The translations under genes and the position numbers were made by a program. 64,000 nt of DNA from Corallococcus macrosporus (lineage in GTDB: Bacteria; Myxococcota; Myxococcia; Myxococcales; Myxococcaceae). Of the stretch, positions 1 to 64,000 are shown one piece after another; position 1 is the first letter of the stretch; every line of letters starts with the position of its first letter. The DNA lies in assembly GCF_017302985.1 (NCBI RefSeq), contig NZ_JAFIMU010000007.1, forward strand, positions 1,054,001 through 1,118,000. Reading direction: 5' to 3'. Below the pieces are notes generated by a model that was not told the DNA's origin, did not search any database, and worked only from the letters and a program-made list of their open reading frames with translations.

Positions 1-2
1 GG

Positions 3-2141
3 CCCGGAGCCGCGCGGCCCGCCGTCGACGCGGCGGGGCGTCCGGTCGCCGCCGCCCGGCCTCCGGGACCTCCCGTCGTGGCGGCCCGTCCAGCGGGGGC
101 TCCCGCCGGAGCGCCCGCGGCCACGGCGGCGCGTCCGGCCGCGCCCCAGACTCCCCAAGCTCCACAGGCTCCAGCGGATGACGGGACCAACACGGTGCCG
201 CCGCAGGGGCAGCTCCAGCAGTACCCGCCCATGCAGCTGTACGGGCGCATCGCGGCGGGCGAGCAGACGGGCCTGCTGACGCTGGGGCTTCCGGACCGCA
301 CGCTGTCCATCCACTTCCGCAAGGGCAGTCCGGAGTTCGTGGACTCGTCGCACGCGGAGGACGCGCTGGGCGTGTCGCTGATGGGGGCGAAGCTCCTGAC
401 GGCGGAGCAGCTCCAGCAGGCGGAAGGCGCGAAGGAGCGCTTCGGGGGCGATCTGCTCGCGGCGCTGTTCGGCCTGGGGCTGCTCCAGCCGGCGACGGCG
501 TTCACGCAGCTGTCGCAGCGGGCGCTGGGCATCCTGGGCAAGGCGCTGCGCGCGGAGTCCGGGACGTTCTCCTTCGAGGCGCGCGACCTGCCGGCGCAGA
601 AGGCGATGCCGCTGGGCAACCGCTGGGCGCTGCTCAGCGACCAGGTGCGCCGCATGCCGACGGCGGACCTCAAGCGGCGGCTGACCTACGTGCTGCCCAT
701 GCCCATCATGAAGTCGGGTGGCCGGGTGCCCTCCAGCGACCTGCGCCTGACGCCGCACGAGGTGCGCGCGCTCTCCTTCATCGACGGGGTGCGGTCGCTG
801 GGGCAGCTGCTCCAGGACGTGCCGCAGGACGCGGAGCACCTGCTGCGCGTGGCGTTCCTGTTGAAGGAGCTGAACGGAGTCTCGTTCGCGGCCTCGCGAA
901 CGCAGGCAGCGGCACCGCCCCCTCCGGGCCCCACGGCCACCGCCGCGCCCCGTCCCCCGGGTGCCGCGCCCGGTGCGCCCGCCGCGGGTCCCGGAGCCAG
1001 GCCCATGGCGGGTCCTGGAGCGCCCACTGCGGGCCCCGGTGCCGCAGGTACGCCCGTCGCCGGTCCTGGAGCCAGGCCCATGGCCGGTCCTGGAGCGCCT
1101 TCCGCAGGCCCGGGTGCCACGCCGATGGCCGGCCCAGGTGCACCTGTCGCAGGCCCGGGCGCCACGCCGATGGCCGGACCCGGTGCGCCCGTCGCGGGCC
1201 CGGGTGCGCGCGGAGCCAGCCCCGGTGCGCCCGTCGCGGGACCCGGTGCCGCCCCCCGGCCCGCCGGGGCTCCTCCCACGGGTGCCGCTCCCGTCGCGGG
1301 CCCCGGCGCCGCACGTCCCGCCGCTCCGGCAGCGGGCCCCGGTGCGGCTCCGCGCCCTCCGGGTACCGCCCCCGCCGGAGCCGCTCCCACGGCGGGCCCC
1401 GGTGCACGGCCCGCTCCGCCCGTCGTCGCCGCTCCAGCGGCCTCATCCTCCGCCCCCGGTTCGGACGAACTGCCCGCGCTGCGCCAGCTCGCCGCGACCA
1501 TGAAGGGCCAGAACCACTTCCAGCGGCTCGGCCTCACCGAACAGACCGACGGCAGCGCGGTGAAGATCGCCTACTTCCGCCTGGCCAAGCTCTACCACCC
1601 GGACACCCTGCCCCCCGGCGCCCCGGTGGAGCTGGAGAAGCTCAAGGCGGAGGTCTTCGCGTACATCGGAGACGCCTACCGCGCCCTCTCCGACGACAAG
1701 AACCGCGCGGCCTACCTGGAGGACCTCAAGAACGGCGGCGCCGACGGCGGCGTGGACGTCCAGTCCATCCTCCAGGCCGAGGAGCTCTTCCAGAAGTCCT
1801 GCATCCTGGTGAAGGCCCGCAAGTACCCGGACGCCGTGAAGATGCTCAACGAGGCCATCGCCCTCAACGGCGAGGAGCCGGAGTTCTACGCCTGGCGGGG
1901 CTACGCGCGCTTCCTCGCCGCCCCCGACAAGAAGGCCGCCCAGCCGGAGGCCTTCCGCGAAATCCAGGCCGCCATCAAGCGCAACGAGCGCTGCGCCCCC
2001 GCCCACTACTTCCTGGGCGTCATCGCCAAGCTGTGCGGAGACGCCGCCGGGGCCCTCAAGCACTTCAAGCGGACGGTCGAGCTGCAGCCGGACCACATTG
2101 ATGCGATGCGAGAGGTCCGCATGGCGTCGCAAAAGAAGTAG
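3..2141 (+). CDS. DUF4388 (PATAN)-DnaJ-TPR protein, 5' end outside the window
   Basis: The frame is open from the first bases of the window, so the true start lies upstream. Three modules are visible. A DUF4388/PATAN-like domain spans about bases 230-680 ([14 protein letters not shown] start). A Pro/Gly/Ala linker built of AGPGA units spans about 900-1440. A J-domain follows at about 1500-1730 with the HPD motif in KLYHPDT, and TPR-like helices fill about 1770-2130. J-domains stimulate Hsp70 ATPase, and the TPRs suggest protein docking. PATAN-DnaJ combinations are typical of delta-proteobacteria and are often tied to motility or signalling scaffolds; the role here is inferred. It ends 30 bases before yhbY. 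Confidence 0.85.
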
Positions 2142-2171
2142 GGTGCGCGCCTTTTCAAGGAGACACCCCCC

Positions 2172-2528
2172 ATGCCCCTCACCGGGAAAGAACGCCGCCA
2201 CCTGCGGGCCCTCGGCCACCACCTGGAGCCGGTGGTCATCGTCGGCTCGTCCGGCGTCACCGAGGGCGTCATCGCCGCCGTCGAGCAGGCGCTGAACGAC
2301 CACGAGCTCATCAAGGTGAAGATCAACGAAGGCCCGGAAGGCCGCCACGAAGGCGCCGACCGCATCGCCGAGGCCACCGGCTCCGAGCTCGCGCAGCTCC
2401 TGGGCCGCACCGCCCTCTTCTTCAAGCGCCGCAAGGAGAAGTCCCGCTTCGAGGACGTCCTCAAGGGTCCGCACGACCCCCGGCCGGCCCCCAAGACGGA
2501 CGAAGACAAGAAGCCGCGCCGCCGCTAA
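2172..2528 (+). CDS. yhbY: YhbY-type ribosome-assembly RNA-binding protein
   Basis: This 118-residue protein is a single CRM/YhbY domain. The N-terminal LTGKERRHLRALGHHLEPV and the following VGSSGVTEGVI are the family signature, where the GxxG-type loop contacts RNA. YhbY homologues associate with pre-50S ribosomal particles. The lysine/arginine-rich tail (KPRRR) would add RNA affinity. An AAGGAG site at 2157-2162 lies 9 bases before the ATG, which fixes the start. Confidence 0.9.
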   Translation: MPLTGKERRHLRALGHHLEPVVIVGSSGVTEGVIAAVEQALNDHELIKVKINEGPEGRHEGADRIAEATGSELAQLLGRTALFFKRRKEKSRFEDVLKGPHDPRPAPKTDEDKKPRRR

Positions 2529-2661
2529 GCCGCACCGTTTTCCAGAGGTCGCGGGGAAATCAGGTCAGCCCAAGCATTTTGTGCGGGGGTGAGAGCAGCC
2601 GAGCCCTCGTGCCGGGTTGAAAATGTCCCTACGCTGGGGGTCTTCCCCCCGCGGAGGTGAC

Positions 2662-2934
2662 GTGCAGACACCCTCGTCCTCCCCTTCATCCGCTCCAGGC
2701 TGGCACGACGTGCTGATGCAGCACCTGGAGCCCTTGCTGGGTGACTTCACCGCCAAGATGGCCATCCACACCGCCGCGCTGCGGGCCCTCAAGCGCCCAC
2801 CCGAACAGGTAGGCGTGCAGGACGTGCCGCAGGTGCTGGAGGGCCTCAAGCCCATGCTCAACGTCTTCATCGGCGCGCTGCGCACGACGAGCACCCTCAC
2901 GGAGATTTCGAAGGCCATGGAGAAGCTGCGATGA
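2662..2934 (+). CDS. Small protein of unknown function
   Basis: GTG at 2662 is preferred because GGAGG at 2653-2657 sits 4 bases upstream; an in-frame ATG at 2617 would add 15 residues without a good site. The product has 90 residues, mostly predicted helix, with no motif I recognise. Its stop overlaps the ATG of the next gene (ATGA), so the two are probably translationally coupled and may act together, for instance as a soluble partner of the membrane protein. Confidence 0.6.
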   Translation: MQTPSSSPSSAPGWHDVLMQHLEPLLGDFTAKMAIHTAALRALKRPPEQVGVQDVPQVLEGLKPMLNVFIGALRTTSTLTEISKAMEKLR

Positions 2935-3821
2935 ACGCCCCCCGTCCCTCTTCGGGTCGCGCGACCAGGAAGGTGGCGCCCTGGCTGGGCGCCGTCGCGG
3001 TGCTGCAACTGGTGCACCTGGGCGCGGTGGCCACGTCCTTCCAGGACTCGCACCGGCTGGCGCTCGTGGGTGACGTGGCGGGCTGGACGGTGGGCCTGCT
3101 CGCGGTGCTGGGCACGGCGGCGGCGGCGCTGTCGTTCGGCGCGGGTGACTACCTGCGCCGCGTGTGGGGGCTGCTGACGGCGGGCGCGGTCCTGTCGCTC
3201 GTGAGCACGGCCCTGCGCAGCTACTGGATGCACGCGGTGCCGGACGTGCCGTTCACGGACTCGCCGCTGTTACCCGTGCGCATGGGCGTGGTGGTGTTGG
3301 CGAACGTGTGCACGACGTTCGCGCTGGTGCTGCTGTCGCGCACCTACCGGCAGTCGGGCCTCCAGCCTCCGCCCAGCTCCCGCGCGACGCTCCTGTGGGC
3401 GGTGGCGGCGGTGGCGGCGCTGGCGGTGGGTGGGCCGGCGCTCTTCAAGGCGGTGGGCCAGCTGGGCCAGGGCTTCGCGGCCACGTGCACGGCGGTCATC
3501 GCGCTGGCGTCCACGCTGGCGGACATGACGACCATCCTGCTCGTCGCGCCCATCCTCCGCGTCGCGTACATGCTGCGAGGCGGGCGGCTCGCCTGGGTGT
3601 GGTGGGCCATGGGCATCTCCGGCGCGGTGTGGCTCTTCTACGACGCGCGCGAGTGGCTGGCGCCGCTGCTGCCCGGCAATCCCGCCGAGGCGGTGGAGCT
3701 GCTGCGCACGCTGCGCACCTCGGGGCTCGCGATGCTGGGGCTCGCCGGGTGGTTGCAGCGCTCGGCGCTCATGGCATCCCAGCGCGCGGCGAGCACCGAA
3801 GTCGCCCTCCCCACCGCCTGA
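2931..3821 (+). CDS. Polytopic membrane protein of unknown function
   Basis: The 296 residues contain about seven to eight hydrophobic segments, beginning at APWLGAVAVLQLVHLGAV. No charged catalytic motif, transporter signature or cytochrome ligand pattern stands out. The start codon overlaps the preceding stop by four bases. A strong terminator hairpin follows at 3856, so the two-gene unit ends here. Confidence 0.7.
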   Translation: MNAPRPSSGRATRKVAPWLGAVAVLQLVHLGAVATSFQDSHRLALVGDVAGWTVGLLAVLGTAAAALSFGAGDYLRRVWGLLTAGAVLSLVSTALRSYWMHAVPDVPFTDSPLLPVRMGVVVLANVCTTFALVLLSRTYRQSGLQPPPSSRATLLWAVAAVAALAVGGPALFKAVGQLGQGFAATCTAVIALASTLADMTTILLVAPILRVAYMLRGGRLAWVWWAMGISGAVWLFYDAREWLAPLLPGNPAEAVELLRTLRTSGLAMLGLAGWLQRSALMASQRAASTEVALPTA

Positions 3822-3855
3822 TCCGTTCCACCGCGTCCAGCTGACGCGCGAAGCC

Positions 3856-3893
3856 ACGGCCCGCTCCCCATCCGGAGCGGGCCGTTATGTTTT
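3856..3893 (+). terminator. Rho-independent terminator
   Basis: A perfect 12-bp stem (ACGGCCCGCTCC pairing with GGAGCGGGCCGT) with a 6-base loop is followed by TTATGTTTT. It closes the unit ending at 3821. Confidence 0.85.
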
Positions 3894-3956
3894 CCAGGGC
3901 TGGCAGGGTTGGGAGAGACTGGGGCTTCCCGTTTCCTTCAAGGAGCCTCCAAGCCC

Positions 3957-4814
3957 ATGCGACCTTCCCCGCGGTCCCTGCTGTTGGTTACCTGTCTGCT
4001 GGCCGGATGCCGGACGGCGCGAGAAGCACCCGCGGCGCAGGCAAAGGCGGACTGCGGTCCGGTGATTGCCGGCATGGAGGCGGTGCTCAAGCCCGCGGCC
4101 TTCGTCGTGCTGGGGGAGATCCACGGCACGCGGGAGGCGCCGGCCTTCGCGGCGAGGCTGGCCTGTCACGCGGCGGTTTCCGGCCAACCGGTGCGGCTCG
4201 CGCTGGAGTTGCCCGTGGAGGACCAGGCGCACCTCGACGCGTTCACTGCGGGCGAGACCCAGGGGCCTCCCGACAGTCCCTTCTGGCACCGCGAGGCGCA
4301 GGACGGCCGCGGCAGCGAGGCGATGCGGGGACTGCTCGAGCGCGTGCGGGAGTTGCGGCGCGCGGGGCTTCCGGTGCGGGTGGTGGCCTTCGACCCGGGA
4401 GGCAAGGACCGCGACAACACGATGGCGGAACAGCTCCGTCAGGCGCGAAGCCAGGCGCGAGAGGACACCTTCATCGTGCTCGTGGGCAACTACCACGCGC
4501 GCCGCGACGTGGGCGCACCCTGGGACGAAAAGCTCCAGTTCATGACGCACCGGCTGCTCGAAGCGGAGCCCGGCCTGGTGTCGCTCGACGTGGTGAACGC
4601 TGGAGGCTCCGCGTGGGTCTGCCGCGGAATGACGGCGGATACCTGTGGCCAACAGCCCCTGCGAAGCAGGGGTGAGGCGCAGGCCGAGGGAATCCTCCTC
4701 CAGAAGAAGGCGGATGATCCGGACAGCTACGACGGCACCTACTCCGTGGGAGTCATGACCGCTTCGCCCCCGGCGTTCGGCGCCCCGAGCACCGCGACGC
4801 CCGCGCCCCGCTGA
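3957..4814 (+). CDS. ChaN/TIKI-like lipoprotein
   Basis: The ATG at 3957 follows AAGGAG (3940-3945) and opens a lipoprotein signal, RSLLLVTCLLAGC, with the lipobox LAGC. The mature part starts with VLGEIHGTREAP and later has VLVGNYHARRD. The GE-HGT and GN-H motifs are those of the ChaN haem-binding / TIKI / erythromycin-esterase-like superfamily, where the Glu and His residues bind metal or haem. The substrate is not predictable. A start at 3909 would bury the signal peptide and is unlikely. Confidence 0.65.
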   Translation: MRPSPRSLLLVTCLLAGCRTAREAPAAQAKADCGPVIAGMEAVLKPAAFVVLGEIHGTREAPAFAARLACHAAVSGQPVRLALELPVEDQAHLDAFTAGETQGPPDSPFWHREAQDGRGSEAMRGLLERVRELRRAGLPVRVVAFDPGGKDRDNTMAEQLRQARSQAREDTFIVLVGNYHARRDVGAPWDEKLQFMTHRLLEAEPGLVSLDVVNAGGSAWVCRGMTADTCGQQPLRSRGEAQAEGILLQKKADDPDSYDGTYSVGVMTASPPAFGAPSTATPAPR

Positions 4815-4838
4815 GCCCCCTCCCGCCGCCCATCTCCA

Positions 4839-4863
4839 AACCTGTCCGACAGTCGGACAGGTT
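4839..4863. terminator. 11-bp inverted repeat between convergent genes
   Basis: AACCTGTCCGA and its exact complement TCGGACAGGTT are separated only by CAG. The repeat lies between genes converging at 4814 and 4907 and has short A/T runs at its flanks but no long T-tract. A shared terminator is the simplest reading; a protein-binding palindrome is possible. Confidence 0.55.
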
Positions 4864-4906
4864 CGAGCGGTGCGCCGTCGGCGAAGCGGCCCGGAAGCTC
4901 CGGCGC

Positions 4907-7321
4907 TCAGCTCCGGAGCCGACGCCGCGACACGACCACCGCGCAGCCCAGCGCGCCCAGCGTGAGCGCCCCCAGCCACAGCCCGGGAACGAGCCCCGGC
5001 GTGCGGTAGCGCATCACCACCGTATGGCTCCCCGCCGGCACCGCCACCGCGCGCACCGCCACGTTGGCGGCGAGGATGGGCGCGGGCTCGCCATCCAGCG
5101 TCGCGGTCCAGCCGGGCAGGTACGCGTCGTTGATCACCAGCACCGAGGGCGCGGCGGCCTCCAGGTCCACCGTGAAGTGCTCCGGCGATTCGCGTGTCAC
5201 ACGCACGCCCCCGGTGCCGGACGCGGCCTCCAGCGGCAACGGCGCAGGGCACTCCACGAGGACGGTGCCGGACGCTGGCGGCTGGGGCGCTGTCATCCGC
5301 TTCAACGCCTCATCGAACGTCGCCACGCACTCCGGCCGGGCCAGGTGGATCCGCGCGGGTGCCTGCGGATGCCCGAGCAGCGTCATCCCGAACAGCGACT
5401 CCTCCACCAGCACGCGTGAGCCAGGAGGCGGCCCCTCGGTCAGCTCCCGGGTGCGCGCCACCGTGAAGGGCGTGGACAGGCGCGGGGCCAGGTCGAACGA
5501 CCAGCGCCGTGTATCGGCCATCAACCGCAGCAGGCGCGTGCTCCGCCCCGGCAGGTAGCTGCCCGCGCTCTCGATGTCCCAGAACACCGACGTGTCCGGC
5601 GCAAGCACCGCCACCTGTCCCAGGCTCAGCCGGTCCTTGAACTCGTAGCCGGCCAGGGGCGGCGCGCCGTAGCCCCGCACCACCGTGTTCACCCGCACCG
5701 GCTCCTCCGGTGGCGCGGACGCGCGGATCCGCTCCGCGAACGGAGGCGGCGTCTCCAGTATCTCCGCCGGGGACACCTGGTAGAGCGGCCCGTTCTCCAG
5801 GAAGAGCGCCGCGCCCTGGAGCACCACCAGCCCCACGCCCAGCCGGGGACGCCACGCCAGGACCGCGCACAGCAACGCGAGCCCCGCCGCCGTTCCGGCC
5901 ATGCGGACCACGTTGTTCGACAGGCCCTCGATGGCCGCGGCGGGAGCGTCCGGCCAGTGCGGCAACACCCAGCCGCGCGTCCACAACCCGCCCACCGCTT
6001 CGCCCAGCACGACCGCCGCACAGAAGGCCGCCACGCCAATGCCCGCGACGATGACCGCGCGGGGAGCGCCCCCGGGCGCCAGACACCGCCGCCAGCCCAG
6101 CCCCGCCCCCACCGCGAGCCCCAGCACCAGGAACGACTCCAGCTTCTCCGGGTAGCGGAAGGGCCGCCACAGCGGCAGCAGCCGGTACACCCAGCCATAC
6201 ACAGGCAGCGACGACCCGAGCACCAGCGCCAGCAGCAACAGCCACGCGCCGACGAACACCCAGGTGCGCCGCTGCCGCCACGAAGCAACCGCGCCCGCCA
6301 GCGCCAGCACGCACGCGGGCGTCCCCACGTAGAGCGAGTCCACCCACGCGCGTGTGAAGCCCCCCACGCGGACGAGCTTCTGCACGACGACCTCTGGGAT
6401 GCCGCGCACGCCGACCGGATCCGTCAGGAACGGCCCCAGCAGCAGCTCCCCCACCCGCAGCGGGTGCAGGGAGAAGTACTGCGCCTCCACGAGCGACCGG
6501 GCCCCGGGCTCGCCCGTCGCCACCAGCGCCGCGGCGGGCAGCAACTGAGGCGCGGCCAGCAGCCCGCCCGTCGCCACCAGCAGCAGGCACGCCCCCACGC
6601 GCCGCGCCCACGTCCCCGTCACGGGCTCCGTCAGCGCGATCAGCACACCCAGCGCCTGCGTGACGGCGAACGCCTGCGCATCCCCACCGAACGCGACCAG
6701 CGCCAGCAGCACCCCACCCACCGTCAGCCGGGCCGCCGAGGGTCGCCGCACGAAGCACAGCACGCCCCACAGCGCGGCGGGGACGGTGCTCGCGGGCAGC
6801 AGGTACGTGGGGTTGTTCGTGATGCAGACCAGGTAGCCGCTGAAGGTGAACGTCAGCGCCCCGAACAGCGCGCCCGCGCGGGGGACGCCCCACTCGCGCA
6901 GGAGCGCCACCGTGCCCAGCAGCGCGACCGGGAAGCACAGCAGCACGGTGAGCTTCACCGCCGCGCCCAGGGGCAGCACCAGGTGCAGCAGCGTCGTGGG
7001 GTGGAACACGCCGGAGATGAAGATGGCGGGGAACGACTGCCCGAAGCCGTCGTAGGGGAACCAGTCGGGGAACTCGCCCCGCGACACGCGCGCGGCCCAG
7101 TAGGCCCGCATCGGGTAGAAGGCGCGCAGCGTGTCGCCCGCCAGGAAGATGTCGCGCGTGAACGTCGCCCGGAAGAAGAAGAGCGCAGGCAGCACCAGCG
7201 CCAGCCCCCCGAGCATCCAGCGCCAGCCGGGGCGGGCTTCGTCCACCCGCCGGGGGTCCGCATCGGGAATCGGTGCGCCAGGGTTCGCGTCCACGTGTGC
7301 CCGGCATCGTCGGCGACGCAC
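4907..7321 (-). CDS. YfhO-family integral membrane protein (GT-C-like)
   Basis: The 804 residues hold roughly twelve membrane segments followed by a soluble C-terminal part and a last membrane helix. The early luminal loop FLAGDTLRAFYPMRAYWA and the late VLVINDAYLPGWTATLDGE are characteristic of the YfhO family, whose studied members modify cell-wall or lipid-linked glycans. The fold resembles GT-C glycosyltransferases with an acidic catalytic loop (GDT). The start is a GTG at 7321; a GTG nine codons later is also possible. The substrate is unknown. Confidence 0.8.
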   Translation of the reverse strand: MRRRRCRAHVDANPGAPIPDADPRRVDEARPGWRWMLGGLALVLPALFFFRATFTRDIFLAGDTLRAFYPMRAYWAARVSRGEFPDWFPYDGFGQSFPAIFISGVFHPTTLLHLVLPLGAAVKLTVLLCFPVALLGTVALLREWGVPRAGALFGALTFTFSGYLVCITNNPTYLLPASTVPAALWGVLCFVRRPSAARLTVGGVLLALVAFGGDAQAFAVTQALGVLIALTEPVTGTWARRVGACLLLVATGGLLAAPQLLPAAALVATGEPGARSLVEAQYFSLHPLRVGELLLGPFLTDPVGVRGIPEVVVQKLVRVGGFTRAWVDSLYVGTPACVLALAGAVASWRQRRTWVFVGAWLLLLALVLGSSLPVYGWVYRLLPLWRPFRYPEKLESFLVLGLAVGAGLGWRRCLAPGGAPRAVIVAGIGVAAFCAAVVLGEAVGGLWTRGWVLPHWPDAPAAAIEGLSNNVVRMAGTAAGLALLCAVLAWRPRLGVGLVVLQGAALFLENGPLYQVSPAEILETPPPFAERIRASAPPEEPVRVNTVVRGYGAPPLAGYEFKDRLSLGQVAVLAPDTSVFWDIESAGSYLPGRSTRLLRLMADTRRWSFDLAPRLSTPFTVARTRELTEGPPPGSRVLVEESLFGMTLLGHPQAPARIHLARPECVATFDEALKRMTAPQPPASGTVLVECPAPLPLEAASGTGGVRVTRESPEHFTVDLEAAAPSVLVINDAYLPGWTATLDGEPAPILAANVAVRAVAVPAGSHTVVMRYRTPGLVPGLWLGALTLGALGCAVVVSRRRLRS

Positions 7322-7432
7322 CCACCCAAGCCAAGTGTCGTCTGCCCACGCCGGGCCGTTCGCGGAGTGGCCGGCCTCCCTCCGGGCGCGCTACATGCCC
7401 GGCTCCACACTTGGCGGCACGAGGAACCTGGA

Positions 7433-8551
7433 ATGCTCGCACGCACCTGGCGCGGGGTGACGAAGGCAGAGGACGCCGACGCCTACCTCACCTATCTCCA
7501 CCAGACGGGCCTCACGCACTACCGGCGCACGCCAGGCAACCTGGCCGCGTACTGCCTGCGCAAGGTGGCGGACGGGCGCGCGGAGTTCCTCCTCGTCACC
7601 CTCTGGGAGTCGATGGACGCGGTGAAGCGCTTCGCGGGCGACACGCCGGAGCGCGCCATCTTCTTCCCGGAGGACGACCGCTACCTCATCGACCGGGACC
7701 TGCACGTCACCCACTACGAGGTCCCCTTCGCGCAAGGCCAGGCCTTCGAACCCGAGCGCGTCCGCTTCGACGACTTCCGCGTGGCGGGGCCCGCGGGGGA
7801 CCTGCGGCTGGTGGACACCGGCGGCGGAGGCAAGACGCTGCCCGTCGTCTTCGTGCACGGACTCGCGGGCACTGCGGGCCACTGGCAGGCGCAACTGGAG
7901 CACCTGGCCCGCTCGGGCCGCCGGGGCATCGCGCTGGAGCTGCGCGGCCACGGCGGCTCCACGTACCCGGAGCCGGAGGACTTCACGCTGGAGTCGCTGA
8001 CAGGCGACATCGCCGCGGTCGTGCGGGCGCTGGGGCTGCGGCGCTTCGTGCTGGTGGGGCACAGCATCAGCGGGGGCGTGGCGCTGGCGTATGCGGGGGA
8101 GAATCCCCGGCAGGTGGCGGGGCTGTTCCTGGTGGATCCGATGACGGACTCGCGCGGGTATCCCGAGGAGCAGGTGGCCGCGTACATCGCCTCGCTGGAC
8201 GCGCCGGACGTGGCGCAGGCGGTGCGGCAGGACTGGGCGCAGATGGCGGGGGAGCGCGCGGACGTGCGCGAGCGGCTGCTGGCGGACCTGGACGCCACGC
8301 CCCTGTCGGCCGTGACGGCGGTGCAGCGCTCCAGCCTGCGCTTTGATTTGACGGCCGCGCTCGCGCGCTACCCGGGGCCGAAGTTCTCGCTCGTCGCGCC
8401 GGACAACGACACGCCGCGGAGCATCCACCGGCTGGGAGAAGGCGTGGCGCACCAGGTGGTGGAGGGCGCGGGCCACTGGATCCAGTTGGACCATCCGGAC
8501 GCGGTCAACGCCGCGCTGGACGCGTTCCTCACGAAGTCAGCACCAGCTTGA
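7433..8551 (+). CDS. Monooxygenase-like domain fused to alpha/beta hydrolase
   Basis: The ATG at 7433 follows GAGGAA. Residues 1-105 resemble the ferredoxin-like antibiotic-biosynthesis-monooxygenase (ABM) fold (MLARTWRGVTKAEDADAYLTY, then VTLWESMDAVKRFAG). Residues 120-370 are an alpha/beta hydrolase with the oxyanion motif VHGLAG, nucleophile elbow GHSISGG and catalytic His in GAGHWIQLDHP. Such fusions could bind an aromatic or quinoid substrate and cleave it, but the substrate cannot be read from sequence. The last 23 bases overlap the convergent phosphoesterase gene. Confidence 0.8.
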   Translation: MLARTWRGVTKAEDADAYLTYLHQTGLTHYRRTPGNLAAYCLRKVADGRAEFLLVTLWESMDAVKRFAGDTPERAIFFPEDDRYLIDRDLHVTHYEVPFAQGQAFEPERVRFDDFRVAGPAGDLRLVDTGGGGKTLPVVFVHGLAGTAGHWQAQLEHLARSGRRGIALELRGHGGSTYPEPEDFTLESLTGDIAAVVRALGLRRFVLVGHSISGGVALAYAGENPRQVAGLFLVDPMTDSRGYPEEQVAAYIASLDAPDVAQAVRQDWAQMAGERADVRERLLADLDATPLSAVTAVQRSSLRFDLTAALARYPGPKFSLVAPDNDTPRSIHRLGEGVAHQVVEGAGHWIQLDHPDAVNAALDAFLTKSAPA

Positions 8552-9707
8552 CCAGCTCCGGGGGACTGCCCAGCCGCATGGGGGGTCCCCAGAAGCCGCA
8601 GCCCCGGCTGACGTAGATGTGCGAGTCGCCGTGCCGGTAGTGGCCGGCGGAGTGCTCCCAGCTCAGCCCGATGAGCGCCGTCATGGGGAAGAGCTGGCCG
8701 CCGTGGGTGTGGCCGGAAATCTGGAGGTCCACGCCCTGCTCCGCGGCCACCTTGAAGTTGGCGGGCTGGTGCGCGAGCAGCACCGTGGCGCGCTCGGGGT
8801 CACGGCCCGCGAGCGCCTGCTCCAGGTCATAGCCCTTCTGTCCCAGGCGCCGGCCGCCGTGCCAGTCATCCACGCCCACCAGGTCGAACGCGCCGCCCGC
8901 GTCTCCGATGCGCACGTGCCGGTTGCGCAGCGAGGGAATGCCCAGCGAGTCCAGGTGGGCCACCCACGCCTCCGCGCCGGACGAGTAGTCATGGTTGCCG
9001 GTGACGAAGAAGCGCCCGTAGCGAGCCTGAAGGTTGCCGAGCGCCGCGACGAAGCCGCCCAGCCGGGGCACGGTGCCATCCACCAGGTCGCCGGTGATGG
9101 CGACGAGGTCCGGCTTGAGCGCATTGGCCCGCCGCACCAACTCGTCCATGAAGCGCCGCTGGATGAAGGGGCCCACGTGCAGGTCGGTGAGCTGCACGAT
9201 GCTGAAGCCCTCCAGTGAACGGGGCAGCTTCGGAATGCGGACCACCAGCTCCGTGACCTCCGGAGCGGTGAACGCGCGCCAGCTCCCATACCCCGCCAAG
9301 CCCCCACCCAGCGCGAGCGCCCCACCCGCGGTCGCCTGCGACAGGAACCGCCGCCGCTCGGCATCCACGGAAGGGGCGGAGGACGCGGCGGGAGCAGGCC
9401 GGAGCCGGCGTCCCAGCGCGAACACAGCCCGGCCCAGGTCGAGCCCCGCGAGCGCGAGCACCAGGCACAGCGCCACGCCCATCCACGAATAGGACACCAG
9501 CTCCACCACGTCGCCAGGGCCTTCCGGAAGCGTGCGTTGCAGGTACCGCCGGGCCACGAGCACCCCCGTCATGAAGCCCAGCACCAGCGCGGCGAAGAGC
9601 CGGACCCCACGGCGGGGCGTGAGGTTCCAGACAAGCCGCCGGAACAGGTACAGGTGCCCGAGCACGGCACCCAGCGCGATGAGGAGCGAAAACGGAGACA
9701 ACGGCAT
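8529..9707 (-). CDS. Membrane-anchored metallophosphoesterase
   Basis: The ATG at 9707 is preceded by GGAGG with 8-base spacing. Residues 1-170 form about four to five membrane segments. The calcineurin-like domain has all metal motifs: QLTDLHVG, TGDLVDG, TGNHDYS and the final GHTHGG. It resembles the YkuE/YaeI group, which acts on phosphate esters such as UDP-diacylglucosamine or lipid pyrophosphates; the precise substrate is unknown. The active domain should face the outside if the twin-arginine-like RRRFLSQA segment before the last helix is used. Confidence 0.82.
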   Translation of the reverse strand: MPLSPFSLLIALGAVLGHLYLFRRLVWNLTPRRGVRLFAALVLGFMTGVLVARRYLQRTLPEGPGDVVELVSYSWMGVALCLVLALAGLDLGRAVFALGRRLRPAPAASSAPSVDAERRRFLSQATAGGALALGGGLAGYGSWRAFTAPEVTELVVRIPKLPRSLEGFSIVQLTDLHVGPFIQRRFMDELVRRANALKPDLVAITGDLVDGTVPRLGGFVAALGNLQARYGRFFVTGNHDYSSGAEAWVAHLDSLGIPSLRNRHVRIGDAGGAFDLVGVDDWHGGRRLGQKGYDLEQALAGRDPERATVLLAHQPANFKVAAEQGVDLQISGHTHGGQLFPMTALIGLSWEHSAGHYRHGDSHIYVSRGCGFWGPPMRLGSPPELVKLVLTS

Positions 9708-9801
9708 GAGCCCAGCCTCCCGCGCCTCAAGCCCGCACGCACCTGAATCCGTGCTCGCCCGCCCGCCCGCACCATGTGTTGCCCGGAAGCGGACGTGTTG
9801 T

Positions 9802-10359
9802 TCAGCCCACTCGCGTCCAGAGATAGGAGCAATCCAGGGCCAAGGCTTCGAAGGGCTCGACCCGCACGGGTTCAGAGTCCAGGGGGATGGCCCTTTGTAC
9901 ATAGCGTCCCGCATCGAGTTGGAACAACTCCAGCATCCGGGACTTCCTCTTGAGGAACCAGACGTGCGGAATTCCCGCGCGCGCGTACAGAGGCATCTTC
10001 AGTTCGCGATCAAGTCCCTCCGTTTCAGGCGTCAGCACCTCACCCACCCAATCAGGCGTTGGAATGAAGGGATCAGGCTCTGAGAGCCTTGGCGCACGCT
10101 CCCGTCGCCATCCAAGAAGGTCGGGAACCAGGATGTCGCCGCCAATGTTCACTTCGCCCTTTCGCACGATGAGCCAACCACCAGTCCCTCGCATTCCCTT
10201 GTCGAAGAACTGAATGAGTTCCACCAACACGTAGAACGCAAAGAAGGAGTCCCGTGGCGTGAGCAGGGGGCTCACGTACAGCTCTCCGTTGATGATCTCG
10301 CCCACCTTGGTTTCAGGCAGGGCATCCAGATCCGCAGTGGTCGCGGGCTTCTTCTCCAT
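9802..10359 (-). CDS. Uma2 (DUF820) PD-(D/E)XK nuclease-like protein, copy 1
   Basis: The ATG at 10359 follows GGAGG; an ATG five codons upstream lacks a site. The 185 residues show the Uma2 core: ELYVSP, then DILVPDLLGWRRER and TPDWVGEVLTPETEGLDRELKMPLYARAGIPHVW. In Uma2 proteins the Asp, Glu and Lys of these segments correspond to a restriction-endonuclease-like active site. The biological role is unknown. A related copy lies immediately upstream on the same strand. Confidence 0.82.
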   Translation of the reverse strand: MEKKPATTADLDALPETKVGEIINGELYVSPLLTPRDSFFAFYVLVELIQFFDKGMRGTGGWLIVRKGEVNIGGDILVPDLLGWRRERAPRLSEPDPFIPTPDWVGEVLTPETEGLDRELKMPLYARAGIPHVWFLKRKSRMLELFQLDAGRYVQRAIPLDSEPVRVEPFEALALDCSYLWTRVG

Positions 10360-10401
10360 GCCCCCCTCCGTCATCGCGCGTAACCCCGGCCGGGGGTTGC
10401 G

Positions 10402-10962
10402 TCAGCTCTCCGTGCGTCCCCAGATGAGCGCGAGATCCAGCTCCACCGCGTCGAAGGGCTCCGCCCGCACGGGAGCAGACCCAACATGCGTAAGCAGTGC
10501 CTCGTACCTTCCGTCCCGCAGGCTGAACACCTCCAGCGTGCGCGTCCGCGGATCCATCAACCATACGTGCCGCACGCCCTCGCGCGCGTACACCGGCATT
10601 TTCACCTCGCGATCCAGCTTCCAGGTGGACGGGGACAACACCTCGCAGACCCAGTCCGGCGCGAGCGATACCGCCACAGTGTCAGGAACGTCGGGCATCC
10701 GCTCCAACCTCCATCCGGCGACATCTGGAACCAGGACATCCTGATGGAGGTGCAGCTCCTGCTCGCCCAGGAACAGCCATCCACCGGGTCCGCCACTTCC
10801 CCACTCGAAAGCCCCTACAAGCTTGCTGCTGAGCCGAATGGCAGCGGATGCATGCCGCGCTGCCGGCCGTGGGCTTGCATACAGCTCGCCCGCGACGAGC
10901 TCCCCCACGACATGGTCGGGAAGCGCCTCCAGGTCCGCATAGGTCGCGGGCTTCTTTCCCAT
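10402..10962 (-). CDS. Uma2 (DUF820) PD-(D/E)XK nuclease-like protein, copy 2
   Basis: The ATG at 10962 follows GGGGAGA. The product of 186 residues begins MGKKPATYADLEALPDHVVGE, nearly the same opening as its downstream neighbour (MEKKPATTADLDALPETKVGE). It keeps QDVLVPDVAGWRLERM and DWVCEVLSPST, followed by LDREVKMPVYAREGVRHVW. The tandem order and shared N-terminus point to an old duplication. Uma2 families are strongly expanded in some bacteria with no established function. Confidence 0.82.
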   Translation of the reverse strand: MGKKPATYADLEALPDHVVGELVAGELYASPRPAARHASAAIRLSSKLVGAFEWGSGGPGGWLFLGEQELHLHQDVLVPDVAGWRLERMPDVPDTVAVSLAPDWVCEVLSPSTWKLDREVKMPVYAREGVRHVWLMDPRTRTLEVFSLRDGRYEALLTHVGSAPVRAEPFDAVELDLALIWGRTES

Positions 10963-11147
10963 CACGTCTCCCCATTCCTCGCCGCCCTCCACTCTATCCA
11001 TGACGGCAAGGGGTAGCACGCCCGTCCGACATGACAGGGCACACGTCCGGCGGCCTACCTTACACATCTTCCAGCGATTCCCCTGCCCCGCCACCACCCC
11101 ACGGTTAAGAGGCCCGCATCTTCCCCTCCTTCCCCGAAAGGTCCCCC

Positions 11148-12167
11148 ATGGCCACGCCGCTCCAGGGTCGCGAAATCCACCTGAAGTCCCGCCCGCACGG
11201 TGAACCCACGCCGGACAACTTCGAGTTCGTCACCGTCACCGTCCCGGAGCCCGCCGAGGGACAGGTCCTCGTGCGCAACCACTTCATGTCCGTGGATCCG
11301 TACATGCGCGGCCGCATGAACGACGCGAAGTCCTACGTCCCGCCCTTCAAGCTGGGCGAGGTCATGGACGGCGGCGCCGTGGGCCAGGTCCTCCGCTCGC
11401 GCTCACCCGACTTCAAGGAAGGGGACTTCGTCGTCGGCACCGGCGGCTGGCGCGAGTACACCGTCGCCCCCGCGAAGCACTACCAGAAGGCCGACCCGTC
11501 CGTGGGCCCGCTCTCCGCGTACCTCGGCGTGCTCGGCATGCCGGGGATGACCGCGTACGTGGGCCTGCTCGACCTTGGCAGGCCGAAGGCCGGCGACACC
11601 GTCTTCGTGTCCGCCGCGGCCGGAGCCGTGGGCGGCGTCGTGGGACAGATTGCCCGCATCAAGGGCTGCCGCGTGGTGGGCAGCGTCGGCTCGGACGCGA
11701 AGGTGAAGCACCTGCGTGACGACCTGAAGTTCGACGCTGGCCTCAACTACAAGTCCGCCCCCATCGCCGAGTCCCTGGCGAAGGCCTGCCCGGACGGCAT
11801 CGACGTGTACTTCGACAACGTGGGCGGCGACCACCTGGAGGCCGCCATCGGCCTGATGAACAACCACGGCCGCATCGTCCTGTGCGGCTCCATCTCCGGG
11901 TACAACGCCACCACCCCCGCGCCCGGCCCGCGCAACCTGTTCCTCGCCGTGGGCAAGCGCCTCACCCTCCAGGGCTTCATCGTCATGGACCACGGGGACC
12001 GCCGCGCGGACTTCCTGCGCGACGTGGGCCAGTGGCTGCGCGAGGGCAAGGTGTCGGACGTGGCCACCGTGGTGGACGGCCTGGACCAGGCCCCCGGCGC
12101 GTTCATCGGCCTGCTGCGCGGGGACAACACCGGCAAGATGCTGGTGCGGCTGGCGAAGGACGCCTGA
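11148..12167 (+). CDS. NADP-dependent oxidoreductase, CurA / medium-chain reductase family
   Basis: The 339-residue protein is a zinc-free medium-chain dehydrogenase/reductase. FMSVDPYMRGRM near residue 50 and the nucleotide-binding loop VSAAAGAVGGVVGQIA near 155 are diagnostic of the CurA / leukotriene-B4 12-hydroxydehydrogenase group, which reduces the C=C bond of enones with NADPH. The start is supported by family length more than by its weak ribosome site (AAAGG). It stands alone, 141 bases before the catalase gene. Confidence 0.87.
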   Translation: MATPLQGREIHLKSRPHGEPTPDNFEFVTVTVPEPAEGQVLVRNHFMSVDPYMRGRMNDAKSYVPPFKLGEVMDGGAVGQVLRSRSPDFKEGDFVVGTGGWREYTVAPAKHYQKADPSVGPLSAYLGVLGMPGMTAYVGLLDLGRPKAGDTVFVSAAAGAVGGVVGQIARIKGCRVVGSVGSDAKVKHLRDDLKFDAGLNYKSAPIAESLAKACPDGIDVYFDNVGGDHLEAAIGLMNNHGRIVLCGSISGYNATTPAPGPRNLFLAVGKRLTLQGFIVMDHGDRRADFLRDVGQWLREGKVSDVATVVDGLDQAPGAFIGLLRGDNTGKMLVRLAKDA

Positions 12168-12308
12168 CGCTCGGTGGCCAACGTCCGGAACGAGCGCCAC
12201 CGGACACAGCCCCGCCTTTGAGTCCCAAACCTCCCAAAGGCAGCCACGAAGACGTGCGGCCTCCACCGCGTCCGGCACCCTGCACGCCCCCTTGAAGGAG
12301 GCAGTGCG

Positions 12309-14423
12309 GTGACCTCACAGAAGCATCCGGACGCGGTGCACGTCGACGAGAAGAGCAAGGATGAGCAGCTCGCGAGGGACCGCTCGGAGCCCACGGGCAA
12401 CTTCCTCACCACGGACCAGGGCATCCGCGTCGAGCACACCGACGACTCGCTCAAGATTGGCGCTCGCGGCCCCACGCTGCTGGAGGACTTCCACTTCCGC
12501 GAGAAGATGACCCGCTTCGACCACGAGCGGATCCCCGAGCGCGTCGTCCACGCGCGCGGCTCCGCGGCCCATGGCTACTTCCAGCCCTACGAGTCGCAGG
12601 CGAAGTACACCCGCGCGAAGTTCCTCCAGGACCCCAAGAAGAAGACGCCCGTGTTCGTGCGCTTCTCCACCGTCGCGGGCTCGCGCGGCTCCGCGGACAC
12701 CGTGCGCGACGTGCGCGGCTTCGCGGTGAAGTTCTACACGGAGGAGGGCAACTTCGACCTGGTGGGCAACAACATCCCCGTCTTCTTCATCCAGGACGGC
12801 ATCAAGTTCCCGGACGTCGTGCACGCGGCCAAGCCGGAGCCCCACCACGAGATGCCCCAGGCACAGACGGCGCATGACTCGTTCTGGGACTTCGTGTCGC
12901 TCGTCCCGGAGACGATGCACATGGTCATGTGGATCATGTCCGACCGCGCCATCCCGCGCTCGTACCGGATGATGCAGGGCTTTGGCGTCCACACCTTCCG
13001 CTTCATCGACGAGAAGAACACCTCGCGCTTCGTGAAGTTCCACTGGAAGCCGCTGCTGGGCACGCACTCGCTCGTCTGGGACGAGGCGCAGAAGCTGGCG
13101 GGCAAGGACCCGGACTTCCACCGCCGCGACCTCTTCGAGGCCATCGAGCAGGGGGACTTCCCCGAGTACGAGCTGGGCGTTCAAATCCTGGAGGAGTCGG
13201 ACGCGACGAAGCTGGGCGCGGACCTGCTGGACGCGACGAAGATCGTCCCGGAGGAGATCGCCCCGGTGATTCCGGTGGGCAAGCTCACGCTGGACCGCAA
13301 CCCGACGAACTTCTTCGCGGAGACGGAGCAGGTCGCCTTCTGCGTGTCCAACATCGTGCCGGGCATCGACTTCACGGATGATCCGCTGATGCAGGCGCGG
13401 CTCTTCTCGTACCTGGACACGCAACTGACGCGCCTGGGCGGACCGAACTTCGCGGAGATCCCCATCAACCGCCCGGTGGCGCCGGTGCACAACCACCAGC
13501 AGGACGGCTTCAGCCGGCACACGAGCAACGTGGGCCGCGCCAACTACTTCCCCAACTCGCTGGGCGGAGGCTGCCCGTTCCTCGCGTCCCAGAAGCAGGG
13601 CGGCTTCGTGCACCACCCGGAAGCCGTGAGCGGCCAGAAGATCCGCGAGCGCGCCGCCTCCTTCAACGACCACTACAGCCAGGCCGCGCTGTTCTTCCGC
13701 AGCCTGTCCGCGCCGGAGCAGGAGCACCTCATCGACGCCTGCCGCTTCGAGCTGGGCAAGGTGGAGACGCGCGCCATCCAGGAGCGCGTGCTGGAGCACT
13801 TCGCGAAGATTGACGCCCTGCTGGTGTCCGCCGTGGCCGAAGGGCTGGGCCTGCCCGCCCCCAAGGCCACGCCCGCCACGCCCAAGGGTCCGCCCGCGTC
13901 CAAGGCCCTGAGCATGGAGGCGATGAAGATGACGACGCCGCCGTCCATCAAGTCCCGGAAGATTGGCGTGCTCGTCGCGGACGGCGTGGACGCGGACGAG
14001 CTGATGGCCGTGCGCAAGGAGCTGGAGGCACAGGGCGCGAAGGTGAAGATCATCGCCAAGCGCCTGGGCACGGTGAAGGCCGCCAACGGCAAGGACGTGC
14101 CGGTGGACAAGAGCGCCATGACGACCGCCTCCGTGGAGTACGACGGCGTCTTCATCGCCGGCGGCGCCGCGAGCGTGGCCACGCTGAAGAAGGACGGGGA
14201 GTCGCGCCACTTCGTGCAGGAGGCCTACCTGCACTGCAAGACGGTGGGCGCGTCCAAGGACGCGGAGGACATGCTGAAGGCCTGCGAAATCGACCCGGCC
14301 GCGCCCGGCGTCGTCGCGGGCTCCAAGGCCGGAGCCGGCACCGCGCTGGCCACCGCGTTCTCCGCGGCGCTCGCGCAGCACCGGCACTGGGACCGCAAGG
14401 ACAACACCCGCGTCCCGGCCTGA
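12309..14423 (+). CDS. katE: Large-subunit (clade 2) catalase, HPII type
   Basis: The GTG at 12309 lies 7 bases after AAGGAGG. At 704 residues this is the long haem catalase that converts hydrogen peroxide to water and oxygen. The distal His is in [14 protein letters not shown], the distal Asn in [12 protein letters not shown], and the proximal haem Tyr in [18 protein letters not shown]. Residues from about 545 form the C-terminal DJ-1/PfpI-like domain ([15 protein letters not shown]). That domain lacks the reactive Cys elbow, as is normal in this clade. Confidence 0.95.
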
Positions 14424-14434
14424 GGCCTTCAACC

Positions 14435-14469
14435 CGGTGACGTCACCGCGTCCGCTGTGACGCGGTGAC
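14435..14469. terminator. Nested inverted repeats at a convergent gene junction
   Basis: CGGTGACGTCACCG (14435-14448) is a perfect palindrome. GTCACCGCGT (14442-14451) also pairs with ACGCGGTGAC (14460-14469). They cover the junction of katE and the convergent subtilisin gene, reaching into its 3' end. A bidirectional terminator is likely, although no T-tract follows. Confidence 0.4.
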
Positions 14470-15207
14470 GCGCCGCCAGCCGGGAGGACAGCCCTCGCGC
14501 AGCACCCGCGCCGCCGCGAGGGCGCACGCGTAGCTGCTCGTGATGGGTCGCTCCCCCCAGGCCCCGTCCGCGTACAGCCGCACCGTGGCCGCGTCCTCGA
14601 CGTGGTCCACGATGTCGCCCTTGCGCAGCGCGTGCGCCATGGCCGCGTCCGCCACCGTCACCACCGACGGCATCCCGGACGGCAGCCCCGACACGGGACC
14701 GGCCGCGCAGAGCACCAGGCTCCCCTGCTCCACCGCCCGGTCCAGCAGCGCGGCCAGGGGCGCCTCGAAGGCGCGGCCCACGGTGCCCAGGCTCAGGTTG
14801 ATGAGGTCCGGGCGCACGTCCCCGGTCAGCCACTCCAGCGCCTCCAGCAGGCTCAGCGAATCCCCGCGCATCCGCCCGTCCAGCACGCGCGCGACGTACC
14901 ACTCGACGTCGTCACCGGGGCGGCCCTGGTCCAGCAGGATGCTCAGCACCGCGGTGCCGTGACCGTGCGTGTCCTCCAGGTCCTCCAGTGCGGAGCCGCC
15001 GTGACGCCAGGCGGCCAGCTCCTCACGCGAGTGGACGCGGGACTCCAGGCGCCGCGCCTCCCGGTCCACCGTGAAGCTCGCCGCTCCGGCAAGCGACAAC
15101 CCCGCCCCGCGAAGGAAGCCCACCGACACACCGCTGTCCACGATGGCGACCTTCACGGGAGGCAGGGCCTTGAAGCGAGGCCTAGCAGGAGCTGGAAGAG
15201 TCCTCAC
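14443..15207 (-). CDS. Small subtilisin-like (S8) protein with altered oxyanion residue
   Basis: The 254 residues keep the triad in order: Asp24 in KVAIVDSGV, His83 in HGHGTAV and Ser225 in TSSYACA. The oxyanion Asn, normally in AAGN, is Pro171 here (LCAAGPVSG), so catalytic power may be weak or lost. There is no signal peptide or pro-domain, which points to a cytoplasmic maturation or binding role. The GTG at 15207 lies inside the preceding small gene, 26 bases overlapping, so translation is probably coupled. Small S8 proteins beside short peptides occur in RiPP pathways, but no other RiPP enzyme is near. Confidence 0.75.
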   Translation of the reverse strand: MRTLPAPARPRFKALPPVKVAIVDSGVSVGFLRGAGLSLAGAASFTVDREARRLESRVHSREELAAWRHGGSALEDLEDTHGHGTAVLSILLDQGRPGDDVEWYVARVLDGRMRGDSLSLLEALEWLTGDVRPDLINLSLGTVGRAFEAPLAALLDRAVEQGSLVLCAAGPVSGLPSGMPSVVTVADAAMAHALRKGDIVDHVEDAATVRLYADGAWGERPITSSYACALAAARVLREGCPPGWRRVTASQRTR

Positions 15208-15376
15208 CCACCGGCATCTTCAGCTGCGTGGGGTAGTAGGTCCCCACCCACTGGGTGCCGTTCCACGTCCACTGGAAGCCGTTCATGTACGACGTGGCGC
15301 AGGCGTACCCGATGAGGTCCTCGGACCCGCTCACTTCGTCCAGCAGCTTCGACACGTCCTTGCTCGTGAATTTCAA
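15182..15376 (-). CDS. 64-residue protein ending in SSSSC, possible peptide precursor
   Basis: A TTG start at 15376 is supported by AGGAG (15384-15388) with 7-base spacing; no ATG or GTG has comparable support. The N-terminal third is leader-like (KFTSKDVSKLLDEVSGSEDL), the middle is aromatic (FQWTWNGTQWVGTYY), and the end is GEDSSSSC. Cysteines are at positions 26 and 64. It overlaps and is transcribed before the subtilisin-like gene. I do not recognise a family. A substrate or partner of that S8 protein is an inference from the coupling alone. Confidence 0.55.
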   Translation of the reverse strand: MKFTSKDVSKLLDEVSGSEDLIGYACATSYMNGFQWTWNGTQWVGTYYPTQLKMPVGEDSSSSC

Positions 15377-15539
15377 GGGAGCACTCCTGACATCGGATTG
15401 GGGGGGAAAAGCGGTCAGGAGACTAGGGGGCTGGGGGACGGGTCGCAATGATGTGGGGCATCCCCCCGCCAGGAACGCGGCGGCGGACCCGCGAGGGAGT
15501 TAGGGTCTGCCGGTCCACCGGTGTGAGAGGTGTCGCGCG

Positions 15540-16823
15540 ATGAAGCTCTGGGCCCGCTGGTTCCGCATTCCCTTCTGGCAGCGCGTGCTGGGCGCCTTCG
15601 TGCTGGGCGCGCTCGCCGGGTGGGCGCTGGGCGACCGGGCCGGCACGTGGCTCCAGCCGCTGGGCACGCTCTACGTCCAGCTCATCCGGATGATCGCCAC
15701 GCCGCTGGTGTTCTTCGCCGTCATCCACGCGGTGTCCGCGCTGCGCGGCCAGAAGAGCGTGGCGGCGCTGGGCGGCCGCACCTTCCTCTGGTTCGCCGTC
15801 ACCGCCGCGCTGGCCGTGGGCGTGGGGCTGGGCACCGCCGCCCTCACGAAGCCGGGCCTGGGCGTGGGCACGCTCCAGGCGGCCAGCGACTACAAGCCCC
15901 GCCAGGTGCCCGGCCCGGTGCAGGTGCTGCTGGACGTGGTGCCCACCAACCCCTTCGCCGCGCTCGCCGAAGGCAAGATGCTCCAGGTCATCTTCTTCGC
16001 GGGCCTGCTGGGCTTCGCGCTGGTGAAGCTGGGCGAGCGCACGGAGCGCCTGCGCGCGCTGGTGGGCGAGGCCAGCGACGCGATGATTCAAGTCACCCGC
16101 TTCGTGCTGGAGCTCACGCCGCTGGGCACCTTCGGCCTCATCGCCGCGCTGGTGGGCACCTACGGCTTCGAGCGCCTGCTGCCCCTGGGCACCTTCGTCC
16201 TCACGCTGTACCTCGCGTGCGCGGTGCACGTCGTCTTCGTGTACGGAGGGCTGCTGGCGGCGCACGGGCTCAACCCGCTGCGCTTCTTCCGGGGCGCCGC
16301 GCCGGGCATGCAGGTGGCGTTCGTCAGCTCCTCCAGCTTCGCGTCCATGCCGGTGGCCCTGCGCAGCGTCACCCACAACCTGGGCGTCAACCGCGACTAC
16401 GCGGCGTTCGCGGTGCCGCTGGGCGCCACCATCAAGATGGACGGCTGCGGCGCCATCTACCCGGCGATGACGTCGCTCTTCATTGCCCAATACTTCGGCC
16501 TGACGCTGTCCGCGCCGCAGCTCTTCATCATCCTGCTGGCGTCCGTGCTGGGCAGCTTCGGCACCGCGGGCGTGCCCGGCACGGCGGTGGTGATGACCAC
16601 CGTCGTCCTCAGCGCCGCGGGGCTGCCCCTGGAGGGGCTGGGCTACCTGCTGGCCATCGACCGGGTGCTGGACATGATGCGCACCCTCACCAACGTCACC
16701 GGGCAGATGCTGGTGCCCGTGCTGGTGGCGCGCGAGGAGGGCCTGCTGGACCTGGCCGTCTACAACCGCGCGTCCAGCAACGTGGGGCTGGAGGAGCCCC
16801 AACCCCCGTCGCCGGTCAGCTGA
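15540..16823 (+). CDS. Dicarboxylate/amino acid:cation symporter (DAACS)
   Basis: The 427-residue membrane protein has the GltP/DctA fold. The serine-rich hairpin appears as SSSSFASMPVALRSV, the substrate/cation motif as LGATIKMDGCGAIYPAM, and the second hairpin as LGSFGTAGVPGTAVVM. The usual NMDGT is KMDGC here, which may shift substrate choice. It should import glutamate, aspartate or C4-dicarboxylates with protons or sodium. It appears monocistronic; GAGAGGT precedes the ATG. Confidence 0.92.
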   Translation: MKLWARWFRIPFWQRVLGAFVLGALAGWALGDRAGTWLQPLGTLYVQLIRMIATPLVFFAVIHAVSALRGQKSVAALGGRTFLWFAVTAALAVGVGLGTAALTKPGLGVGTLQAASDYKPRQVPGPVQVLLDVVPTNPFAALAEGKMLQVIFFAGLLGFALVKLGERTERLRALVGEASDAMIQVTRFVLELTPLGTFGLIAALVGTYGFERLLPLGTFVLTLYLACAVHVVFVYGGLLAAHGLNPLRFFRGAAPGMQVAFVSSSSFASMPVALRSVTHNLGVNRDYAAFAVPLGATIKMDGCGAIYPAMTSLFIAQYFGLTLSAPQLFIILLASVLGSFGTAGVPGTAVVMTTVVLSAAGLPLEGLGYLLAIDRVLDMMRTLTNVTGQMLVPVLVAREEGLLDLAVYNRASSNVGLEEPQPPSPVS

Positions 16824-16826
16824 GCG

Positions 16827-18065
16827 CTACTTGCAGGTCTTCGCCGGCAGGGAATCAATCCAGTCCGCGATGAGCTGCGAGCCCTCCGCGTGGCGAACCG
16901 TGCGGCCAATCTGCGGCATCATCTTGCCGGACTCCTCCGTGTGCATCCGGTACCAGAGGATGGACTCCGCGTGGTTGCCGGGGAGGATGTCGAACTCGCC
17001 GCCCACGCCGCTGCCCGCGGAGCCCGGGCGCTTGCACTCGCCCAGGCTGAACATGCTCGTGGTCCCGATGTCGAGGAACAACTGGCTGGTGATGCCCGCC
17101 GTCCCCTTCGGGTTGTGGCAATGCGCGCAGTTGATGTCCAGGTACGTGCGCGCCCGCGTGGTCAGGTCCGCCGCCTGCGGATCGAACGCGTCCGGCGCCT
17201 TCGGCAACTCCGCCGCGGCAGGCAGGCCGTCCAGCTTGCCCAGCGACGCCAGGTACTCCAACTGGTCGTGCTCCACGCCGCCGTACGTGTTGGTGCGGTG
17301 CAGGTAGCGCGCCTTCACGCCAATGGGGTGCATCACCTGCGCCCCCTTGTCGTCCACCAGGTGGTGGCACTGCTGGCACTGGTTCTTGGAGGGCACCGCG
17401 TACTTGAACGAACGGGTCTCCCCTTCCGAGTCGATGAACGTCACGTCACGCGAGCGGCCGCCGGTGGCCAGCGTGGCCTCCGTCTGCTCCGCGTTCCAGA
17501 CGTACGGCCACGCCTCCCAGCCTGAGGGCTGGTGCACCAGGACGCGCGTCTCGATGACCCGCACGTCCTGGTCCGGCTTCCGCAGGTCCGCCGGGAAGGC
17601 GAACGTCTTCGTGATCAGCGTCCCCACCGGCAGGTCCAGCGCGGCCATGGGCTGGTAGCGCGCCGTCTTGCCGGGGGGGATGTAGAGGGTGCGTGACTTG
17701 ACCGCGTAGTCGGAGAACAGCGCGGTGGACAGGGTGTAGGGCACGTTGCCCTCCACCGGGACGAGTCCCCCGTCCGCCGGGCTTCCGGTGAACAGCCCGT
17801 AGCCCGACAGCGTGTTGGGGATGGCCAGCGGAGGGCCCGCGTCCGGCTCGCCCGCGTCAGGCGTTCCGGAGTCCACGGGCCCCGCGTCTGGCACACCGGC
17901 GTCGGGAACCCCCGCATCCTCCGTTCCGGCATCCGGCACGGAGGTCCCCGCGTCGGGTGTGGGCGCGGGGTTCTCCGGGTCGGAGGAACCGCAGGCCGCC
18001 AGCGACAGCGCCAGCAGCACCACGGGGAGACGGGGCTTCACGAACGACGTCCACATGGGTGTCAC
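16827..18065 (-). CDS. SO2930-family dihaem c-type cytochrome lipoprotein
   Basis: A lipoprotein signal (LPVVLLALSLAACGSS) is followed by a linker of repeated PDAG units to about residue 80. Two haem-c sites are present: CQQCH near residue 235 and CAHCH near 315. The spacing and the C-terminal MHTEESGKMMPQIGR match the SO2930-type dihaem cytochrome family. It should be an envelope electron carrier. It lies 15 bases downstream of the beta-helix gene, the same pairing seen for SO2929/SO2930 in Shewanella, so they are one operon. Confidence 0.85.
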   Translation of the reverse strand: MTPMWTSFVKPRLPVVLLALSLAACGSSDPENPAPTPDAGTSVPDAGTEDAGVPDAGVPDAGPVDSGTPDAGEPDAGPPLAIPNTLSGYGLFTGSPADGGLVPVEGNVPYTLSTALFSDYAVKSRTLYIPPGKTARYQPMAALDLPVGTLITKTFAFPADLRKPDQDVRVIETRVLVHQPSGWEAWPYVWNAEQTEATLATGGRSRDVTFIDSEGETRSFKYAVPSKNQCQQCHHLVDDKGAQVMHPIGVKARYLHRTNTYGGVEHDQLEYLASLGKLDGLPAAAELPKAPDAFDPQAADLTTRARTYLDINCAHCHNPKGTAGITSQLFLDIGTTSMFSLGECKRPGSAGSGVGGEFDILPGNHAESILWYRMHTEESGKMMPQIGRTVRHAEGSQLIADWIDSLPAKTCK

Positions 18066-18080
18066 GCTCCCTGACTGCGA

Positions 18081-19634
18081 TTACTGGATGGCGTCGCCAA
18101 TCGTCAGCGCGGGGCTGAAGCCGGCGCAGTTGAACTCGGCCTTGTTGGCCGCGTAGTGCCGCGTCTTGCCCCACGCGCCCGCCAGGTTGCCCTGGCCCGC
18201 CAGCGTGGCGGCCGCCTGGAGGTCCAGGTCCACGATGGCCGTGGTGGTGCTCGCGGGCAGCGTGTTGTTCACGAAGCAGATGTTGATGGGGTTGATCTGC
18301 GCGCGGTCATGGCCCACCGGATCCAGGCCGTCCCACACCAGGTGCTCCACGCCGAGCGTGCCCTGCGTCTCGCCGTAGGCGTAGAGCGCCGCCAGGGCCG
18401 CGCCCAGGGGCCGCCGCGTCTGGCTCAGGTTGCCGTTGTCCACGTTGTCGCCGCTGCCACCCTGGAAGGTGTTGTCGTGGATGTAGACGTCGGCGCTGGC
18501 CCAGTTGCCGCCGGCCGCGGACCAGTTCGCCGGGTTCGAGTCGATGGTGAGGCCGCTCAGCACCGCCACGTCCACCGTGTTGTTGTTGCCCCAGGTGTTG
18601 CCCGTCAGCTCCACGCGGCGCGACGCCAGCATGAACGTGCCCGTGCCCGCCGGCACCTGCGACACCGTGCTGCTGCTGGCCTGGACGGACGCGAAGTTGT
18701 TCCGGTTGTTGCCGGTGATGACGTTGTTCTTCACCCGGATGTCGGTCCCCTTGATGGGGTTGCCCGGCAGGTCGAACACCACCAGGCCCGTGGTGTTGTC
18801 CTGGGCCGTGTTGCCCAGCACGTAGGCGAACTTCGTGTTCTCGATCTCGATGCCCGCCACGTTCTGCTTCGCGATGCTGTTGCGCACGACGGCGTACTCC
18901 GTCTGGCCCACGTAGATGCCCGCGTCCGCGGCGTTGTACGCCTCGCAGTCCTCGATGAGGACGTACTTGGACTTCACCGGGTACAGGCCGTACTTGCCGT
19001 TGCTCTCCTGGTCGGCCTTCTCCCACTCGGTGCGCACGCCGCGCATCACCACGTCCGTGGAGGACTCCACGCGGATGGCGTCCTTCTTGGCGTTCCACAC
19101 GGCCAGGTTGCTCACCGTGAAGCGGTCACCCACCACGTCCAGGCCGTTGGAGTTCGCCGCGGCGTTGGTGAACACCAGCACCGTGCTGCTCGCCCCGCCC
19201 GTGCCCTCGCCCTTCGCGCCCTTGCCCGCGCCCACCAGCGTGATGCCGTTCTTGCGGATGGTGATGGCGTTGTCGAAGGTGTACGTGCCCGGCGCCAGCG
19301 TGATGGTGGTGCACTCGGCCAGCGTGTTCACCTGGTCCTGGAACGCCTCTTCCTGGCCCGGCGCGAAGTTCAGCGTCGTCTGCGTCTTGCCCTCGCAGGA
19401 GAAGGTGCCCGCGCTGCCGCCGTCCCAGGCGATGCCCGTGTCCACGCTGCCCGCGTCACTGCCCGCGTCCGTGGTGCCCGCGTCACTGCCCGCGTCCGTG
19501 GTCGTGCCCGCGTCCACCTTCACGCCCGAGTCCGGCGTGGTGTCGTCGTCATCCGAGCAGGCGGTCAGCGAGAGGGCCCCCACCAGGGCCAGAAGGGTCG
19601 CGCTCGATGCGCGGGTCCACTGCAAACGGGGCAT
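18081..19634 (-). CDS. Parallel beta-helix lipoprotein, partner of the dihaem cytochrome
   Basis: The ATG at 19634 follows GGAGG by 7 bases. The signal ends at LSLTACSDDDD, so the protein is probably lipid-anchored; a TDAGSDAG-rich linker follows to about residue 65. The rest (TITLAPGTYTFDNAITIRK, then many NNVITGN-like turns) is a right-handed parallel beta-helix of the pectate-lyase/NosD type. This family accompanies SO2930-type cytochromes. The function of the pair is unknown; extracellular electron or metal handling has been suggested by context only. Confidence 0.82.
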   Translation of the reverse strand: MPRLQWTRASSATLLALVGALSLTACSDDDDTTPDSGVKVDAGTTTDAGSDAGTTDAGSDAGSVDTGIAWDGGSAGTFSCEGKTQTTLNFAPGQEEAFQDQVNTLAECTTITLAPGTYTFDNAITIRKNGITLVGAGKGAKGEGTGGASSTVLVFTNAAANSNGLDVVGDRFTVSNLAVWNAKKDAIRVESSTDVVMRGVRTEWEKADQESNGKYGLYPVKSKYVLIEDCEAYNAADAGIYVGQTEYAVVRNSIAKQNVAGIEIENTKFAYVLGNTAQDNTTGLVVFDLPGNPIKGTDIRVKNNVITGNNRNNFASVQASSSTVSQVPAGTGTFMLASRRVELTGNTWGNNNTVDVAVLSGLTIDSNPANWSAAGGNWASADVYIHDNTFQGGSGDNVDNGNLSQTRRPLGAALAALYAYGETQGTLGVEHLVWDGLDPVGHDRAQINPINICFVNNTLPASTTTAIVDLDLQAAATLAGQGNLAGAWGKTRHYAANKAEFNCAGFSPALTIGDAIQ

Positions 19635-19987
19635 GTCATTCCTCCGCGAGGCCGCTCCACAGGGGCCACGGGGGGAGCCCCCACGGCCCGCGAAGCAGCG
19701 GGAAGGCGGCATGCTCGGAGCAAAGACACACTGACGACAAGTACAAGTTGCACGTTTGTGTTTTGACGCAGCCCCCCTTTAGCCACGCTCAAAAAAGCAC
19801 GCACACGCGGTAAGCCTATCGTTCGGAATGTGTTCGGAATGCAATTGACGCAAGGCTCCACGGCCGGCACCCGGGCAGGCGGGGCAGCCCGGTCCGCGTG
19901 CTCCCCGCAGCCCACCCGGGCGGTCATCTTGAGAAGCAGGTCGCGGCGCGGTTCTCCCTCTCCCGCGACGGAAGAAGGAGGACTCCC
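19635..19987. other. Divergent intergenic region with AT-richer patch
   Basis: These 353 bases separate two divergently transcribed envelope-protein genes, so both promoters should lie here. About 19728-19775 is markedly less GC-rich than the surroundings, a likely core-promoter area. A tandem decamer repeat lies at 19821-19841. No RNA gene or convincing ORF was seen. Confidence 0.5.
19821..19841. promoter_or_regulatory. Direct repeat GTTCGGAATG x2, 11-bp period
   Basis: Two identical decamers are separated by a single T, placing them on the same face of the helix. The location between divergent genes suggests an operator for a dimeric or tandem regulator. The regulator is unknown. Confidence 0.4.
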
Positions 19988-20419
19988 ATGCGCGCAGGCA
20001 CCCTGGTGACCCTGGTGGTGGCGCTCGCGTCCGGCCCGGCCATGACGGTGTTGGCGCAGCAGGACGAAGCGGCGGCTGCCCCGGAGGGCAATGACTCGCA
20101 GAACCTGGATGAGCGGCAATCACTGACAGACCGCTCCGGTGACAGCACCTTCTGGGACAATTACTGGTATCAGCCGCCCGCGAACAGCGGCGCGTTCGAG
20201 CAGCCGCCCGCTGGCAGCTACGCGCTCCAGCAGCCCCTTGTCGGCTCGTACCAGCTGGAGCAGCCGCTCATCGGCACGTACCAGCTCCAGCAGCCGCTCA
20301 ACGGGACCTATCAGCTCCAACAGCCGCTGAATGGGACGTATCAACTCCAGCAGCCGCTCAACGGCACGTATCAGCTCCAACAGCCGCTCAACGGGACGCA
20401 GCAGCAGCGTCGCCGTTGA
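19988..20419 (+). CDS. Secreted protein with six GTYQLQQPLN-type decapeptide repeats
   Basis: The ATG at 19988 has a strong GAAGGAGGA site. A signal peptide (TLVTLVVALASGPAMTVLA, then Q) is followed by an acidic stretch and a WDNYWYQPP segment. Six 10-residue units of the type G-(T/S)-Y-Q-L-Q-Q-P-L-N come next, and the tail is QQQRRR. The 143-residue protein is low-complexity, rich in Gln and Tyr, and probably extracellular or surface-bound. I recognise no family. Adhesive or matrix-binding roles are only guesses from composition. Confidence 0.7.
   Translation: MRAGTLVTLVVALASGPAMTVLAQQDEAAAAPEGNDSQNLDERQSLTDRSGDSTFWDNYWYQPPANSGAFEQPPAGSYALQQPLVGSYQLEQPLIGTYQLQQPLNGTYQLQQPLNGTYQLQQPLNGTYQLQQPLNGTQQQRRR
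20213..20392 (+). repeat. Six tandem 30-bp coding repeats
   Basis: The repeats encode the decapeptide units. Units 3 to 6 are nearly identical, while units 1 and 2 have diverged, indicating recent expansion at the 3' side. Copy number is likely to vary among strains. Confidence 0.9.
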
Positions 20420-20434
20420 ACGGGCCGGGCGTCC

Positions 20435-21292
20435 CTAGCGCCGGGCGTTGAAGGTGTCGCACGCCTCCAGCGTCCCCTGCTCCAGGCCGCGCTTGAACCA
20501 GGTCATGCGCTGCGCGGCGGAGCCGTGGGTGAAGGACTCGGGGACGACGTAACCCCGGGCGCGCTTCTGGAGGGTGTCGTCGCCCACGGCGCTGGCGGCG
20601 CCCAGGCCCTCCTCCACGTCCCCCTGCTCCAGGATGTTGCGGTCCTTCTGGGCGTGGTTGGCCCAGATGCCGGCGAAGCAGTCCGCCTGGAGCTCTGTCA
20701 GCACGGAGAGCTGGTTGGCCTGCTCCTCGCTCGTGCGGTTGCGCATGGACTGCACCTTGCGGGAGATGCCCAACAGGTTCTGCACGTGGTGGCCCACCTC
20801 GTGCGCGATGACGTACGCGCGGCCGAAGTCACCGGGCGCGCCGAAGCGGCTCTCCAGCTCGTTGAAGAAGCTCAGGTCCAGGTACACCTTCTGGTCGCCC
20901 GGGCAGTAGAACGGCCCCACCGCGCTCTCCTGCGCGCCGCACGCGGACTGCACCGCGTCCGTGAAGAGCACCAGGTGCGGCTGCACGTAGCGCACACCCT
21001 GCGGCTCCAGCAGCTGGGGCCAGGTGTCCTCCGTGTCCGCGAGGACGACGGAGGCGAAGTCCTTCATCTTCTCCTGCTGGGGGTCCACGTTCCCGGAGCC
21101 GCCCGTGGCCGGATCCGAATACGGAGAGCCGCGCGTGCCGATCTGCACGTCGGACGGGTCCCCGCCCAGCAGCATCACCAGCAGCGCCACCACCAGCGAC
21201 GCGGCGCCACCGCCCACCGCGAGCGGGCGCCCGAAACCACCGCCCCGCCGGTCCTCGATGTTCGAGCTGCGACGTCCGCCTTCCCACCTCAT
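20435..21292 (-). CDS. ypfJ: YpfJ-family neutral zinc metallopeptidase
   Basis: The 285 residues begin MRWEGGRRSSNIEDRRG, the classic YpfJ opening. One membrane helix follows at about 25-45, then an extracytoplasmic zincin domain. The zinc site is HEVGHHVQNLLG, with a further conserved ELQADCFAGIWA. Family members are membrane-anchored peptidases of uncertain substrate. It converges with the repeat-protein gene, leaving only 15 bases between stops. Confidence 0.9.
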   Translation of the reverse strand: MRWEGGRRSSNIEDRRGGGFGRPLAVGGGAASLVVALLVMLLGGDPSDVQIGTRGSPYSDPATGGSGNVDPQQEKMKDFASVVLADTEDTWPQLLEPQGVRYVQPHLVLFTDAVQSACGAQESAVGPFYCPGDQKVYLDLSFFNELESRFGAPGDFGRAYVIAHEVGHHVQNLLGISRKVQSMRNRTSEEQANQLSVLTELQADCFAGIWANHAQKDRNILEQGDVEEGLGAASAVGDDTLQKRARGYVVPESFTHGSAAQRMTWFKRGLEQGTLEACDTFNARR

Positions 21293-21436
21293 CCCGTGCC
21301 CCCTGAACGCAAAGATGATCTGGGGACCAAGGTAGGCAGCGGGCCCTCCGTCAGCGACGGTGCGGCCCGGGGCGTCCGGACGTCAGGAGGTCCCCAGGAC
21401 AGGCAGGCGGGCGGGCCGTCGTCCTGACCGCCCGGC

Positions 21437-22753
21437 CTACTTCCCGCCGGAGAAGCCCACCGCCCCGGAAGCCACGCGCGCGGCGGTACCCAGGCGCTCC
21501 AGCAGCGTGGGACCGAAATACTGGCGCCGGGACTCGCCCTGCCCCGCGCGCACCTGCTCCGGCGTGTCCAGGTAGCCCACGTAGCCGTTCGCGAGCCCCA
21601 GCACGTGCGTGGCCCCGGAGAGGTCCGCCAGCGCCCGGCCCGCGCCCACGGTGGGCTCGCCCGGGATGGACAGCAGCTCCAGCGGCCCCAGCGCCAGCGC
21701 GTCCACCTCCGCGTCGCGCGGAGAGGAGGCACACAGGAAGTTGTCCCCCGCCGCCCGGGTGAAGGCCGGCACCAGCCGCGACGAGTCCGGCCGGGGCAGC
21801 GCGGTCCGCACCCGCGCGAACGCCAGCCGCACCGGGCCCGGCTCGGGCGTCCCGGCCGCCGTGTCCGCCAGCGTGGACAGCTTGCGCGCGAAGCCCAGGG
21901 CGCGCTCGGGGCCCTGGCCCTCGGAGAAGGCCACGGACGCGTTGCCCTCGCTGCCCTGCACGAACAGGGAGACGCCCTGGCCCGCCTCCTCGCGCAGCGT
22001 GCTCAGCCGGCCCGGGTAGTCCGGATCCACCAGCGCCCGCTGCCGGGGGATGAGCGTGGCGTGCGCGGCGAACACCAGCACCTCCGCCACCGGCCCTGCG
22101 GCCCCGCGCAATCCCACCCGCGTGAGCTGGCCGTCCGGGGCGTCGCCTCCAGAGCGGGAATAGACGAGCCCCGCGTCCGCCGCGCCGCCCACCTCCAGCG
22201 TCACGTCCGTCATGGCGGCCGCGGCCTTCTCCAGCGCCTCGCTCGCGCCGGCCACCACCGCGTTCACGGAGGCCTCCTGGTAGTGCCCCGTCCCGGACAG
22301 CTCGGCCACCTGGCGTGCGTCGTACCCTCCAAAGGAGGAGTGCGTGTGCGTGGCCACCACCAGCACCTCCTTCACCCCCGCCTTCGCGGCGCGCTCGCGC
22401 ACCCGCTCCGTGATTTCCGGGGTCACGAAGAGCAGCTCCAGCGACACCACGCCCACGCGCGCCCCTCCGGCCTCCAGCACCAGGGCCCTCGCGTGGACGG
22501 GCTGCTCGGCCTGGCTCGCCTCGGGCCGGGGTGGGGCGTAGCCGGCCACCACCACCGGGAAGGGCGGGGAGAGGGCCACCTTGGCCGCGCCTGCCCGCAG
22601 GGGGCCTTCGCCACGCACCTGTGACAGCACCTCGGGCGTGCGCTCCTCCCACCTCCCACACCAGTTCCATGAGGCGAGCGCGTAGGCGGCCCCGGCCGTT
22701 AGCAAGGCGAAGGGCAGCAGGGTGCGGAGGAAGGAGCGCCGGGAAGAGGACAT
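21437..22753 (-). CDS. Neutral/alkaline ceramidase-like N-terminal domain protein
   Basis: An N-terminal segment (RSFLRTLLPFALLTAGAAYAL) is a signal or anchor. The body has the neutral-ceramidase pattern: GYAPPRPEASQ, zinc-type VVATHTHSSFGGY, VQGSEGNAS and the late GLANGYVGYLDTPEQ. These enzymes cleave N-acyl bonds of ceramides. At 438 residues it lacks the C-terminal immunoglobulin-like domain of full ceramidases, so specificity may differ. Myxobacteria do make ceramides, which makes the assignment plausible. Confidence 0.75.
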   Translation of the reverse strand: MSSSRRSFLRTLLPFALLTAGAAYALASWNWCGRWEERTPEVLSQVRGEGPLRAGAAKVALSPPFPVVVAGYAPPRPEASQAEQPVHARALVLEAGGARVGVVSLELLFVTPEITERVRERAAKAGVKEVLVVATHTHSSFGGYDARQVAELSGTGHYQEASVNAVVAGASEALEKAAAAMTDVTLEVGGAADAGLVYSRSGGDAPDGQLTRVGLRGAAGPVAEVLVFAAHATLIPRQRALVDPDYPGRLSTLREEAGQGVSLFVQGSEGNASVAFSEGQGPERALGFARKLSTLADTAAGTPEPGPVRLAFARVRTALPRPDSSRLVPAFTRAAGDNFLCASSPRDAEVDALALGPLELLSIPGEPTVGAGRALADLSGATHVLGLANGYVGYLDTPEQVRAGQGESRRQYFGPTLLERLGTAARVASGAVGFSGGK

Positions 22754-22835
22754 GCCGGAGGGCAGCGTAGCCCCTCGGCGCTTCCCGGCGGCTCCTACCT
22801 TTCAGGCGGCGGCACCTTGCCTGGCCTACAAGGGC

Positions 22836-22849
22836 CGACGTCGACGTCG
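22836..22849. promoter_or_regulatory. Perfect 14-bp palindrome upstream of purF
   Basis: CGACGTCGACGTCG equals its own complement and sits 71 bases before the purF start codon. It could be an operator, but in GC-rich DNA the chance of such a sequence is not negligible. Confidence 0.3.
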
Positions 22850-22920
22850 AGTGGAATACCCACCTTCAAGGCGTGCGTTCCTGTTCCGCTTCGCGGTCGA
22901 AAGGGGTAAGGCAGCGCGCC

Positions 22921-24306
22921 ATGTGCGGCATCTTCGGAATCGTGGGTCATGGAGAGGCGTCCAACCTGACGTACCTGGGGTTGCATGCCCTGCAGCACCG
23001 CGGACAGGAGTCCGCCGGCATCGTCGCGTCCGACGGGCACGTCCTGCGCGCGCACCGGCAGATGGGCCTGGTCGCGGACATCTTCACCGCGCCGGTGATT
23101 GAGAACCTCCCCGGCAAGGCCGCCATCGGCCACGTGCGCTACAGCACGGCGGGCGGCAGCGGCATCAAGAACGCCCAGCCCCTGTTCGTGAACTACGCGG
23201 GCGGCCAGTTCTCCATCGCGCACAACGGCAACCTCGTGAACGCGACGGAGCTCAAGGCGGAGCTGGAGGCGGAGGGCGCGCTGTTCCAGTCGGACGCGGA
23301 CACGGAGGTGGTGATGCACCTCCTCGCCCGCTCCAAGCAGCCCACCTTCGAGGCGCGCCTCGTGGAGGCGCTGCGCCGGGTGGAGGGCGCCTACAGCATC
23401 CTGCTGCTCACCGAGGACAAGCTCATCGCGGTGCGCGACCCCAACGGCTTCCGGCCGCTGGTGCTGGGCAAGATGAAGGAAGGCGCGTACGTGCTCGCCA
23501 GCGAGACGACGGCGCTGGACCTCATCGAGGCGGAGATCGTCCGCGAGCTGGAGCCCGGCGAGATGGTCGTCATCGAGAACGGCGTGCTGCGCACCAGCAT
23601 GCCCTTCAAGCCCGCCGCGCGGCTGGGCCGCTGCATCTTCGAGCACGTCTACTTCGCCAAGCCGGACTCCGTCCTCTTCGGCACCAGCGTCTACGAGGTG
23701 CGCAAGCGCCTGGGCATGCAGCTGGCGCGCGAGCAGCCCGCGGAAGCGGACCTGGTCATCGCGGTGCCGGACTCGGGCGTGCCCGCAGCCATCGGCTTCT
23801 CGCAGGCGAGCGGCATCCCCTACGACGTGGGCCTCATCCGCAGCCACTACGTGGGCCGCACCTTCATCGAGCCGCAGCAGTCCATCCGCCACTTCGGCGT
23901 GAAGCTGAAGCTGTCCGCCGTGCGCCAGGTGCTCAAGGGCAAGCGCGTGGTGGTGGTGGATGACTCCATCGTGCGCGGCACCACCAGCCGGAAGATCGTG
24001 AAGATGCTCAAGGCCGCGGGCGCCGTGGAGGTGCACCTGCGCATCTCGTCGCCGCCCACGCAGTGGCCCTGCTACTACGGCATCGACACGCCCAGCCGCA
24101 CGGAGCTCATCGCCGCCAGCCACACCACGGAGGAGATCGCCAAGTACGTGACGGCGGACTCCCTGGGCTACCTGTCGCTGGAGGGCCTGGGCACCGCGGT
24201 GGAGGACCCGAAGCGGAGCACCTACTGCACCGCGTGCTTCTCCGGGCAGTACCTCACCGACAAGCTGATCCAGAGCGCGGGTGGCGCCACCAAGCTCAGC
24301 GCCTGA
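22921..24306 (+). CDS. purF: Amidophosphoribosyltransferase
   Basis: This enzyme makes 5-phosphoribosylamine from PRPP and glutamine, the first step of purine synthesis. The start is fixed by MCGIFGIVG, in which Cys2 becomes the N-terminal nucleophile. Any longer N-terminus would block it unless removed. The PRPP loop is [16 protein letters not shown]. Cysteines in GRCIFEH, WPCYYG and CTACFSG match the four ligands of the [4Fe-4S] cluster of the Bacillus-type enzyme. The length of 461 residues is typical. No other purine gene adjoins it. Confidence 0.96.
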
Positions 24307-24309
24307 GCC

Positions 24310-25104
24310 GTGACGGTTTGGATGAGTGGAGTCCGTGAAACGAACGGACTCCACATGCACTACCTCCGGACCGGAGGCGCCAGGCCTCCGGTCGTCCTGC
24401 TCCATGGATTGATCGGAAGCGGCGCCTGCTGGACGCCCGTGGCGCGCGTGCTCGAAGGTGGATTCGACGTCGTCATGCCCGACGCAAGAGGGCATGGCGG
24501 TTCGAGCACGCCGCTCCACGGCTACCGGTACGAAGACCACGCAAGCGACGTCGTGGGCCTCATCCAAGGCCTGGGACTCTCCCGCCCGGTGCTGATGGGC
24601 CACTCGATGGGCGGCATGACCGCCGCGGTGGTGGCGAGTCGAAGGACGGACCTCCGCGGCCTCGTCCTGGTGGACCCGACGTTCCTGAGTCCCGAGCGCC
24701 AGCGCGAGGTGCACGCCAGCGACGTCGCCGGGCAACACCGCCGGACCCTCGCATCCAGCAAGGCCGAGCTCGTCGCCCAGGCCCAGGCCCGGCAGCCGCA
24801 TCGCTCGCCCGAACTCCTCGGGCATCTTGCCGAGGCGAGACTGAAGACGAGCACGGAAGCCTTCGACGTCCTCACACCGCCCAACCCCGACTATCGCGAC
24901 GTGGTGAGCGCGATTGAAGTCCCCACCCTCCTCGTCATCGGGGACAGCAGCCCCGTCGTCACGTTCGAGATGGCGACGGAGCTGCGGGGCCTCAACCCAC
25001 GCATCCGGATCGAACAGATCCAGGACGCCGGCCACGGCCTCCCCTACGACCAACCCGGGCGCCTGGCGGAGGTGGTCGCGTCGTTCATGCGCGAGCTGGC
25101 CTGA
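24310..25104 (+). CDS. Alpha/beta hydrolase
   Basis: The start is a GTG 3 bases after purF, or an ATG four codons later. The fold is clear: VVLLHGLIGSG (oxyanion), MGHSMGGMTAAV (nucleophile Ser), and AGHGLPYDQPGRLAEVV (catalytic His). The lid region is charged and short. The substrate is unknown. Its tight spacing to purF suggests co-transcription rather than functional linkage. Confidence 0.82.
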   Translation: MTVWMSGVRETNGLHMHYLRTGGARPPVVLLHGLIGSGACWTPVARVLEGGFDVVMPDARGHGGSSTPLHGYRYEDHASDVVGLIQGLGLSRPVLMGHSMGGMTAAVVASRRTDLRGLVLVDPTFLSPERQREVHASDVAGQHRRTLASSKAELVAQAQARQPHRSPELLGHLAEARLKTSTEAFDVLTPPNPDYRDVVSAIEVPTLLVIGDSSPVVTFEMATELRGLNPRIRIEQIQDAGHGLPYDQPGRLAEVVASFMRELA

Positions 25105-25106
25105 GG

Positions 25107-25637
25107 CTACCTGCGCGGCTCGTACCGCAGGGCCATCGCCCCCGAAGCGAGCTCCTGTCGGCCCACGAGCTTCAAGTCGACGTACTTCGACAGCCCCGCG
25201 AACAACGTCGGTCCGTGGCCCGCGATCCGGGGATGCACCAGGAACTCGTACTCGTCGATCAACCCGAGCTCCGCCAACGCCAGCGGGAGCTTCACGCCGC
25301 CCACGTACAGGCCCTTCCCCGGCTGGTTCTTGAGTTGTTGAACCGCCGTCCCCAGGTCCCCGCGCACGAGCTCCGCGTTCCAATCGACCCGGTCCAGGGT
25401 GCTCGACACGACGTACTTCTTCGCCGCGTCGATCATCCGGGCGAAGGGGCCGTCCATCTCAGATGGCTGCCGGAACGCGGCCTCCATCATCTCGTAGGTC
25501 ACCCGGCCAAACAGGAGGGCATCGGCACGCCCGAGGAGTTCGGCCGTGTAACGATGCAGCCCTTCGTCCGCGAAACCCGCACGATGATCACAGCACCCGT
25601 CCAACGTGATGTTGATGGAATACCGAAGAGGTCGCAT
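25107..25637 (-). CDS. Dihydrofolate reductase-like protein (RibD C-terminal family)
   Basis: The 176-residue protein matches the YyaP/YwjB branch of the DHFR/RibD-C fold: SINITLDGCCDH at the start, LLFGRVTYEMM, then VGGVKLPLALAELGLIDEYEF and IAGHGPTLF. The fold binds NADPH. True DHFR activity is unlikely, because standard folate motifs are missing. Confidence 0.82.
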   Translation of the reverse strand: MRPLRYSINITLDGCCDHRAGFADEGLHRYTAELLGRADALLFGRVTYEMMEAAFRQPSEMDGPFARMIDAAKKYVVSSTLDRVDWNAELVRGDLGTAVQQLKNQPGKGLYVGGVKLPLALAELGLIDEYEFLVHPRIAGHGPTLFAGLSKYVDLKLVGRQELASGAMALRYEPRR

Positions 25638-25659
25638 TCCGTGAAAGTACCGCAGGTGC

Positions 25660-26634
25660 TCACCCGGCGATGAAGTCCTTCAGGTCATCCGGAAGCGGTG
25701 ACGCGAAGGTGACGGTTGCCCCGGTGCCCGGATGCGGGAACGTGATGCGCTCCGCGTGGAGCGCGTGCCGAGGCAATCGCAGCCGCTCCCACGCCTCCGG
25801 CTCCAGCGTGTGCTTGCTGAACCGGTCGAAGTAGCCGGGGTCCGGCCCGTACATCTTGTCGCCCACCAGCGGGAAGCCCGCCTCGCGCAGGTGGATGCGG
25901 ATCTGATGCTGCCGCCCCGTCTCCGGAAAGCAGCGCAGCAGCGCGAACGGCGCGCCGCCATGCGTGAAGCGCTGGAGCACCTGGAAGCGCGTGCGGCTGG
26001 GCTTGCCCGCCACCGGGTCGATGCGCACGGCGATGCGGATCAGGTCCGTGCCCTCCGCGATGGGCGCGTCCACGACGAAGGTGTCCTCGGAGGGCTGGCC
26101 CTCGCACAGCGCCAGGTACTCCTTGTGCACGTCGCGCGACAGGAACAGCCCGCCCAGCACGCGGCAGGACTCGGTGGTGCGGCCGCACACCACCAGGCCG
26201 CTCGTCTCGCGGTCCAGCCGGTGCGCGGGCTCCGCGAAGCGCTCACCGAAGCGCTCGCGCAGCAGCGTCACCAGCGTGCCCTTGTGGTAGCGCGCGGTGG
26301 GGTGGATGGGCAGCCCCGCCGGCTTGTCCAACACCAGCAGCCAGTCATCGGAGAAGACGACGGGCAGCTCCGTGGGCGTCACGGGCTCCTGGCTCGCGGG
26401 GCGGCGGATCCGGAAGGTGAGCCCCGGGTACACGGGCGTGGAGGGCTTGAGCCGGTACTCGTCGCACAGGACGCCGCGCAGGATGATGCCGCGCACGCGC
26501 TCCAGGTCCATGCGGCGGATCTTCTCGCAGAGGTAGCGGTCCAGCCGCCACCCCGCGTAGTTCGGCTCCACGACGAACGGGATGTCCACGTAGCCGTCGG
26601 GCACGGCCGGAGCGCTGTCGGCGTCTTCACGCAT
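25660..26634 (-). CDS. RluA-family pseudouridine synthase
   Basis: The catalytic motif HRLDRETSGLVV carries the active-site Asp that attacks uridine in rRNA or tRNA. An S4-like RNA-binding segment (GWRLDRYLCEKIRRM) precedes it, and the family's TGRQHQIRIHL follows. The length of 324 residues is standard. Which RNA and position it modifies cannot be stated. Confidence 0.93.
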   Translation of the reverse strand: MREDADSAPAVPDGYVDIPFVVEPNYAGWRLDRYLCEKIRRMDLERVRGIILRGVLCDEYRLKPSTPVYPGLTFRIRRPASQEPVTPTELPVVFSDDWLLVLDKPAGLPIHPTARYHKGTLVTLLRERFGERFAEPAHRLDRETSGLVVCGRTTESCRVLGGLFLSRDVHKEYLALCEGQPSEDTFVVDAPIAEGTDLIRIAVRIDPVAGKPSRTRFQVLQRFTHGGAPFALLRCFPETGRQHQIRIHLREAGFPLVGDKMYGPDPGYFDRFSKHTLEPEAWERLRLPRHALHAERITFPHPGTGATVTFASPLPDDLKDFIAG

Positions 26635-26740
26635 GGCGAGCCCGACGCTCTACCATGCTTCGGAACACGAAGGCCGCCCGGCCCCCGCGCACGAAGACGC
26701 GAGCACCCGGCGGCCTGATTGCTTCAAGGACGCGTTCCGC

Positions 26741-27865
26741 TCACCCGAAGGCGCGCTTCGCCTCCACCACGCCCAGGAAGCGCGCGTACAGGTCCGCGAT
26801 GCGCTCGCCCGTGCGGCCGTCCCACAGCTCCGGCACGCGGCCCTTCTTGAAGTCGCCGGCCAGCACGCGGTTCGCGGCCTCGCGGATGCGCGCGGGGTCG
26901 GTGCCCACCACCTCGTTGGAGCCGACCTCCACGGTGATGGGGCGCTCGGTCTGCTCGCGCATGGTGAGACACGGCACGTTCAGCGCCGTGGTCTCCTCCT
27001 GCAGGCCGCCGGAGTCCGTCATCACCAGCTTCGCCTGCGACGTGACGGACAGGAACTCCAGGTAGCCCATGGGGTCCACCAGCTTGAGCCCCGGCGTCTG
27101 CTCCAGCTTCGGGCCCAGGCCCTGCTCGGCGATCATCTTGCGCGTGCGCGGGTGCACCGGGAACACGACGGGCAGCTGCTTCGCCACGTCCATCAGCACG
27201 CCCAGCAGGCCCGCCAGCAGCTTCGGGTTGTCCACGTTGGACGGCCGGTGCAGCGTCGCCACCACGTAGCCCTTGGGCTCCAGGCCCAGCGTCTTCAGCG
27301 TGGGCAGCTGGTCGGCCTTCTCCTTGGACGACAGGAGCGAGTCGATCATCACGTTGCCCACCAGATGGATGTGCTTCGGGTCGATGCCCTCCTTCAGAAG
27401 GTTCGCGTCCGCGTCGCGCGACGGCGTGAGCAGCAGGTCGGAGAGCCGGTCGGTGACGACGCGGTTGATCTCCTCCGGCTGGTGCCGCTCGAAGCTGCGC
27501 AGGCCCGCTTCCACGTGGGACAGCGGGATGGCCAGCTTGGACGTCACCAGCGCCGCGGCGATGGTGCTGTTCACGTCACCCACCACGGAGACCAGGTCCG
27601 GCTTCTCCTTGAGGAAGACCTTCTCCATCTCCACCATCATCTTCGCCGTCTGCTCGGCGTGGCTCCCGGAGCCGATGCCCAGGTGGATTTCAGGCGGAGG
27701 CAGCCCCAGGTCCGCGAAGAAGACGTCGCTCATCTTCGCGTCGTAGTGCTGGCCGGTGTGGATGACGAGCTGCTGCAGGGACCCGCGCGCGGAGATGGCC
27801 CGGTGAATGGGTGCCACCTTCATGAAATTCGGACGCGCGCCAACGATGTGGATGACCTTCTTCAT
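26741..27865 (-). CDS. wecB: UDP-N-acetylglucosamine 2-epimerase
   Basis: The ATG at 27865 follows CGGAG and opens MKKVIHIVGARPNFMK, the family start. The enzyme interconverts UDP-GlcNAc and UDP-ManNAc for surface polysaccharide synthesis. GDVNSTIAAAL, RSFERHQPEEINR and TDSGGLQEE are the nucleotide-sugar and catalytic segments. The 374-residue length is usual. It is divergent from kdsB, another envelope-sugar gene, across about 100 bases. Confidence 0.94.
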   Translation of the reverse strand: MKKVIHIVGARPNFMKVAPIHRAISARGSLQQLVIHTGQHYDAKMSDVFFADLGLPPPEIHLGIGSGSHAEQTAKMMVEMEKVFLKEKPDLVSVVGDVNSTIAAALVTSKLAIPLSHVEAGLRSFERHQPEEINRVVTDRLSDLLLTPSRDADANLLKEGIDPKHIHLVGNVMIDSLLSSKEKADQLPTLKTLGLEPKGYVVATLHRPSNVDNPKLLAGLLGVLMDVAKQLPVVFPVHPRTRKMIAEQGLGPKLEQTPGLKLVDPMGYLEFLSVTSQAKLVMTDSGGLQEETTALNVPCLTMREQTERPITVEVGSNEVVGTDPARIREAANRVLAGDFKKGRVPELWDGRTGERIADLYARFLGVVEAKRAFG

Positions 27866-27968
27866 GTCGCTCCGGAAAATAGGCACGTGCCTATTTCCGG
27901 CCAGGGGTGGGGCCAACAGCCGTCTACCGGAAGCAGTGGGACGTCCTGAATCTGATAGATGCCGCCCC

Positions 27969-28715
27969 ATGCCCGCCTCCCGCACCGTGGCCGTCATCCC
28001 CGCCCGCCATGCCAGCACCCGCTTCCCTGGCAAGCCGCTCGCCCTCATCGCCGGCACTCCCATGGTCGAACACGTCTGGCGCCGCTGTCAGGAAGCCAGC
28101 GCCTTCGACGAGGTGTGGGTGGCCACCGATGACGCGCGCATTCGCGACGTCGTGGAGGGCTTCGGCGGCCGCGCGGTGATGACCAGCCCCGCCTGCCCCA
28201 CCGGCACGGACCGCATCGCGGAGGTCGCCCGCGCCCGCCCGGACGTGGACGTGTGGGTGAACGTGCAGGGAGATGAACCGCTCGTGGACCCCGCCGCACT
28301 CAAGGTGCTGGCGGACCTCTTCCAGGACGACGCGGTGCACATGGGCACCCTGGTGCGTCCCCTGGAGGCGGAGGAGGTGGACAACCCCAACGTGGTGAAG
28401 GCCGTGCTCGCCCTCAACGGTGACGCGCTCTACTTCAGCCGCGCCGCGGTGCCGCACGCCCGCGAGCCCGGCACCCCCGTGCGCCGCTGGGCCCACCTGG
28501 GCCTCTACGGCTACCGCCGGGACACGCTGCTGAAGCTCGCCACGCTCCAGCCCACGCCCCTGGAAGAGACGGAGAAGCTGGAGCAGTTGCGCGCCCTGGA
28601 GCACGGCCTGCGCATCCGCTGCGCCAGCGTGAACTGGCGCACCGTGGCGGTGGACGTGCCGGAGGACGTGGCCCGCGTGGAGGCCGTGATGCGCGAGCGC
28701 GCCGGCGTCAGATGA
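27969..28715 (+). CDS. kdsB: CMP-KDO synthetase (3-deoxy-manno-octulosonate cytidylyltransferase)
   Basis: The enzyme activates KDO with CTP for lipopolysaccharide. The N-terminal VIPARHASTRFPGKPLA binds CTP, NVQGDEPLV carries the metal ligand, and HLGLYGYRRDTLL and EQLRALEHGL are the substrate loops. The length of 248 residues matches the family. The 3' end overlaps the convergent aldo-keto reductase gene by 8 bases. CTP synthase and two more KDO genes lie 4 kb downstream. Confidence 0.95.
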   Translation: MPASRTVAVIPARHASTRFPGKPLALIAGTPMVEHVWRRCQEASAFDEVWVATDDARIRDVVEGFGGRAVMTSPACPTGTDRIAEVARARPDVDVWVNVQGDEPLVDPAALKVLADLFQDDAVHMGTLVRPLEAEEVDNPNVVKAVLALNGDALYFSRAAVPHAREPGTPVRRWAHLGLYGYRRDTLLKLATLQPTPLEETEKLEQLRALEHGLRIRCASVNWRTVAVDVPEDVARVEAVMRERAGVR

Positions 28716-29556
28716 CCGGCAGCTCGTCCGGCTCGTCGCCCTTGGGGAAGGCCGCGTCGATGCGCTGGAGCTCCTCCTGCGTGAGCTTCAGCGAGGCCGC
28801 GCTCGCGTTGTCGCGCACGTGCGCAGCGTCGCTCGCCTTGGGGATGGCGAACACCGACGGCCGGCGCACGAGGAACTGGAGCGCCACCTGGAAGGGCGTC
28901 ACGCCGTGCGCCTTCGCGATGGACGCCAGCACCTTGCCGCCCGCGCTGGTCGGTGACGGGAACTGCCCGTTGCCGAACGGGCTGTAGGCCACCACCGCCA
29001 CGCCCTGCGCCTCGCACCACGGGACGACCGCGTGCTCGATGGCGCGCTCCTCCAGGTGGTACAGCACCTGGTTGCACGCGATGCGCCCCTTGCCCGCGAG
29101 CGCCAGCACCTCCTCCAGGTCCTCCACCCCGAAGTTGCTCACCCCCCAGGAGCGGATCTTCCCGGCCGCCACCAGCTCCTCGAAGGCCTCCACCGTGCCC
29201 TCCAGCGGGTGCGAGCCGGGCCAGTGCAGCAGGTAGCAATCCAGCCGGTCCGTGCCCAGCCGCTTCAGGCTGCGCTCACAGGCGGCCACCGTGCCCCGGC
29301 GCGTCGCATTGGAGGGCATCACCTTGGAGACGAGGTACACCTCGTCGCGCCGGCCCGCGATGGCCTTGGCCACCAGCGTCTCCTCCACGCGGCCGTGGCC
29401 GTAGAGCTCCGCGGTGTCCAGGTGCGTGAGCCCCAGGTCCAGCCCGGCGCGCAGGGCGCGGATGGCCCCTTCCGCGTCGTCCTCCTCCATCTGCCAGGTG
29501 CCCTGTCCGATGACGGGCACCGCCACCCCGGTGTTGCCGAAGACGCGCTTCTCCAT
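28708..29556 (-). CDS. Aldo/keto reductase
   Basis: The ATG at 29556 follows GAGGAGG. The 282 residues form a TIM-barrel NADPH reductase. The catalytic Asp and Tyr are in HLDTAELYGHG, the Lys in YLVSKVMP, the His in CYLLHWPGSHP, and the cofactor loop is IPKASDAAHVRDN. The physiological carbonyl substrate is unknown. Confidence 0.9.
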   Translation of the reverse strand: MEKRVFGNTGVAVPVIGQGTWQMEEDDAEGAIRALRAGLDLGLTHLDTAELYGHGRVEETLVAKAIAGRRDEVYLVSKVMPSNATRRGTVAACERSLKRLGTDRLDCYLLHWPGSHPLEGTVEAFEELVAAGKIRSWGVSNFGVEDLEEVLALAGKGRIACNQVLYHLEERAIEHAVVPWCEAQGVAVVAYSPFGNGQFPSPTSAGGKVLASIAKAHGVTPFQVALQFLVRRPSVFAIPKASDAAHVRDNASAASLKLTQEELQRIDAAFPKGDEPDELPVI

Positions 29557-29671
29557 GGCCCCTCCTCGCATGGAACAAACCCTGGAATACCACCCGGGCC
29601 TCCCGCCTGCATCCCGGCCCTGCGTCACCGTCCGGGCTGCACGCCCCCCGACAGTCCAGTAGGCTCCGGCG

Positions 29672-31441
29672 GTGCCTCCCTCCGTTACCGCTCCGACATC
29701 CCGCCGCTCCTCCGGGGTCACCGTCCGCCGCCTGCTGGCCCTCGCCCGCCCAGAGGTCGGCACGCTGCTGTTCGCCACCGTCTTCCTGCTCATCAGCAGC
29801 GGCGCCAGCCTCGTGTACCCCCAGGGCGTCCGCATCCTCATCGACGAGGCCCTCAACGCGAAGAACCGCGACCTCATCGACAGGGCCGCGCTCGTCATGC
29901 TGGCCGTCTTCATGGTCCAGGGCGTCGCCACCGCCCTGCGCTACTACCTCTTCAGCACCGCCGGTGAGCGCGTGGTCATGCGCCTGCGCCATGACTTCTT
30001 CCGGAGCCTCATGGACCAGGAGGTGGCCTTCTTCGACACGCACCGCACCGGAGAGCTCACCAGCCGGCTCGCCTCCGACACCACCGTGCTCCAGAACACG
30101 GTGAGCGTGAACATCTCCCAGGGGCTGCGCAACGCCGTGCAGGCCCTGGGCGGCATCGTGCTGCTCTTCTACACCTCCGCGTCGCTCACGTTCCTGATGC
30201 TCGCCATCGTGCCCCTCGTCGCCGTGGGCGGCATGGTCTACGGCCGGCGCGTGCGCGGGCTGTCGCGCAACGTGCAGGACGCGCTCGCCAAGGCCAGCGA
30301 GGTCGCCGAGGAGAGCCTGTCCGGCCTGCGCACCGTGCGCTCCTTCGCGGCCGAGCCGTCCGAGGTCGCGCGCTACGGCAGCACCGTGCGCCACGCCTAC
30401 GAGGTCGCCCGCCACCGCGCGCGCCAGTCCGCCGCCTTCATGGGCGGCGCCTCCAGCGCGGGCTACATCTCCGCGGTGGTGGTCTTCTGGTACGGCGGCC
30501 GGCTGGTGGTGAACGGCGAGCTGTCCGTGGGTGCCCTCACCTCGTTCCTCATCTACACCATGCTCGTGGCCGTCTCCCTGGGCTCGCTGGCGGACCTCTG
30601 GGCGGACTTCATGCGCGCGTCTGGCGCCGCCGAGCGCGTCTTCGAATTGATGGACCGCACGCCCGCCATCCCCGCCACCGAGGGCGAGCGCCCCGCCACC
30701 GTCGAGGGCCGCGTGGAGCTGCGCGACGTGCACTTCGCCTACCCCACGCGCCCGGACGTGCCGGTGCTCCAGGGCATCGACCTCACGCTCAAGGCCGGCG
30801 AGGTCGTCGCCGTGGTGGGCTCCTCCGGCGCGGGCAAGTCCACCCTCGCCGCCCTCCTGTCGCGCTTCTATGATCCGCTCCAGGGCCAGCTGCTGCTGGA
30901 CGGCCGGCCCCTGCCGTCCCTGGACCCCAGCTGGCTGCGGCGCCACGTGGGCATGGTCGCCCAGGAGCCCCTGCTCTTCTCCTGCTCCATCGCGGACAAC
31001 ATCCGCTACGGCCGCCCGGACGCCACCGACGCGGAGGTGGAGGCCGCCGCCCGGGCCGCCAACGCGCACGACTTCATCCAGCGCTTCCCGGACGGCTACC
31101 GCACGGAGGTGGGCGAGCGCGGCGTGCAGCTGTCCGGCGGCCAGAAGCAGCGCGTGGCCATCGCGCGCGCCGTGCTCAAGGACCCGCGCATCCTCATCTT
31201 GGATGAGGCCACCAGCGCCCTGGACGCGGAGAGCGAGCACCTGGTCAAGGACGCCCTGGACCGGCTGATGCAGGGCCGCACCACGCTCATCATCGCCCAC
31301 CGCCTGTCCACCGTGGCCAACGCCCAGCGCGTGCTGGTGCTGGAGCACGGCCGCGTGGTGCAGAGCGGCACCCACGCCACCCTCATGACGCAGGACGGCC
31401 TGTACCGCCGCCTCGTGGAGCGTCAGGTCGTCGCCGCCTGA
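29672..31441 (+). CDS. MsbA-type ABC exporter (fused permease and ATPase)
   Basis: The GTG at 29672 starts a 589-residue half-transporter. Residues 1-330 hold six membrane helices of the type I exporter fold. The ATPase domain has Walker A GSSGAGKSTL, Q-loop VAQEPLLF, signature LSGGQKQRVAIARA, Walker B ILILDEATSALD and H-loop IIAHRLS. It should act as a homodimer exporting lipids, drugs or peptides. Nearby KDO and WecB genes make a lipid-A or polysaccharide role conceivable but unproven. Confidence 0.92.
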   Translation: MPPSVTAPTSRRSSGVTVRRLLALARPEVGTLLFATVFLLISSGASLVYPQGVRILIDEALNAKNRDLIDRAALVMLAVFMVQGVATALRYYLFSTAGERVVMRLRHDFFRSLMDQEVAFFDTHRTGELTSRLASDTTVLQNTVSVNISQGLRNAVQALGGIVLLFYTSASLTFLMLAIVPLVAVGGMVYGRRVRGLSRNVQDALAKASEVAEESLSGLRTVRSFAAEPSEVARYGSTVRHAYEVARHRARQSAAFMGGASSAGYISAVVVFWYGGRLVVNGELSVGALTSFLIYTMLVAVSLGSLADLWADFMRASGAAERVFELMDRTPAIPATEGERPATVEGRVELRDVHFAYPTRPDVPVLQGIDLTLKAGEVVAVVGSSGAGKSTLAALLSRFYDPLQGQLLLDGRPLPSLDPSWLRRHVGMVAQEPLLFSCSIADNIRYGRPDATDAEVEAAARAANAHDFIQRFPDGYRTEVGERGVQLSGGQKQRVAIARAVLKDPRILILDEATSALDAESEHLVKDALDRLMQGRTTLIIAHRLSTVANAQRVLVLEHGRVVQSGTHATLMTQDGLYRRLVERQVVAA

Positions 31442-31523
31442 ACGCTCGTTCCCCGGACGACCCTCTCCCACCCCACCATCTGCGTGGCGAGAAATGGGGC
31501 CGCGCATTATCTCTGCTGCCGCA

Positions 31524-31537
31524 AGAAAGGAGGTGAT
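31524..31537 (+). promoter_or_regulatory. Extended Shine-Dalgarno sequence, 14-base match
   Basis: AGAAAGGAGGTGAT is complementary to the conserved 3' end of bacterial 16S rRNA over 14 consecutive bases, far longer than the usual 4-6. A TTG start codon lies 3 bases past it, 7 bases after the GGAGG core. Confidence 0.7.
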
Positions 31538-31540
31538 GCC

Positions 31541-31591
31541 TTGAACGACAGCAAGATCAAGGCGTCCACCTCCGTCGCGGTGGCCTGCTAA
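31541..31591 (+). CDS. 16-residue micropeptide ORF ending in Cys
   Basis: The TTG start gives MNDSKIKASTSVAVAC, ending at TAA. The case for translation is the exceptional ribosome site just upstream. The C-terminal half has Ser, Thr, Val, Ala and a final Cys. It may be a leader peptide, a peptide signal or an incidental ORF near a structured RNA. No peptide-modifying enzyme is adjacent, although an ABC exporter lies just upstream. Confidence 0.4.
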   Translation: MNDSKIKASTSVAVAC

Positions 31592-31630
31592 CGCAGGTTG
31601 TCCCCGGCGGAAGTGACGCCCGCGGTAACG

Positions 31631-31667
31631 AGTCGCCCCTGCCTTTGCCGGCGGGGGCGACTTTTTT
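31631..31667 (+). terminator. Rho-independent terminator
   Basis: AGTCGCCCC pairs exactly with GGGGCGACT and runs into six T. It ends the short transcript that would carry the micropeptide ORF, and any read-through from the ABC exporter gene. Confidence 0.88.
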
Positions 31668-31768
31668 CGTCCCCTTTCCTACCGGGAATGTCCTGTCCAC
31701 CCACCGGTTCGTGGCCGCCGGGGGGAAGCACATCCACGACCGTCGGGGTCGACTGCAGGAGAACTGCC

Positions 31769-32002
31769 GTGTCCATCACACCGTGCCCCATCCCTCTGCC
31801 TTCCGCCCTCCGTGACGAAGAGACGGTGGACGACCAGCGCAACCTTTTTTGTCCCAACTACGACGCCTGCCTTCACCAGGTCGTCAAGAAAGGCTGGGAA
31901 GGCTGGAGCTGCCGGGGGTGCGACCTGCGGCACTTCCGCGTGGGCCAGCCCACCGCCCAGCAGTTCGCGGTCGCCCGTCCCGGCGGTTGGGACGCGCAGT
32001 GA
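31769..32002 (+). CDS. Small zinc-ribbon-like protein
   Basis: A GTG at 31769 follows AGGAGA. The 77 residues contain FCPNYDACLHQVVKKGWEGW and then SCRGCDLRHFR. These give two Cys pairs (C-x5-C and C-x2-C) that could bind one zinc ion. This looks like a family restricted to myxobacteria. Its role is unknown. Confidence 0.65.
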   Translation: MSITPCPIPLPSALRDEETVDDQRNLFCPNYDACLHQVVKKGWEGWSCRGCDLRHFRVGQPTAQQFAVARPGGWDAQ

Positions 32003-32058
32003 AGGGCTGACCCTGCGGGTCGGGCCAGCCGAGCGTCCAGCCGTCAGAGAATATTTGA

Positions 32059-34558
<2,500 letters not shown>

Positions 34559-34559
<1 letters not shown>

Positions 34560-35158
34560 TGGACGCGAAAGGTGAGGAGGCCATGCAGACGGAAGCGCCT
34601 TCCAAGCCGGGCAAGGAAGAGCTGACGTCCCGTGCGTCGCGAGTGCGATTGCTCGTGTTCGACGTGGATGGCGTCCTCACCGACGGCGCGCTGTACTACG
34701 GCGACAACGGCGAGGTGATGAAGCGCTTCAACGTGAAGGACGGCCATGCGCTCGTCATGGCCCGGCTGGTGGGCCTGCCCGCCGCCATCCTCACCGCGCG
34801 CACCTCCCGCATCGTCGAAGCGCGGGGCCGGGAATTGGGTCTCGCCGCCATCTTCCAGGGCCGCAAGGAGAAGGGTCCCGCTCTCCAGGAATTGCTCGCC
34901 CAACTCCAGATACCCGCGAATCAGTGCGCGTATATGGGAGACGACCTCAACGACCTGGACCCCATGTCGCTCTCCGGGCTTTCCGCCTGTCCCGCGGATG
35001 CCGTTCCAGAGGTGCGCCAGGAAGCGGACTTCGTTACGCAGAACGTGGGCGGTCACGGAGCCGCCCGTGAGCTGGTCGAGCTGTGCCTCCGTGCCAGTGG
35101 CCGTTGGGACGACGCCGTGGGTCTGATGCGAAGCACAGGTAAACGCAGCACGTCGTAG
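34559..35158 (+). CDS. kdsC: KDO-8-phosphate phosphatase, HAD family
   Basis: The protein removes phosphate from KDO-8-phosphate. HAD motif I is LLVFDVDGVLTDGALYYG, motif II lies in ILTARTSRI, and the metal motif is YMGDDLNDLDPM. The ATG at 34559 overlaps the kdsA stop by one base. A second ATG at 34583 follows GAGGAGG closely and may be the real start, so the first eight residues are uncertain. The C-terminal tail is about 20 residues longer than usual. Confidence 0.93.
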
Positions 35159-35241
35159 GGTGGGTTGATCAAACCCCGCATTCAAGGTAGGTGTTTATTT
35201 CCATGGCTAGTGGAACGATGCAGTCCGAGGGGAGTACGGCG

Positions 35242-35832
35242 ATGACGGACCAGCTCTACACGACGCACGACATCAGTCGGTTGCTTCAGGTGGACCCGTC
35301 GACGGTGAGCAAGTGGATCGACCGCGGCATCCTGATGGCCTTCCGGACTCCGGGTGGCCACCGCCGCGTGCGTTCGACCGACCTGCGCACCTTCCTGGTC
35401 ACCCACCAGATGCCCGTGCCCGAGGAGCTGGGCAGCAGCACGGTGCGCCTGCTGGTCGTGGACGACGAGCGGCCGGTGCTGGACGCCATCAAGCGCGCCT
35501 TCAAGCCGCACGCGAACCAGGTGGAGCTCCAGACGACGACGAGCGGCGTGGAGGCCCTGCTGCTCGTCTCCGAGCAGAAGCCGCACGGGATGATCATCGA
35601 CCTCAACATGCCGGACATCGACGGCATCGAGGTCTGCAAGCGCATCCGCGCGCGCAAGCAGATGGAGGGCGTGCGCCTCATCACCATGACGAGCAATCAC
35701 ACGCCCGACGTGGTGGAGCAGTCCAAGCAGGCCGGCGCGGTGGCGTGTCTGGCCAAGCCGCTGGACGTGACGCAGGTGATGGAGCTGTTCCGGGTTCCGC
35801 TGGCGCTCAACACCAGCGCTGCTCGCAAGTAA
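35242..35832 (+). CDS. Response regulator with N-terminal helix-turn-helix and C-terminal receiver
   Basis: The ATG at 35242 follows GAGGGGAG; upstream ATGs at 35203 and 35218 are weaker. Residues 1-55 are a MerR/excisionase-type DNA-binding domain (YTTHDISRLLQVDPSTVSKW, then FRTPGGHRRVR). Residues 68-185 are a receiver with the acidic pocket VVDDE and phospho-acceptor Asp120 in IIDLNMPDIDG. DNA-binding before the receiver is the reverse of the usual order. No histidine kinase adjoins it. Confidence 0.85.
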   Translation: MTDQLYTTHDISRLLQVDPSTVSKWIDRGILMAFRTPGGHRRVRSTDLRTFLVTHQMPVPEELGSSTVRLLVVDDERPVLDAIKRAFKPHANQVELQTTTSGVEALLLVSEQKPHGMIIDLNMPDIDGIEVCKRIRARKQMEGVRLITMTSNHTPDVVEQSKQAGAVACLAKPLDVTQVMELFRVPLALNTSAARK

Positions 35833-35840
35833 CAAGGCGG

Positions 35841-35868
35841 GGGCTTCCGCCGGCCACCGCGGAAGCCC
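35841..35868 (+). terminator. Hairpin after the HTH-receiver gene
   Basis: GGGCTTCCGC pairs perfectly with GCGGAAGCCC around an 8-base loop, 9 bases after the stop. There is no T-tract, so efficient intrinsic termination is uncertain. Confidence 0.55.
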
Positions 35869-35955
35869 TCGGGTCGTAAGACTGCTTGCGGGAGTCGCCG
35901 CGCCTCGTCTCAGCGAGGGCAGCGGCCTCCCTGATGGGGAGTTGATGCACGCGCA

Positions 35956-36396
35956 TCAACCCTGGACCTTCACCTCGACGACGCGGGGCTTGGTCTCCTC
36001 GCGGCGCGGCAGGGTGAGGGTGAGCACGCCATTGTCGTAGCGGGCCTCCACGCGGGTGGCATCCACCGTGTCAGGCAGGCGGAACTGGCGCGCGTAGACG
36101 CCCGAGGCGCGCTCCTGGCGGCGCAGGGTGCTGCCTTCCGGAACGTCTTCCGCCTTGCGCTCGGAGCGCACGGTCAGCACGCCGTCCTCCACCTTCACCT
36201 GGATGGACTTGGCGTCGTGGCCGGGCAGGTCCACGCGCAGCGTGATGCCGGACTCGGCCTCCAGGATGTCCGCCGCGGGCGTGACGGTGCGCTCGGCGTC
36301 GTTGCGCACGCCCAGCTCGCGGAACAGGAAGTCGAAGTCGCGCAGCAGCGGGTGGGTGATGGCGGCGTTGTTGAAGGGATAGCGGGCGTTCAGCAT
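35956..36396 (-). CDS. Small heat-shock protein, Hsp20/alpha-crystallin family
   Basis: The ATG at 36396 follows CAGGAGA. The 146 residues have the alpha-crystallin domain from about 45 (LRVDLPGHDAKSIQVKVEDG) to the family motif ARYDNGVLTLTLPRRE near the C-terminus. It should be an ATP-independent holdase. I saw no clear heat-shock promoter or CIRCE element in the 240 bases upstream. Confidence 0.92.
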   Translation of the reverse strand: MLNARYPFNNAAITHPLLRDFDFLFRELGVRNDAERTVTPAADILEAESGITLRVDLPGHDAKSIQVKVEDGVLTVRSERKAEDVPEGSTLRRQERASGVYARQFRLPDTVDATRVEARYDNGVLTLTLPRREETKPRVVEVKVQG

Positions 36397-36635
36397 GGTC
36401 TTCTCCTGAGCGTGTCGTCCCATCGGACGCACGTTGTGCGGGTTCACAGTCGTTGTTGAGTCGGCGTCCGGGGCCCCGTTGTGTCGTTCGGGGGTGCCCG
36501 GCAGCGCCTTACAAGACTCAAGAGAACCATGGTTCGGGACGTGTCAAGGAACGGCCCCCACCGTCCTGGAGGCCCTGGAACGGCCCCTCACGCCCGCCCG
36601 CCTGCCCTCCTGCCAGGAGGCCGCCGCGCGGGACT

Positions 36636-36830
36636 TCAGTCGTCGTCGCGGCCCAGCATGACACTGGCGCCGTCGTCGTCCCGGGTGACGCGCACCTGCC
36701 AGGGGCGGCAGCAGACGGGGCAGTCCTCCACGTAGGACTCGGTGGAAGCGCCCAGCGAGTCGACGTCGACTTCGACCTCCTCACCGCAGTAGGGGCACAG
36801 CTGGGTGGCGGCGTCCGCGAAGGGCTGCAT
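36636..36830 (-). CDS. CPXCG motif-containing Cys-rich protein
   Basis: The ATG at 36830 has AAGGAGG 8 bases upstream. The 64-residue product has LCPYCGEEVEV and DCPVCCRPWQV, the two metal-binding knuckles of the CPXCG small-protein family. Zinc binding is expected. The function is unknown. Confidence 0.85.
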   Translation of the reverse strand: MQPFADAATQLCPYCGEEVEVDVDSLGASTESYVEDCPVCCRPWQVRVTRDDDGASVMLGRDDD

Positions 36831-36912
36831 GGGGCAAGCCTCCTTGCTCTCAAGGCGTGTTCGGTGACGTGGACTGAGCGTCCGCGCCATCAGACGCTAG
36901 AATCCCCACCCC

Positions 36913-37776
36913 ATGGCTCCCCCTTCCCGGAATCGCATCGCGGACATCCTCGTCAAGGCGCGCGTCATCGACGAGTTGCAGCTACGCAGCGCGCTCGCGT
37001 CGCTGGACCAGTGGGGCGGTCGCGTGTCGCGCGTCGTCGCGGACCTGGGCCTGGCCTCCGAGGAGACCATCACCCAGGCCATCTGCCAGGGATTGGGAAT
37101 GCCCCGCGTGCAGCTGGGCAACCTGACGAAGGACGCGGCGGCGCTCGCGCGCGTGGACGTGGGGCTCGCCGAGCAGAAGGGCATCTTCCCCGTGCAGCTC
37201 AAGGACAACGGGAAGACGCTGGTGCTGGCCATGTCCGACCCCACGGACCTGGCCACGTTGGATCAGGTCGCCGCGCGCAGCCGCGCCCGCGTGGTGCCCA
37301 TGGTGGCGGGCGACCGTGAAATCGAGCACGCCATCCTGCGCCACTACCGCGGCCAGGAGCCGGTGGAGAAGAAGCGCTTCAAGCCCGACACGAACAAGCA
37401 GCAGGACGCGGGCGAGCTCCCGGAGGAGGAGGAGTTCAAGGTCGTCGACATGAGCGGCAAGACGGTCGTCAAACGCATCAGCGACATCGTCGACCCGAAC
37501 GCCGCGCCGGCCGCCGCCGCGCCCGCCCCTGCTGCGCGCGCGGCCGCCGCGCCCGCCGCCGCTGCCGCCGCGGGCTCCAGCGCCTCGGACATCCTGGATG
37601 AAATCCTCGCGGGCGGCTCGCCCACGTCCGAGTGGACCGAGGAGGACCTGGCCCGGCTGCAGACGGTGCAGCAGAACCAGGAGAAGAGCTCGAAGATCCT
37701 GCGCGCCCTGCTGGAGCTCGTCTTCGAGAAGGGCGCCGTCCAGCAGCGCGAGCTGGCCGCGCGAATGCGCGTCTGA
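36913..37776 (+). CDS. GspE/MshE N-terminal domain protein
   Basis: Residues 1-150 (RIADILVKARVIDELQLRSA, then QAICQGLGMPRVQL and VLAMSDPTDLATLDQV) are the N-terminal domain of type II secretion / type IV pilus ATPases, which in some cases binds cyclic-di-GMP. No ATPase domain follows. Instead an acidic segment, an Ala/Pro linker (about 195-220) and a C-terminal helical part are present. It probably acts as an adaptor in secretion, motility or signalling. Confidence 0.8.
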   Translation: MAPPSRNRIADILVKARVIDELQLRSALASLDQWGGRVSRVVADLGLASEETITQAICQGLGMPRVQLGNLTKDAAALARVDVGLAEQKGIFPVQLKDNGKTLVLAMSDPTDLATLDQVAARSRARVVPMVAGDREIEHAILRHYRGQEPVEKKRFKPDTNKQQDAGELPEEEEFKVVDMSGKTVVKRISDIVDPNAAPAAAAPAPAARAAAAPAAAAAAGSSASDILDEILAGGSPTSEWTEEDLARLQTVQQNQEKSSKILRALLELVFEKGAVQQRELAARMRV

Positions 37777-37779
37777 CGT

Positions 37780-38970
37780 TCAGCCCACCTCGCGCAGCTC
37801 GCGCGCGGTGAGCCCCAGCAGCGTGAGGATGGTGTCCAGCCCGCCGGCGGAGATGGACGTGTCAGCGGCCTCGCGCAGCTTCGGCTTGGCGCGGAAGGCG
37901 ATGCCCAGGCCCGCCTTCTCCAGCATCAGCAGGTCATTGGCCCCGTCGCCCACGGCGATGACCTGCTCCAGCAGGATGCCCTCCTGCTTCGCCAGCGTCT
38001 CCAGCAGCTCCGCCTTGCGGCGCGCGTTGACGATGGTGCCCACGGTCCTCCCGGTGAGCTTCCCGTCCTGCACCTCCAGCGCGTTGGAGTACGCGAAGTC
38101 GATGCCCAGCCGCTTCTGCAGCGCCTCCGCCGCCACGGAGAAGCCGCCGCTGATGACCGCGGTGCGGTAGCCCAGGCGCCGGAGCACGCGGATGAGCGTC
38201 TCCGCCCCTTCGGTGAGCGGCAGGTTCGCGGCCAGGTCGTGCAGCACGCGCGCGTCCAGCCCGGCCAGCAGCGCCACGCGCTGGCGCAGGGACTCGTCGT
38301 AGTCCATCTCCCCGTGCATCGCGCGCTCGGTGATGGCGGCCACCTTCGCGTGGACGCCGTACGCCCGCGCCAGCTCGTCGATGACCTCGATGCGGATGAG
38401 CGTGGAGTCCATGTCCATCACCACCATGCGCTTGCCGCGCCGGTAGAGGCTCTCGCGCTGGAGGGCCACGTCGAACGTGGGGCTCGCCATGGACAGCGCC
38501 AGGAGCGCGCGCTTGAGCGCAGTGGGGTCCGCGTCCGCGGGCAGCGTGACATGCAGCTCCACTGCCGCGAGCGGCGTCTCGCTCAGCCGGGTGATGCGCT
38601 CCACGCGCGCCTTCCCCGCCACCAGCTCCTGCGTCAGCGCGTGCACGTCGCGCACGCCCAGCGCCTTGCCCGTCGCGGTGACGACGTAGCGCAGCGGCTC
38701 CGGCCCTGATTCCGGAGAGGCCGGGGGCATGGCGCGCACGTCCACCGTGACGCCCAGCTCGCGGGCCAGCTCGGGGAGTCCTTGAAGGGCCTCACCGCCC
38801 GGCACGCGCACCCAGAGGGCCAGGGTGAGCAGGCCGTGCACCACCACCTGCTCCACGTCGAGCAGCTCCGCGCCCGCTTTCGCGAGCAGGCCGGTGAGGC
38901 GGGCGGTGGTGTCGGGGCCGTCCCTTCCGGTGACGGTGAGGAGGACGCTGTCGGGAGGGCGCGTGGTCAT
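37780..38970 (-). CDS. serB: Phosphoserine phosphatase with N-terminal ACT domains
   Basis: The enzyme catalyses the last step of serine synthesis. HAD motif I is VVMDMDSTLIRIEVIDELA, motif II VISGGFS, and the metal motif AVGDGANDLLMLEKAG. Residues 1-165 contain two ACT-like ligand-binding repeats (LTVTGRDGPDTTARLTGLL at the start), suggesting control by serine. At 396 residues it matches long, ACT-bearing SerB proteins. Confidence 0.94.
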   Translation of the reverse strand: MTTRPPDSVLLTVTGRDGPDTTARLTGLLAKAGAELLDVEQVVVHGLLTLALWVRVPGGEALQGLPELARELGVTVDVRAMPPASPESGPEPLRYVVTATGKALGVRDVHALTQELVAGKARVERITRLSETPLAAVELHVTLPADADPTALKRALLALSMASPTFDVALQRESLYRRGKRMVVMDMDSTLIRIEVIDELARAYGVHAKVAAITERAMHGEMDYDESLRQRVALLAGLDARVLHDLAANLPLTEGAETLIRVLRRLGYRTAVISGGFSVAAEALQKRLGIDFAYSNALEVQDGKLTGRTVGTIVNARRKAELLETLAKQEGILLEQVIAVGDGANDLLMLEKAGLGIAFRAKPKLREAADTSISAGGLDTILTLLGLTARELREVG

Positions 38971-39048
38971 GGGCGCGCCGCAGTCTGACAGGTCCGCGCG
39001 GGACCGGGCGAGCCTCGAGGAGGGAGGCCCGCCCGCCCGGTGGGCCGG

Positions 39049-40704
39049 CTACTCCTGCGGATCCGACGACAGGATGAGCGAGCCGCGATCCAGGTACTCG
39101 CGCTCCGGGAACGCCTTGTAGAAGTCCGCCAGCATCGCGTCCACGTCCGGGTAGCGCTGCTCGCGCCGGTCCTGCGTGGCCTTGTCGAAGAGCTGATCCA
39201 ACCCGCTGGGCGCCTCCGGGTTCACCTCCGAGGGCAGCGGCGAGCGGCGGCCCGGAATCTGCCCGGTGAACATCTCGTAGAGCAGGATGCCCAGCGCGTA
39301 CACGTCCGCGGAGGGGCCCGGCTCCTGGGTGCCCTTGTTCATCAGCTCCGGCGCCATGTAGACCATGCCGCCCGTGCCCACGAACACCTGGGGCATGCCC
39401 TTCGTCGCGTCCACCTCCACCACGCGGCTCATGCCGAAGTCGGCGAGCTTCGCGTTGCCGTACGCGTCGAAGAGGACGTTCTCCGGCTTGATGTTGTGGT
39501 GCGTGAGCCCCGCGGCGTGCGCGGCCCTCAGGCCGTACGCCAGCTGCAGGAACGTGCGCAGCGCGTGCGGCACGTCGATGCCCTTGCCGCCGGAGGCCTC
39601 CAGCCGCTCCTTCAGGCTGCCGCGCATCAGCTCCACCACGAAGTAGGGCCGCGCCGAGTCCACGTTCTGGTCGATGATCTGCACCACGCCCGGGTGGCGC
39701 ACCTGCGCCTGCGCGCACAGCTCCTTCTTCAGACGCTTGAGGACCTCACCGCGCTGCAGGAAGGAGAAGTAGCCGAAGATGTCCTTCAGCTCCTTGATGC
39801 AGATGTCCAGCCCCAGGGCGTTGTAGCGGCCCTTGAAGACCGTGCCCAGCGGCCCCGTGCCGATGGGGTCGAACTTCTGGTAGCGCAGGTCCAGGTCGCT
39901 GGTGCCCTTCGCGGCGGCAGCGGCGGCGGCATTGGGGACCGGGGCTGCGGGAGCGGGCGTGGAGGCGGGAGGGGGCATCGGAGCGGGCGCGGCGGAGAGC
40001 GGAGGGGTGATGATGAGCGGCTGGGACGCGCTGGGAACCGGCGCGGTCACCACGACGGACTGGGGCACCGGGGCGGGCGTCGGCGGCAGCCCGATGAAGG
40101 TCTCCCGGCGCCCTTCCGCCGGACCTTCCTGGCGGGAGGCCGGCTGCGGCTGCGGCGGCGCGATGGGCGCGGCCGCGGCGGGCTGCATCTGGGTCGCGGC
40201 CTGCGCCAGATCCAGTGCGGGCATCGCCACGCGGTGCGTGCGGGACGGCGGCACGGGCGGCGGCCCGACCTGGGACTGGGCCTGGGCGGACGAGCCGTCC
40301 ACCTCCGCCTCGTCCAGCAGCAGCTCCGGCGGCGGCGGCGGGACGCTCATCGGCTCGTCCTCGTCCAGCGGACGGCCGATGTGCGTGGCGTCCTCCGCCG
40401 GCAGGAGCTGATCCGCGAAGAAGTCGTCGACCTCCGACGCGAAGCGGTCCTGCAGGTCCCCCTCCACCACCCGCTCGCCCTGTTCGGTGAGCTTGAGCTG
40501 GGCCTCGCGGTCCATGGCGATGTAGTGGAACTTGCGCAGGAAGAAGAAGTAGCTGTCGAACTCCAGCGAGACGGACGGTTCGAGGGCGGCCTTCACGTCG
40601 GCCAGCTTGTTCGAGCGTCCCAGGCGGCCGTTCTCCCGCAGATTCTGCAGGATGAGCAGCGCCTCGCCACTGACGGTGTCACGATGGATGGCGGGCTTCG
40701 TCAT
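39049..40704 (-). CDS. Serine/threonine protein kinase fold, predicted pseudokinase
   Basis: The 551-residue protein has an N-terminal helical, winged-helix-like domain (1-90), a Pro/Ala linker (110-265) and a C-terminal kinase fold. The Gly loop (IGTGPLGTVFKG), the Lys of CIKEL, DFG and MAPEL are intact. The catalytic-loop HRD is HHN, with Asn404 (codon 39493-39495) replacing the general-base Asp in THHNIKPENV. ATP binding may persist while phosphotransfer is probably lost. No transmembrane segment is seen. Myxobacteria have many such kinases. Confidence 0.88.
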   Translation of the reverse strand: MTKPAIHRDTVSGEALLILQNLRENGRLGRSNKLADVKAALEPSVSLEFDSYFFFLRKFHYIAMDREAQLKLTEQGERVVEGDLQDRFASEVDDFFADQLLPAEDATHIGRPLDEDEPMSVPPPPPELLLDEAEVDGSSAQAQSQVGPPPVPPSRTHRVAMPALDLAQAATQMQPAAAAPIAPPQPQPASRQEGPAEGRRETFIGLPPTPAPVPQSVVVTAPVPSASQPLIITPPLSAAPAPMPPPASTPAPAAPVPNAAAAAAAKGTSDLDLRYQKFDPIGTGPLGTVFKGRYNALGLDICIKELKDIFGYFSFLQRGEVLKRLKKELCAQAQVRHPGVVQIIDQNVDSARPYFVVELMRGSLKERLEASGGKGIDVPHALRTFLQLAYGLRAAHAAGLTHHNIKPENVLFDAYGNAKLADFGMSRVVEVDATKGMPQVFVGTGGMVYMAPELMNKGTQEPGPSADVYALGILLYEMFTGQIPGRRSPLPSEVNPEAPSGLDQLFDKATQDRREQRYPDVDAMLADFYKAFPEREYLDRGSLILSSDPQE

Positions 40705-40760
40705 GGGTGCGCGGACTCTACGCGGCACCCGCCCGGCGCATCAACGTCTGGTGCGTTGAA

Positions 40761-41513
40761 CTACCGGATGCGAAGCAGCTGCTTCACCGTCTCCAGGACT
40801 TCCACGAACCGCACGGGCTTGCGCAGGTAGATGTCCACCCCCAGCTGCATCGCCCGCTCCTGGGCCTCCTTGCCGCCCGCGGAGATGGCGATGACCGGGA
40901 TGCCCTTGAGCTCCTCTTCCTCCCGGATGCGCTCCACCAGGGCGAAGCCGTCCATCACCGGCATGTAGAGGTCCAGCATCACCAGGCTGAAGCGGTCCTC
41001 GCGCAGCCGCAGCAGGGCGTGGTGCCCGTCCGGCGCGAAGTGGACCTCCAGCGGCACCTTGCCGTGCAGGTCGTTGCTCGCCAGCTTCTTCAGCACGTAG
41101 CTGTACATCTCGATGATGTGGGGGTTGTCCTCGACGATGAGCACACGGTACCCGTCCTGCTCCGAAGGGGTCACCGCGCTGTCGTTGGGTCCCGCCGCAC
41201 TCAAGATGTCACCCAGTCGCCGCCGGTCCTGCTCGCTCTCCACACGGATGCCCACGCCTCCCGGCTGATCGGGAGCCGCCAGGCGCACCCACGCCACGAT
41301 TCCGGCGACTTCTACCGGATCCAGCAGTCCCGGGAAAGAAAGTGCAAGCCGAAGCTCGTCCCCCACCGCGAAGAGCTGCTCGGTCTGGACGAAGAAGCCC
41401 CCGGCGGAGAGGTTTTCCGTCACGTCCCGCAGCGGCCGGCCATGGGCGTAGTCCACCCGGAGGATGGTGGGGACACGAGGGTGCTGCCGCTGGTCCGCAG
41501 GGTCCAAGCTCAT
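40761..41513 (-). CDS. PilZ-receiver signalling protein
   Basis: An N-terminal PilZ domain (QHPRVPTILRVDYAHGRPLR, then ENLSAGGFFV) contains the Arg and [DN]xSxxG-type motifs that bind cyclic-di-GMP. It resembles the myxobacterial TIGR02266-type PilZ group. A receiver domain occupies 122-250 with acidic VEDN, acceptor Asp181 in VMLDLYMPVMDG and Lys in YLRKP. It has no output domain beyond PilZ. It is divergent from nuoE. Confidence 0.88.
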   Translation of the reverse strand: MSLDPADQRQHPRVPTILRVDYAHGRPLRDVTENLSAGGFFVQTEQLFAVGDELRLALSFPGLLDPVEVAGIVAWVRLAAPDQPGGVGIRVESEQDRRRLGDILSAAGPNDSAVTPSEQDGYRVLIVEDNPHIIEMYSYVLKKLASNDLHGKVPLEVHFAPDGHHALLRLREDRFSLVMLDLYMPVMDGFALVERIREEEELKGIPVIAISAGGKEAQERAMQLGVDIYLRKPVRFVEVLETVKQLLRIR

Positions 41514-41617
41514 AACAAGGGGTTGAAATCGCTCAATAATTTGCTGATGGCGGTCCAGTGTACCGCCGAGGGTTTATGTTGACAACGAAGCCATTGCGGC
41601 AATACGTACGGCCCGCC

Positions 41618-42106
41618 ATGGCGGAGCCCCTGTTCACTCCTGAAGAGCAGAAGAAGTTCGACGCGGGGATCGCGGAAATCCTCTCGCACTACCCCTCTGA
41701 TCGCAAAAGCGCCGGCATGCTTCCCGCGCTGCGCCTGCTGCAGGACCTCAAGGGGTGGTTGCCTCCTGAAGGTCTTCGGCTGGTGGCGAAGAATCTGGAG
41801 GTCACGCCGGAGCGCGCCTACGAGGTCGCCAGCTTCTACGTGATGTACCACCTCAAGAAGCCGGGCAAGTACGTCATCGACGTCTGCACGAACCTGTCCT
41901 GTTCCCTCTGGGGCGCGGAGAAGATGCTCGCGTACCTGGAGCAGAAGCTGGGCCTGACCGCCGGGGAGACGAACGACAAGTTCACCCTGCGCGAGACCGA
42001 GTGCCTGGCGTCCTGCGGGACGGCGCCCTGCCTGCAGATCAACGAGGATCACCACGAGCGCCTGACCCAGGCGAAGCTGGACGCCATCCTGGCCCGGCTG
42101 TCGTGA
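41618..42106 (+). CDS. nuoE: NADH-quinone oxidoreductase subunit E
   Basis: This is the 24-kDa [2Fe-2S] subunit of complex I, in the NADH-oxidising arm. Its cluster ligands are visible as DVCTNLSCSLWGAE and ECLASCGTAPC. The N-terminal FTPEEQKKFDAGIAEILSHYP is typical. The ATG at 41618 matches the family start; an ATG at 41576 with GAGG four bases upstream would add 14 residues and cannot be excluded. nuoF follows after 40 bases. Confidence 0.94.
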   Translation: MAEPLFTPEEQKKFDAGIAEILSHYPSDRKSAGMLPALRLLQDLKGWLPPEGLRLVAKNLEVTPERAYEVASFYVMYHLKKPGKYVIDVCTNLSCSLWGAEKMLAYLEQKLGLTAGETNDKFTLRETECLASCGTAPCLQINEDHHERLTQAKLDAILARLS

Positions 42107-42146
42107 GTCGCCCCTCCTCCCCCTCGCTTTCCTAGGACGTTCATCC

Positions 42147-43486
<1,340 letters not shown>

Positions 43487-43490
<4 letters not shown>

Positions 43491-43993
43491 ACATCGAATT
43501 GGTCCTCTTCGGCGTCTTCGCCGTCATGACGCTGCTGTCGGCGGGGCTGGTCATCACCGCGCGGAGCCCCATCAACTCCGCCATGGCCCTGGTGTCGACG
43601 TTCTTCTTCCTGGCCGGCATCTACGTGCTGCTCTGGGCGCACACGGTCGCCGTGATGCAGGTGCTCGTGTACGCGGGCGCCATCATGGTGCTCTTCCTCT
43701 TCGTCATCATGCTGCTCAACCTGGGGGACGCGCCCCACCGCGGCAAGCCCACGGTGACGCGCCTCTTGGGCGGCGCCTCCGCGGTGGGCCTGCTGGCCGT
43801 GCTGGGCGTGACGCTGGGCCGCATGGACGCGCAGCCCGCGACGTTCGACGCGAAGGGCCAGGCGGCGTTCGGCACCATGGCGGCCATTGGCCAGTCCATC
43901 TTCACCACCTGGCTGCTGCCGTTCGAAGCGGTCAGCCTGCTCCTGCTGGTGGCCATGGTGGGCGCGGTGGTGGTGGCCAAGTCCCGCATCTGA
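43487..43993 (+). CDS. nuoJ: NADH-quinone oxidoreductase subunit J
   Basis: The 168 residues form about five membrane helices. The conserved third-helix region VLVYAGAIMVLFLFVIMLL is characteristic. The start is TTG at 43487, overlapping the preceding stop by four bases and served by GGAG 7 bases upstream, which indicates translational coupling to nuoF. Confidence 0.93.
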
Positions 43994-44020
43994 CCTCCAG
44001 CGCCTCTTCCGGACAACCCA

Positions 44021-44323
44021 ATGGTCCCCATCACCTACTACCTCCTGCTGGCCGCGGCCCTCTTCTGCATGGGCATGTTCGGCGTGCTGGTGCGTACCAA
44101 CGCGCTGGTCGTCTTCATGTGCGTGGAGCTGATGCTCAACGCGGTCAACCTGACGTTCCTGGCCTTCTCGCGCATGCACGGCGAGGGCACCGGGCACGTG
44201 TCCGCCTTCTTCGTCATCGCCGTGGCGGCCGCGGAAGCGGCCATCGGTCTGGCCATCGTCATCGCGGTCTTCCGCAGTCGCGGCTCCGTGAACGTCGACG
44301 ACATCCGGACGATGAAGCACTAA
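44021..44323 (+). CDS. nuoK: NADH-quinone oxidoreductase subunit K
   Basis: The 100-residue protein has three membrane helices. It retains the two membrane glutamates important for proton pumping, in [13 protein letters not shown] and [13 protein letters not shown]. Length and order (J-K-L-M-N) are canonical. Confidence 0.95.
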
Positions 44324-44348
44324 CGCCCCGTCACCCCTGAGCCCATCC

Positions 44349-46574
44349 ATGGACGGAATCGTCGAATTCTTCAGAACGGCACCCATCCCCCCGGAGGTGT
44401 TCGCACCCTCCCTGGGGTTGATCATCCTGCTGCCGCTTTTGGGCGCGTTCGTGTGCGGCGTGTTCGGCAAGTGGCTGGGCCGGGCCAACGTGCACCTGGT
44501 GGCGTGCTCCGCCATCGCCGGCGCCTTCGTGCTGAGCGTGCTGGCCTTCTGGGCCACCAGCGACGCGGCGGCCGGGCGCGTGGTCAGCATGCCCAACCCG
44601 TTCGGCATCGAGCGGGACACCATCCGCTACGCCATCGCGCACGACTACGGGACGTGGTTCGCCGCGGGTGACTTCCGGGTGAACTTCGGCCTGCTGGTGG
44701 ACCACCTGTCGGGCATCCTGCTGCTCATCATCACGGGCGTCGGCTTCCTCATCCACCTGTACTCCACCAGCTACATGGAGCACGACGACGGGTACTGGCG
44801 CTTCTTCGCGTACCTGAACCTCTTCGTCGCCGCGATGCTCACGCTGGTGATGGCCGACAACCTGGTCCTGCTCTTCGTGGGCTGGGAGGGCGTCGGCATG
44901 GCCAGCTACCTGCTCATCGGCTTCTGGTACACGGACAGCGCGAAGGCGTGGGCGGGCCGCAAGGCGTTCGTCACCAACCGCATCGGTGACTTCGCGTTCC
45001 TCATCGCCACGTTCCTGCTCATCCTCACGGTGAGCGCCTTCAACCGCCAGGCGGACGCGCGCGACTACAACGCCGCGGGCAGCAGCCGGGCGCGCTACGA
45101 GCAGGGCATCTCCGAGAAGGGCCCCGTCACCTTCAAGGGCCTGGAGAAGCTGGCCCTGGCCCTGCCGGAAGGCACGGGCGGCGCGGTGTCCCTGGCCACG
45201 CCCATCGAGTCCGGGCCGCTGTCCGGCTACACCTTCGGCGGCGTGATGACGTCCATCATGCTGCTCTTCCTCCTGGGCGCCGCGGGCAAGAGCGCGCAGC
45301 TGCCGCTGTACGTCTGGCTGCCGGACGCGATGGCCGGCCCGACGCCGGTGTCCGCGCTCATCCACGCCGCCACGATGGTGACCGCGGGCGTGTACCTCTT
45401 CTGCCGCATGAGCGCGCTGCTGGTGCTCTCCCCCACCGCCATGGCGACCATCGCCATCGTGGGCGCGCTCACGTCGCTGCTGGCGGCGCTCATCGCGTTC
45501 GCGCAGGACGACATCAAGAAGGTGCTCGCCTACTCCACGGTGTCCCAGCTGGGCATCATGTTCATGGGCGTGGGCATGGGCGTCTTCTGGGCCGCCGCGA
45601 TGCACCTGATGACGCACGCGTTCTTCAAGGCCTGCCTCTTCCTGGGCGCCGGCAGCGTGATGCACGGCAACGGGGACGAGACGGACATCAAGAAGCTGGG
45701 CGGCCTGTGGAAGGAGATGAAGTGGACGCACGCCACGTTCCTCATCTCCACGCTGGCCATCACGGGCATCTTCCCCATCATGTCCGGCTTCTTCTCCAAG
45801 GACGCCATCTTCCACGGCGTGCACCACAACCACCTGCACGGCCTGGAGTGGGTGTCCGGCTTCGTCTACGTGCTGGGCCTGCTCATCACCGCGTCCACGG
45901 CGTTCTACATGTCGCGCGTCTACCTGCTGACCTTCACGGGCAAGCGGTCCCCGGAGGCGAAGCTGGCGCACGCCCATGAGAGCGCGTGGCACATGACGCT
46001 GCCGCTGGTCATCCTGGCGTTCCTCGCCTTCATCACGTTCGTCTACGCCCTGCCGCTGATGCCCCGCACGGGCGGCGGGACGCAGCCGGTGTTCGAGAAC
46101 TTCCTGTCCCCGGTGCTGCGCCCGGCGGAGACGGTGGCCCGCGTGGCGGAGACGGTGAAGCTGGACACCAGCGTGCCCGGCGTCGGCGACTACGCCTTCG
46201 CGTGGATGTGGGCGCTGCTGGGCGGCGGCGCGGCGGCCTTCGCGTACCTGAAGTTCTTCCCGTCGCGGGTGGGTCAGCCCGTGCCGGCCTTCGCGCGCGC
46301 GGTGCGCCGCACGGCGCTCAACAAGTTCTACGTGGACGAGCTCTACGAGTTCATCCTCATCCGGCCGGTGAAGTTCATGGCCTTCATCCTCTTCCGCGTG
46401 GTGGACGCGCTCGTCATCGACACGGTGCTGGTGCGAGGCACCGCGTACGTCACGGAGAAGGTGGGCCTCGGGCTGCGCCGGCTCCAGACGGGTGACGCGC
46501 AGGCCTACGCCGCCATCATGGCGCTCGCCATCCTGGGCGGCGCGGTCTACGCCCTCGTGCAGGTGCTTTCATGA
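44349..46574 (+). CDS. nuoL: NADH-quinone oxidoreductase subunit L
   Basis: This antiporter-like subunit forms the distal end of the membrane arm. The proton-channel Glu is in FVGWEGVGMASYLLIGFWY and the Lys/His region in LIHAATMVTAGVYL. At 741 residues it includes the C-terminal segment with the long amphipathic lateral helix (KFYVDELYEFILIRPVKFM). Its stop overlaps the nuoM start by four bases. Confidence 0.96.
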   Translation: MDGIVEFFRTAPIPPEVFAPSLGLIILLPLLGAFVCGVFGKWLGRANVHLVACSAIAGAFVLSVLAFWATSDAAAGRVVSMPNPFGIERDTIRYAIAHDYGTWFAAGDFRVNFGLLVDHLSGILLLIITGVGFLIHLYSTSYMEHDDGYWRFFAYLNLFVAAMLTLVMADNLVLLFVGWEGVGMASYLLIGFWYTDSAKAWAGRKAFVTNRIGDFAFLIATFLLILTVSAFNRQADARDYNAAGSSRARYEQGISEKGPVTFKGLEKLALALPEGTGGAVSLATPIESGPLSGYTFGGVMTSIMLLFLLGAAGKSAQLPLYVWLPDAMAGPTPVSALIHAATMVTAGVYLFCRMSALLVLSPTAMATIAIVGALTSLLAALIAFAQDDIKKVLAYSTVSQLGIMFMGVGMGVFWAAAMHLMTHAFFKACLFLGAGSVMHGNGDETDIKKLGGLWKEMKWTHATFLISTLAITGIFPIMSGFFSKDAIFHGVHHNHLHGLEWVSGFVYVLGLLITASTAFYMSRVYLLTFTGKRSPEAKLAHAHESAWHMTLPLVILAFLAFITFVYALPLMPRTGGGTQPVFENFLSPVLRPAETVARVAETVKLDTSVPGVGDYAFAWMWALLGGGAAAFAYLKFFPSRVGQPVPAFARAVRRTALNKFYVDELYEFILIRPVKFMAFILFRVVDALVIDTVLVRGTAYVTEKVGLGLRRLQTGDAQAYAAIMALAILGGAVYALVQVLS

Positions 46575-48259
46575 GCTTCTTCGACACCCACCTGTTGAAC
46601 GTCGTCATCTACCTGCCGCTCGTGTTCGCGGCGCTGGTGCTGGCCCTGCCGGCCTCCGAGCACGGGCAGGTCCGCGCCATCACGTTCGTGGGCATGCTGC
46701 TGGACCTGGTGTTCGGCGTCTGGGCGTACTTCCGCTTCGACCCGTCGGGCGCGGAGTTCCAGATGGAGTACCGCGTCCCGTGGTTCCAGCAGTTCGGGAT
46801 GAGCTACCACCTGGGCGTGGACGGCCTGGCCGTGAGCCTGCTGCTCCTGACGGTGTTCCTGGGCCCGCTGGTGGTGCTCGCCTCCACCACGTACATCCAG
46901 CACCGCATCAAGGAGTTCCACCTGGCGCTGCTGGTGCTCCAGACGACGATGCTGGGCGCGCTGGCGTCGATGGACGTCCTGCTCTTCTACATCTTCTTCG
47001 AGGCCATGCTCATCCCCATGTACCTGATGGTGGGTGTGTGGGGCGCGGAAGACCGGCGCATGGCGGCGGTGAAGTTCTTCCTCTACACGCTGGTCGGCTC
47101 GCTGCTGATGCTGGTGGCCATCGTGGCCGTGTACTTCATCAGCGGTGGCCCGGGCGTGCGCTCGTTCGACTACGGCACGCTCTACAACAACCTGCTCGCC
47201 GCCAATCAGCAGCTGGCCGCGTGCAGCAGCGGGCCGGAGGGCGCCTGCGCGGGCCTGTCGGGCCTGGCCGCGACGCTGCACACCTACGGGCCGTGGATGT
47301 TCGCCGCGTTCGCGCTGGCGTTCGCCATCAAGGTCCCCATGTGGCCGGTGCACACCTGGTTGCCGGACGCGCACGTCCAGGCGCCGGTGGCGGGCTCCAT
47401 GATTCTTGCCGGCGTGATGCTGAAGATGGGCACCTACGGCTTCTGGCGCTTCGCGATTCCGCTCTTCCCGGTGGCGGCGCACCAGGCCCGTCCGTTCCTC
47501 GCGGTGCTGGCCGTGATTGGCATCGTGTACGGCGCGCTGATGTGCCTGGCGCAGCGGGACATCAAGAAGCTCATCGCGTACTCGTCCGTCAGCCACCTGG
47601 GCTACTGCATGCTGGGCCTGCTCGCCGTCACCGGTGAGGGCGCCACGGGCAGCGCGTACCAGATGCTCAACCACGGCGTGTCCACGGGCGCGCTGTTCCT
47701 CCTGTTCGGCTTCCTCTACGAGCGCCGCCACACGCGCCTGATGTCGGACTACGGCGGCATCGCCAAGGTGATGCCGGTGTTCACCGCGGCGTTCGTCATC
47801 ATCACCTTCTCGTCGGTGGCGGTGCCGGGCACCAACGGCTTCATCGGCGAGTTCCTGGTGCTGATGGGCACGTTCAAGAGCAGCCTGCACCTGGGCTTCG
47901 GCGCGTTCGCCACGCTGGGCGTCATCCTGGGCGCGGCGTACATGCTGTGGATGGTGCAGAAGGTGTTCTTCGGCAGCATCACGCACCGGGAGAACCAGCA
48001 CCTGCGCGACATGAACCTGCGCGAGATGCTCACCACGGCCCCCTTCATCGTGCTGGTGGCGGTGATGGGCCTGATGCCGCAGCCCTTCCTGGACCGCATC
48101 GCTCCGTCCACGGACCGCTACGTGGCGCGCGCCAGCGTGGGCGCTCCGGGCGCCACCCAGGCGAAGGACGACCAGCTGCGCGTGGAGGTCATGGCGCTGC
48201 CCTCCTCCGCCGCCGTGGCCCGCCCCTCCGTTCCCGCGCCGCTCGCCGCGCGCGAGTAG
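46571..48259 (+). CDS. nuoM: NADH-quinone oxidoreductase subunit M
   Basis: This is the second antiporter-like subunit, with 562 residues and about fourteen membrane helices. The key Glu is in FYIFFEAMLIPMYLMVGVW. Further signatures are HTWLPDAHVQAPVAGSMI and SSVSHLGYCMLG. A periplasmic loop near 210-240 contains two Cys, which may be lineage-specific. An Ala/Pro tail extends past the last helix. Confidence 0.96.
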   Translation: MSFFDTHLLNVVIYLPLVFAALVLALPASEHGQVRAITFVGMLLDLVFGVWAYFRFDPSGAEFQMEYRVPWFQQFGMSYHLGVDGLAVSLLLLTVFLGPLVVLASTTYIQHRIKEFHLALLVLQTTMLGALASMDVLLFYIFFEAMLIPMYLMVGVWGAEDRRMAAVKFFLYTLVGSLLMLVAIVAVYFISGGPGVRSFDYGTLYNNLLAANQQLAACSSGPEGACAGLSGLAATLHTYGPWMFAAFALAFAIKVPMWPVHTWLPDAHVQAPVAGSMILAGVMLKMGTYGFWRFAIPLFPVAAHQARPFLAVLAVIGIVYGALMCLAQRDIKKLIAYSSVSHLGYCMLGLLAVTGEGATGSAYQMLNHGVSTGALFLLFGFLYERRHTRLMSDYGGIAKVMPVFTAAFVIITFSSVAVPGTNGFIGEFLVLMGTFKSSLHLGFGAFATLGVILGAAYMLWMVQKVFFGSITHRENQHLRDMNLREMLTTAPFIVLVAVMGLMPQPFLDRIAPSTDRYVARASVGAPGATQAKDDQLRVEVMALPSSAAVARPSVPAPLAARE

Positions 48260-48274
48260 GCCCCGAAAGACTCC

Positions 48275-49834
48275 ATGAACCTGCCAAATATCACCCTGGC
48301 GGAATTCCTCCCCATGCTGCCCGCCATCATCATGGTGGTGGCGGCCTCCGTCCTGCTGTTGTCGGAGGTGTTCCTCTCCGCGACGGCGTCCCGTGGCTAC
48401 CAGGCGGTGCTCACCGTCGTGGCGGCGGTGGCCAGCGGCGCCGTGGCCGTGGGCCTGATGTTCGAGCCGCCGCGCGAGGTGTTCCTCGGCTTCGGCGTGC
48501 TGGACCCCTTCTCCAGCTTCCTCACCCTGGTGGTGAGCGTGGGCCTGGGGCTGGCGGCCCTGAGCGCGGTGGGCTTCCTGCGCCGTCGCGGCGCGGAGCG
48601 CGGTGAGTTCTACGCGCTGATGCTCTTCGCCTCCGCGGGCATGAGCCTGCTGGCGATGTCGTCGGAGTTCATCACCATCTTCGTCAACATCGAGGTGCTC
48701 TCCATCGCGACGTACGCGCTGACGGCCTACCTGCGCCGCGGCACGCGCCCCAGCGAGGCGGGCTTCAAGTACTTCATCCTGGGCGCCTTCTCCTCCGCCA
48801 TCCTGCTGTACGGCACGGCGCTGCTCTACGGCGCCACGGGCACGACGAAGCTCAACGACATGGCGGGGCCGCTGCAGCAGGCGCTGTCCACCACGCCGGC
48901 GCTCGTCTACGTGGGCGCGGTGCTCATCGCCGCGGGCTTCGCGTTCAAGGTCGCGGCCGTGCCGTTCCACATGTGGACGCCGGACGTGTACGAGGGCGCC
49001 CCCACCCCGGTGACGGCGCTCATGAGCGCGGGCGTGAAGGCGGCGGCGTTCGCGTCGCTGGTGCGCGTCTTCGTCACGGTGGGCAAGGGCATGGACCCCA
49101 AGCTGCCGCTGATGCTCTTCGCCACGCTGGCGCTGCTCACGATGATCGCCGGCAACCTGATGGCCATCCCGCAGCGCAACGTGAAGCGCATGCTGGCGTA
49201 CTCCTCCATCGCGCACGCGGGCTACCTGCTGCTGGGCGTGGCGGCGCTGTTCGTCGCGGCGCCGGGCGAGCACTTCCGCCTGCTGTCCGCGTCCTCGCTG
49301 TCCGGTGGCACGCCGCTGGACGTGGCGCGCTCGGACGCGCTGCGCGGCATCCTCTACTACCTGCTGGCGTACACCTTCAGCGCGACGGGCGCCTTCGCCA
49401 TGGTCTCCGCGCTGGAGCGCCGCGAGGACGAGGAGAAGGGAACCGCGTGGGACCTGGAGCGCTTCGCGGGCCTCGCGCAGCGCCGTCCGGGTTGGGCCTT
49501 CGCCATGGCGGCCTTCATGCTGTCCCTGGGCGGCATCCCCCCCACCGTCGGCTTCATGAGCAAGCTGCTCATCTTCCAGGCGGCCATCGACGTGGGCCTC
49601 GTGGGCCTCACCGTGGTGGCGGTGCTCAGCAGCGCGGCGGGCGCGTATTACTACCTGCGCGTCGTGGTCTACATGTTCATGCACCCCATCCCCGAGGGCG
49701 CCCAGCCGCTGGAGCGCAACTGGGGCACGGAGGCCGCGCTGGTCATCGCCACCGTCGCCGTCGTCCTGCTGGGCATCCTCCCCGGCCACGTCACCGACTG
49801 GCTGGCCCAGGCCGGCACGCTGTTCGGTCAGTAG
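48275..49834 (+). CDS. nuoN: NADH-quinone oxidoreductase subunit N
   Basis: This is the third antiporter-like subunit (519 residues). The channel Glu lies in FVNIEVLSIATYALTAYLRR, and FHMWTPDVYEGAPTPVTALM and YSSIAHAGYLLLG are diagnostic. It ends the E-F-J-K-L-M-N cluster. Downstream DNA up to 50376 contains no further rightward gene. Confidence 0.96.
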   Translation: MNLPNITLAEFLPMLPAIIMVVAASVLLLSEVFLSATASRGYQAVLTVVAAVASGAVAVGLMFEPPREVFLGFGVLDPFSSFLTLVVSVGLGLAALSAVGFLRRRGAERGEFYALMLFASAGMSLLAMSSEFITIFVNIEVLSIATYALTAYLRRGTRPSEAGFKYFILGAFSSAILLYGTALLYGATGTTKLNDMAGPLQQALSTTPALVYVGAVLIAAGFAFKVAAVPFHMWTPDVYEGAPTPVTALMSAGVKAAAFASLVRVFVTVGKGMDPKLPLMLFATLALLTMIAGNLMAIPQRNVKRMLAYSSIAHAGYLLLGVAALFVAAPGEHFRLLSASSLSGGTPLDVARSDALRGILYYLLAYTFSATGAFAMVSALERREDEEKGTAWDLERFAGLAQRRPGWAFAMAAFMLSLGGIPPTVGFMSKLLIFQAAIDVGLVGLTVVAVLSSAAGAYYYLRVVVYMFMHPIPEGAQPLERNWGTEAALVIATVAVVLLGILPGHVTDWLAQAGTLFGQ

Positions 49835-49946
49835 CCTCCGCCGGCAGCTCGCGGCACCCGACGCCCGCCTCGGCCCCCTGGCCCTGGCGGGCGTTGTCGT
49901 TGCGGGGCATGGCTCACGGCGTCACGGCCGGCGAAGGCCGTGGGTG

Positions 49947-49964
49947 CATTTCAGAAATGAAATG
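49947..49964. repeat. CATTTC-AGAAAT-GAAATG inverted repeat
   Basis: Six-base arms flank a 6-base spacer, about 110 bases after nuoN. It resembles the other TTTCA/TGAAA repeats of this intergenic region but lies outside the predicted sRNA. It may be an operator, a relic, or part of nuoN termination. Confidence 0.35.
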
Positions 49965-50020
49965 GCTTCGCACCGCGTCATGCGGATCAGCGGCGGGCCA
50001 ACGGACGATGCGGGGAGCGG

Positions 50021-50060
50021 AAAAGAAGGCGGCCCGGCACCCGTGAGGGTGTCGGGCCGC
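50021..50060 (-). terminator. Terminator of the Pxr-like sRNA
   Basis: On the minus strand, a 14-bp stem (one G-T pair) spans 50060-50029 with loop TCAC, followed by CTTCTTTT. It is one of the strongest hairpins in the window. On the plus strand it could also stop read-through from nuoN, with loop GTGA. Confidence 0.88.
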
Positions 50061-50141
50061 GGGTCTTCTCAAGGTGACACACCGGAAGTGCTGAAAGGGT
50101 GGGGGGGAACCACTTTCAGCCTCGCTTCGATGCGTCCCGAC
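50021..50141 (-). ncRNA. pxr: Pxr-like small regulatory RNA
   Basis: Predicted from signals, not homology search. A -24/-12 promoter ends near 50151 and a terminator ends near 50021, giving an RNA of about 120 bases. Its first stem-loop pairs GCTGAAAG with CTTTCAGC (50120-50090) around a loop holding exactly seven C. From memory, the M. xanthus sRNA Pxr blocks fruiting-body development until starvation, and a change in a run of seven C abolished its action. Pxr lies next to the genes for its regulators PxrR and PxrK, as here. The 5' end is accurate only to a few bases. Confidence 0.82.
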
Positions 50142-50150
50142 CTAGCCTTT

Positions 50151-50166
50151 AGCAGGTGCCATGCCA
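50151..50166 (-). promoter_or_regulatory. Sigma-54 (-24/-12) promoter for the sRNA
   Basis: Reading leftward, TGGCATGGCACCTGCT fits the consensus TGGCACG-N4-TTGCW with two mismatches. The GG and GC are 10 bases apart, as required. Transcription should start about 12 bases on, near 50140. The adjacent regulator is a sigma-54 activator with GAFTGA, which supports the call. Confidence 0.8.
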
Positions 50167-50250
50167 GCGCTCGCGGAGGACGAAATCCTAGACCTTCCGG
50201 GCACTTGGACGCGGGGGCGATGCTGCTGCCTCCATCCTCGCCATTGCAGG

Positions 50251-50269
50251 CCTGAAATCGCGTTTCAGG
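50251..50269. promoter_or_regulatory. Candidate activator site (CCTGAAA-N5-TTTCAGG)
   Basis: Seven-base arms flank TCGCG. The centre lies about 120 bases upstream of the predicted sRNA start, the usual range for sigma-54 activator sites. A second, weaker dyad TTCA-TCCA-TGAA lies at 50306-50317. PxrR is the natural candidate to bind them; this is inference. Confidence 0.55.
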
Positions 50270-50376
50270 GATGAAAACATCCAACGAATTCAGGCGGTTG
50301 GTTTTTTCATCCATGAACGGGGCCGAAATCGGATCTGACCTCGTACCGCGAGGCTGGGTGAAGGCCTACCGGGAGG

Positions 50377-51831
50377 TTATTCGCGGGCGCCCGCGGGCGG
50401 ACGGAGGTTGAGCCGCTTCATCTTCCGCCACAGCGTGGTGGAGGAGACGCCCAGCTCGTCCGCGACGCGGGTGAGGTCCACGCCGTGGCGCTCCAGGGCC
50501 TGGACGATGGCCCGGCGCTCCGCGTCCTCCACCACCTCCGCCAGCGTGGGGCCCGTGGCCTCCGCGCTGGTGGGCCGGGCGTCAGCGGGTGGCGGCTGGC
50601 CCGTGGCCTCGGACGGGGCGGTGGTGTCGGGGAGCACGCGGCCCTGGGGGCGCAGCGGGAAGTCCTCGGGGAGCAGCTCGTCGCCCTCCGCGAGCGCGGC
50701 GGCCTGCTCCACCAGGTTCTCCAGCTCGCGCACGTTGCCGGGGAAGCGGTACGTCATCAGGTGCTCCACGGCGGCGGCGGACAGGCGCCGGGGCCGGGGG
50801 CTGCGGGCGTTGGCGCGCTGCAGGAAGTGCTCGGCCAGCGCGGGCACGTCCTCCAGGCGCTCGCGCAGTGGGGGCACGCGCAGGAGCACCACGTTGAGGC
50901 GGTAGTAGAGGTCCTGACGGAAGCGCTTCTCCTTCACCTCCAGCTCGATGTCGCGGTTGGTGGCCGCGGCGATGCGCACGTCCACGCGCAGCGCGGTGGA
51001 CTCGCCCACGCGGCGCACCTCGCCGTCCTGGAGCGTGCGCAGCAGCTTGGACTGGAAGGTGGGGCTCGTCTCCGTCACCTCGTCGATGAAGAGCGTGCCG
51101 TTGTCCGCTTCCTCGAAGAGGCCCCGGCGCGCCTTCACCGCGCCCGTGAAGGCGCCCTTGGCGTGGCCGAAGAGCTCCGTCTCCAGCAGCGTTTCGCTGA
51201 TGGCGGCGCAGTTGACGGGCACGAAGGGCTGCTTGTTGCGGCGGCTGTGCGCGTGGAGGGCGCGGGCCACCAGCTCCTTGCCCGTGCCGCTCTCGCCCTG
51301 GATGAGGACGGTGGCGTCGCTCTGCGCCACGCGCACCAGGCGCGTGGTGAGCTCGCGCATCGCCTGGCTGCGGCCCACCAGCGCGGACAGGCCGTGGCGC
51401 TCCGCGAAGTCCGTGGCCAGGCTGTCCACCGCCGCCTGGAGCTTGGCGCGCTCCAGGGCGCGCTCCACGCGGTAGAGCACCTCCCCTTCCTTGAAGGGCT
51501 TGGTGATGTAGTCGTACGCGCCCAGGCGCATGGCCTCCACCGCGCTCTCGATGGAGCCGAAGGCCGTCATCATGATGACCTGGAGGCGCGGGGCCACCTC
51601 CAGCGCGCGCTTGAGGAGCGTGAGCCCGTCCATGGGCTCCATCTTCAGGTCCGTGAGGAGCAGGTCCACGCGCTCCTTGCCGAGCACGCCCAGGGCCTCC
51701 TCGCCGGTGGCGGATTCGAAGATGTCGTAGCCCGCCTGCTTCAGGAGCAGCGCGGTGGTGGCGCGCATGTTGCGCTGGTCGTCCACCACGAGGATGCGGC
51801 CTCGGGGAACCGGGGTGGTGGCGTCGGTCAT
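50377..51831 (-). CDS. pxrR: NtrC-family sigma-54 response regulator, PxrR-like
   Basis: The order of the 484 residues is receiver (1-130; acceptor Asp61 in LLLTDLKMEPMDG), AAA+ activator domain with Walker A GESGTGKE, sigma-54 contact loop GAFTGA and Walker B FIDEV, then a Fis-type helix-turn-helix at the C-terminus. A Pro-rich linker precedes the HTH. Its ATG overlaps the kinase stop (ATGA). Position next to a sigma-54 sRNA promoter identifies it with PxrR, reported as a positive regulator of Pxr in M. xanthus. Confidence 0.9.
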   Translation of the reverse strand: MTDATTPVPRGRILVVDDQRNMRATTALLLKQAGYDIFESATGEEALGVLGKERVDLLLTDLKMEPMDGLTLLKRALEVAPRLQVIMMTAFGSIESAVEAMRLGAYDYITKPFKEGEVLYRVERALERAKLQAAVDSLATDFAERHGLSALVGRSQAMRELTTRLVRVAQSDATVLIQGESGTGKELVARALHAHSRRNKQPFVPVNCAAISETLLETELFGHAKGAFTGAVKARRGLFEEADNGTLFIDEVTETSPTFQSKLLRTLQDGEVRRVGESTALRVDVRIAAATNRDIELEVKEKRFRQDLYYRLNVVLLRVPPLRERLEDVPALAEHFLQRANARSPRPRRLSAAAVEHLMTYRFPGNVRELENLVEQAAALAEGDELLPEDFPLRPQGRVLPDTTAPSEATGQPPPADARPTSAEATGPTLAEVVEDAERRAIVQALERHGVDLTRVADELGVSSTTLWRKMKRLNLRPPAGARE

Positions 51832-54344
51832 GAGAGGGACTGGGGCTGCGTGAGCGGCAGCCAGAAGGTGAAGGTGGTTCCGCGTCCGGGGGCGCTCTCC
51901 ACGGCGATCTCGCCGCGGTGCTCCTCCAGGATGCGCTTCACCACCGCCAGCCCCAGGCCGGTGCCCTGGGCCTTGGTGGTGAAGAAGGGTTCGAAGACGC
52001 GGTGGAGCAGCTCCGCCGGGATGCCCGGCCCCTGGTCCATCACGTCGATTCTCAGCTGCTCGCGGCCGCCGTGCGTGTCCCGGCGCGCGTGCACCCAGAC
52101 CTCGCCCCCCTGGGGCATGGACTGGATGGCGTTGACGGCCACGTTGAACAGGGCCTGTCGAATCTGCCGCCGGTCCATGGGGACGGTGGCGAGGCCGGGC
52201 TCCACCTCCACGTGGACGCGCACCGCGCGCTCCGTGGAGGCCTGCGCCCGCGCGGCTTCCAGCGCGTCCTGGAGCACGCGCAGCAGGTCCTCCGGCTGGA
52301 GCACCGGGTTGCGCGGGCGAGTGAAGTCCAGGAGGTCGGCCACCATGCGGTTGAGGCGGTCGCTCTCCTCCGCGACGATGTCCAGCAACATCGCGGTGTC
52401 GCCGCTGGGGCTCATGATGCGCCGGAGCGTGGCCACCGCGTTGAAGATGACGCCCAGGGGGTTGCGCACCTCGTGGGCGACGATGGCGGACAGCTCGCCC
52501 AGCGCGGCCAGGCGCTCGCGCTTCACCATCTCCGCGCGGGTGGCGGCCAGCTCCGCGTAGCTGGCCCACAGCGACTCGTAGAGGCGCGCGTTGGCGATGG
52601 ACAGCGCCAGCTGGCCGCACGTGGCCTCCGCCAGCTCGATCAGCTCCGGGCCGAAGGGGCGCGGGCCGCGCACGTCGTCCACCAGCACCACGCCGATGAG
52701 CTCCTCGCGCGAGGTGAGCGGCAGGCCCAGCAGGGCCTTCTCCCCCAGCCGGTCGATGAGCACGGCGCTGACGGACACGCTCGCCGACGTGAGGTCCTCC
52801 ACGGCGATGGGCTTGCGCTCCAGGGCCACGCGCGCGGCCAGGTCGTCGCTGTCCAGCGGCACCACCACCGTGCGGAACAGGTCGCGGTGGGCCGCCGACG
52901 CCGCCGCGCCCCGCAGCACCTTGGCCTGTTCGTCGTAGAGCAGGATGAAGCAGTTGGACACGTCCAGGAGGTGCACCAGGAAGTCGGACGCGACGTCCAG
53001 GATGCTCGCCGTCTCCAGCACGCCCGACGTGGTGCGCGCCAGGTCCAGCAGCAGGCGCGACTCCGTGAGCTGGCGCGCCGCCTCCGCGCGAAGGCGGCGC
53101 TGCTCCAGCAGCGTCACCAGCAGCTCCGCGAGCGTGGCCAAAAGCCGCGCGTCGCGCTCGTCGAAGGGGCGCTCCTTGCCGCGCAGCGCCTGCACCACGC
53201 CCACGCACTCGCCGCCCCGGGTGAGCCGCGCCGCCGTCCCGCTGCCGAAGCGGCCCTCGGACAGCGTCTCCAGCGTCCTGCCCTGCGCCTCCGACGACAG
53301 CACGCCGCCGTCCTCGCGCAGCGACGCGGCCAGGAGCACCCCGGTGGCCCGGGCCGCGTCCCCCGCCGTCATGCTCCCCTCCTCCAGCCCCACGTGGGCG
53401 GAGAGCCGGGGCGCCTGTCCCGGGTCGGAGGTGACGTGCAGCGACACCGCGCGGGCCTGGAGCAGCTCCGCCACGCGCGCGAGGAACGTCTCCGGCGGCG
53501 GGGGCACGGGCTGCGCCACGAAGCGCGCCATCTCCGCCACCGCCTCCACCTCCCAGCGGCTGCGCGCGCCGTCCGCCTGGAGGTTCGCGTCCGCCAGCGC
53601 CGCGCCCACCACCTTCGCGAACAGCGTCAGCACCGAGCCGTGCCGGGGCGCCACCCACGGGCCGGCCACCCACAGCACCTCCGACTGGGGCCCGCCCACC
53701 GGCAGGTACGCGTGCGTGGGCTGCGCCTGGTCCGCGCCGCCGAACACCGGCCGCCCGTCCGACAGCGCCTCCAGCGCCAGGTGCGAGTCCGCCGGCAGGG
53801 ACACGCCGTCGCGCACCGCCAGCCGCGTGCCGTCCCAGCGCAGGATGCGCGCCCGGAAGCCCGCGGCCTCCAGGCCCGCCAGCGCCACGCGCCGCACGCC
53901 CTCCTCCGAGCGCGCGGACACCAGCCCCGCGGACGTGTCCACCAGCCGCTCCGCCACCACCAGCTCCATGGGCCGGTCCGACATCACCATGCAGCTGAGC
54001 AGCAGGGCGAAGCGCCCTCCCTCCAGTTGCAGGGGGTTGGCCTGGACGTACACCTCGCCCGGCGCGCCGTGGACGCTGAGGACCTTGTAGAGCTGCGGGC
54101 GTCCGTCCAGCGGCGCGCCCGTGGCCAGCCGCTGGAAGCGGTCCCCCATCCGGCTGCGGTCCTCCGGCTGCACGAAGTCCAGGAAGACGCGGCCCTCCAC
54201 CTGGTCCAGGGGCAGGCCCAGGAGCCGCGCGTACGCGGCGTTGGCCACCAGGACGCGCCCCTCCGCCTCCAGCACCAGCATGGGCTGGGTGAAGGGCTCC
54301 ACCAGGGCGCGCAGCTCCCGCTCGCTGTAGACCTTGGGACTCAT
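51828..54344 (-). CDS. pxrK: PAS-GAF sensor histidine kinase, PxrK-like
   Basis: The 838 residues start with a PAS domain (PMLVLEAEGRVLVANAAYARLLGL). Two or three GAF-like domains fill about 125-600. The phospho-acceptor is His624 in IVAHEVRNPLG, and the ATPase has N-box NVAVNAIQSM, DQGPGIP and GTGLGLAVVKR. No membrane segment is present, so it senses an internal signal. It overlaps selB and pxrR by four bases each, making one translation-coupled unit. From memory, PxrK is the cognate kinase described beside PxrR. Confidence 0.88.
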   Translation of the reverse strand: MSPKVYSERELRALVEPFTQPMLVLEAEGRVLVANAAYARLLGLPLDQVEGRVFLDFVQPEDRSRMGDRFQRLATGAPLDGRPQLYKVLSVHGAPGEVYVQANPLQLEGGRFALLLSCMVMSDRPMELVVAERLVDTSAGLVSARSEEGVRRVALAGLEAAGFRARILRWDGTRLAVRDGVSLPADSHLALEALSDGRPVFGGADQAQPTHAYLPVGGPQSEVLWVAGPWVAPRHGSVLTLFAKVVGAALADANLQADGARSRWEVEAVAEMARFVAQPVPPPPETFLARVAELLQARAVSLHVTSDPGQAPRLSAHVGLEEGSMTAGDAARATGVLLAASLREDGGVLSSEAQGRTLETLSEGRFGSGTAARLTRGGECVGVVQALRGKERPFDERDARLLATLAELLVTLLEQRRLRAEAARQLTESRLLLDLARTTSGVLETASILDVASDFLVHLLDVSNCFILLYDEQAKVLRGAAASAAHRDLFRTVVVPLDSDDLAARVALERKPIAVEDLTSASVSVSAVLIDRLGEKALLGLPLTSREELIGVVLVDDVRGPRPFGPELIELAEATCGQLALSIANARLYESLWASYAELAATRAEMVKRERLAALGELSAIVAHEVRNPLGVIFNAVATLRRIMSPSGDTAMLLDIVAEESDRLNRMVADLLDFTRPRNPVLQPEDLLRVLQDALEAARAQASTERAVRVHVEVEPGLATVPMDRRQIRQALFNVAVNAIQSMPQGGEVWVHARRDTHGGREQLRIDVMDQGPGIPAELLHRVFEPFFTTKAQGTGLGLAVVKRILEEHRGEIAVESAPGRGTTFTFWLPLTQPQSLS

Positions 54345-56269
54345 CCGCGACGCAGCACCCGTTTGTCCCCCACCCTCAGCGTGACCTTCTCCCGGTCGAA
54401 GTACTCCGACAGGGGGATGGTGAACTTGCGGCTCTGGCCCACCAGTTCCTTGAAGCCCTGCGTGGTGATCTCCTTGTGGTCCTTCAGGTACGTCACCAGC
54501 CGGCCGCGCAAGTCCTCCAGCGCGCCCACGTCGAAGCACAGCTCCTCGCTCACCCGCACGCCCACGCCCGACGCCACCAGCACCTTCAGCAGCTCCTGCA
54601 GCTTCGCGGACGGAAGCGCCAGCTTCTGCGCCAGCTCCGTGACGGTGGGCGGCGCGAGCCCCGCCGCGGACAGCTCCGCGGACAGGCGCGTGCGTGCGGC
54701 CTCGTCGCCCAGCGTGAGCGTACGGCCCCGGCCCTGCAGGCGCACCAGGTCCTTCTCCGCCTCCACCGAGCCGGCGTCCACCAGCGCCTGCACCACGCGC
54801 TGGAACAAGCGCGCGTCCAGTTGGGCGGAGAGCCGCTGACGGAGCTCCTCGCGCGACAGGCCGTCGCGCATGGGCTCGCGCTCGTGGAACGCGGCGAGCA
54901 GCGCGAGCGAGCGCTGGCGCAGCCCCTCGAACACGTCCTGCGCCACGTAGAGCCGCCGGTCGCGGTCCACCAGCAGCACCTGCCCCTTCGCGCCCAAGAG
55001 CTCCAGCGTGCGCGCGAGCACCTTGGGCGACAGCCCCGAGCGGCCGAACAGCTCCGTCTGCGTGAGCCCCGCGTAGCCTGCCTGCCTGAGGAGCCACGCC
55101 AACTGCCCCGCAGCATCGGCTTCCAGGAGCGGCCGCACCACCGAGGACGCGCCCCGGCGCCGGCGCGGCGGCGTGATGGAGAGCACGCGCCCTCCAGCCA
55201 CCGTGGCGCCCCGGCCCGGCAGCGCGCGCGAGCCGCGCAGGATGAAGCGCTGGCCGACGAGCGCCCCCACCGGAGACTCCAGCCGCAGCTGCGCGAGCCC
55301 CGTCTCGCCCGGCGCGAGCGAGTCCAGGTCCAGCAGCGCCACCGTGGCCTCCACCTGCGCGGTGCCCAGGTGCAGCAGCAGCTTGCGGCGCTTCGGCAGC
55401 GGCGCTTCCGCGGCGGGCAGCAGCGTCAGCTCCACGTCCAGCATGGACGTCTCCGGCAGCTCGCCCGCGCGCGTGAGCACCATGCCCCGGTGCACGTCCT
55501 CCATCTGCACGTCCGCCACGTTCACCGCGGCGCGCTGCCCCGCCTCCACGCGCGTCACCGGCTGCCCGTGCACCTGCACGCCCCGGACGCGAAAGGGGCC
55601 CGGCCGCGCGCCGGACGCCGAGGGCAACAGCGCCACCGCGTCGTCCACCGCCAGCGCGCCGGACAACAGCGTGCCCGTCACCACCGTGCCGAAGCCCTTG
55701 ATGGTGAAGGCCCGGTCCACGGGGAGGAACGCGGGGCCCTCGGAGGGCCGCCGTGGCAGCGTGGCGCCCGCGCGGCCGAGCGCGGCCTTCAACTCCGGCA
55801 GCCCCGCGCCCGTGCGCGACGACACGGGCACCACGGGCGCGTCCTCCAGGAAGGTGCCGGCGGTGAGCGCGGCGAGGTCCGCCTCCACCAGCGCGCGCCA
55901 GTCGTCGCCCAGCGTCTCCAGCAGGTCCGCCTTGGTGAGCGCGACGACGCCCGCCTTCACGCCGAGCAGCCGGCAGATGTCCAGGTGCTCGCGCGTCTGG
56001 GGCATGACGCCCTCGTCGGCGGCCACCACCAGCACCGCCAGGTCCACGCCGCCCGCACCCGCGGCCATGGCCTTCACGAAGCGCTCGTGGCCGGGCACGT
56101 CCACCACCCCCGCCACCTGTCCGTCCGGCAGCGGCAGGTGGGCGAAGCCCAGCTCCAGGGTGATGCCCCGCCGCTTCTCCTCCGGGAGCCGGTCGGTGTC
56201 GGTGCCCGTCAGCGCCTTCACGAGGGACGTCTTGCCGTGGTCGATGTGCCCCGCCGTCCCGATGATCAT
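54341..56269 (-). CDS. selB: Selenocysteine-specific elongation factor
   Basis: SelB delivers selenocysteinyl-tRNA to UGA codons with a SECIS element. The GTPase begins [28 protein letters not shown], with [15 protein letters not shown] and the guanine motif TKADLL. The C-terminal half contains winged-helix repeats for SECIS binding ([11 protein letters not shown] onward). The 642-residue length is normal. selA, selD and the tRNA are not in this window. It is transcribed between a phosphoribosyltransferase and pxrK. Confidence 0.95.
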
Positions 56270-56296
56270 CGCTGCGTCAGCGCCCTGGGCTTCAGG

Positions 56297-56992
56297 CTAC
56301 GCCCCGGCCTTGTCCGGGTCGTCGTCGAAGTGCGCGTCGCCCATCACGGGCTCGTAGTCCCACGGGAAGACGAAGAGCGCGTCCGTGGACAGCCCCACGT
56401 GGTCCGGCGCGAAGCCCTCCGGCCGCGCGATGAGGCACGCGGTGCGGATCTCCTTCGCGCCCACCTTCTTCGCCAGCGCCGTGGCCAGCTCCAGCGTGTC
56501 CCCGCTGGAGGCGATGTCGTCCACGATGAGCACGCGGCGGCCCCGGATTTCCGTGGGCATCTCCTCGCTCACCTGCGGCTGGTTGCGCTCCTGGGTGCGC
56601 TCCGCCTTGTCGCGGCTGCGGCGGCTGATGCGCACGGGGAAGAACTCGCAGCCGAGCGCGCCCGCGAGCGCCCCGCCCACGAACACGCCGCCATGGGCCA
56701 CGCCCACCACCGCCTGCGGCTCCCACGCCTGACGGATGGTGCGCGCCAGCTTCTGCACCTTACGGTCGAACTCCGCCCACGACAGCTCCACCACGCCGGT
56801 GGACTTGTGGCGGGACTGGTCGCGGCCGGTGGGTTGGCGCGGGGCCTCCACCTGGGGCGCCAGCACCATGTCATTGGGAATGGAGACCAGCTTCTCCGCC
56901 CCTTCCTTCTGGGCGGAGGAGGGCACGGCGGACTTCGGGGAAGGGTTGCGCTGGTCCTGGGACTTCGGCGGCGCTGCCCGCTTGATGGCCAC
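56297..56992 (-). CDS. Phosphoribosyltransferase, type I fold
   Basis: The PRPP motif is [19 protein letters not shown], with an upstream loop [16 protein letters not shown]. The first 65 residues are a charged, Lys/Pro-rich extension absent from classic xanthine- or hypoxanthine-type enzymes. The core resembles purine phosphoribosyltransferases, but the hood is too divergent to name the base. It is the first gene of the leftward unit ending in pxrR; selB starts 27 bases on. Confidence 0.85.
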
Positions 56993-57161
56993 GGCGAAAG
57001 CTCCGGGGTGTGAGGTGCGGCGGCTCCGTCATATCCCGAGCCCCGCGACCCCGCCACAACCGCCGCGCCTGCTCCCCTGGACGATGTGAGGCGCTGAATC
57101 ATCCCCCCCGTGCCGGAGGGATGTCTGTCTTCAACACCGCGCCCCCGCCCCGGGGGCCGCG

Positions 57162-58055
57162 CTAGGCGGAGCCTTCCGTCAGCATCTGCTGGATCTCCGC
57201 GCCGGGGATGACATAGCGCGTCGTGCAGAACTGGCAGGTGGCCTCCGCCTGGCCTTCCTTCTCCAGCAAATCCTGGAGCTCCTCGCGGCCCATGGCGAGC
57301 AGCGCCAGCTTCACGCGGTCGCGGCTGCACGAGCAGGTGAAGCGCAGGGGGTAGCGGGACATGATCTCCAGGTCCGCCTCCGGCACCAGCGAGCGCAGGA
57401 GCGTGAGCGCCCCGTCGTTCGCGTGCGCCTGCACCGCCGTCTGGAACTGCGCCTTGAGCCGGGTGCCCAGGGCCTTGAAGGCCTCCCGGTCCCCGTTGGG
57501 CAGGGGCTGCACGAGCAGCCCCACCACCGTGGCGAGCGGATCCTCCTGGCCGTCCACCGTGCCGGGCAGCTGCGCCATCAAGAGGTGCGAGGGCACCTGA
57601 TCCGACTGGTGGAAGTAGCGCTCCAGGTCCGCCACCAGGTCGAAGTGCTCCAGCTCCACGGACGAGCGGTAGTACTCGCCGCCGCCCTGGTCGCGCAGCA
57701 CGGACAGGAAGCCCTGGTTCCCGAGCACCGGGCGCCAGTGGTACTTCCCTTCCGTCCCCACGTACTCCACCAGGGTGTTCTTCACGTAGCCGCGCACGAC
57801 GCCGTTCGCGTCGCCGTCCACGAAGAGGCCGCGCAGGGGGCCGTCGCACTCCAGTTGCACGTTGATCCGGGAGTCCGTGCCCTTCCTCAGCGAGCCCATG
57901 AGGGCGGCGGCGGTGAGGCCCTGGGACAGCAGGGCGGCGGAGGCCGGCATGCTCTGGTGCGTGGCGCGGGCCTGGCGGGACAGGGCCCCGGTGGTGGCGA
58001 GGACGAGGCGCAGGTCCGACGCCTTCAACAATCCACTGACAAGCTCATCGGGCAT
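57162..58055 (-). CDS. hslO: Redox-regulated chaperone Hsp33
   Basis: The 297 residues match Hsp33: an N-terminal fold (LRLVLATTGALSRQARATHQ) and a C-terminal zinc-binding redox switch. The zinc Cys are seen in FTCSCSRDR and TCQFCTTRY. Oxidation of these Cys unfolds the linker and activates the holdase. The ATG at 58055 is chosen because upstream sequence is Pro/Gly-rich and non-homologous. Confidence 0.94.
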   Translation of the reverse strand: MPDELVSGLLKASDLRLVLATTGALSRQARATHQSMPASAALLSQGLTAAALMGSLRKGTDSRINVQLECDGPLRGLFVDGDANGVVRGYVKNTLVEYVGTEGKYHWRPVLGNQGFLSVLRDQGGGEYYRSSVELEHFDLVADLERYFHQSDQVPSHLLMAQLPGTVDGQEDPLATVVGLLVQPLPNGDREAFKALGTRLKAQFQTAVQAHANDGALTLLRSLVPEADLEIMSRYPLRFTCSCSRDRVKLALLAMGREELQDLLEKEGQAEATCQFCTTRYVIPGAEIQQMLTEGSA

Positions 58056-58327
58056 AGGGCTGGTTAGCGTGCCCCACCCGTCCGCGCCCGCCAACGGAAG
58101 AGGGGCGGGGGCGGGACGCCCGCCTGGCGGCCAGCAGCCAGGGCGGGGGGATGGCATCGCCCGGGCTTATGAGTGGGTGTCTTGCGGCTGGCACGGCCGG
58201 GTGCGGAAGAAATCCAGCGGGCGTGACGGAACGGCTATAAACCGCCCGTTGGCCGTAGCACCCAGGCCCTGACTTGGGCTCGCGGGGGTCCTCACCCCAC
58301 CCATCCGCGCGCCCCGCTGGAGACTCG

Positions 58328-59011
58328 ATGAGCACCCAAGCCACCGCCGAAGCCATCACCGACCGGACGCCCCTCTTGAAGTCGCGGCTGGGGTCGTTCC
58401 TCGCCGTGGTGCCCCTGAGCATCTGGGTCATCAACCATCTGTGGGACAACCTGTCCGCCTTCTACGGCGCGACGGCCTGGGAAAAGTCGGTGACGGAGTA
58501 CTCGAACCCGTTCGCCCAGGCGTTCACGTTCATCATCGTCATGCTGCCGCTGCTCATCCACGCCGCGTGGGGCGTGGTGCGCATGTTCAGCTTCAAGCCG
58601 AACCTGGGCGCGTACACCAACTACGGCAACGTCAAGTACATCGTCCAGCGCGTGGCCGCCGTGGGCGTGCTCGCGTTCCTGGGCGCGCACATCTGGCTGG
58701 CGTTCCTGCACCCGCGCCTGGTGGAGGGCCACGCGGAGCCCTTCGCGGACATCGCGCGGGAGATGCACTACCACGGCCCCACGCTGATGGTTTACCTGCT
58801 GGGCACGCTGGGCACCGCGTACCACCTGGCCAACGGCCTGCAGACCTTCGCCATGGGCTGGGGCATCCTCGCCAGCGACCGCTCCATGCGCCGCTTCGAG
58901 CCCATCACCATCCTCATCTTCCTCGTCCTGCTGGCCATGTCCTGGGGCACCATCTACGCCCTCTATACGGCGGGCGCGGCGTACGGCCCGGCGGGCCTGG
59001 ACGTCGGCTGA
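58328..59011 (+). CDS. sdhC: Succinate dehydrogenase cytochrome b subunit, b558 type
   Basis: The ATG at 58328 follows GGAG by 7 bases. The 227 residues form five membrane helices with histidines suited to ligate two haems b: WVINHLWDN, PLLIHAAWGV, LGAHIWLAF, MHYHGP and TAYHLANGL. It anchors SdhA/SdhB and passes electrons to quinone. A terminator follows at once and ssb converges, so sdhA and sdhB are not adjacent downstream. Confidence 0.88.
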   Translation: MSTQATAEAITDRTPLLKSRLGSFLAVVPLSIWVINHLWDNLSAFYGATAWEKSVTEYSNPFAQAFTFIIVMLPLLIHAAWGVVRMFSFKPNLGAYTNYGNVKYIVQRVAAVGVLAFLGAHIWLAFLHPRLVEGHAEPFADIAREMHYHGPTLMVYLLGTLGTAYHLANGLQTFAMGWGILASDRSMRRFEPITILIFLVLLAMSWGTIYALYTAGAAYGPAGLDVG

Positions 59012-59063
59012 AGCAGGCCTTGAAGGCGGAGCGCTCCACGCGGGAGCGCTCCCTGAAAACACG

Positions 59064-59104
59064 ACCGGCCGCCCCTGACGTCCAGGAGCGGCCGGTTCGC
59101 TTTT
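59064..59104. terminator. Bidirectional terminator between sdhC and ssb
   Basis: ACCGGCCGC and GCGGCCGGT form the base of a 14-bp stem (59064-59096) with one mismatch. TTCGCTTTT follows on the plus strand and GTGTTTT on the minus strand. A GGAGCGCTCC palindrome occurs twice just before it (59028-59052). Confidence 0.85.
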
Positions 59105-59125
59105 CAAGGGGTGCGGCCCCAGGCG

Positions 59126-59641
59126 TCAGAACGGGATGTCTTCGTCCGCCGCGCCGCCGTGGTTGCCGCCCATGCCGCCACCGTCGTCCATGCCCATGGG
59201 AGGCGGCTGGCCGTAGTCGTCACGCCCCTGGGAGTAGCCGCCGTTGCCCTGCTGCTGCCGGCGTCCACCGCCATTGCTGGCGCCGCCGCTGTAGCCCTCA
59301 CCGGCGTCACGGCCGCCGAGGAAGGTGACGGAGGTGGCGACGACCTCGGTGGTGTAGTTCTTCTTGTTCTCCTTATCCATCCACTCGCGCGTCTGCAGAC
59401 GGCCTTCGACGAAGCACTGCCGTCCCTTCTTGAGGTACTCGCCGCACAGCTCCGCGAGCTTTCCCCAGACGACGATGCGGTGCCACTCGGTGCGCTCCTG
59501 CTTCTGGCCGTTCTTGTCGTTCCAGCTCTCGCTCGTCGCGATGCGGAAGTTCGCCACGGCCTGACCGCCCGGGGTGAAGCGCACCTCGGGGTCCGCCCCG
59601 AGATTGCCGATGAGAATGACCTTGTTCACGCCTCCAGCCAT
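59126..59641 (-). CDS. ssb: Single-stranded DNA-binding protein
   Basis: The 171 residues begin [21 protein letters not shown], the OB-fold start. A Gly/Gln-rich flexible tail follows from about 115, and the acidic tip DEDIPF recruits replication and repair proteins. The length is typical. Confidence 0.96.
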
Positions 59642-59903
59642 GTTTCCTCCCGATACCTGACCCCTCTAGGGCCAGGAACAAACCTCCGGGGCCACACGCC
59701 CCGACAGGTCCTTCAGCCCATAGCATCCACCACTGACATTCCCCCGGCCACAAAACGGCCAGGGCCGGTGCGCACGGACGCCTGCCTGCTCCCCGGCCAG
59801 GAAGCGCCAGGGATTCCGGGGGTTTGGGAGAGATGGGAGGGACCGGGAAGGAAAGTCCGCCCGGACGGCCGGCGTCCGGGCGGAGGGCGCTCACTGGAGC
59901 GGA

Positions 59904-62141
59904 CTACCCACCCGGGCGGAGGACCCCGGAGGCAGGGACCACGTTGGGCGTGGCGGACGCGGGGGCGACCACCTGGACGGGCTGGGCGCGCTGGGAGGTC
60001 CGGGCCTCGGCCGTCTTGGTGGTGAGGGTGGAGTCCAGCCCCTTGGCGAAGGCGACGAGCTGCGGGTCGGTCCCGCCGGAGCCCAGCTTGCGCAGGGACT
60101 TCCAGAACGGGTGCGTGGTGTCACCGGTCTTCACCAGGCCCTGGGCCAGCAGCGGCACGGTCGCGTCGCGCTCGGCGGGGCTCGCGGCGCGCAGGGTGGT
60201 GACCAGCTCTTCCGGGGCGGTGCGGGCCACTTCGCCCAGGCCGTCCACCAGCTCCTCCTGCGCCTGCGCGTCCTGGGCGACGCCGGCCGCGCGACACAGC
60301 TCCAGCACGCGGGCCATGGCCTCCGTGTTTCCGCCGGAAGCGAGCTCCACCATGCTGCTCACGCCGGGCACGCCCACGGACAGGGCGCGGGCCACCTGGC
60401 GCAGGCGGCCGTAGACGTCATCCGTGGCGGAGTAGCTGTCCAGCAGCGTGCGGGTGCCCAGGTAGTCGTGCGGGTTGGACTGGTAGAGGCTCTCCGCCAG
60501 CACGGCGCGCACCGCGGGGTCGCGCTCGCTGCGCCACGCGGTGCGCAGGAAGCCGATGTTGCGTTGGTCGCGCTGCTTGCCCAGCTCCAGGTACGTCTTC
60601 ACGCGGTTGGCGATGTCCGGCAGGCCGGACTGGGGCTTCTGGCCCTCATTGAGGGAGGCCAGCGCGTTGCCCGGCCCCAGCGTGGAGCCGGTGGCGGCGA
60701 CAGCGGCGCCCAGCGCGTCCATGCCCGCGACGACGGGACCGGCGCGGCCCGCGTAGTCGTTGACCATGATGGAGAAGGAGAACTTCTCTCCGCCCGCGGA
60801 CTGCACGTAGCCGCTGAGCGCGGAGACGCCCTCCAGGGTGCCCGTCTTGGCGCGCAGCCGGCCCACGGCATCCGTGCCGTCGAAGCGGTACTTGAGCGTG
60901 CCGTCCTTGCCGGCGATGCCCAGCGAGGACAGGTACTCCGGGGCCAGCGGGAAGCGCTCGTACATGTGGCGCAAGAGGCGGTCCACCTGCGCGGTGGAGA
61001 AGCGGTTGGCGTCGTTGAGACCGCTGCCGTTCTTCATCACGTAGGTGCCGCGCGGGATGCCCACGTCGCGGTCCAGGAACTCCTCCACCACGTCGATGCC
61101 CTTGGCGAACGAGCCCGGGGCGCCGCGCAGCTCCGCGCCCATCGTCTTGAGCAGCGTCTCCGCGACGAAGTTGCTGGAGAGCTTGTTGAGGCGCTTGAGG
61201 ACGATGTCGAACGTGTCGGACTGGGACACGTGCACGACCTTGGCGCGCGACGGCGTCAGGCCCTGCTTCACCTTGCCCTTCACCTTCACGCCGCGCGTGG
61301 TGAGCAACTGCTTGAGCGAGCCGCCGAAGTACATGGGCGGGCTGTCGATCTTCTTCCAGACGCTCACGGCGCCGCGCTCGTCGGGGACCTGGCCCTTGAC
61401 GATGATCTTCTGCTTCTCACCGAACGCGTCGGACTTCACGGACACGCGCCGCGCGCGGCCGGGGCCGCTGGTGACGGAGCTGTCCACGACGAAGAAGTCG
61501 CTGGGCGGCTCCATGTCCACCACGGCCTTGCCGCCGGGGGCGGAGCGCACGTAGACGGCCACGGCGTTCCAGTTGAGGCTCACCGCGCCGGTGGGCGCCA
61601 TGTACGCGCGGTCGGAGTCCTCCTGGTCGTAGCCGGGCGGCGTGCGCTCGGGGTCGAACCAGGAGTCGTCCACGACGATGTCCTGCACCTCCTTGAGGCC
61701 CGCGTGGAGCAGCTCGGAGGTGATGCCGTAGAGGCGCTCGGTGGTGATGGTGGGGTCACCCTTGCCGCGCACGTAGAGCGTCTTGACCTTGCCGTCGGCC
61801 GGCAGCTCCGGCTCGACGAGGAACTCCGTCTCGTAGCGGAACTCCGGCCCCAGCGCGACGAGCGCCGCGGAGGACGTGATGAGCTTCACGTTGGAGGCGG
61901 GGTTGAGCAGCTCGTCCGCGTTGTGGCTGAACACCACGGAGCCGTCATCCAGGCTCTGCATGTGCACGCCGACGCGGCTGCTCTTGAGCGCGGTGCGCTG
62001 CATCACCTGAACGAGCGCGTTCTTCAGCGCCTCGCGTTCAGCCTTTTTGTCGGCGGACGGCGACGCGGCCAGGGTGGCGGAAGGCAGCCACAAGGCAATG
62101 GCGGTCGCTGCCCAGAAGGGTCTGGTTCGAAAAACCTGCAC
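59904..62141 (-). CDS. dacB: D-alanyl-D-alanine carboxypeptidase/endopeptidase, S13 (PBP4) family
   Basis: The enzyme trims peptidoglycan peptides in the periplasm. The GTG at 62141 with GGAG 5 bases upstream opens the signal peptide (FWAATAIALWLPSATLAA); an ATG at 62168 adds nine residues. The penicillin-binding motifs are SNVK (Ser83), SSN in KLSSNFVAET and AKTGT. The C-terminal 200 residues extend past the usual S13 domain with helical, HEAT-like sequence, and are unusual. Confidence 0.9.
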   Translation of the reverse strand: MQVFRTRPFWAATAIALWLPSATLAASPSADKKAEREALKNALVQVMQRTALKSSRVGVHMQSLDDGSVVFSHNADELLNPASNVKLITSSAALVALGPEFRYETEFLVEPELPADGKVKTLYVRGKGDPTITTERLYGITSELLHAGLKEVQDIVVDDSWFDPERTPPGYDQEDSDRAYMAPTGAVSLNWNAVAVYVRSAPGGKAVVDMEPPSDFFVVDSSVTSGPGRARRVSVKSDAFGEKQKIIVKGQVPDERGAVSVWKKIDSPPMYFGGSLKQLLTTRGVKVKGKVKQGLTPSRAKVVHVSQSDTFDIVLKRLNKLSSNFVAETLLKTMGAELRGAPGSFAKGIDVVEEFLDRDVGIPRGTYVMKNGSGLNDANRFSTAQVDRLLRHMYERFPLAPEYLSSLGIAGKDGTLKYRFDGTDAVGRLRAKTGTLEGVSALSGYVQSAGGEKFSFSIMVNDYAGRAGPVVAGMDALGAAVAATGSTLGPGNALASLNEGQKPQSGLPDIANRVKTYLELGKQRDQRNIGFLRTAWRSERDPAVRAVLAESLYQSNPHDYLGTRTLLDSYSATDDVYGRLRQVARALSVGVPGVSSMVELASGGNTEAMARVLELCRAAGVAQDAQAQEELVDGLGEVARTAPEELVTTLRAASPAERDATVPLLAQGLVKTGDTTHPFWKSLRKLGSGGTDPQLVAFAKGLDSTLTTKTAEARTSQRAQPVQVVAPASATPNVVPASGVLRPGG

Positions 62142-62275
62142 GCACGCTCCGGGGAAGTCGCGATCCATTATGAAGAAGGGACGAAAGGGGCGGCAAGGGT
62201 GGGGGGTGGATGCTCGGCCGCCGTTACCCTGCCCGCCTGCCTGCTTCCTGGAAACAGGAAGGAGGCTGTCGCAGC

Positions 62276-63874
62276 ATGGAGGCTCCGCCTGACATCCACC
62301 TCGTGACAGACGCCATGCCTCCCCTGCCCCTCCGTGCCGTCCGGGTGTTCGTCCTCGCGCTGGCGCTGGTGCTTGACTCCGGCTGCCGCGCCCCGGCGCC
62401 GCCCGCGGGCATCACGGTGTTGCTGGAGGCCCCACCGGACAGTCTGGATGACCGCTTCGCCCTCACGGCCCATGGACAGCGGCTGGCGCAGCTCATCAGC
62501 CCGGGGCTGCTCACCTTCGACGACGCCAGCCGACCGGTGCCGCAGCTGGCGGAGTCCTTCCGTGACGTTTCCGCGACGGTGGTGGAGTTCGTCCTGCGTC
62601 CGGGGCTCACCTTCCATGACGGCACCGCCCTCACCGCCGAGGACGTGAAGGCCACCTTCGACGCCCTGCGGGACCCGAAGCTGGGCAGCCCCAAGCGCGA
62701 GCGGTACGAGCCGGTGGACCGCGTGGAGGTGGTGGATGCGCGCACGGTGCGCTTCCACCTGAAGCGGCCCTATGCGCCGCTGCTCGCGGAGCTGTCCGCG
62801 GCCATCCTGCCTTCCGAGCGCGTGGGGCCCGGGGGCATCGAGGCGCAAGGGGCGCATCCGGTGGGCGCGGGGCCGTTCCGGTTCGAGTCGTGGCCGGACG
62901 AGGAGCACCTGACGCTGGTGCCCTTCGAGGGCTGGCATGGCGGGAAGCCCGCCGTGTCGCGGCTGACGTTCCGGGTGGTGCGGGACGAGACGACGCGGGT
63001 GCTGGAGCTGCTCAAGGGGCGGGCGGACCTGGTGGTGAACAACGTGTCCCCGGCGGTGCTGCCCGCGCTCCGGGAGGCGCCGCACCTGCGCGTGGTGACG
63101 AAGCCGGGCACGGGCTTCACGTACCTGGGGCTCAACCTGCGGGAGGGGCCGCTCGCGGACGTGCGCGTGAGGCAGGCGCTGTGCCACCTCATCGACGTGC
63201 GTCCGCTGGTGGAGCACAAGCTGCACGGGCTGGCGGAGCCCGCGTCCAGCATGCTGCCTCGTGAGCACTGGGCGTTCACGGCCACGCCGGGGTGTGGCTA
63301 TGCGCCGGAGGAGGCGGCCCGGCTGCTGGACGCGGCGGGGTATCCGGATCCGGATGGGCCCGGAGGGAAGCCCCGGTTGTCCTTCACGTTCAAGACGAGC
63401 ACGGACCGCTTCCGGCGCGCGGTGGCGCTGGTGCTCGAGGAGCAACTGGCGAAGGGCGGCGTGGCGGTGGAGGTGCGGGCGCTGGAGTTCGGGACGTTCT
63501 TCGAGGACGTGCGACGGGGACGCTTCGAGTTGTTCACGTTGAAGTGGGCCGCCGTGATGGAGCCGGACCTGCTGCGGGGCGCGTTCCATTCCGCGAACAT
63601 CCCCGGGCCGGAGAACCACTGGGGCGGGTTCAACCGGGGCGCGCTGAAGGATCCGGCGCTGGACCGCGTGCTGGACGCGGCGACGCAGGCGTCGAGGGAG
63701 GAGCGGCGGACGCTGTACGCGGAGGCACAGCGGGAGCTGGACACGGACCTGCCCGTCATCCCGCTGTGGCACGAGGCCAGCGTGGCGGTGGTGTCGTCGC
63801 GGCTCGCGGATTTCGAGCCCAGCGCGCATGGATTACTGCTGCCGCTGGCGAAGGCGCGCGAAGTGACGCCATGA
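62276..63874 (+). CDS. Peptide/nickel-type ABC transporter substrate-binding lipoprotein
   Basis: The ATG at 62276 has AAGGAGG 10 bases upstream. An ATG 13 codons later would give a cleaner lipoprotein signal (VFVLALALVLDSGC) and is an alternative. The body is a family 5 binding protein: LISPGLLTFDDASRPVPQLA, LRPGLTFHDGTALTAEDVK and TYLGLNLREGPLADVRVRQA. It would capture oligopeptides or related ligands. Its stop overlaps the permease start (ATGA). Confidence 0.9.
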   Translation: MEAPPDIHLVTDAMPPLPLRAVRVFVLALALVLDSGCRAPAPPAGITVLLEAPPDSLDDRFALTAHGQRLAQLISPGLLTFDDASRPVPQLAESFRDVSATVVEFVLRPGLTFHDGTALTAEDVKATFDALRDPKLGSPKRERYEPVDRVEVVDARTVRFHLKRPYAPLLAELSAAILPSERVGPGGIEAQGAHPVGAGPFRFESWPDEEHLTLVPFEGWHGGKPAVSRLTFRVVRDETTRVLELLKGRADLVVNNVSPAVLPALREAPHLRVVTKPGTGFTYLGLNLREGPLADVRVRQALCHLIDVRPLVEHKLHGLAEPASSMLPREHWAFTATPGCGYAPEEAARLLDAAGYPDPDGPGGKPRLSFTFKTSTDRFRRAVALVLEEQLAKGGVAVEVRALEFGTFFEDVRRGRFELFTLKWAAVMEPDLLRGAFHSANIPGPENHWGGFNRGALKDPALDRVLDAATQASREERRTLYAEAQRELDTDLPVIPLWHEASVAVVSSRLADFEPSAHGLLLPLAKAREVTP

Positions 63875-64000
63875 GCCGGCGATTGGTGTCCGCGCTCATC
63901 GCGATGGTCGGGGCGCTGCTGCTGGTGTCGCTGTTCCTGCACCTCGTGCCCGGGGATCCAGTGGACGTGATGCTGGGGGAACAGGCCACGCAGGTGGACC
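63871..64000 (+). CDS. ABC transporter permease, DppB type, 3' end outside the window
   Basis: The first 43 codons read MSRRLVSALIAMVGALLLVS with FLHLVPGDPVDVMLGE after it, the classic start of DppB/OppB permeases. It is coupled to the binding-protein gene by a four-base overlap. The rest lies beyond the window. Confidence 0.85.
   Translation, partial: MSRRLVSALIAMVGALLLVSLFLHLVPGDPVDVMLGEQATQVD

Follow-up and report, generated by a model that had tools for sequence, protein, structure and literature searches.

The 64-kb stretch of Corallococcus DNA analysed here (the window) carries a small RNA locus which, by covariance model and gene order, is the Corallococcus orthologue of pxr. Comparison of 130 copies of this RNA points to several features that appear to be new, namely a longer 5' start with an additional helix (P1), dyads upstream of the gene and, in Corallococcus, a further dyad downstream together with the absence of pxrA. 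The whole explanation, in which a Pxr orthologue under the control of PxrK, PxrR and sigma-54 would start near position 50140, form P1, undergo processing and reach its targets through a loop of seven C, is in our judgement probable.

In M. xanthus, Pxr blocks fruiting-body development while food is plentiful, and it depends on PxrR and PxrK. A long and a short form occur, of which the short is lost upon starvation, and a still longer form is trimmed by RNase D. Both the SL1 loop and SL3 are needed for its function (PMC5684412, PMC5568312 and PMC10217877).

The pxr locus and its distribution

The main features of the locus are as follows.

48275-49834 (+): nuoN-type NADH dehydrogenase gene, convergent neighbour (Pfam Proton_antipo_M)
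50021-50127 (-): Pxr with the ends given by Rfam and the literature, here 107 nt (RF01812 match)
50021-50072 (-): SL3 and flanks, terminator hairpin with CTTCTTTT tail (folds, letters)
50086-50123 (-): SL1, with the C7 run 50107-50101 in its loop (folds, C run)
50152-50166 (-): sigma-54 type -24/-12 element TGGCATGGCACCTGC (sequence; such an element in 128 of 130 copies)
50377-51816 (-): pxrR, sigma-54 dependent response regulator (Pfam Response_reg, Sigma54_activat, HTH_8)
51828-54344 (-): pxrK, sensor histidine kinase (Pfam GAF, HisKA, HATPase_c; 690 of 838 residues scanned; coordinates use a chosen start codon)

The Rfam covariance model for Pxr (RF01812) matches 50021-50127 (-) with 113.8 bits (E 1.4e-19, gathering score 80) over its full length (model positions 1-109 of 109), and this is the sole Rfam match above its own gathering score within the window. 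A single Pxr copy was found in the 9.81-Mb genome. Upstream of pxr on the same strand lie pxrR, pxrK and then a selB gene, and the gap between pxr and the nuoN gene is 186 nt. With pxrR (nla19) on one side of pxr and an NADH dehydrogenase gene on the other, the locus matches the gene order pxrK-pxrR-pxr-nuoN reported for M. xanthus and relatives (PMC5568312). PxrR of the window is 94% identical to that of C. exercitus and 83% identical to that of M. xanthus AM003, its nearest named relatives being Corallococcus. The naming of genus g1 as Corallococcus in the comparisons below rests in part on this likeness.

A preliminary description, made from the letters of the window, had proposed a Pxr-type sRNA locus here, and both the covariance model and the gene order bear this out. 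The adjoining sigma-54 activator and kinase that it named are pxrR, with receiver, sigma-54 activator and Fis-type HTH domains, and pxrK, with GAF and histidine kinase domains. Its claim that protein annotation would leave the region blank holds for proteins, but not for annotation overall, as an Rfam scan detects Pxr. Corallococcus coralloides DSM 2259 Pxr is present in the published alignment (Fig. 3 legend of PMC5684412), and a pxr gene in Corallococcus is therefore ordinary rather than news.

Folding of the annotated RNA (50127-50021, -) gives -53.1 kcal/mol (z -5.9), a value equalled by 0 of 200 shuffles; the folding and the comparison with pxr had been proposed as checks, and both came out in favour of the locus. 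Promoter, C-loop hairpin and terminator line up on the minus strand where they had been described, with exactly seven C (50107-50101) in the loop of SL1 and, at 50072-50021, SL3 as a terminator hairpin with the T-rich tail CTTCTTTT. A generic terminator scan of the window was uninformative (one found, 0.6 expected). In the fold of the annotated RNA the third stem is formed by uninterrupted GCGGCCCG:CGGGCCGC pairing, presumably the conserved boxed 8-bp core of PMC5684412. The C run is, as the preliminary description held, the feature altered in M. xanthus, where the PX mutation replaces a C by A within the C-rich loop of SL1 (PMC5568312, PMC5684412). Across the 130 family copies the loop motif is GGTTC7AC in 122, GGTTTC6AC in seven and a C8 form in one, and SL1 with its C7 loop is retained in 16/16 Corallococcus. 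The Pxr locus described here has in common with that of M. xanthus and its relatives the sequence, the fold, the C7 loop and the -24/-12 element, as well as the upstream genes pxrR and pxrK and the nuo gene on the downstream side, whereas its SL1 stem carries an A-T pair in place of the Myxococcus G-C.

Pxr matches (E<=0.001) occurred in 93 of the 145 genomes of the order, 61 of them with a match above the gathering score and 32 with none above it. A search of the phylum likewise gave matches in 93 of 195 genomes, all 93 within the window's own family, which is represented by 96 genomes in the comparison set. Removal of three weak second matches (L168, L169 and L170, 38.4-35.6 bits) from 99 loci left 96 loci with 130 copies, and since many copies come from close relatives, copy counts are not independent. 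In 'plasmids', blastn found nothing that matched.

Eleven loci (L127-L136 and L138) hold tandem pxr arrays, with 2-5 copies among the matches listed and a spacing of about 300-325 nt. Copies 2-5 of L134 are identical, and a separate -24/-12 element belongs to each tandem copy. Loci L152, L153 and L154, in genomes of 2.1-2.7 Mb (G125-G127), hold a divergent Pxr that scores 48-50 bits, less than the gathering score. These three loci are without paired upstream dyads, and Pxr lies near nuoN in L153. The best PxrR matches in these genomes are only 45-46% identical, and a sigma-54 gene was found in two of the three. Locus L068 (BNCN01000002.1), titled Comamonas sp. KCTC 72670, has a Myxococcus-type pxrR 83% identical to that of the window and is probably mislabelled.

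The implied transcript start and a predicted helix, P1

A GG-N10-GC element with at least 7 of 10 consensus bases within 80 nt upstream is found in 128 of the 130 copies, and its end lies 18-27 nt ahead of the annotated start (31 nt for the site chosen at L123). The preliminary description had placed a -24/-12 promoter at 50166-50152 (-), TGGCATGGCACCTGC. Alone this match is uninformative, as 22 equally good ones occur in the 64 kb (both strands), but it is made meaningful by the comparable element close upstream in 128 of 130 copies. Two Pxr-like RNAs with a C7 loop (L164 and L165, in genomes G122 and G123) have neither a -24/-12 element nor an upstream dyad.

Transcription from a sigma-54 promoter is expected to start about 12 nt past the -12 base, and a start 25 nt past it is too distant for sigma-54. 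With the -12 base at 50152, we therefore infer that transcription begins near 50140, which would put the annotated 5' end about 13 nt into the RNA. The RNA of about 120 bases that had been proposed suits the promoter better than the published 108. The sequence so added would form one arm of P1.

50128-50140 (-): proposed 5' leader of the primary transcript (12-nt rule, fold, covariation)
50138-50128 (-): P1 5' arm GGGACGCATCG (fold, covariation, letters)
50073-50084 (-): P1 3' arm CGGTGTGTCACC, published as the SL2 hairpin region (fold, covariation, letters)

In the predicted fold of 50141-50018 (-), GGGACGCATCG pairs with CGGTGTGTCACC and encloses SL1, at -66.9 kcal/mol (z -7.6). Sequences extended in this way were collected from all copies except L164 and L165 (no -24/-12 element) and the second copy of L133 (an N), giving 105 unique sequences. 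From these a script chose 68 non-redundant rows (L123 was left out at this selection), which were aligned by sequence only. On this alignment P1 covariation is 0.393, compared with 0.216 when shuffled and at most 0.144 when slid; the observed value was reached by 0 of 500 shuffles, a test which shared ancestry inflates. Paired cells make up 76.3% (shuffled 63.7%, slid 36.1-45.8%) and 95 cells are changed on both sides (shuffled 39), while the number of P1 pairs with both-side change, 10, is no higher than the 9.1 of the shuffles. When only the 36 nearest rows are considered, P1 has 87.9% of its cells paired (slid 31.9-49.0%). SL1 covariation on the 68 rows is 0.177 (shuffled 0.146, slid up to 0.135), and that of the published SL2 hairpin is 0.238 (shuffled 0.189, slid up to 0.205).

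In predicted folds of the single sequences, at least five leader bases are paired with the region after SL1 in 104 of the 105 unique extended sequences (shuffled leaders 77.5%), and at least eight in 100 of them (shuffled leaders 54%); in the first copy of L144 none is. The C loop is unpaired in 105/105. Native P1 partners outscore the mean of swapped partners in 83 of 93 cases, foreign partners being about equal in the near group. Tests on one sequence at a time are weak: of 60 near sequences 18 reach p<0.05 and one p<0.01, and of 33 far sequences 18 and 11, respectively. RNAalifold did not recover P1 from the alignment and called only the tip of SL1 and SL3, possibly owing to a loss of register in the distant rows.

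The covariation supports a pairing of the leader with the former SL2 region around SL1, predicted family-wide. P1 may then be the substrate of long-to-short processing. It is a possibility to be taken seriously, if one we stop slightly short of calling probable, that the annotated Pxr lacks its first 12-13 nt, that P1 encloses SL1 with SL2 forming only once the leader is gone, and that the making and breaking of P1 is a switch from long to short form thrown by starvation.

Chimeras of a Myxococcus leader with pxr bodies of the Archangium group were set aside as evidence, on account of exceptions and of copies that could not be matched to published ones. They had been built to see whether P1 accounts for the failure of Cystobacter paralogues 1 and 3 when placed in M. 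xanthus (PMC5568312). The computed energy gains (kcal/mol) are -4.3 to -7.2 for first copies, -9.1 to -11.7 for second copies and -3.5 to -12.0 for later ones. The first two copy classes lean as P1 predicts, but values of -10.4 and -12.0 for later L127 copies and of -10.0 for the fourth copy in L129 are exceptions.

Candidate PxrR sites and the distribution of pxrA

Four copies of a dyad, TTKCA-N4-TGMAA, flank the RNA gene.

50244-50257 (-): dyad TTTCAGGCCTGCAA, proposed PxrR site (sequence recurrence)
50263-50276 (-): dyad TTTCATCCCTGAAA, proposed PxrR site (sequence recurrence)
50305-50318 (-): dyad GTTCATGGATGAAA, one mismatch, proposed PxrR site (sequence recurrence)
49949-49962 (-): dyad TTTCATTTCTGAAA, downstream of pxr, between the convergent genes (counterpart in 16/16 Corallococcus)

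These four are all that the 64-kb window holds (1.4 expected; four reached by 3 of 100 shuffles). Across the 96 loci the dyad, allowing one mismatch, occurs 248 times upstream of first copies, against 3.6 expected from first-order resamples. At least two upstream dyads are present in 89 of the loci and none in four (L153, L154, L164 and L165), and those of Corallococcus and Myxococcus lie mostly near -192, -150 and -131 from the annotated start. An out-of-register reading of the upstream palindrome was superseded by this motif. Given this recurrence, the dyads are likely to be the PxrR site; an upstream enhancer binding region of pxr is mentioned in PMC5684412.

Downstream of pxr an exact dyad is found at a distance of 34-121 nt in 16/16 Corallococcus, in poorly conserved surroundings, and L124 has a second one at 15 nt. 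Among non-Corallococcus loci the only exact downstream dyad is in L137, which is cut inside a tandem array (the search reached up to 700 nt, five loci offering less sequence). The tandem Pxr paralogues of Cystobacter/Archangium belong to the same RNA family and have a -24/-12 element for each copy and dyads in most, with comparable dyads between copies of the arrays. Unlike these arrays, the window has a single copy, and the Corallococcus downstream dyad may be the remnant of a lost second pxr copy, or else a downstream enhancer. Neither this dyad nor a lack of pxrA between pxr and nuoN is shared with M. xanthus. The available portions of PMC5568312, PMC5684412, PMC10217877, PMC11928866, PMC7694542 and PMC3771888 yielded no description of P1 or the dyads; the Pxr papers in Science 2010 and J Bacteriol 2016, which may map 5' ends, lie outside this scope.

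In M. xanthus, pxrA (MXAN_1079) adjoins pxr and is a proposed Pxr target, and the available text describes PxrA as restricted to a few Myxococcus and thought younger than pxr (PMC11928866). Searches with Myxococcus PxrA (from L007, E<=1e-15) gave matches in 40 of the 96 family genomes, comprising 27/27 of genus g19 (Myxococcus), eight in four other genera and five elsewhere, but 0/16 Corallococcus and 0/2 of Citreicoccus (g5); the best match in the window's genome is 28.5 bits over 70 aa. By coordinates, pxrA adjoins pxr in all 27 Myxococcus genomes and in the eight of four other genera (G043, G044, G046, G080-G083 and G121), a wider range than the consulted portions of PMC11928866 give. One match (G119:C53:9939-10411) is split, with query 2-84 and 83-158 aligning separately, which might point to a disrupted gene or an assembly error. 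Because pxrA occurs in more genera than reported, its loss in Corallococcus is suggested, and the distribution suggests that pxrA may be older than published. Since it is absent from Corallococcus, the proposed M. xanthus target can also be no more than part of the explanation.

Alternative readings and a proposed mechanism

Lone promoter and terminator matches are commonplace in the window, so one might suppose that promoter, hairpins and T tail coincide by accident, but the RF01812 E value already excludes this and the RNA, promoter and dyads recur in 16/16 Corallococcus, which leaves chance a negligible explanation. The choice of 5' end is less clear-cut. Position 50127 is the end used by Rfam and PMC5568312, and it might be the true start of an RNA of three stem-loops, the stretch between it and the -12 base being conserved for the promoter only. 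The annotated part alone folds well, SL2 shows some covariation, and P1 is absent from the RNAalifold output. However, a start at 50127 would lie too far from the -12 base for sigma-54, and covariation of the leader with the former SL2 arm, on the far side of SL1, is unexpected for a promoter; on this evidence we regard it as unlikely.

A different doubt concerns function, as Pxr in Corallococcus might have no role in gating development or might act via quite other targets. The missing pxrA in all 16 genomes speaks for this. On the other hand, SL1 and its C7 loop are kept in every one of them, and single-copy pxr alleles from other species block development in M. xanthus (PMC5568312), so that such a loss or change of role seems quite improbable.

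On the reading preferred here, a longer Pxr that gates development, PxrK would phosphorylate PxrR, which, bound to the dyads lying 117-191 bp ahead of the annotated RNA, would drive sigma-54 RNA polymerase at the -24/-12 element. Binding of PxrR to the dyads is suggested by their recurrence. Transcription would run from near 50140 to SL3, and the RNA of about 120 nt would have two domains, a long interrupted hairpin (the leader and former 'SL2' around SL1) and SL3. While food lasts, the long form would be processed to the short active form, whose C7 loop may pair with G-rich mRNA sites and so hold back fruiting-body development. Upon starvation the short form would vanish and development begin.

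We know of no G-rich target of Pxr. The exact complement of the C7 loop, GTGGGGGGGAA, has five sites in the genome, pxr itself included (the reversed pattern has one), and none of these exact complements is a convincing target. One of the four other GTGGGGGGGAA sites, 2 nt before an ATG, was dropped, since that gene (by eye for a phospholipase-D-like lipoprotein) more likely begins at a GTG 33 nt upstream of this ATG, so that the site probably falls in coding sequence. As a proposed parallel, sX13 (Xanthomonas), RNAIII (Staphylococcus) and HPnc5490 (Helicobacter) also carry a C run in an apical loop (PMC3771888). sX13 works without Hfq (PMC3771888), and M. xanthus is without an hfq homologue (PMC5684412). 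Family kinship between sX13-type sRNAs and Pxr appeared in none of the tests made.

If confirmed, the longer transcript and P1 would alter the working model of the Pxr family. P1 bears on how the long form is converted to short active Pxr and how starvation stops this, a question raised in PMC10217877. The dyads supply a concrete candidate PxrR site, and the compensating changes in P1 across many genera make the long-to-short step open to a simple mutational test.
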